Of a DNA stretch of 34,455 nucleotides, positions 1-34,455 are shown in pieces. The DNA is from Entrophospora sp. SA101 (lineage: Eukaryota > Glomeromycota > Glomeromycetes > Entrophosporales > Entrophosporaceae). The stretch spans positions 203,919 through 238,373 of the forward strand of contig CAUDNR010000557.1 of assembly GCA_958430865.1 (NCBI GenBank), in the 5' to 3' direction. A program made the position numbers and the translations under genes. The first letter of the stretch is position 1; each line of letters starts with the position of its first letter. Under the pieces are notes generated by a model. That model made no database searches and was not told the DNA's origin. It saw only the letters and a list, made by a program, of their open reading frames with translations.

Positions 1-134
1 ACTAATTAAACTAATATGTTAGTAAACCTATTCCACATAAACATAATAAACAATTGTTATCATCAATTAATTCACGCTTTCCCAAACATAATTAGTGACA
101 CTGTAATACATGCAAATTAACATGAATTGTTGTA

Positions 135-224
135 GAAATGAACTGTCGACGAAATGAACTGTCAACGAAATAATTTTCGACGAAATGAACTTTTGACGAA
201 ATGATTGTCGACGAAATGAATCAG
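135..224. repeat. 15-16 bp minisatellite, about six copies
   Basis: Six head-to-tail copies of a unit close to GAAATGAACTGTCGAC start at 135, 151, 167, 182, 198 and 213. The units differ by single substitutions and 1-bp length changes. No reading frame is evident. It lies just left of, or in the eroded left part of, the miniature element ending at 442. Confidence 0.75.
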
Positions 225-229
225 ACCCA

Positions 230-442
230 CATTAAAGTTCGATATATAGAATGCCATTTTATATGTAAATTTGTCATATTAATATGATTTTTCAAAAGCA
301 GTTCGTTATACAGAATAGAGAATTTAATTATAAAGTTCATTATACAGAGCAAAATTAATTAACAAAAAATCGGGACCAACACTTTAGTTCATTATAGAGA
401 GCAGCTCGGTTTTTGGAGGTTTGTTATAGAGAGCTTTGACTG
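230..442. mobile_element. pogo/Tc1-like miniature element, eroded left side
   Basis: The right end reads GGTTTGTTATAGAGAGCTTT then GACTG, ending at 442 and followed by TA (443-444), the target dinucleotide of Tc1/mariner/pogo elements. Its last ~146 bp are an inverted copy of 1496-1641, and weaker similarity continues left to about 230. No transposase frame is visible. The left terminus is not recognisable, so the element is either older or truncated. Assignment to the pogo side rests on the CAGT-type end and the TA target; this is inference. Confidence 0.6.
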
Positions 443-716
443 TACCATGTTTAGATAATGTCTCTGTGACAATAAAGAGCGATTTTATTTTGTAAATATG
501 TTAAGAGAAACATATATTAATGGTGAAAAATGCGGTTTTTTTTTGTGCAAAAATAGAACAGAGCAACTGTTTTTGGAAAAAAATAATACAATTCTTAATA
601 TAAATACTAAGAATATTTTTTTCTTCTAAATAATAAATAATGTGTGATACAACATAATAATAATAAAATATAAAATATATATTTAATTATATTATTTTCT
701 CTCTCGAGAATCTTCT

Positions 717-1320
717 TTAAGCACGCCAAACTCTTTTCACAATTTCAGTCATTCCCACACCAAACTGTATTAATCCGGTAACAACCTATAAGCACCAACA
801 ATGTAGCGCCTCTTAATCCCCAAGTAAAAAATTTGTTAAGTTTTGGTGATATATAAGCCGGCAAATAATCTGTAATAATTGTATCAAATCCAATGTGACA
901 ATGAATTTGCAGGATTATTCCCAGGCAAAGATCTGTAATTGGATGTGCTCCATTTATAACTGAGGTGATTGTTAATGGAACTAATGATATCGATTAAGGT
1001 CTTTTGAAATCCCAGTGATATGACCCATCTTTTGTTGGTAAAGTTGCTGCATCATTAACAGATCCTTTAATATAACCTATATACATATACATTAATTGAC
1101 GATAATAATAATGGTAATATTATGTTTAAAATAGACTTATTGGTCCCATCTTTGGCAGATTTGGAATTCTGAAATAAATGGGTACGTCCTAATAATAGAA
1201 ATTATTATCGATGTAATTTGGTTTTTAATCTTTTAATCTATTACAATAATCAATTTAATTACATAATTTATTACCTGTGTGAAAGGCAACAACTCTAACA
1301 GGGAATGAAAAGAATATTTA
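717..1320 (-). pseudogene. SDH4: Decayed copy of succinate dehydrogenase membrane anchor subunit (SdhD/CybS)
   Basis: Read on the minus strand, this matches fungal SdhD, the small haem/ubiquinone-binding anchor subunit of mitochondrial complex II. Visible blocks in order are a presequence-like FPVRVVAFHT (around 1275-1305), YIKGSVNDAA (near 1075), GSYHWDFKR, SLVPLTITS, the conserved HCHIGFD...DYLP block (near 850-905), WGLRGATLLVLIG and a C-terminal GMTEIVKRVWRA ending in TAA at 717-719. Two lesions are seen: an in-frame TAA at 994-996 where a Leu-Ile pair is expected, and a 1-bp frameshift near 766-780 that moves the last ~18 residues into another frame. A clear GT-AG intron (about 1189-1274) and a second probable intron before 1076 are retained, so this is a DNA-level gene copy and not a retropseudogene. 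It sits between two miniature elements and belongs to neither. Confidence 0.8.
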
Positions 1321-1495
1321 GAACAAAAGAATTTAGTAGCTTTATTAAATTTTATATTCCCACATAAAATGGCTACGCCAAAAACCAGTTTTCATGAGAC
1401 AAAAAATTATATATTCAATCCAGCGTTGGAAATTCAACGATCTTGTGATCTGCATAAAAAATTCGTAATAATAAAGTTTACAAATTATGGAAATA

Positions 1496-2086
1496 CAGTC
1501 AAAGCTCTCTATAACAAACCTCCGAGAAGCGAACTGCTCTATATAAAGAACTAAGATTTTGGTCCCGATTTTTTATTAATTAAATTTGCTCTCTATAACA
1601 AACTTTATAATTAAATTCTCTATTCTGTATAATGAACTGTCTTTGAGGGAACCAAATGCAAATTTATATAATAAATGAAGCTCTCTATAACGAACTCCCA
1701 TGTAACATAAACAAACATAGTGGAAGTTTTTGTTACACTAAATGTTATACAGAACCCATTGCTCTTGAAACTTCACCAGTATATAGTTGTTACTTCTCTA
1801 AATTGGAGATTAAGTTCAGATCCAATTCAAATCTAGTTTATCACTTACTTTTTATTGCCAGAATTTTTGCTGTGTATTGTAAAGTTACATTGTAACATTT
1901 CAAATTTCCACTATGCTACATAAACATTTATTATAAAAAAAAAAAATTTACTATATAGCCAATAAATTATTCAAAACACGATCACGTGCCCATGAAATGA
2001 GATGATCACAATTCTTTATAGTGAACGCTCTCTATAACGAACCAAAATTCTCGGTCCATGGGGTTCGTTATAGAGAGCTTTGACTG
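1496..2086. mobile_element. pogo/Tc1-like MITE (591 bp), CAGTCAAAG termini
   Basis: The left end is TA (1494-1495) followed by CAGTCAAAGCTCTCTATAAC; the right end is the inverted copy finishing CTTTGACTG at 2086, followed by TG where an intact target duplication would give TA. The motif CTCTCTATAACRAAC recurs inside at about 1504, 1588, 1681 and 2028, and inverted near 2064, in the manner of iterated subterminal transposase-binding sites. The two short open frames inside (1369-1554, which crosses the left end, and 1656-1895) resemble no known protein and are read as chance. It is non-autonomous. Confidence 0.75.
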
Positions 2087-2259
2087 TGAATACGGTAATG
2101 CAAATTTGAAATACAATATCGCATTATTAGTTGAATGGAAACAGATCATAAAAAATGTTGGTGAATTATGAAAAATTCCACGTGTGATGATTAGAGCATA
2201 AAAGGATATGGAGTATTAAATGAAATGTTATTAACACGAACACAAGCTTCTAGATAATA

Positions 2260-2715
2260 ATGAGTTTCCACTTGCTTACAAGAGCTGTAAGACTAACAAG
2301 CATTGCGAGGACTACCACAAGTTTAATAGTGTCGTGTAAAAACTTTTCGCAAATTCGCTACTTTCTGCAACTCGAATTATCAAGGATAGAAGACAGACAG
2401 GTACCTTTTTTTGCTGAATTATCTTCAAGATTTTCGTCTCTCGAAGAGAAAGCATCGAGGATTAAATTTCATGACAAAGTAATCAATGCGCGATGTATTA
2501 GAAGCAGGTAATAAAATTCGTGTTTACAATATTTTATAAATCATCATGACTTATGTAAAAACATAAAGCTAAACATTTTTTTTTTAAAAAGTAATGAACA
2601 TGATGTTATTCCAGAACTTCAAGATTACACGTTTAAGACAATTGGAGAATCGCAGTGTTTGAAATTTCGTTATGTAACTAGTACAAATTTAGAAACTATC
2701 TCCAAAAATTATTAG
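2260..2715 (+). CDS. Unrecognised two-exon protein with mitochondrial-type N-terminus
   Basis: Proposed exons are 2260-2508 and 2592-2715, with an 83-bp intron (GTAATA...AAAAAG). Joining them removes the stop that follows exon 1 and gives about 124 residues ending in TAG. The N-terminus (MSFHLLTRAVRLTSIARTTT) is rich in Arg, Ser, Thr and Leu and lacks acidic residues, as mitochondrial presequences do. The rest matches no family I recognise. At about 2360 another frame reads FSATRIIKDRR, a stretch that also looks presequence-like, so a 1-bp frameshift, and hence a pseudogene, is possible. It lies 170 bp right of the miniature element. Confidence 0.35.
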
Positions 2716-3214
2716 TGTGTAATGTTACATTGCGGGGCACTGGGATTTTCAACACTGGAGTTGTCCTTCAAATATATTAATTATAAACCTAAATTTGCAG
2801 GTTTTGATCTATTTTAGAATTGGTGCATGTAACACGAATTTTTACTATGACGCATGGATAAAAAAATTACGCGAGCCGTCCTCAAAACCAATTTTTGTGA
2901 GACGTTTATTATTGAAAATCCTTTTTGTAAAAGTCAAAAATGGTTTTCTCATTACTTATAAAATACATAAAACTTATAACAAAATAGTAAATAGCTGTAA
3001 CGAATGCAATAATAATTGTTATACATAACACAAATAATGTAAATAATAAAATATATTATTAAACCTCAAAATATATATATATATATATTGTTTTTAATTC
3101 TCTACCAATAAGTTCTTAGGTTTGTAAATTTGGAAACATAAAAATAACCTAGTTTTAAAAAAAAAAATTTCCAAATGTTACTATCAACTATATAGATGAG
3201 TTGAAAAAAAGTCA
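2716..3214. other. AT-rich interval with (AT)n microsatellite
   Basis: An uninterrupted (AT)n run of about 20 bp lies near 3069-3088. An open frame of 77 codons at 2795-3028 has no recognisable similarity and no good context, so I do not call it a gene. Nothing else is seen. Confidence 0.5.
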
Positions 3215-3229
3215 ATTACAAGATAATAA

Positions 3230-3720
3230 TATATCTCCCACGTATACCATTTGTTCTATCTATCCTTCAAATGAGGGAGCTTGCTGGGTATTTTATAAAA
3301 ATCAATCAATTATTGAGGATAAATAAGGAAAAGCAGGAAAATCTTTATGTAGAATCACGCAACTATACTCTACCCTTAACGAAAATATATTTGAATCACC
3401 TGGTGATAGAGAATGTGAAAGAAGTACTGAAATAATAGCATGGGTATTATCCAAAGATAACATAAGAAGCCTTAAAAAAAACAGGAAGGGAAAATTCAAT
3501 TAGTAGCGTCTATAATTGCGGCACCTCAATCGAATCTTTCTATAATTTATCCACCAAAAATTGTGAATATTAAAGAAATATTGGTCAACTTTGATGATCT
3601 ACAGTAAGGTATCAATGTCTATAAATATCCCAAAGGATATGTATGGATTACAAGTTTCAGATCCTGAGAATAGACAAGGATACTTTGCATGTTTATCCGA
3701 TCTCAAAAGGTATGCAACCA
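3230..3720 (+). pseudogene. Unidentified coding remnant (disrupted reading frame)
   Basis: Protein-like composition continues over about 490 bp but switches frame. One frame reads YPSNEGACWVFYKNQSIIED, a stop, then TLNENIFESPGDRECERSTE and IIAWVLSKDNIRSL. The next reads QLVASIIAAPQSNLSIIYPP and NIKEILVNFDDLQ, and the last DMYGLQVSDPENRQGYFACL. The changes of frame and internal stops suggest a decayed gene, or exons of one whose splicing I cannot resolve. I do not recognise the family. The minus-strand open frames here (3302-3499, 3599-3799) are mirror images without domain features. Confidence 0.3.
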
Positions 3721-4460
3721 TAGCCTTTTCTACTGATTTATAAATCTTCTTATAATTTACCTGTAATATAATCAAGTAGATTATTAATAAAGTTTGCATT
3801 TGTTAATTTGGAAGTAAATGTAACTCACGTTGTTACAAGCATGTGTAAAAGGAATTATTTGTTTTTATAATGAAAAAATTTTTATTATAATAATAATGTG
3901 CATTTGTACACCGCGGAATCTATATTATAACGAAAGTATAAAATAAAATATCAAAAAAAATTATCAACTTATTTCTAGTACCACATGATCTAAGATCACT
4001 GAAATAAAGTTTTGGTAATTTCTGAGTTCGGGACCTCAAATAATTAACTTCAGCCCTAATAAAAAAATAGAACTGCTAAAATGTGAGTAACTTGCTCGAC
4101 TCACTCGTAATAATCCCAATTTTGTTGGGTATGGATATTAGTAGAAACGTGATAGACAATTTTGACCTAACTATTATTATAATTCAATTTGTGAAATAAT
4201 TCCATCGATTATTAGAGTTTGTCAGCAATGTGTAATACTAGCTAATCAAATACAGGCGGCACTAACAATAAAGAATAATAATAATAATAGCAAGAAACGG
4301 ATATTTTTTCAAAATTTAAATCACTATATATAGGATTCAATTTTAGCACATTCTTAAAAAAGACCCCTTGGGGAGTTACCCCGAAATGTTTGATGTGGTG
4401 TTATCTTAAAGTTTCCGATGTAATGAAGCAATAATATCAAATGGTATCATCATTCGAACT
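3721..4460. other. Intergenic, no gene seen
   Basis: AT-rich non-coding DNA with dense stops in all frames. A short ATA/TAA-rich stretch lies near 4268-4290. No repeat structure or RNA gene was recognised. Confidence 0.5.
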
Positions 4461-4727
4461 CTAGAGCTGAAAATCATAATAACACTTTGCGCTATTTTCC
4501 TTTAAATGTTTCGCAAATTCCTTGAAATGTAGATGTTTTTTCACGTTATGGCCCCTTTCTATTGAAAGCTCCCATGTGCATCGAAATAGTACACTGAAAG
4601 CTGCGTCGACATAATATCTTGGCAGATGTGCTGAAATAGGGCATTGGCATATCGAATGATAAGCGTAGTGATGTAAGCCGGCAGGCTTAATACCATCCGA
4701 GAGGTTGTTTTCATCAGCTGGGAACGG
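4461..4727 (-). CDS. Orphan exon-like open frame without ATG
   Basis: An 88-codon open frame runs on the minus strand from about 4727 to a TAG at 4461-4463. A CAG acceptor-like site near its 5' edge would let it be a terminal exon starting at about 4716. The residues are not low-complexity: the frame contains AGLHHYAYHSICQCP, LPRYYVDAAFSVLFRCTWEL and HLHFKEFAKHLKEN, with several His and Cys. Its G+C is higher than that of the surroundings, which supports past or present coding. I do not recognise the family and found no upstream exon. A transposon-protein fragment is possible. Confidence 0.3.
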   Translation of the reverse strand, partial: PFPADENNLSDGIKPAGLHHYAYHSICQCPISAHLPRYYVDAAFSVLFRCTWELSIERGHNVKKHLHFKEFAKHLKENSAKCYYDFQL

Positions 4728-4739
4728 TATTTACAAACA

Positions 4740-5530
4740 ATAAAAATAATTGATTTTTTGATAATTCATATAAATATATATACAAGATAAAAAATTAGTT
4801 CTTGGATGGCTTAGTCAACTAAGGTTTTTTAACGTCTAATATCACCAGATAAATGTATTGACATGTCTCTCGAAAAGTTATCTATCGTTAGCATCCAATA
4901 GTATCAAAATCAATTGGCGAACCATGATGTTCTCAGATGATATGTGGTATCTGATGAACCAAAAATTTAAATAGTGATACAAAGTTTTGTTTGACGAACT
5001 ACTATAAAGGCCAAGATCCAAACTATTGACCATATCATTGAAGATAGATTACGATTAGCAAAGATGAATAAGACATAAGCCAATTATAATTTGGGCAATT
5101 AAAGGATAAAAAAAAAGGTTTTGATGATAAAGAAAATATTTATTTAGACGAAGTTGCTAGCCTGAAAAAGCAACCAAAATATTCAAATGAGAATATCCCA
5201 AAGTGAAAATGTTATTAGGAACTTTAGAATAAAATGTTTTCTTACACTAAAAAACTCGTGACATAGTGTTCATTTTGTCAGACATAATAATAATGTACAT
5301 ATAAAAATCTGATTTTCCTTTTTAAAAAAAATCTGATAAATAATAATATTATATAATTGGTATTTTATATTGATTATGTTATAATATGTTGTGTAAAAAA
5401 GACACTCTTATCTGATCGTAGTTTATTTATACCAAAAAAAACCAAAAAATATTTTTTTTTTCTTTACTAACCTTTTTGTATTATTATTAAAAATATAAAA
5501 TTATATATATATAAAATATAATAAAAGAAA
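4740..5530. other. Upstream region of the mitoferrin gene
   Basis: Mostly featureless AT-rich DNA. Scattered protein-like bits near 4990-5220 are broken by stops and not identifiable. The last 30 bp before the ATG at 5531 contain a TATATATATATAAAATATA-type stretch (about 5502-5520) that could act as a TATA-like core-promoter element. Confidence 0.4.
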
Positions 5531-6705
5531 ATGCCTGAAATTGTTGATCATGATTATGAATCTTTACCAGAAAATTCACCATTAACAGCAAACTTAATCG
5601 CAGGAGCCTTAGCAGGTATAGGTGAACACGCAATTATGTACCCTGTAGATAGTGTAAAGGTAAAGTGGCTATACACACATTATAATTACCTTCAAAACTA
5701 TATCTATATCTTACCGTATCATATATATACATACATATATAGACTCGTATGCAAATAATAAATCCAACACCACAAGCTGTTTACACAGGAGTACTGAATG
5801 CATTTTCACGAATTTCTACAACAGAAGGGGTACATACTCTATGGCGTGGGGTTAATTCAGTGGTATTAGGAGCAGGACCTTCACATGCTTTATATTTTAG
5901 TACTTATGAAGTTTGCAAAGATTTATTTGTAGCGGATAAAAAAGATCCAGGACATCATCCATTTGCCGCAGGTATTTGTGATATGCTTTTAGATATTTTG
6001 ATTATATATATATTTTTGTATTTTTTGTGTATTAATATATATATATACTTATTCTTATTTTAAAATCAAGGTGCAGCAGGTGCATGTGCAACAATAGCAA
6101 GTGATGCATTGATGAATCCATTTGATGGTAAATAAATATATTATTATATACTATATATTTTTAAAAATGATAATATTTTTAACATATTTTTCTTTATAGT
6201 TATTAAACAAAGAATGCAAGTTCATGGATCAGTATACCGTAATGTAGTTGATTGTGCTAAGACAGTTTATTCAAGAGAGGGATTAATAGCATTTTATGTA
6301 TCATACCCAACAACACTTTCAATGACAATACCATTTCAAGTCTTTCAATTCAGTTCATATGAATATTTTCGTAAAGTGTTAAATCCCAGTGGTCAATATG
6401 ATCCAAAGACTCATGTTATGGCTGGTGGATTGGCAGGGGCAATTGCAGCAGCTGCAACAACACCTTTAGATGTCGCAAAAACTCTATTACAAACACGAGG
6501 CAACACAAATGATTTAAAAATAAGAAATTGCAATGGATTATTTGGAGCATTTAAAATTATTTATGAACGAAATGAACTAAAAGGGTTTTTCAGAGGATTA
6601 AGACCACGTGTGTTGTCTCATATGCCATCAACTGCTATTTGTTGGTCAGTTTACGAATATTTTAAATGGTTTATCAATAAAAAAGATATTTTAAACTATT
6701 TGTAA
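5531..6705 (+). CDS. MRS4: Mitoferrin, mitochondrial iron carrier (Mrs3/Mrs4 type)
   Basis: A mitochondrial carrier family protein of the inner membrane that imports Fe2+ for haem and Fe-S cluster synthesis. Four exons, 5531-5659, 5743-5971, 6071-6127 and 6200-6705, joined by 72-99-bp GT-AG introns, give an in-frame 306-residue product, the usual length. All three carrier signature repeats are present: PVDSVKTRMQ (across intron 1), NPFDVIKQRMQ (across intron 3) and TPLDVAKTLLQTRG, each followed by an acidic-G block (STTEGVHTLWRG, YSREGLIAFY, YERNELKGFFRG). Diagnostic mitoferrin blocks include GIGEHAIMYPVD, LGAGPSHALYFSTYE, ASDALMNPFD and YPTTLSMTIPFQ. The reading frames look intact. MRS3 and MRS4 are paralogous in yeast; the symbol stands for that clade. 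Confidence 0.95.
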
Positions 6706-8500
6706 TTAAGGTTCATAAATCACGCATGCATCTTCACTTATGGTGCAACCTCCAAAATCATCATCATAAATTCCATCCATCATCATTTCCAACATTGCAA
6801 TCTAGTATAATTACTTATGCCAATATATATATATTTCTTACATCGAATTTGAGAGACTATTAGACGCAAAAACAGTAACAGCATAAATAATTATACAATA
6901 ATGTACATATTCTTTAACCCTTTGGACATGCAAATATTTTGGGAAAATCTAACAAAAAAAAAAAAAGAGTCATTGAAATTATATTTATGGAATGATTCTT
7001 ATAATCATAACAATACATTAATTTTTTTATTAATTTAATAAACATTTATTTGAGTTATTTAATATAATCTTCAAGTTACACTAAGTTAACTAGTGCGTCT
7101 GAATGTTCTATCCAAATATTATATATGACGTTGCCTTAAAAATAAATTGTCTTTGATCGCATCTTTAATCTATAATATAGTTGGCTTGGTCTAAAGACCT
7201 CCTAAATTTTGTGCAAATTTTAAAAGTATAGAAGTCATCTTCTGTCCCACCTTTTAAAAAAATAACTCTATTAGTTGATAGAATAGGTCTTTAATTTTAA
7301 TGTAATAGAGAGATTTTCTCAAAAAATTTATTTGTTGTAGAGTTCTATCCTTTTGTAAAACATGTACTTTACTATGCTCATGAGGAACTTAGCGCTAGGA
7401 TCATTACTAAATTTAGACTAGTTTTAGCTTATCATTACTAAATTTAGACTAACTACTCGTCAATCATATCTAAATTTGACAGGAAATAGTTTTTTTTAAC
7501 CAAAGTCACGTGAATACTTTTTTGAAAAATTTTTTGAACGAATCACAAAATCGCAATTTTTGAAATTTGGCGCGCGGCGCAGCAATAGGAGCGAGCCCAA
7601 CCATACTAATTTTGTAATGAAATTAATCAGAAGTGATATACTTCACATTGAAAGAAAATCCAGCCTTAAAAAATATAATGTTCATTAACAACACACCACC
7701 ATCATGAATTACATTTGAATTTGATTGGAAACAAAAAATTAATTATGTTGAAGAATAGAGTAGGCCTGGATCGAGATATTATTATTCATGAAATAGATAT
7801 AGAACACCATGAGAAGAACTGGTGTCACCATAACAAAGTTATCTTTTTCAATGCATATGCGCTGATTTTGTTTGATCCCCAAAATTCAATACGGTATGAT
7901 CATAACGTTATGAATACTTTATACTAGCAAAAACCCATTGGTTTGATGTGGTGCCATTGGTTTGACGGGCTGTTGAATAGTAAATTAGTTTTTTTTTGCG
8001 GAGCAAATAAATTTTTTTAGGGTTAATTATCACTCTACTGACCGGTTTACACATTAAAAATACTCGTGTTTAACATCGAGACACAACAAGACATAAGGTT
8101 TGAAAAAAGGCCCAAAAAACCAAATCGGCTGATATGGCAAGTTGATGAAATTGATGAAACGAATACGATAGAAAAACCAAAAAAATTTTTACTAGTTAAC
8201 CAAATTTTTTTTACAATGTTATATATGCATATACATACATGTGTTGATTTTCTTGCATATTTTGATCAACGAAATTATTGAAAAAATTATTCTAGTTGGA
8301 TTCTGGTCAAGGAGACCATTATTATTGTCATTGATTATGCTAGTTGGACTAATAACAGTGTTCTGGCCAATACAATTATTACCAATGACAGTGCTCGTTG
8401 GAATCATTATTAAGGTGCTTATTGTCAACGTTGTTCCGGCCGACAAAATTATTGTCAAAAGAACTACTGGTAGAAAAAATGGAATTCACAAAGATTTCAC
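6706..8500. other. Intergenic with local GC-rich patch, no gene seen
   Basis: Non-coding AT-rich DNA. A short GC-rich motif (GGCGCGCGGCGC, about 7569-7580) follows a stretch with CACGTG near 7508; it looks like part of a dispersed repeat, but I cannot confirm that. Overlapping opposite-strand open frames at 8219-8458 and 8241-8504 are hydrophobic and driven by repeated ATTATTGTCA-like words, not a recognisable protein. Confidence 0.4.
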
Positions 8501-8516
8501 ATAGTGAAGACATAAA

Positions 8517-8602
8517 AACCGTTTTTACAATATTTTTGCAACAGTTTTACAAACACCAGTGAAATATTATAAAGTTATTGTAAAAATATTGTAAAAACGG
8601 TT
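8517..8602. repeat. Perfect 21-bp inverted repeat (hairpin)
   Basis: The left arm (8517-8537, beginning AACCGTTTTTAC) is exactly complementary to the right arm (8582-8602, ending GTAAAAACGGTT), with a 44-nt spacer that pairs partly in its outer portion. CACCAGTG and ACCAGTGG words lie in the spacer and just outside the right arm. This could be a foldback element, or a hairpin formed in RNA. Confidence 0.7.
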
Positions 8603-9689
8603 GTTGTTTCTACCAGTGGAGTTTGGTTAATGAAATTACTATGGACCAAATTTTGGCGGGTTAGTATAGCCAACGTTTTTATTAATGAAATTATTGCCCT
8701 TGTTAAATCAATTAATGTGTTTTGTGAAAATATTAATTCAAAAACATAATACGACTATAAAAAATGAATTTATTTGAGTTAGTATTAGATTCCAATTTTC
8801 GTAAATAGTCATGACGTATAATTTGACTAATAATTTCATTTATTCGAACTCTCAAACAAATATTATTTATTATTTATTCTGTTATTATAGAAAATGTACA
8901 GTACGAAGAGAAAAATTCACAGACAATTATGCCATTGTATGCTATTGCTTGTTCATTTTCTTTGCAAGAATTGAATTCAAACTTTATAATTTTAATGCAA
9001 CAAACAAGTATTAGTATGATAAATTATCAACCCCCGTAATGTCGGTTATAATAACTAATAATTGTTGATAGAAAACTTCTGTCCTTCACTTTTACTGTTT
9101 TGATTGCCTCCATTTTCATAGTTATCTTTAGGCCAGTTCCTAATAGGTCGATTTACTCTTCACCTCACAGAAGACAATCAATATAATTACTGGGTGTTCA
9201 AACCAATGACAAATTTCCTTGGAAGTTTGCAGATCACTGTTAATTATTTATTTAATGGAAATTTCTGACAATCAAAATGTTAAAAAAATATTATTGTTAT
9301 CAAAGTTTCTTTGGAAATTAATGCTTTAAAAATGGGGTTTAAATGCTTTTAAAGAAATTTCAAAACCCGATTTAACTCAGTTTAATTCTGGCTGCAAAGA
9401 ATGATGATGAAATTAATCGATCTACATTCTTTCTCGCGTCAAATCCACTCATATGTTTATTCTAAAAATTTATGGTTTTTTATTTCCCTTTACTTCTTAA
9501 TCAGTACTAAAATAACTAATTATACTATTTATATATAGCCCTTAAAAAATGTATTACACCTATTTATTATTGAAAACAACTTGAAACGAATTAAAATTCA
9601 AACCCATATAACCTTCAAACCATCAAATATATAAAAGTAAAATCATATTCATTGAATTCTTCTTATCATGATCTCTAAGTAATGAGGCC
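8603..9689. other. Intergenic, no gene seen
   Basis: AT-rich, stop-dense DNA. The 67-codon open frame at 8811-9014 lacks coding character. No repeat, RNA gene or domain was recognised. Confidence 0.5.
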
Positions 9690-10795
9690 TTTAATATTGC
9701 GAGAATGTAACCAAGTTCCCAACCTTTAGCTGTCCTTCACTAGACAGATTTCCGTTAGCCGTATAGCCACTAACCGCTTTCCTCACTATCCAAATGGATA
9801 ACCTTTTACAGAAAAAAATAAAGAAAAAGAACTATATTTCCGAAAAGTGTCCATCTCCTTGGTAATATAGTAATAACAAATAATTCCGAAGCACTCGCTT
9901 CACCAAAGGTGTTTCACGACTTCAATTTGTTAATTAAAATTAAAGAGTAATTTATGTAAAAATGTTATTTTTATTATTACTATTATTATTATATTATTAC
10001 AAAGAAGATTATTTTTGCATTGAAGGAAATTCAAACCTCTTGAGGTATTACTTAACCATAAGAACAAAAAAGACCGTGTAACGATCTACAATAAATATTA
10101 AGTAGTGAGTGCTAACAACAATTAATAACATATTTGCTTTAGTGAGTAAGCAAAGGTCAGGACTAACTAACTAGTAAGTGTTAATGAATATCGTCCAAAG
10201 GTTAATTGAAAATACTGTGGTATTATTATAATCGTAAACGTAAGGCTTCTAAACAAGCTACTTGAGTCGTTTGTAAATAAGCCAAAATGAGTTTGCAATC
10301 CGCCAGCAAACGACTGAAACAAATCGATCACAAGGAACTTTGCAGTATTGCAAAAGGGCAATCTTTATTTAATTGCAGTTATCTGTGTGCTTACAGATTC
10401 GCCTAGTGCAGTAATCGAGAACCAAAGTAAATTCGTAAACTAGTTAATTGACAGGCACCGAACTATTTGAGTTGCTTGCAATTAACTGACAGACCTAGCA
10501 CAAAATTTAAGCCATAATTGTTAATTAACCGAAGCGACATCATCATTTAACAAGAACCAGGAAACTATAAAAAGTTTATTGTTTTCATAATGTTATTATA
10601 ATTTAGCTTTAAGAAACAAAATAAAAATAAAATATAAAGATAAATAATAAATTTATAATGGAGATTAAATTAGTCTTTCTTTTACTATTATTACTAGAAT
10701 CTAATGTTTATTAATTAAATATTGTTAGTAATAATTAATGGATAGTAATTTTCAATTAATTAATAATGAAATTTTTATTTACCTTTGTTAACATT
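9690..10795. repeat. Left copy of segmental duplication: 3' flank of kinase locus 1
   Basis: This non-coding flank aligns with 15370-16545, with many substitutions and small indels. Shared blocks include CACTAACC...TCCAAATGGATAACC (about 9766-9806 against 15447-15484), CTTGAGGTATTACTTAA (about 10039 against 15729) and the final stretch before each kinase stop codon. The similarity runs into both kinase genes, so gene and flank were copied together. No separate gene is seen inside. Confidence 0.75.
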
Positions 10796-13305
10796 CTAGA
10801 GAAAATCAAGGTTATTCAACGAACTATCATCATCTGTATAAATTTTTAAGCCTTTAGATTTAGCAATCTCTTCATCTAAGTTTCTACTTGTGTGATATGC
10901 ATTTGGATGCGAGTTGTGTACATGTTGTGAACCTCTGCTACCACTAGTAGTAGTATTATTATTAACAATACGATTACTAATATAGTTTATAAACAATTCG
11001 TTATCTTTACGCATAGCAAAATCACAAAGCTCTCTACTAGTTGGTCTTTTTGATGGATCCACATCCCAACATCTCTGCATAATTTGCACGCAATCATCAG
11101 GCATTTCGGATAATATTGGTGGTCGTAAACCTTCACATATATCAAAAATCAAACTATGGTCATGAGCCCTATCAACAAATGGTAGATGACCTGCAAATAT
11201 TTCCCACATTAACATCCCAACACTATAAACATCTGACTCTTTTGTGTTATTTTTGCCTCTAAGTAGCTCGGGTGCAAGATATGATACAATTCCATAGACT
11301 TTATTTGATAACTTTTCATCAACTGGTCTGCATAATCTCAAATCTGTAATAAAACAACCACCCGCTTCCACAAGTATATTACCACTATGTAAATCACAAT
11401 GGATTAAATCTTTTTGATGTATATCATTTAATGCATCACATAAAGATTTAAAGATTTTCATCCTGTCCTTTGATGTTAAATTTAAATGATTTTTTTGCAA
11501 GTAATCTCTTAAATTTCCCTCTGCAATATTATTCAAGACAATTGCACAATTTCCATTATCTGGGAATTTAGTTATACCATAGCAAGGAACAATCTTGTCC
11601 GATTTAATTTTACAATAATTCACTGCCTGAAAATAAATATAAAATCAATTAGTATTATATATAATATAGTATTGTTTTAAATGACAATTACCAACCTCAT
11701 CAAAAAAGCTTTTTCTTGGATCACTTGAATCATTTAAACTTTTTAATACTACTTTTTGCCCTCTAAAATAACCAAATTCCATTTTATTTTCGTTGTAATC
11801 AACTATATAACCTCTTGTCCACGTAGCAGTATAAATTGAATTAAATCCATCTTCTGTCAACTTTCTTATATCTTCAAATTGCTCAAAAGGTATCCATTCT
11901 AAAATATATCCTGGCAGAGAGAATTTCATTTGACATTGTTGAATAAAATCATCAATTACGTTACTTCCCGATGTCCAAGTGGTGAAAAGATTCTGTAATT
12001 GTAAGCTAATACAACCTTCACAGAATCTATCAGAATATCTTGTCAATTTGCACTTGTTACATTCTTTTGGTCTGCCCCTTTTATTTGTTGCATTATATAA
12101 TTCAGGCTCATAAATAAACTTTTCCTTACAAAATTCTTTTTCATTTTCAGAAAGCTTCTTGTTTTCTTCGACTAATGATGAGCCCTATCAACAAATGGTA
12201 GATGACCTGCAAATATTTCCCACATTAACATCCCAACACTATAAACATCTGACTCTTTTGTGTTATTTTTGCCTCTAAGTAGCTCGGGTGCAAGATATGA
12301 TACAATTCCATAGACTTTATTTGATAACTTTTCATCAACTGGTCTGCATAATCTCAAATCTGTAATAAAACAACCACCCGCTTCCACAAGTATATTACCA
12401 CTATGTAAATCACAATGGATTAAATCTTTTTGATGTATATCATTTAATGCATCACATAAAGATTTAAAGATTTTCATCCTGTCCTTTGATGTTAAATTTA
12501 AATGATTTTTTTGCAAGTAATCTCTTAAATTTCCCTCTGCAATATTATTCAAGACAATTGCACAATTTCCATTATCTGGGAATTTAGTTATACCATAGCA
12601 AGGAACAATCTTGTCCGATTTAATTTTACAATAATTCACTGCCTGAAAATAAATATAAAATCAATTAGTATTATATATAATATAGTATTGTTTTAAATGA
12701 CAATTACCAACCTCATCAAAAAAGCTTTTTCTTGGATCACTTGAATCATTTAAACTTTTTAATACTACTTTTTGCCCTCTAAAATAACCAAATTCCATTT
12801 TATTTTCGTTGTAATCAACTATATAACCTCTTGTCCACGTAGCAGTATAAATTGAATTAAATCCATCTTCTGTCAACTTTCTTATATCTTCAAATTGCTC
12901 AAAAGGTATCCATTCTAAAATATATCCTGGCAGAGAGAATTTCATTTGACATTGTTGAATAAAATCATCAATTACGTTACTTCCCGATGTCCAAGTGGTG
13001 AAAAGATTCTGTAATTGTAAGCTAATACAACCTTCACAGAATCTATCAGAATATCTTGTCAATTTGCACTTGTTACATTCTTTTGGTCTGCCCCTTTTAT
13101 TTGTTGCATTATATAATTCAGGCTCATAAATAAACTTTTCCTTACAAAATTCTTTTTCATTTTCAGAAAGCTTCTTGTTTTCTTCGACTAATGAAAAAAA
13201 ATCTCTCTTTTCAATGATAGCAAAAAAACGCAGTCTAGTATAAATTTTATATATAAATTCCTTTCTTTTTTGTGATAATGATGATAATAATTCAGCATAT
13301 GACAT
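10796..13305 (-). CDS. TKL-type protein kinase locus 1, rearranged by internal tandem duplication
   Basis: A predicted cytosolic Ser/Thr or Tyr-like kinase with an N-terminal zinc-binding-like module, a type expanded in Glomeromycotina; substrate unknown. A full-length product needs exon 1 (12712-13305, 198 codons, ATG at 13303-13305) joined to the left-hand exon 2 (10796-11626), giving 474 residues; both junctions are phase 0. Features in order: CNKCKLTRYSDRFCEGC (CxxC...CxxC); a degenerate glycine loop LTEDGFNSIY; VVLK lysine; catalytic loop IHCDLHSGNIL (HRD is HCD, Asp kept); TDLRL where TDLGL is usual; SYLAPELL; PFVDR; RPTSREL; and a tail with AYHTSR. The 1016-bp duplication puts a truncated exon 2 and a second partial exon 1 between the two good exons, so the splicing machinery must skip about 1 kb to make the full protein. 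Otherwise the product stops at ...DRAHH. Confidence 0.7.
11162..12177. repeat. Left unit of 1016-bp perfect tandem duplication
   Basis: The sequence 11162-12177 recurs at 12178-13193 with an offset of exactly 1016 bp and no difference that I could find by reading. The unit covers the 3' half of exon 1, the intron and the 5' half of exon 2 of the kinase. The breakpoint joins ...GACTAATG to ATGAGCCC with at most 1-3 bp of microhomology. Confidence 0.9.
11696..12177 (-). pseudogene. Duplicated partial kinase exon 1 (no start codon)
   Basis: The left-hand copy of exon 1 lacks the first ~37 codons because the duplication breakpoint cuts it at 12177. No ATG precedes the conserved CNKCKLTRYSDRFCEGC block in frame, so it cannot start a protein by itself. 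Its donor site (GAG|GTTGGT at 11696/11695) is intact, so it could be used as a cryptic internal exon. Confidence 0.75.
12172..12642 (-). pseudogene. Duplicated kinase exon 2, truncated after the APE region
   Basis: The right-hand copy of exon 2 is identical to the left one up to PFVDRAH, then runs across the duplication junction into CAT TAG and stops. It contains the catalytic loop, TDLRL and SYLAPELL but lacks the C-lobe helices with RPTSREL. If spliced from exon 1 it yields a kinase of about 353 residues missing the end of its C-lobe. Confidence 0.75.
12178..13193. repeat. Right unit of 1016-bp perfect tandem duplication
   Basis: Second copy of 11162-12177, offset 1016 bp. Beyond 13193 the sequence becomes unique (GAAAAAAAATCTC) and carries the real 5' part of exon 1 with the ATG. 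Apparent complete identity means either a very recent event or an assembly join of two haplotypes. Confidence 0.9.
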
Positions 13306-14635
13306 TATGTAAAAATATAAAATTCGACTTGATGTTTTTTTAATTAGAGATTTTGAGAATAATAGCTACATTATTATTATTATTATTATTATTTCCTTTT
13401 TCTTTACAAAATTGAATGCCGTGTAACAACAATTTTCTCGTAATATTATTCGTGATAATTTTTAACTTTAATTGAAAGATTGAAAATGAAAATTGCATTA
13501 TTTAAAGAACAACTTCATGATCACCAAACTCTAGCGATTGATTTATCGTGACTCAACAATAAAAGAATTTCAGCATTCTTTGTTTTCTATATATTTTTAT
13601 CACTTTTAAATTTTCAAAATTAAAACTTACAAAAATCTGTGCGCAATGTAAAGGTCGTCCTAAGTACCAATATTGATCAACCTATGTTGCTTCAAACTCA
13701 GACACTAAAGACAGCTCAAGTGCGTTTTTTATTTTATTATTATTAATATTATTGTGTGTTACTATTGCGCGTAGTTAACTTCAAAGTCAAAACATCAATT
13801 CCTCGTGTGTATGTAAAAGTTGTTCTACATACCAATATTGACTTGCTTATGTGTGTTTCGAACTCGGACACTAAGACAATTCAAATGCGGGTTGATTTTA
13901 TGAAATGTAGTAATGATAAAAGAAATATTAATTTCTAGAAAGAAAATATACAGAATTTTTTTAATTAGTACAAATTAATTATTGAAACTAGAAATAATGA
14001 TTTACAGTGTATTACACAGTGACTTCATCACTGGTTATTATTTGAATTATTCGTAATAAATTTTAAATATCCAAGTTACATTGAATGGTTGGTTGTTTGA
14101 ATAACAAATAATTGAGATGCGCATTATTAAAAAAAAATTTCAAGCCTAGTTGAATGATTTTAATATTTTTTTGCTGTGTGATGTGATGAAGGGTTGCTAT
14201 ACCATAATTATAAAAGATTTCTGAAAAATTCTTTAGATGTTTTTGCTCATTATTTTCTTTGGTAAAATTCGTTCTTTAATGATTGGTGGATTTTTTTTCT
14301 CTATTTGGATCTAAATTTGAGATATTGATCTAGCATCAGCCTTTTTTTAAAAATTTGAATTTGATTTAATATATCTATTATAGCTAATAATATGTTAACT
14401 ACATTTTCACTTTTCCATCGGTAGTTTCATAAACAGACTAATTCTTTATCTACAGTATGTGATTGCAAAACAACACACTAATTTTCCTGATTCAACATAA
14501 AGTGATTGATATAATTGCTTTTTTCCTGAGACGTTCTAATGCAGTAACCATCACTTTATCATTTACATTTTTTATTTTTTTTTTTATTAATCATTTTATA
14601 TAAATAAAATGAACAAAGATTAAGAATTATGTAAA
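13306..14635. other. 5' flank of kinase locus 1 and intergenic DNA with repeats
   Basis: The first ~70 bp match the 5' flank of the kinase pseudogene (18045-18120). A (TTA/ATT)n microsatellite lies at about 13370-13393. About 13636-13720 and 13804-13888 are diverged direct copies of one another, sharing TACCAATATTGA and GACACTAA words, and are about 168 bp apart. The 60-codon open frame at 13756-13938 lies in this repeat and is not convincing. The rest shows nothing. Confidence 0.5.
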
Positions 14636-14639
14636 ATCA

Positions 14640-15300
14640 TGGTCTTGGACGCTCTAGCCATCCTGAGCAATGACACTTTTCCAATATGAGTTGCATAGTT
14701 GATGGTATCCATTTGGTCTTCCGCATCCACGGTAATGGTAATTCATTTTAGTCTCGAGAAAAACGTTCATCTGCTTTTTGTTTCACCATTTTTTATCACA
14801 TCCGCATAGTAATGGCTGATTTTTGCTCGAAAATGTGATCGGTTGAAACTTTTTCAAGACGATGTTTTTCTTCTGTTTGTTGATCTAACAAATTTTCCTT
14901 CTTCGATTATATATAGTAATGACAGGCGTGGTGGTTGATCGTGTTGTAATGGTAATTTCTGGTTGCAATGATGTTTCGTAGTTGATGATTTCATTTTCTT
15001 GTGAGAGTTATGGCGAGATATTATCAATTATAATGGTTGGAATAGTGGTTTGTTTGGTAATGACAGTGGTTGAATATTCTTCTAACAGAATGCCATGCTA
15101 GTTAATGGCATTTGTCAAAACTCGATATAGATTTCTCTTAAGTTGCGTGACTTTGCAGTCAACGCTTTACTTAATATTGATAAAATTCAACTCGGAATGA
15201 CATTTTGGTATTTAGTTTCTTTGGGCGTTAATCAAATAATCTTGATAATTGTGAAGTAGTAGTGGTTTTCCACATAAAATACATGCTTCCAGTCTTTTTA
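14640..15300 (-). pseudogene. Decayed coding remnant with CxxC motifs
   Basis: Minus-strand translation shows protein-like segments separated by stops and frame changes: EACILCGKPLLLHNYQDYL near 15290-15235, a Thr/Ile-rich stretch with TTVITKQTTIPTIIIDNIS, and YRGCGRPNGYHQLCNSYWKS near 14740-14680. The CxxC...C spacing is loosely like the zinc-binding N-terminal module of the neighbouring kinases, but no kinase lobe is present. The identity of the ancestral gene is unclear. Confidence 0.3.
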
Positions 15301-15369
15301 ATTCCAATAGTATATATATAGGCCTTTTCAATAACGAGTATGGTGAAGACTATTGTCCTGTCATCGCCA

Positions 15370-16545
15370 CCAAAATGCTAGAGTGTAATCCAAGTTCACA
15401 GCCTATAGCTGCCATTCACTAGCAAGATTTCCATTTGTTGTATGGCCACTAACCACTTTCCTCGCTATCCAAATGGATAACCGTTTACAAAAAAAAATTT
15501 AAAAAAAAATAAAGAAAAAGAACCTTTTCTGAAAGGCTGTCCCCTTGATAATATAATTAAAGGTTTTGGGGTACTTGCTTATTCAGCAAAGGTATTTCAC
15601 GACATCAATTTATTAATTACAGTCAAGAATAATTTTTGTTATTATTATCAATGTGTGTTAAGGTATCAATTATTATTAGTTATTAAGATCATCCTTACAC
15701 TGAAGGAAATTCAAGTGTATTTATACCTCTTGAGGTATTACTTAATCATAAGGACAAAAAAAGACCACATAACAATTTACAAATAAAGAAATATTAATAT
15801 TAACTAGTGAGTGCTAACAATGATTAGTAGCTTAATTTGCTTTAATGAGCAAACGAGCAAAGTTAGGACTAACATTGATTAACAACAATGGTTAATGAAG
15901 TATTACTGGTAGTATTATTGTAATCGTAAACATGAGGCAGTTAAACAAGCTACTTAAGTTATTTTGTAAATAAACCAAAGTGAGTTTGTAATCAGTAAAT
16001 ATAAATAAATATAAACGACTGAAATAAATCAATCACAAGTGAATAAATGAACTTTATAGTATTGTAAAAAGACATCTTTATTTATTTCATCAAGTGTGCT
16101 CACAGATTCGTCTAGGTGCAAGAAAGAGGCAATGATCGAAAACCAAATTAAATTTGTAAACTAATTAATTGACAAGCACCAAATTATTTGCAATTAATTG
16201 ACAAGAGCAGTCCAAAAATTAAGCTTTAATTGTTGTTAATTGACAAAAATGATATCTTGCATTAACAAGAATCGGAAACTATAAAAAGTTTATTATTCCA
16301 AAACATTATTATAATTTAGCTTTGAGAATCAAAGTAAGAATGAAATAAAAAAGATAAATAAAAAAATAATTTTAAATTTATAGTTGAGATTAAATTAATT
16401 ATTCATTACATCTTTCTTTTATTATTGTTACAGTACTAGAATTTAATGTTTATTGATTAATTAATTAATATTGTTTGGTAATAATTAATGGATAATAATT
16501 TCCAATTAATTAATAATGAAATTTTTATTTACCTTTGTTAACATT
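15370..16545. repeat. Right copy of segmental duplication: 3' flank of kinase pseudogene
   Basis: Non-coding flank paralogous to 9690-10795 (see there). It is diverged by many substitutions and indels and is therefore clearly older than the perfect 1016-bp tandem duplication in locus 1. Confidence 0.75.
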
Positions 16546-18044
16546 CTAGAGAAAATCAAGATTATTCAATGAACTATCATTACCTATATAAATTTTTAAG
16601 GTTTTAAATTTAGCAATCTCTTCATCTAAGATTCTACTTGTATGATATGCCTCTGGATGTGGTTTATGTGCTTGTTTCAAAGCACTACTACCACCAGTAG
16701 TAGTAGTAGTATTGTTATCATCATCATTAACAATTTCTTTTAGTTTGTTTTCAGCAAAATCATAAAGCTCTCTACTAGTTGGTCTTTTGATGGATCCATA
16801 TCCCAACACCTTTGCATCATTTGCAAATAATTTTCTGGCATTTCAGGTAATATTGGTGGTCGTAAACCTTCACATATATCAAATCAAACTATGATTGTGA
16901 GTTCTATCATCAAATGGTGGACGTCCTGCAAATATTTCCCACATTAACATTCCAACACTATAGATATCTGATTCTTTGGTGTTCCTTTTGCCTCGAAGTA
17001 GCTCAGGTGCAAGATATGATACAATTCCATAGATTTTATTTGATAATTTTTTGTCAACTGGTCCACATAATCCTAAATCTGTAATATAACAACAATCTCC
17101 TTCCATAAGTATATTACCACTATGTAAATCACAATGGATTAAATCTTGTTCATGTATATCATCTAATGCACTACATAAATAATAAAATATTGCAATTCTG
17201 TCATTTGATGTTAAATGGCTTTTTTTTGCAAGTAATCTCTTAAATTTCTTTCTAAAACATTATTTAAAACAATTGCATAATTTCCATTATCTGGAAATTT
17301 AGTTATACCAAAGCAGTCAAAAATTAAATTTGATTTAATTTTGCAATAATTCACTGCCTGAAAATAAATATAAAATCAATTAGTATTGTATAATACAGTA
17401 TTGTATAAATGACAACTACCAACCTCATCAAAAAAGCCTTTTCCTGAATTACTTGAATTGTTTAAACTTTTTAATACTACTAGTTGCCCTCTACCTCCAA
17501 AATAACTAAATTCCTTTTTATTTTCGTTGTAATCATTAATACATCCTCTTGTCCATGTAGCAGTAAAAATTGAACTAAATCCACCTTCTGTCAACTTTGT
17601 TACTTTTTCAAATTGTTCAAAAGGTATCCATTCTAAAATACAAGTTGGCAGAGATGATTTCATTTGACATTGTTGAATAAAACCATCAATTATGTTATTC
17701 CCAGATGTCCAAGTGGTGAAAAGATTCTGTAATTGTAAACTAATACAACCTTCGCAGAATCTATCAGAATATTTTATCAATTTACACTTGTTACATTCTT
17801 TTGGTTCACCCAATCCATACATTGCATTATCTAATTCAAAATCATAAATAAACTTTTCCTTGCAAAATTCTTTTTCATTTTCAGAAAGCTCCTTGTTTTT
17901 TTTTTTGACTAATGAAAGAAAATAATCTTTTCTATTTTCTCTTTCAGTGTTAAATGCTGCATTATTATATATTCCACCATAAATTTTATACATAAACTGC
18001 TTTCTTTCTGGTGATAACGATGATAATAGTTTACCATGTGACAT
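16546..18044 (-). pseudogene. TKL-type protein kinase locus 2, three frameshifts
   Basis: A paralogue of locus 1 with the same architecture: exon 1 at 17424-18044 (207 codons), a 66-bp intron 17358-17423, and exon 2 from 17357. Exon 1 is open and carries CNKCKLIKYSDRFCEGC and a better glycine loop, LTEGGFSSIF. Exon 2 is broken three times relative to locus 1: 1 bp lost in an A8 run near 17220 (stop soon after DYLQKK), 2 bp lost near 16883 after HNHSLI, and 1 bp lost near 16788 just before RPTSREL. Between lesions the catalytic loop IHCDLHSGNIL and a canonical ITDLGL are preserved. Two of the three are homopolymer changes, so sequencing error should be excluded before it is called dead. Confidence 0.8.
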
Positions 18045-18663
18045 TATATAAAGTATAAATATAAAATTTGACTTGGTGTTTTAATAATGAGCGGAATGGA
18101 AATTTTTGGAGAATAACAGTTACAAAAAAAAGATTGAATATTTGCCATGTCACGATCTCCTTCCGAAACCCGCAAGTCGTGCGACTTCCGTGCGGCCTTT
18201 TGCCGATTGTCTCTTTTTACGTCTAGCCGTGCCTGGTTTTTGGCGCGATCAACGTTTCCACATATTTAGCAAAAAAATTGGTTATTTTTATAAAAAATGT
18301 TGCAATTGCATTGAATTTTTTGCTTTCAATTAGACTTTATTAATCTCAGAAGACTACATTACGCATTAATTCTAAGATAAACAAATCTGTTTTAATGTTT
18401 TAGTATATTCAACAATTTTCTTCAATTGTTTTTTTAGAAATAACAATAATCATCTTTTATATATTTATTTGCTTATATGTTTTAGTTGATCAGGCTTCAA
18501 GATAATTTATCTTATAATAAATAATTTAAATCTAACAATTATTTTTCATGAGGATTTTTATTTTCTCTTTTATATGTAGAATTTCGACGTTGATTACCAA
18601 AAAGTTTCGGAAAATACACTTACCAATCGTTTAGTGTTCTTGCACTATACTCCCAATAAAAAA
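18045..18663. promoter_or_regulatory. Divergent intergenic region between kinase loci 2 and 3
   Basis: A 619-bp head-to-head spacer. It contains an isolated GC-richer patch (about 18150-18255) with a 14-bp palindrome, AAGTCGTGCGACTT, at 18174-18187. The rest is AT-rich. The open frame at 18106-18333 crosses this patch and is not supported as a gene. Any shared promoter function is inference. Confidence 0.4.
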
Positions 18664-21600
18664 ATGAATGAAGGTATTTTTTCTTATATAGAAAATAACT
18701 ATTTTAAATATGTAGTAATAGTAAAAGGATTTTTACATCATAATTTAATATTTTGCTTATAATCTTTAGCTAAATTCTATAAAGGTAAATTAACTTTACA
18801 ACACAGAATAAACTTTACCAAAACATCATCTAATTAAATAATTTTCTTTTTTATTTCTTTATAATAACCAGGGGGTAAGTATTAAGTATTACAAACTTTA
18901 TCAAAACATCATCTAATTAATAATTTTCTTTTTTATTTCTTTACAATAACCAGATAGTAAGTATTAAGTATTATAAATTAACTTTTACAACACAAAATAA
19001 ATTTTATCAAAACATCATCTAATTAAATAATTTTATTTTTTATTTCTTTATAATAATCAGGGAGTAAGTATTAAGTATTATAAATTAACTTTTACAACAC
19101 AAAATAAATTTTATCAAAACATCATCTAATTAATAATTTTATTTTTTATTTCTTTATAATAATCAGGGAGTAAGTATTAAGTATTATAAATTAACTTTAC
19201 AACACAAAATAAACTTTATCAAAACATCATCTAATTAAATAATTTTATTTTTTATTTCTTTATAATAACCAGATGGTAAGAATTATATTATAAAGTAACT
19301 TTTACAACACAAAATAAACTTTATCAAAGCATCATCTAATTAAATAATTTTATTTTTTATTTTAATAGATTGTGAGTACTACATTATAAATTAACTTTTG
19401 CAGCACAAAATAAACTTTATCAAATCATCATCTAATTGAATAATTTTATTTTTTATTTAATAGATTGTGAGTATTATATTATAAATTAACTTTTGCAACA
19501 CAAAATAAATTTTATCAAAACATCATCTAATTAAATTTTTTATTTTTTATTTCATAGGGAGTAAGTAAGTATTATATTATAAATCATCTTTTACAACACA
19601 AAATAAAACATCATCTAATTAAATAATTTTATTTTTATTTCTTTATAATAACCAGCTGGTAAGTATTATATTATAAATTAACTTTTACAACACAAAATAA
19701 ACTTTATCAAAGCATCATCTAATTAAATAATTTTATTTTTTATTTCATAGGGAGTAAGTATTATATTATAAATTAACTTTTACAACACAAAATAAACTTT
19801 ATCAAAACATCATCTAATTAAATATATCCCTTTATAATAACCAGATGGTAAATATTATATTATAAATTAACTTTTACAACACAAAATAAACTTTATCAAA
19901 ACATCATCTAATTAAGTAAATTTATTTTTATTTCTTTATAACAACCAGTTGGTAAGTATTATATTGTATTATAAATCAATTTTTATAATTTTTATATCTA
20001 ATCAATAAGTTTATTTTTTTTATTTATAATAACATCATCTAATTAATTTTTTTATAATAAATAACCAGGGAGTAAGTATTATACTGTATTATATATCAAC
20101 TTTTATAATTTTTATATCTAATCAATGAGTTTATTTTTTAATTTACAATAACAAGTTGGTAAGTAGCAAAGTATATTTATTATAAATTAAACTTTATTAA
20201 AACATCATATAATTAATAAATCTTCTAATAACCAGGGAGTAAGTATCATATTATGAAATTAGCTTTTACAACACAAAATAAATTTTATCAAAACCTTGTC
20301 TAGTTAAATAATTTTATTTTTTGTGTTTATAATAACTAACAATTGAAGGTAAAATAATTTATAAACTTATCTTTTTTATTATCTTGAAAAATAAATCTAT
20401 TTTATTTTTAATTTTTTTATAATGAAATAATAAGATAACGCTAAGGTGTTTAAAGAAAGAAAAGAAAGATATAGAACCTGTTCTGTTTGTGCAAGATATA
20501 ATACTAATTACCAGTGGTGTCAATCATGTGATCCCAAATTGTTAGCTCAAAGTTGGACTAGCAGTGGTAACAAAAAATTGGATGAAATAATCAGAAATAC
20601 ACAGCTTGAAGCAAAGGGATTTGATAGTTATCATTACCTTGAATGGATTCCTTATGGCCAACTCACAATCAAAGAAGTAATAGGTGAAGGTGGTTTTGCA
20701 ATTGTATATAAGGGTAGCTGGTCAAATGGTCCTAGATATGTTTATTGTAATGAAAGGTATTATTGTAAAGATGGTTTTGTAGCATTAAAAAAGTTTAAAA
20801 ACTCACAAAATGCTTCTGAAAAGTTTTTAAAAGAGGTAAATAATTTGATATAATTAATTAACAATTAATGATTTTTAAACCATACATTAATTTTTTATTA
20901 ATTTTCATAAAGCTTCAAAATCACATTAAATTTATAGGACCTTATCACAGGGGCATTGTTAATATTTATGGTATTTCACAAGATCCAAATACAAAGGAAT
21001 ATGTTCTTGTAATGAGATATTCAGACAAAGGAGATTTTAAGAAATATTTAAAATTTAAATATAGAAGATGGAATGATAAAATTAAAATACTTTACAACAT
21101 TATCTTAAGTTTAAGCACATTCCATCAAGAAAAACTTGCACATGGTGATCTTCACAGTGGTAATATTTTATATTTTGGATATTTATCCCAGGCAATGATT
21201 ACAGATTTAGGGTTATCAGGCCCAACTAACCAAGAAACATCAAGTGAAAATAGCATTATTGGAGTGCTACCATATATTGCACCAGAGGTATTAAATGGGA
21301 AACCTTATACACAAAAATCAGACATCTATAGCTTTGGGATTTTAATGTCAGAAACATCAACATGTCAACAACCATTCAAAGATAGACCACATGATCTAGA
21401 TCTTGCTTTCAAGATCTGTAGTGGCTTAAGGCCTAGTTTTTCAGATAACACTCCAGAATGTTACATTAAGTTAGCATACAAATGCATGGATGCTGTTCCT
21501 GAAAAAAGACCAACAGCAAATGAAATTTTAAAAATTATTACTTTTTGGAAAAATGCAATTGAATCTAATATATCTAGTTATTCTGAAGTACAGCTTGATG

Positions 21601-21937
21601 AATTAGAAAAAATAAAAAAATTTTTTGAGGAAGCAGATAAAAAACCCTTTAATCCTTCAACAATTATGGCAAGCATTCATCCAAATGCTGTTTATACAAG
21701 TAGATTATTTAATTTTACAAATCTTCCTCAACCTGTAAATTCCAATAAAGTTACAATTATTAGTAACAATAATGGTAATCATCTAATTTATTGTTATATA
21801 TTTAATCTTAATTATTTATCATTAATGTTATTTTAAATTATAAACAAATACTTATAGAATCTAAACAAATCGAATTAACTATGCCAGATTCTAAACAAAT
21901 TGAATTAACTATACCAGACTATTTATCAAATTTATGA
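18664..21937 (+). CDS. TKL-type protein kinase locus 3, intact, with intron/microexon array
   Basis: Predicted kinase of the same broad family. Exons: 18664-18673 (ATG AAT GAA G), 18770-18784, 20435-20835, 20913-21774 and 21858-21937. These join in phase to 456 codons with one terminal TGA, giving 455 residues. The start MNEAKFYK|DNAKVFKER reads smoothly across the two tiny exons. The frame from 20446 has no ATG of its own and a stop at 20431-20433, so an upstream exon is required. Motifs: CSVCARYNTNYQWCQSC, glycine loop IGEGGFAIVYKG, VALKK, catalytic loop AHGDLHSGNIL (HGD for HRD), ITDLGL, PYIAPEVL, RPTANEI, and a tail with AVYTSR. The last exon repeats an 11-residue unit (DSKQIELTIPD). Intron 2 holds the array described separately; optional 3-nt exons there would lengthen the protein by one residue each without a stop. 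Confidence 0.85.
18785..20348 (+). repeat. Tandem array of ~15 intron units separated by 3-nt microexon-like triplets
   Basis: Each unit has a donor (mostly GTAAGT, twice GTGAGT), ACACAAAATAAA, CATCATCTAATTAA (CTAAT fits the CTRAY branch-point consensus), a T-rich tract and a YAG acceptor (AAG once). Triplets lying exactly between acceptor AG and the next donor GT: GGG 18872, ATA 18954, GGA 19061, GGA 19167, ATG 19273, ATT 19369, ATT 19464, GGA 19558, CTG 19656, GGA 19751, ATG 19845, TTG 19949, GGA 20069, TTG 20156, GGA 20236 (first base given). Unit spacing varies from 80 to 120 bp, but the 3-nt gap never does. A degenerate 16th unit ends AG|GT at 20348/20349 with no triplet. The array lies wholly inside the intron before the main exon of the kinase. 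Confidence 0.9.
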
Positions 21938-22440
21938 ATAAGTTATCTGATTATTGGAATTTTCACCTAGTTCCTTATGAAGTGTCACATATTGAACAAA
22001 CACCTCTTATTATTATCAAAAAAAATTTTAACAATTACTTCTTAATATTATATATTTTTAACAATTATTTATATCTATAAACATAAAAACAAAGAATTTT
22101 ATCTCAGATAAATTTGTTCATTAATATATTTGTGAGATTGTGCCCAAGTTTAAAAATAATAATTTCTGATAATATGTACATTTACAGATTTCACTTTCTA
22201 ACCAATTATTATTTGAGAGTGTATTAATTGATGATAACAAATAATTTATGATTATGTGAATCAGAATGAATTGGCTATTATCAATGAATTAGTTTTTATT
22301 AACAAATCATTTTGGTTTAATGATTTAAGAAAATAGTCAAAGCTAGTTTATTTATTACAAAGTTATTAAATTTCTTACAAAGTTACTTTACAAGTATGTC
22401 AAGCTTCTTATATACAATTAATTCAATTATGAATACTTTT
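21938..22440. other. Intergenic, no gene seen
   Basis: AT-rich DNA after the kinase stop, with no reading frame or repeat of note. Confidence 0.5.
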
Positions 22441-22441
22441 A

Positions 22442-22556
22442 CCACAATTTTGTGTTCCCACATGCTTTTGTGTCCTCAACACATTATTGTGCTTCAAACA
22501 CAATTCTGTGTTTCTTGTATAATCACACTTCTATGTTTTAAGCACACTAATTCATA
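22442..22556. repeat. ~20-bp minisatellite with palindromic cores
   Basis: About six imperfect copies of a unit like ACACAATTTTGTGTTCC, each with a small self-complementary core (ACACAATTCTGTGT is the clearest, near 22498). No coding frame is seen. Confidence 0.6.
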
Positions 22557-22559
22557 CTA

Positions 22560-24150
22560 AATACTAAATAATGTTAAATAATTACAGCAAAAGGATAGAA
22601 TTGAATCCTGATTTTTCATTTGGTGAGATGTTGAGTTACTTGCCTTCATTATTGAAAATTTATACCAACGAAAAACTAATCCTAGAAAGAAATCAATAGA
22701 AGCAATTCAACAGTGGGTTGGTAAGGAAAAGAAGAAAGAGGCGTGAATGAAACCAAGATATCAATATTAATAATGATACGATATTATTTTAATTGATAAT
22801 AATTATTATAAAAGCAAGTGTGGTGTTGTTCTGATTATGAGTATGATCATCTTTTTGAAACTGCATTATATGAAAACCACCATAAGGATACTAGGAAGCT
22901 TGCTTACTTCAATTGTAAGATAACTATTTTAAATCGCTTCTAATTAACCAATCTTTGGGTAATGAATGATGACAATTTATATAAGGCCTTTATTGTGGGA
23001 GTGTCTTATGTGACTAAAGTGGGTTTATTTTTGGGGTTAAATAACTTGTATGTATATATACTGAATTATATGTGAACAGGTTTAGAATCACTGAAGATGA
23101 AATTTCTGCCATACTTAATTATCATAATTATAGAAATAGATCGTGCCAAGGGTTATTTTAATGGTTATATAGGTGGCAAAAAGACTAAAATTTATAATAT
23201 CTTATATGCTCGAAAAGGGATTAAAACCATATTGGGCAAGTCACGAATTTCACCATTATACTCTTGTTTTGTCGACATTATTGCCAATGCGGACTTTATG
23301 ACATAATAGGAGACTTAAGCAAGTCTATTAAAATACTAAGAAGTTGTAACGCAACATTTCTTGTTATTATGCTCCGACAATATATATGACAACACCAGTA
23401 AAAAAATGAATATCAAATGAAACTTATATTTATTACAGATGGATGCTGACAATGACCATATTGCATACTGATTTTCTGATTAGATATTCTTTTTAATAAT
23501 ACAAGGTTTGTTCCAATGTTAATATGGGTTGTACTCATTTCCCCCAACAACCATTTTTCCGACAGGATGTTTTCTAAAGTGCAATCAATAAAGATAGTCT
23601 CAATTCAATCTGTACAGGGTAGTCAGTTGTCGGGAATCATACTGGACCTTCAAATATACCTTATTAAAGCATGTTAGAATAAGTTATGCATTTGTTTTAT
23701 CACTTTACCATGATTTTGCATTAATGTGTTTAATTATATTCCTGATCAGTTTGTATTAGAACTGTTTTTCCTAGAACTTATTTTAAATCCCCAGCAAATT
23801 TTATAACTGGTTCTTTTTAACAGATAAATAATTATTAAAAAAGTTCTGCAAAGTGATAAAATTTATATAATAGTTCATTCAATCACTATTAAACTCGAAT
23901 GAGCTGAGCTAGCTCGAGTTGAAACTCAGATTTTTGAGTTTTAGCCACGCTCGAATCAAGAAATAATAGGCGACTCGATACTCGATAACTTGAATTTGAT
24001 GTTATGGTAACAACTATTTTCCATATAACCTTTTTCTTTTAACAAAAATGCTTGCTTACCTTCGCCACTGAATTTATTTGTGACGTATAAATCAAAAAAT
24101 AATTAATGAATAGAACCTTAGAAAATATAGACCAAGTAAAGTAATTAGCG
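22560..24150. other. Intergenic with isolated protein-like scraps and a palindrome
   Basis: Short protein-like stretches occur in the plus strand, such as LNPDFSFGEMLSYLPSLLKI near 22600 and EDEISAILNYHNYRN near 23093, but stops follow quickly and no family is recognised. An imperfect palindrome (AACTCGA 23892-23898, TCGAGTT 23914-23920, with GAGCTAGCTC inside) is present. Nothing is confidently called. Confidence 0.4.
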
Positions 24151-24159
24151 AAAAATTAC

Positions 24160-24797
24160 CCGAAAGAAATCAAGACTTTGTGGAGGGATTTCAAGCAACT
24201 AGTTGATAAATTGAATCCAAATTTGTCATTCAATGGAATGGTGAAGGAAAAGGAGTTGCTGCCTCTAAAGATTAAAAAATCATGAAAGATGTTGTTTGGT
24301 ATGGTTTGGGTCTTGAAGACGTGTTAATAACAGAGGTACTATTTTTCATTTGTAGTCTTTTTTGTTATAAATATTTTAATTGAAATCAAAATGCGGAGCA
24401 GAACTTGCAGGGTAATTATAAGATTCTTGATGGTAACAAATGAACGATTGGTATTTTGCTTTGCGTAATCATAATTAATATTAATATATAATAAATAAAG
24501 GCAACACACCATTGAAAAGGAAACAGTTTAAATACGAGACATTTGATTATCGGAAATTGGCAGGCATTGAAGCACGCACGCTACCTTGAACACAATACAG
24601 TCATTATATCTTCCTCGCGTAGTCAAGGCTAATCTGACTACGGTGTTCCCAATGATATGGTGATGTTGTTAAATTTTCAGGGAGGAGTGCAAGGCCTTGG
24701 AGCTTACCAAGACTGCATCAATTGTCAATGACACTTTCACCAATCTTCCCAGACCAGAGAAGGCTGCTGGCATGGTGGCTGAAAAGTTGCCTGCAAT
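24160..24797 (+). pseudogene. Exon-like fragments of an unidentified gene
   Basis: A plus-strand frame near 24165 reads EIKTLWRDFKQLVDKLNPNL and VKEKELLPLKIKK, then shifts frame to MKDVVWYGLGLEDVLITE followed by a GTACTA donor-like site. At 24681 a G+C-rich block after a TTTTCAG acceptor reads EECKALELTKTASIVNDTF then NLPRPEKAAGMVAEKLPAM. Codon use in the second block is conspicuously GC-rich for this window, as in conserved housekeeping exons. No start, complete frame or definite family could be assigned; a decayed or partial gene copy is likely. Confidence 0.35.
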
Positions 24798-24799
24798 GA

Positions 24800-25303
24800 G
24801 TATTTTTTCACCTTGTTCTTTTCTTCAAAATACTTCTAATTATGCTATAATCCTCCTTGGGTACCTAATGTAAATTAATTTCATATTATCTAGACAAATA
24901 TCGTGATCACATTATAGTTGTGATGTTAGACAAACATATTGATTGATCCCTGAAATTCTTGGTAATACCAATGTTCACTTTGTCTTGTTTTGTTGCGGCA
25001 TGCCCCATTTATTAACTTGAGGAACAAAAGAATTGCAAATATATAGATACATTTATGAGAAAGAAGAAAGCTTAGATATTGTAAGGCTGTATCCAAGTTT
25101 GATGAGTGGGTTTATTCCAAAACAATTTTATTTTTTGTTTTATCTATCTTTTCCCTGAATCATTTTATTTACATATTTTATAACAATTTTAATAGTAATT
25201 AAATATTTAGAATCAAAAGTTGTTAATTTATGCTCAAGATCTTACATATATATTTAATATTGAACAATGAAAATCATCTAAATTCTAATTCATTAATAAA
25301 TTG
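24800..25303. other. Intergenic, 3' side of ATG10
   Basis: AT-rich and stop-dense; no feature seen. Confidence 0.5.
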
Positions 25304-26212
25304 CTAATTATTTTCTTGTTCTTCTGGTAAGAAATTATCCATGCTAACATTGATACCAACAACTGGACCAACAAAGCTTAACCAACTTCTAATATATCCT
25401 TCTAAACTAGGCATAATCATCCTTTTACCTTTCATTTTTCCTTGATTGTCATCATCATCATTTTTTTCTTCTTCTTCTTCAAAAACAATAGATTTCATTA
25501 ATGTAGCTGTTTCACATGGATGTAAATAATAGAATGGAATCATAAGTATTGGATGATCCTAGAAAATTATGCCAAAAAATTTTAGGAAAAATAATTATAG
25601 TAATAATTCATAAAATTTAATGAAAAAATGAAATAAAACTTGTTGAGATAATCCTCCACGAAGTCCAGAATTTTGAAGATCATTGACTCTAAATGATGAT
25701 TCCACAAGATTTATATAAATTTCAGACATTGTTAAAGCTGTTCCATCTATTAATTAATTAAATTAATTAGCCGTGTGTTGTTATTATTATTATTATTATT
25801 ATCATTGCTATTGTTATTGCTATTTAAAAAAAGTCATTATTTCATACCAGTTCGATAAGCATTAAAATATAAAACGGGAAGTTGGTAAACTGATGAATAG
25901 ATGATATGATAATCAACAGTGAGATATTCCTCAGTGATGAAGAGATTTGTACTAGTGGTGAATTTACACACACTAGGATCATCATCCTCAATTATCTCAT
26001 CACCATCATTTTCATGTTCCTCTTCTTCATGACCTTCATCATCATTAGCTTTTATAGATACATCGATTTTATCAACTGAGTTATTGGTCATTGTCGATGT
26101 GTTGGAATTATCTTTACTTTTGATCAAAGTTTTCAATGACAAGTATCCATAATTTTTTAATTTCTAAATAATTGATTTTATTTGTTTTTTTAGTTTTCTT
26201 GTTAATTAATTA

Positions 26213-26247
<35 letters not shown>

Positions 26248-26379
26248 TAAATAATAAATAAATACCTTATGTTCAACCCACATCCAAACCTCACTTGATC
26301 TAGTTGATTGTTTTAGAAATGCTTTAGCTGCCAATTCAAATTCATGTTTTGTGAGAAATGGATATTGCTTCAAACGCAT
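25304..26379 (-). CDS. ATG10: Atg10, E2-like enzyme for the Atg12-Atg5 conjugation step
   Basis: Atg10 takes activated Atg12 from Atg7 and transfers it to Atg5 during autophagosome formation, in the cytosol. Four exons, 26266-26379, 25848-26163, 25640-25746 and 25304-25558, joined by GT-AG introns, give 263 residues in one frame. Diagnostic blocks are YHIIYSSVYQLPVLYFNAY, DHPILMIPFYYLHPCET, whose Cys is the catalytic position of the family, and the C-terminal YIRSWLSFVGPVVGIN. The start MRLKQYPFLTKHEF (ATG at 26377-26379) is preferred; a longer frame upstream has no ATG. Two acidic, low-complexity insertions (around EEEEHENDGDEIIEDDD and EEEEEKNDDDDNQ) make it longer than human ATG10 (about 220). 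It is head-to-head with the eL38 gene, with 113 bp between start codons. Confidence 0.92.
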
Positions 26380-26492
26380 AGTAATTCTGTGGGTGTAGAT
26401 CAATTTATATATTTTATATGATGATCAATCGATTAGAATCTTGTTAAACATTCAAATTAAAAAAATTTTTTTGGTGGAATAAATAACAAAAG
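26380..26492. promoter_or_regulatory. Short divergent promoter region, ATG10 / RPL38
   Basis: Only 113 bp separate the ATG10 start (minus strand) and the ATG-only first exon of the eL38 gene (plus strand), so both must use this DNA or sites inside the genes. It is AT-rich with runs of A and T; no specific factor site is recognised. Confidence 0.45.
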
Positions 26493-27060
26493 ATGGTAAG
26501 GATGAATAATAATTGTAGTAAAGATTCAATGTTGTATAATTATTAATGAAAATAACATTTTCAATTTGTTTTTTCTAGCCAAAACAAATTTTTGGTATTG
26601 TTGTACGTGAAAATGAAATTATGTGAATTCAAATTTACATATGTGAAATTCAAATTAGCCAATCAGAATTTCACCCCACTCCATAATATTTCAATTTCAC
26701 ATAATTTCAAGATTTTCTTGAGGTTGCGCATAGAAATGATGCAAAATGTAATTTATATATTTATGGTTTATTTTTTATCCTATTGATTAACATACGCATA
26801 CACTTTTATATTAAAAGCTGTTCGTATTAAGAAGAATGATGTATCGAAGGTAAAATTTAAGCTTAGATGTTCAAAATATTTGTACACTATTGTAATTGAA
26901 GATGTAAAGAAAGCAGAAAAATTACAGGAATCTCTTCCAACAGGTAAACATTTAGAAATATTTATTTAATGGATAATAACAATAATAACAATAATTAATT
27001 CATAAAATAAAAACAGGATTGGTGATCAGTGACATTAATGCAAGCAAGCAAAAGAAATGA
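26493..27060 (+). pseudogene. RPL38: Ribosomal protein eL38 gene copy, interrupted by a foldback insertion
   Basis: eL38 is a ~70-residue protein of the cytosolic 60S subunit. Exon 1 is only ATG (26493-26495, donor GTAAGG), typical of ribosomal protein genes. Exon 2 is 26579-26747, exon 3 26818-26943 and exon 4 27017-27060. The later exons read [15 protein letters not shown] and [16 protein letters not shown], clearly eL38. In exon 2 the MPKQI start and the DFLEVAHRNDAKSV block are separated by about 115 bp of foreign sequence containing an in-frame TGA, and the expected short segment between them is lost. Conserved ARRKDAK has become AHRNDAK. An alternative exists: GT at 26595 and AG at 26711 could splice the insert out in frame, leaving a ~74-residue protein missing about three residues. 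Pseudogene is favoured but not proven. Confidence 0.75.
26591..26711. mobile_element. Small foldback/MITE-like insertion in eL38 exon 2
   Basis: The insert has complementary arms, GAAATTATGTGAA (26615-26627) with TTCACATAATTTC (26696-26708), and an inner pair GTGAAATTC (26643-26651) with GAATTTCAC (26666-26674), so it can fold into a long hairpin. Exact ends and target duplication are unclear because adjacent eL38 codons are missing. Confidence 0.55.
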
Positions 27061-28317
27061 AGATAATTTATTTTTTAATTAATCTCGTCATCATCATAGT
27101 AGAATTTTGGTTTCCTTATGATTTTAATTTTAATTTTTTTCTTGTTCAAACTTCCATTATCAATAAATTATTTAAAAGAAGCATTTTCAATATTTATATA
27201 AATTTGTTATGGTTTTAAAACGATGGAAAAGGAATTTTTTGGATGTTTAGATTTCCAAGTGCCATTTCCCAAAACTTAGTCTTGGTACTGATCCCCCTCA
27301 TAAGAAAAAATATTTTTTTAAGGTTCTTCATCAAATTATGTGAACGCCATCCAATTAACTATCTAGGCACTTTCACATGGCATTTGCAATGAATTTTTTT
27401 TTAGTAATAACGAATTGAAGTCGCAGTAGTTGTGGTAGTTGTAGAATTTTTTTGTTTCATGATAATAATTTTCAATGCTATTAAAATAATTATGTTATCT
27501 TTAATTAAAAGAAATTTCAATTGGTTGTGCCTCATCATCACAACTTCTTACAGTAAATCTTTGCGTCCAAGTCAATGGGATGTATGACTCTTTAAAACGT
27601 CTATATAGCTCTTGGATGATGAGTTATAATTAAAATGTCTACGTGTCAAGTTGACGTGAGACTATAACATTAGCACGAAAAGGAATAGTTTAACTGGCGA
27701 GCAAAAATTGTTACATTTCGAATTCTGAAATTAATATTAGGAAGCCACAAAATAGGCTCGTTCAACGCCACAGTGATTATCATCGAATCCTCTTTTGGAT
27801 TAAGCAGTGAAGGAGGTGATATTGTTTTTACAGATATTTTTTTCTTCTTCTAGGACGCTTTGATATTATCCTCCTATTTTTCTAGGAATTTTATAAAGAA
27901 CACTTTAAAAGGAGAGTTGATTTGAGTATTAAGATAAATAACCATTGATCCAACAGATTGTAAGCAATCATCTCAGCCAGCAATAATTCTTAATGGACGG
28001 ACAACTTTTACTTTTTCATTTAGTGAGACAATTTAAGCAGTTGATGTTGTTATTTAACATATATATTTTTTGTATTTTTAACTAGAGTAACGAGTTACAT
28101 CAATAATCATCACCAACATTGAAAAGATTTTCTTTTATAATTGTTTTTTTGAAATTCATTTATTATTATTATAACGTTAATAGGAATAAAATAACAAATG
28201 ATCTAAAAAAATTTATTAAATCGCGTAACAACGACAACTGATTTTGGTAATAATTGTAATAATAGAAAACCTTGCGCGCGCATTTTATTTTTTTGTACAA
28301 ACAATTATAAAATAAAT
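27061..28317. other. Intergenic, no gene called
   Basis: AT-rich. A plus-strand protein-like bit, GSHKIGSFNATVIIIESSFG near 27740-27800, is isolated. Opposite-strand open frames (for example 28169-28390) are AT-run artefacts. No RNA gene is recognised. Confidence 0.45.
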
Positions 28318-28530
28318 AATAAAGAAAATACATGATTGATTTAATTCTCAAGAAGTATAATATTAGAAGAATCAATAATATTAATATCAATACATTAAAA
28401 TCATCATAAATAACATTACACGTAATAAAAATTTAATTGAATTAATTATACAAGCTTGATTTGAGCTCTTTCGATTTCTGGGCCTTTAAGTTTACAATGA
28501 AAATCAAGCCCGCTACATCCCAGCCAAAAT
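28318..28530 (-). pseudogene. Duplicated 3' tail of the secreted-protein gene
   Basis: A partial copy of the 3' end and downstream flank of the gene at 28750-29196. The translated scrap DVAGLIFIVNLKGPEIERAQ (stop at 28446-28448) parallels DILGLFLAVILQGEEIGRGQ of that gene, and the non-coding blocks 28318-28445 and about 28626-28749 share AAGAAAATACATGATT and TATTAGAAGAA words. The rest of the gene is missing upstream. Confidence 0.7.
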
Positions 28531-28749
28531 TTTCATATCACTAATATAAAAATTACAACACAAAGCCACTGCCAATTATTAAAAACATGTACGTATCTGT
28601 TTATTCGAAAATATTAATATAAATTGTTTTAAAGAAAATACATGATTTAAATTCTCAAGAAAGCATTAATATTAGAAGAACTAATAATATTAATACATTA
28701 AAAATCATCATTATACATAATAAACAATAACAATTAATTGTATTAATTA

Positions 28750-29196
28750 TTAACGTTTGATTTGACCTCTTCCGATTTCTTCGCCCTGTAATATTACAGC
28801 TAAAAACAAACCCAATATATCTAAAACTGTAAGTTCTTCGTCAAATTCGAATGGACTGGTTCCGGGAACATTAATATGCAATTGAGATCTAATTTTATCA
28901 GTAAGATCAACTTTTACTTTACCAACACCATCAACTATCAAGAATTCATAATCATTTTTATTTTCACTTGTAAAACCAGAGTTGAATTGTCCAATTATAC
29001 GCACGGTGTTTTTTGAAATTTGTGGAAAGCGGATTACAGTAACATCTTGTTTATCAATAACAATACTTGCATAAGCAATACCGTCGTCTACTTTACGTTT
29101 TTCTGAGAGAATTGGCGATGCATTGATAAAAACATTCGATAAAATCGTAATAATTAAAAGAGCAAATGTTAAGAATTTAAAAGATTCTGACAACAT
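28750..29196 (-). CDS. Secreted small protein with signal peptide and Kex2-like site
   Basis: A single-exon 148-residue protein. The N-terminus has a typical signal peptide (MLSESFKFLTFALLIITILS, cleavage probably near NAS-P), followed by SEKR|KVDD, a dibasic site suited to Kex2 processing in the Golgi. The mature part is about 115 residues without cysteines: an Ile/Val-rich beta-type segment (AYASIVIDKQDVTVIRFPQI) and a C-terminal hydrophobic helix-like run (LTVLDILGLFLAVIL) before GEEIGRGQIKR. I do not recognise the family. Secretion plus Kex2 processing is common among fungal apoplastic proteins and candidate effectors; that role is inference only. A partial tail duplicate lies directly downstream. 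Confidence 0.75.
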   Translation of the reverse strand: MLSESFKFLTFALLIITILSNVFINASPILSEKRKVDDGIAYASIVIDKQDVTVIRFPQISKNTVRIIGQFNSGFTSENKNDYEFLIVDGVGKVKVDLTDKIRSQLHINVPGTSPFEFDEELTVLDILGLFLAVILQGEEIGRGQIKR

Positions 29197-30077
29197 TTTT
29201 TAATATATTATTTATAATAATTAAATGTTTTGAGAAACTTTGTGTCAAAGAAAAGAGCGATCGCACTTTTATTATACGATTTTTTTTTTTTTTTCGAAAA
29301 AACCGTCCATTAAAAATAAAATCTGGCGTAACAAATATCTATTTTTAAAAGATTTTTAATAAGGTAATTAATCCTTAATCCTTAATCCTTAACCCTTAAC
29401 CCTTAATCATTTAAAATTGAGCCATGATTTTACCTGAAGACATAAAAAATTACACAAATTTTGGTATACGAGGCAAATGATAAATGTGTTAATACTTTTT
29501 ATAAAATATAAAAGGTTACATGCATCAAAACTATTGGCTAAAAATTCATTATACTTTTAAATAAATATTATAAAAATATGAATAATGTAATTTAATAGAA
29601 TTCATATCCATCATTTTTTTCTTCTTTTTTTTTGTATTATTGGATGTTTTATTGCTACTTTTCTTTATTATTTTTTTTTTGGTCCACTTGTAGTAACAAT
29701 AATGGCATCACCATTGTCATCATCATTATTATTGTCAAAATTTTTCTCGTTATCAAAGATAATTTATTGATTTTCTTCTGGGTTGTTCCAATTATATAGA
29801 GTGTTGTTGATAATTGTGTTGAAGTTGTTGATTTACAGGCGTTTTCTGTTGATAGCCTGGTAAATAATTAATATCCAGAATGTCAATAATAAATTGGCTA
29901 TAAAGATCAATATCCAATTCGTCACAAACAAGTAAATGTGAATTTTCATTAAAATTATTTGTTATCTTTGATCATAATCAATGTTTAAAAATATCTATAT
30001 ACAATTAATTCATTATCTCTGCACCTTTTATTGGGGTTGGTCACAATGGTTGATCATCAAACGTAGTAATAGTAATA
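29197..30077. other. Intergenic upstream of the secreted-protein gene
   Basis: Contains a 15-T run near 29281, a 7-bp repeat CCTTAAY about five times at about 29372-29406, and CAT/ATT-rich low-complexity near 29700-29740. No gene is seen. The 7-mer is not the TTAGGG telomere unit. Confidence 0.5.
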
Positions 30078-30720
30078 GTTCAGATAAACTTTAAAACGTA
30101 AAGGCTCAATAACTAAAAGGCTGTGGGGATAATCTTCCCGCAATTGTATTTCCAAACCGTTCAGTTAATAACCGATCAGAGAGTTTTTTTTTATTTATAT
30201 TAGTAAAAAAAAATTTTATAAAAGTCCAAATTTATCAAATTTATTGATTTTACTATTAATATAAACAGTGGAAATTTAGATAAACTTTAAAACCTAAAGG
30301 CTCAATAACTAAACAAGTTGTTTGAATAATCTTTCCGCAATTCTATTTCAAACACTCAATTAATAATAGCCTATCCGAGAGTTTTTCATTTATATTGGTA
30401 AAAAAAATTTTTATAAAGGTTCAATTTTGTCAATTTTATTGGTTTTTACTATAAACAACGGAAATTTAAAATGTAATGGCTCGATAATCAAGCAAGCTGT
30501 GTGGATTATCTTTACACAATTATATTTCGATTCATAGCCTATCAGAGAGTTTTTTTTACTTATATTAGTAAAAAAATTTTTTATAAAAGGTTCAGTTATC
30601 AGTTTATTGATTTTTACTATAATAATGGAAATTTAGATAAATTTTAAAACGTAAAGGCCCAATAGCCAAGCAAGCTATGTGAATAATCTTTCCGTACACT
30701 CGATTAATAATCCGTAGAAA
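30078..30720. repeat. Four diverged tandem repeats of ~175-197 bp
   Basis: Units begin near 30081, 30278, 30463 and 30634, each with TTTAAAACGTAAAGGCTCAA or a variant, then AATAACTAAGCAAGC-like, AATAATCTTTCCGCAATT-like, ATCAGAGAGTTTTT and TATATTAGTAAAAAAA words in the same order. No reading frame spans them. It looks like satellite-like or old duplicated non-coding DNA. Confidence 0.8.
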
Positions 30721-31478
30721 TTTTTTTTATAAATAATAATAAAGGTATTTTGGAGGTGTCACAAAATTTTCAAAATAACTTTTAAAAATTCCGCATATAT
30801 GAAATTATATTATTTGACATAATGCCAGTCAGATAGATATTTAAAGCACTTATGTAAATTTTGAATTGATTGAAATTTTAGTTTCCTTCGCTGAAACAAG
30901 GATTATCTATAAATTTATTATGTTTCTTGATAAAAATAAATTTAATCATCTGTTTACCTGTTTAGTGAATTCAATCAAAACAAAATGATGCATAATAATA
31001 ATAACTACTACAGTAAAAATTTCGGCGTATCAATTTACGCAAAATGTACATAATAAGTAAACATTAGATTGTTTGTAGAATGTGCATGCAAAATTTCTTG
31101 TTTCCTATTGTTGTAAATAAACGAAGTCTGATTGCTAATTCAAAAATAGATGATTTTGTTTTAAAATACGGTTAGGTCTTAAAATATAATACCTACCAAA
31201 TAATAATTATTTAAAAATTTGAATATATTTTGTAAACTAAGACTAATATACATAATAATAAATTATTATATAAGAACGGCCGATGTTTTTTATGCAAAAT
31301 ATTTTCTTATTGTATTCTTTGGTCAAGTTTGACAATGTTTTCCATTAATAAACTGAACGCAAGCTTTTCATACACACACAACGTTAAAAACAAATAAACA
31401 TTAAAAAAAAATTTCCAAAAAAATAATAAAAACGAAAACAAAAAAAAAACAAGAATATTAAAAATAGCTATGCAACAA
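30721..31478. other. Intergenic, no gene seen
   Basis: AT-rich DNA with A-rich runs near 31400-31450. No repeat or gene is recognised. Confidence 0.5.
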
Positions 31479-31741
31479 ACAATCTCAACAACCTCAACAA
31501 CAACGAAGTATTCATCTAGTTCAAAAAGTAGCTTCTACTGGTAACGACAATGGCAAAGTATTTACCCAGTTCAAGGTTAACTTCTTCTACTAATAATGAC
31601 AAACAACAACAGCAAAGCATTTACCCAGTTCAAAGGGTAGCTTCTTCCACTATTAATGATGAACGACAACAACAAAGTATTTATCCAGTTCAAAGGACAA
31701 CTTCTTCTATTAATAATGACAAACAACAACAAAATATTTAA
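31479..31741 (+). CDS. Gln-rich 21-residue tandem-repeat open frame (possibly a pseudogene)
   Basis: About four copies of a 60-66-bp unit encode variations on QQQSIYPVQRVASSTINDER. The open frame from ATG 31550 to the stop at 31739-31741 gives 63 residues with three units. A further, older unit (QQQRSIHLVQKVASTGNDN) lies upstream at about 31490-31550 in a different frame, so a frameshift separates it. The unit is basic and rich in Gln, Ser and Asn, likely disordered. Whether it is an exon of a larger gene or a decayed remnant cannot be decided here. Confidence 0.35.
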
Positions 31742-32076
31742 AGGGCAATTCATCTTCATCAAAGCTTTCATCAAATCCATCTGAACCAGTCACTTCTTGA
31801 AATAGATTTAGAAACAATGAGTTGACATTTTAATAATTATTTATATTAGTTATGCATAAATTTAAAATATTCTTTAAAAAACGCATAAATTTATTATTAT
31901 TATGTAGATCAGTATCAAAGATAGATGCAAGTATTGTACAACAAGGAACAGGAAACGGAAACAAAAACAGAACAACTTTCGAACACCCCTATTGTTTCAA
32001 AATACTATTTTGTGCGACTTATAACATGTATTTAAGAAGACTTGTTATCATATGGAAGATTAATATCGTTTTAAAT

Positions 32077-33345
32077 ATGCATTCATTAAGATGGGTTTTA
32101 TCATTCTTATTATTATTTGGTACTTTCACAGAATTTGCTTTATCATGTTTTCCAAAAATCATTGACAATTATATTTCAATAAGTCACTCCATTTCTCCAA
32201 ATTGGCGAGTTAATGTTGTCATGGGTTTTCTGTAAGATACATAGAAAGATTTATTTGCTGTATTAATAATATTTTGAACTTTATTTCAATGAGATGTTTT
32301 TTAAAATTGAATAGTAATCCAGGCACAAAGATTATTACTTTTAATTCTGGTAATATACCAGCTTTTAATGAAGTTTTCGTGTTGACTCAATCAAATCCTG
32401 GCATTTATGAGATCCAGCCATTTTGGGATTTTAACCAAAATGCTGGTAATTATGATAATTCTAAATGTTTTATTTGTCTCTCAATCAATGATCTTTTGAT
32501 AATTAATTTGGAATTCGTCATTCTATTCATTGTAATATAGTCATTGAAATTCCATCTGGAAGTAAAATAGTTGGTGACAGTGTCCAAATTAATACTATGT
32601 TAGTTTTAACATATAATCCTTCTTCCGCATTCCTATCAAATATTTATATACAATTATGTTTATTATATATATTTATAATAATAATAATATATAAATTTTT
32701 TATTTTGACCCTAAAGCATTAACAACAACAATAATAGGGATAACCAAAAATTTTCCATCGAATGTGATGTCTGTGATATTCAGACAAGTTCCAAGGAGGA
32801 CTGGGTACCATTCCACACTAAATGCACGATAAAGGTAAAAATTCGAAAATTTAATGTTAATAATAAATAACAATTACTAATAAATTGTCTAACACACATC
32901 CTCAAAAATAGAACGTATTCTCTAATCTTTGTATGAAGGGCGCTGACTCTGTCGCCAACGTGACTCAAGATGATTGTGCAAATGCACAAGTATGGAATAT
33001 TTTAGGGTATGTTGAGTTTGAGATCATTTCTCATATGCAAATCGAGATTTTAATTACATCATTTCAACTTTCAACAGGAAACTCGATTTATTAAAACACG
33101 ATACCGCTACATCCACCACTGCACCCACAAACTCACCCACAGTCGCGCCCATAACCTCACCCTCCACCGTGTCAACTTCTGATATTCAAATTTCAATGGC
33201 TGGAGCTGTAGGCATAATTCTGGGATCAATTGTTGGCACGGCTCTTATTGTTCTTGTGACAGTTTATTATTTATTTATCCGGCACCAACGATCTACTGAT
33301 GCTAATAAATCTGATCGTGTCAACGTCCAAGTTTTTTCTGGTTAA
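32077..33345 (+). CDS. Predicted secreted type I membrane protein, six exons
   Basis: Exons 32077-32231, 32315-32466, 32541-32598, 32738-32834, 32912-33006 and 33078-33345, all with GT-AG introns, sum to 825 nt (274 residues plus TAA) with every junction in phase. The order is: signal peptide (MHSLRWVLSFLLLFGTFTEF, cleavage probably before the Cys in ALSC); a ~155-residue ectodomain with IPAFNEVFVLTQSNPGIYEI, a cysteine cluster IECDVCDIQ...KC, and LCMKGAD...DDCANAQVW; a Thr/Ser/Pro stalk (TSTTAPTNSPTVAPITSPST); one transmembrane helix (AGAVGIILGSIVGTALIVLV); and a short basic tail (RHQRSTDANKSDR). The ectodomain end loosely recalls ricin-B-type QxW repeats, but the match is weak. It is a likely cell-surface protein; its ligand is unknown. 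Confidence 0.8.
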
Positions 33346-33659
33346 AAAACGGGTTTGACATCTAAAGAGAGCATTATTTCTATTAACGCAACACTTTTGG
33401 TAAAAATCTCGGTTTCGGTCAAAAATCGAATCCTAAACCAAAAACATACTGTATATAGTACATTTTTTAAAATATATAATTAGTTGTATGTATATATAAT
33501 AATTAATCTAAGAAAATTTATAATGATATAAAGTAAAAGAAGGTCCATTAGAGGAATTATTTTCATCTTATGTGACAGTTATTTGGATTAAAAAAATGAG
33601 ATTAATTGTATATTTGTATATTTGAATATATTTTGCATAATTACATAATTCAAAATATT
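33346..33659. other. Intergenic, no gene seen
   Basis: 3' flank of the membrane-protein gene; AT-rich, with no feature recognised. Confidence 0.5.
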
Positions 33660-33806
33660 TTTAGAATCAAATTAGAAATTCATGAATTATTGGACGACCT
33701 TCTTCAAAATGTTTGGATGTACTTTGTGAAAGGAAGTGAGGTTAAAAATAGCAAAGGACATTATTCTGCAAGATGTCACTATTGTAGGTTACCTGTGGAA
33801 ATTTGA
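33660..33806 (+). pseudogene. BED-type zinc-finger / hAT-like transposase remnant
   Basis: The frame reads VWMYFVKGSEVKNSKGHYSA followed by RCHYC, matching the first half of the BED-finger pattern (W.YF.KG...GHYSA.C.YC) that is frequent in hAT-like elements of this fungal group. The second half of the finger and all downstream transposase are missing: after CRLPVEI the frame stops. No terminal inverted repeats were found nearby. Confidence 0.55.
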
Positions 33807-34311
33807 AAAACATCATGTTATAATGCTATGAAACACTCGGCGCGATGGTATTTTTATTTTTTGACCATCTTGCATAACGTTGTATAATGATAAATGATTT
33901 CATGGTTTGAAAATGTGCTCACCATCTGTAAACTTGATTGTTTGAAGATGGACAGGGATGTCATAGAAAGTTGAGTTCCATGTGCTGAAATGGCCTGAGA
34001 GGAATTTCTCTACGAAAAAACGAAAAAAAAATGTGGGGATGGCCATCCTATTTGTATTTTTTTGAATTAATAAAATAGACTATTGTCTTGACCTGAGTGA
34101 TGTCATTGCATGAGTAAAAGACACAAAGCTCACTGTCACATTTTCATTTAAAAACTTGTTTTTTCTGTGAACATTTTGATTTTTGTGTAATGGACGCTTG
34201 AATGTTCAGCAGAGCTGAACCTACTCATTTATTCATGGATCGGCAATTAATAATAAAAATTTCATTGCACATCCCTCTGCTAAAATCTTGTTTCACTTAT
34301 TATAATAAAAA
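33807..34311. other. Intergenic, upstream of a partial kinase-type gene
   Basis: No coding frame is recognised. Moderately GC-richer scraps near 33960-34050 may belong to the transposon remnant. Confidence 0.4.
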
Positions 34312-34455
34312 ATGAATGAAGGTATTTTTTCTTATAACTTTTTTAAAAATATAATACTAGGACTTTGCATCTTAACATTTTTTCTTTATAATAATGTTTA
34401 GCTAAATTCTATTATGGTAAATATTATAAATTAACTTAAATAATTTTTATTAAAA
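34312..34455 (+). CDS. 5' end of another gene sharing exons 1 and 2 with the locus-3 kinase (partial)
   Basis: Exon 1 (34312-34321, ATGAATGAAG) with donor GTATTTTTTCTTATA is identical to that of the kinase at 18664. Exon 2 (34402-34416) is again 15 nt after a TTTAG acceptor and encodes AKFYY against AKFYK. It is followed by GTAAATATTATAAATTAAC, the opening of the same intron-array unit. The window ends there, so the kinase domain itself is not seen; identity as a kinase is inferred from the shared 5' structure. Confidence 0.7.

Follow-up and report, generated by a model that had tools for sequence, protein, structure and literature searches.

Runs of predicted single-codon exons between short, near-identical introns in kinase genes of Entrophospora sp. 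SA101

Introduction

Can an exon consist of a single codon, and can many such exons follow one another in the same gene? A kinase gene in a 34,455-nt stretch of DNA from Entrophospora sp. SA101 (the whole stretch is referred to hereafter as the window) raises this question. Its second and third exons are separated by a ladder of complete introns, spaced three nucleotides apart. The original prediction read the ladder either as 3-nt microexons under selection, any subset of which might be included to give up to 2^15 variants, or as a minisatellite that copied one intron boundary pair without function.

Results

The ladder and its host gene

The ladder lies between AAAG (to 18784) and ATAACGC (from 20435), and its parts are given in Table 1. 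All 15 junctions read AG-NNN-GT(A/G), so the exact 3-nt distance between acceptor and donor that had been predicted was confirmed throughout. Fifteen junctions imply 16 introns. The units are 80-120 nt long, two of the donors are GTGAGT, and the last intron (20239-20434) is longer than the others. A CTAAT box, said to be carried by every unit, is not intact in all, as positions 20163-20235 read CATATAATT there. Spacing that holds in 15 of 15 junctions is far beyond chance, yet the spacing would also survive if a single tandem repeat had been copied 15 times, and tandem-repeat analysis identified the ladder unit as a tandem repeat.

Table 1. Features of the ladder and of the host kinase gene in the window; junction starts are given for the predicted 3-nt exons, in their order along the gene.
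Feature	Junction start	Position	Strand	Basis
Exon 1 (putative), ATGAATGAAG, codes for MNE + 1 nt		18664..18673	+	sequence
Exon 2, 15 nt, CTAAATTCTATAAAG, AKFYK + 1 nt, phase 1		18770..18784	+	sequence and paralogs
Ladder: 16 predicted introns and 15 predicted single-codon exons		18785..20434	+	sequence
Predicted 3-nt exon GGG	18870	18872..18874	+	junction scan
Predicted 3-nt exon ATA	18952	18954..18956	+	junction scan
Predicted 3-nt exon GGA	19059	19061..19063	+	junction scan
Predicted 3-nt exon GGA	19165	19167..19169	+	junction scan
Predicted 3-nt exon ATG	19271	19273..19275	+	junction scan
Predicted 3-nt exon ATT	19367	19369..19371	+	junction scan
Predicted 3-nt exon ATT	19462	19464..19466	+	junction scan
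Predicted 3-nt exon GGA	19556	19558..19560	+	junction scan
Predicted 3-nt exon CTG	19654	19656..19658	+	junction scan
Predicted 3-nt exon GGA	19749	19751..19753	+	junction scan
Predicted 3-nt exon ATG	19843	19845..19847	+	junction scan
Predicted 3-nt exon TTG	19947	19949..19951	+	junction scan
Predicted 3-nt exon GGA	20067	20069..20071	+	junction scan
Predicted 3-nt exon TTG	20154	20156..20158	+	junction scan
Predicted 3-nt exon GGA	20234	20236..20238	+	junction scan
Spacer-less AG|GT (AAG|GT) within the last intron, a candidate for recursive splicing		20347..20350	+	
Exon 3, DNAKVFKERKERY..., Cys-rich region and beginning of the kinase domain		20435..20835	+	sequence, Pfam
Predicted intron between exons 3 and 4		20836-20912	+	reading frame
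Exon 4 (end is an upper bound), kinase domain and C-terminal part		20913..21836	+	Pfam

Exons 1 and 2 together encode MNE-AKFYK and leave phase 1, in which exon 3 continues. In the genes that carry such arrays, the donors of these two exons (GTATTT, GTAAAT and similar) are unlike those of the array introns. The joined protein matched PF07714 with an E value of 2.3e-36, kinase families being its only Pfam matches, and among the matches listed its named relatives were kinases of Rhizophagus, Gigaspora, Diversispora and Glomus (~35-44% identity). Two more kinase reading frames (PF07714) lie close together on the minus strand of the window at 10799-12660.

Related arrays in the genome

A search of the genome (101 Mb, 2123 contigs) with the array DNA gave at least 78 matches, the window's own included, with 40 scored of 123 candidates; the ladder is one of dozens of related arrays. 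We examined 21 stretches, comprising the window and 20 others designated L031-L050, in which a junction profile found 11-46 junctions per stretch. A kinase exon 3 (identity of 72% or more, same strand) lies just downstream of the array in 13 of the 21, although L031 has only an 18-residue piece and L042, L043 and L046 duplicate other stretches; in the remaining eight the array is followed by Ns, a contig end or other sequence. Genome-wide, 52 of 150 scored exon-3 matches had an identity of 72% or more, and in the other 98 it was 51-59% (150 scored of 1320 candidates, with duplicates and fragments among them). On the upstream side, the start of exon 1 is the same or similar in 18 of the 21 stretches, as is exon 2, the donor of which is lost in two (L035 and L036). 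Sequence other than this tiny-exon pair precedes the array in L033, L039 and L048. In L048 (3000-5420) the array follows an exon that ends in ...KDNAINK + 1 nt, again in phase 1, rather than MNEAKFYK; the preceding sequence resembles the C-terminal part of a kinase and may reflect a different genic context or a join made in assembly.

The longest array seen, that of L039 (contig C262), has 46 junctions, four in-frame stops and no kinase exon in its stretch. Its appearance is that of a decayed array, and we use it as an internal contrast in what follows. Identical duplicates occur, and arrays coincide with break points of the assembly, so the array of the window could be joined to the wrong neighbour. 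Between the window (15001-19270) and L031 there is no difference in 3780 nt of upstream sequence or in the first units, and they diverge inside the array; the pair may represent a recent duplicate, a haplotype or an assembly join.

Spacing and splice sites across the arrays

Applied to the 21 stretches, the junction profile gave 471 matches, of which 451 read AG-NNN-GT, 13 read AG-NNN-GC (10 once duplicate contigs were removed), three showed G- in the alignment (GT in the sequence), two had AT and two were partial. The arrangement AG, three nucleotides, GT or GC is retained in 467. GC is the other donor accepted by spliceosomes, and it is the main substitute here, the non-GT donors being 13 GC and 2 AT. 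The donor is GTAAGT in 306 of 377. Splice-site columns are among the most conserved in the intron but share that rank with other columns. Across the arrays both sites are conserved around a very short interval, as would be found around microexons. Half-broken junctions number three in the stretches (L034, L047 and L049); in the partial match at L049 421 the acceptor was lost through a deletion. Nine gaps between junctions were traced to loss of both sites together (two), insertion into an intron (three) and junctions missed by the profile (four, one of which, in L032, reads as 3 nt or no spacer), and in none of the gaps examined was there an insertion in a triplet. The single-intron insertions lie in L045 at about 4590-4850, in L044 at 2160-2423 and in L048 at 4170-4424; that of L045 has inverted ends like those of a small transposon.

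Nearest-neighbour introns differ by 0.044 substitutions (4.4%) and 0.024 indel events per site. The 741 indel events in 30435 aligned intron sites lead to an expectation of 25 in 348 triplets and none was observed, a count that leans somewhat toward the microexon reading because the profile favours 3-nt spacing. The triplets thus do not gain and lose bases like the rest of the unit, as those of a minisatellite would. This bias was checked by reading the gaps, as above, and by two further searches of the genome. Exact sites with the spacing left free from 0 to 20 nt gave 196 matches, and among the 100 listed, within which spacings of 0-2 nt were checked, 99 had 3 nt and one had 17. A search for spacings of 4-30 nt gave only this 17-nt case, on C262 (L039).

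The AAG|GTAAA of the last window intron also occurs in L031, L032, L033, L044, L049 and L050 and is absent from L040 and L041 among the ten tails compared. Where the window has the spacer-less AG|GT, the paralog L045 reads AG-AAG-GT.

Variable triplets beside uniform introns

The 348 introns compared (336 of them distinct) are 62-117 nt long, with a median of 91. The three triplet positions carry 1.87, 1.48 and 1.90 bits, compared to 0.05-0.7 for most intron columns; the triplets are near-random and hypervariable beside homogeneous introns. Even where the 64-nt flanks are identical, 17-35% of triplet positions differ (23 junction pairs, 11 of them from blocks common to the window and L031 or to L032 and L033); the figure is 46-71% where the 64 nt carry one or two differences. 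Homogenisation of the introns alone could place unrelated triplets beside near-identical flanks, as could hypermutation or selection. Position 2, the third base of the codon, is the least diverse, with T and G in 306 of 348.

Of the 11 arrays whose 3' end could be read, eight finish with CAT-CTG; the window, L045 and L028 do not. In the 28 pairs of these eight arrays the CAT and CTG tails each show 0 of 84 differences and the adjoining introns differ by 9-12.5%, but since the arrays were chosen by this tail, its lack of differences is a description and not evidence. Peptides predicted from the triplets include GRNYSTAEIYSAGTSD, GEIELLWIFFYSAGTSD and a 33-residue stretch in L041.

Order of the triplets

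The order of the 367 triplets (337 neighbouring pairs) of 18 non-redundant arrays was compared with within-array shuffles. In phase 1, neighbouring triplets form 5 stops against 20.6-20.8 expected, and a count this low was reached in 0 of 2000 and 0 of 5000 shuffles, the significance of which is overstated since the units of an array are related. L039 holds four of the five stops and is not depleted by itself (4 versus 5.4); without it, 1 stop was found against 15.4 expected. The exclusion of L039 was decided after its result had been seen, and both versions are given. Counted as distinct types, stop-forming pairs make up 3 of 212 against 15.8 expected (1 of 187 against 13.5 without L039), and totals per array, over 19 arrays including L028, are 5 against 21.2 (phase 2, 43 against 46.9). 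For the window and for L031 the expectation is 0.00. The original prediction was right that the triplets of the window form no stop; as they are unable to do so, the window adds nothing to this test, and the case rests on the family.

Composition or a general order of the units was rejected as the source of the depletion, which is absent in phase 2 (42 versus 46.6), in reversed order (24 versus 20.8; 19 versus 15.3 without L039) and at lags 3 and 4. In phase 0, six triplets are themselves TGA. At lags 1 to 5 the counts are 5 versus 20.6, 13 versus 19.0, 19 versus 17.5, 16 versus 16.1 and 10 versus 14.5, and without L039 they are 1 versus 15.4, 8 versus 13.9, 13 versus 12.6, 12 versus 11.2 and 7 versus 10.2. 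Lag 2 gives P 0.04 (P 0.02 without L039), and the 10 versus 14.5 at lag 5 is not significant (P 0.10). This pattern suggests that selection acts on a product in which each triplet is joined to its next neighbour. When codons with an expectation of at least 2 were ranked without L039, TAG (0 versus 9.6) and TAA (0 versus 3.3) were the two most depleted of 33, and TGA stood at 1 versus 2.4; with L039 included, TAG (4 versus 14.8) and TAA were still the two lowest of 34. Avoidance of new T|AG acceptors was considered as a cause and discarded, since CAG, AAG and GAG at the joint are undepleted and TAA is depleted.

Genome-wide, T|AR neighbours (TAA or TAG in phase 1) of the kinase-array intron family number 7 against 27 in reversed order, 2 against 19 when de-duplicated and without C262 (L039), and 2 (on C973 and C2019) against 7 on contigs outside the 21 stretches, some rows having been assigned to the family by contig and position. 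Seven arrays judged intact on both sides gave 1 against 4.35 (P 0.033) in phase 1 and 14 against 17.4 in phase 2. These subsets all point the same way but are weak alone. L044, an otherwise intact gene, has an in-frame TGA, and stops are also present in L039, C973 and C2019. As expected of coding sequence, the predicted joined products of these arrays keep the frame and avoid stops, with L039 and L044 as the exceptions.

Search for spliced products

The predicted joined peptide was not found in protein collections, which we count against the spliced reading. The query with the spliced protein had no match over its first 160 residues. The 18 proteins examined from the first search comprise 10 that start in the intron before exon 4, six that start inside exon 4 and two more distant kinases (P0007 and P0084). 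A shorter query gave 199 matches (120 listed), and a motif scan of 240 collected proteins revealed none with the predicted joined peptide. Among nine proteins with unusual starts, seven continue through the exon-3 donor, as unspliced DNA would, and P0184 and P0161 stop just before it. The close matches examined look like unspliced DNA.

Discussion

What the arrays probably are

The genome-wide family, the lack of indels in the triplets and their stop-avoiding order rank the ladder above a mere repeat. On these patterns in the DNA we consider it likely that the array consists of successive single-codon exons, which would mostly be spliced in order and translated. The 3-nt microexons under selection that had been proposed are backed by the spacing, by splice sites in which GC is the main substitute and by the avoidance of stops in the exon frame.

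Each ~90-nt intron would be recognised as a unit, by intron definition, and the introns would probably be removed one after another. An acceptor and the next donor are too close for simultaneous binding when 3 nt apart, which makes stepwise removal probable. The 3-nt exons, mostly all of them and in order, would be joined in phase 1 between AAAG| and |AT AAC, and the predicted product of the window is MNEAKFYK-GDRRNDYWTGNVGIGN-NAKVFKERK.... GTAAGT is close to full complementarity to U1 on the intron side, and with a donor that is near-perfect on that side the exon side would be free to vary. The arrays may have grown via tandem copying of an intron plus 3 nt. Unequal exchange or gene conversion within the introns would keep them alike, and such exchange could move codons without a frameshift. 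As the triplets vary widely, each paralogous kinase is predicted to have its own variable N-terminal peptide.

It is improbable that the array is one inert 1.65-kb intron in which a repeat copies the boundary pair and nothing internal is spliced or translated. The tandem-repeat unit, the ability of copying alone to preserve the spacing, the uninformative triplets of the window and the failure of protein searches to find the joined peptide all fit such a minisatellite, but it does not account for triplets free of indels, for GC as the main substitute donor or for an avoidance of stops that is limited to neighbours and to the exon frame. An origin by tandem copying, which is part of that alternative, is probably right; the lack of function probably is not. 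Somewhat less doubtful, and still unlikely, is combinatorial use of the 3-nt exons, in which subsets would be skipped to give many isoforms. All of the exons are symmetric, so skipping preserves the frame, and stops are somewhat low at lag 2. Avoidance is nevertheless strong at lag 1 only, and with none at lags 3 and 4 and none of significance at lag 5, the skipping of two or more exons would be unguarded against stops. Mostly complete inclusion in order fits this better, and the 2^15 variants of the original prediction were not upheld.

We likewise give little credence to the view that the junctions are stepping stones (recursive sites) that aid removal of a long intron, with the triplet as a by-product. 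The spacer-less AG|GT in the last intron of several paralogs favours it, and introns of ~90 nt suit fungal intron definition, but stepping stones require neither a spacer nor a stop-avoiding order, and with 3 nt retained they would be identical to single-codon exons. Very improbable, too, is that copies of an introner-like element were inserted one by one into a coding exon that was already there. This would explain why near-identical introns adjoin unrelated triplets, but independent events would not give exact 3-nt, phase-1 spacing, with 11-46 junctions per stretch.

Comparison with known systems

To our knowledge, the 3-nt exons known so far stand singly, and we found no report of consecutive 3-nt exons in the literature surveyed, mostly open-access papers. 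Fungal NLR/HET proteins with WD-repeats show concerted evolution of repeats with hypervariable codons; these repeats involve no introns, and a role in self/non-self recognition would be an analogy only. The ladder is nearest in logic to the micro-exon genes (MEGs) of Schistosoma and would work like a MEG; we do not class it as a member. MEGs have runs of short exons that yield variable proteins, with exons of 3-81 bp and introns up to 5 kbp (PMC10526429). In the arrays, too, many short symmetric exons (11-46 junctions) would follow one another and the predicted proteins would be variable (1.48-1.90 bits). Unlike MEGs, these fungal genes would have repeated exons of one codon each, with up to 46 junctions per stretch, and their introns are short and nearly identical copies in tandem.

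That exons of 1-3 nt can be spliced is indicated by 3-nt alternative microexons and a 1-nt constitutive exon of Arabidopsis APC11 (PMC4674806); APC11 has a single tiny exon, whereas the ladder would have many in succession. Introner-like elements are multiplied introns in fungi (PMC4457414), and in intron gain by tandem duplication a segment is copied with its splice sites (PMC4974935). They account for the copying but not for the coded triplets; here every copy comes with a codon, and the register is maintained from copy to copy. Hypoxylaceae stwintrons, as described in PMC8469720 and PMC9024468, are also families of related fungal introns spliced by consecutive reactions. Stwintrons are nested, with no exon between and with an internal intron that breaks an external splice element, whereas here 3 nt separate successive introns. 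SP7 effectors with repeats were considered as a likeness and are not similar (PMC11333574).

A second array family and other features of the window

The genome also contains intron arrays of a second, unrelated family, again with AG-NNN-GTAAGT geometry. This family has 312 exact-site junctions genome-wide, and among the 100 listed of these 91 have 3 nt, four have 1 nt and five have 4 nt. The arrays are found on C1, C65, C138, C158, C172, C200, C514, C760, C1042, C1121, C1182, C1418, C1507, C1584, C1772 and others. T|AR neighbours in this family (26 versus 30 reversed) show no avoidance in this order, which we count against our reading; counts of the triplets themselves, taken for the frame, are TAR 0 versus RAT 11 and TGA 10 versus TGB 9.

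The chances seem about even that the arrays serve as single-codon exon shuffling, in which cassettes of an intron plus a codon would let kinases gain, lose and swap codons in frame to give a hypervariable N-terminal tag; the second intron family suggests more than one occurrence. If this is true, the spliceosome would assemble a peptide codon by codon, in runs of 10 to more than 40, and a new minimum length would apply to consecutive constitutive exons. Homologous introns would act as joints for codon shuffling without frameshift, a new route to protein diversity. Gene finders and RNA aligners readily overlook exons of this length, so proteins of this kind would be wrongly annotated wherever they are present.

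Elsewhere in the window, an exon of a mitochondrial carrier protein (PF00153) lies on the plus strand at 6136-6702, and a tandem repeat of period 60 is present in three copies at 31554-31732.
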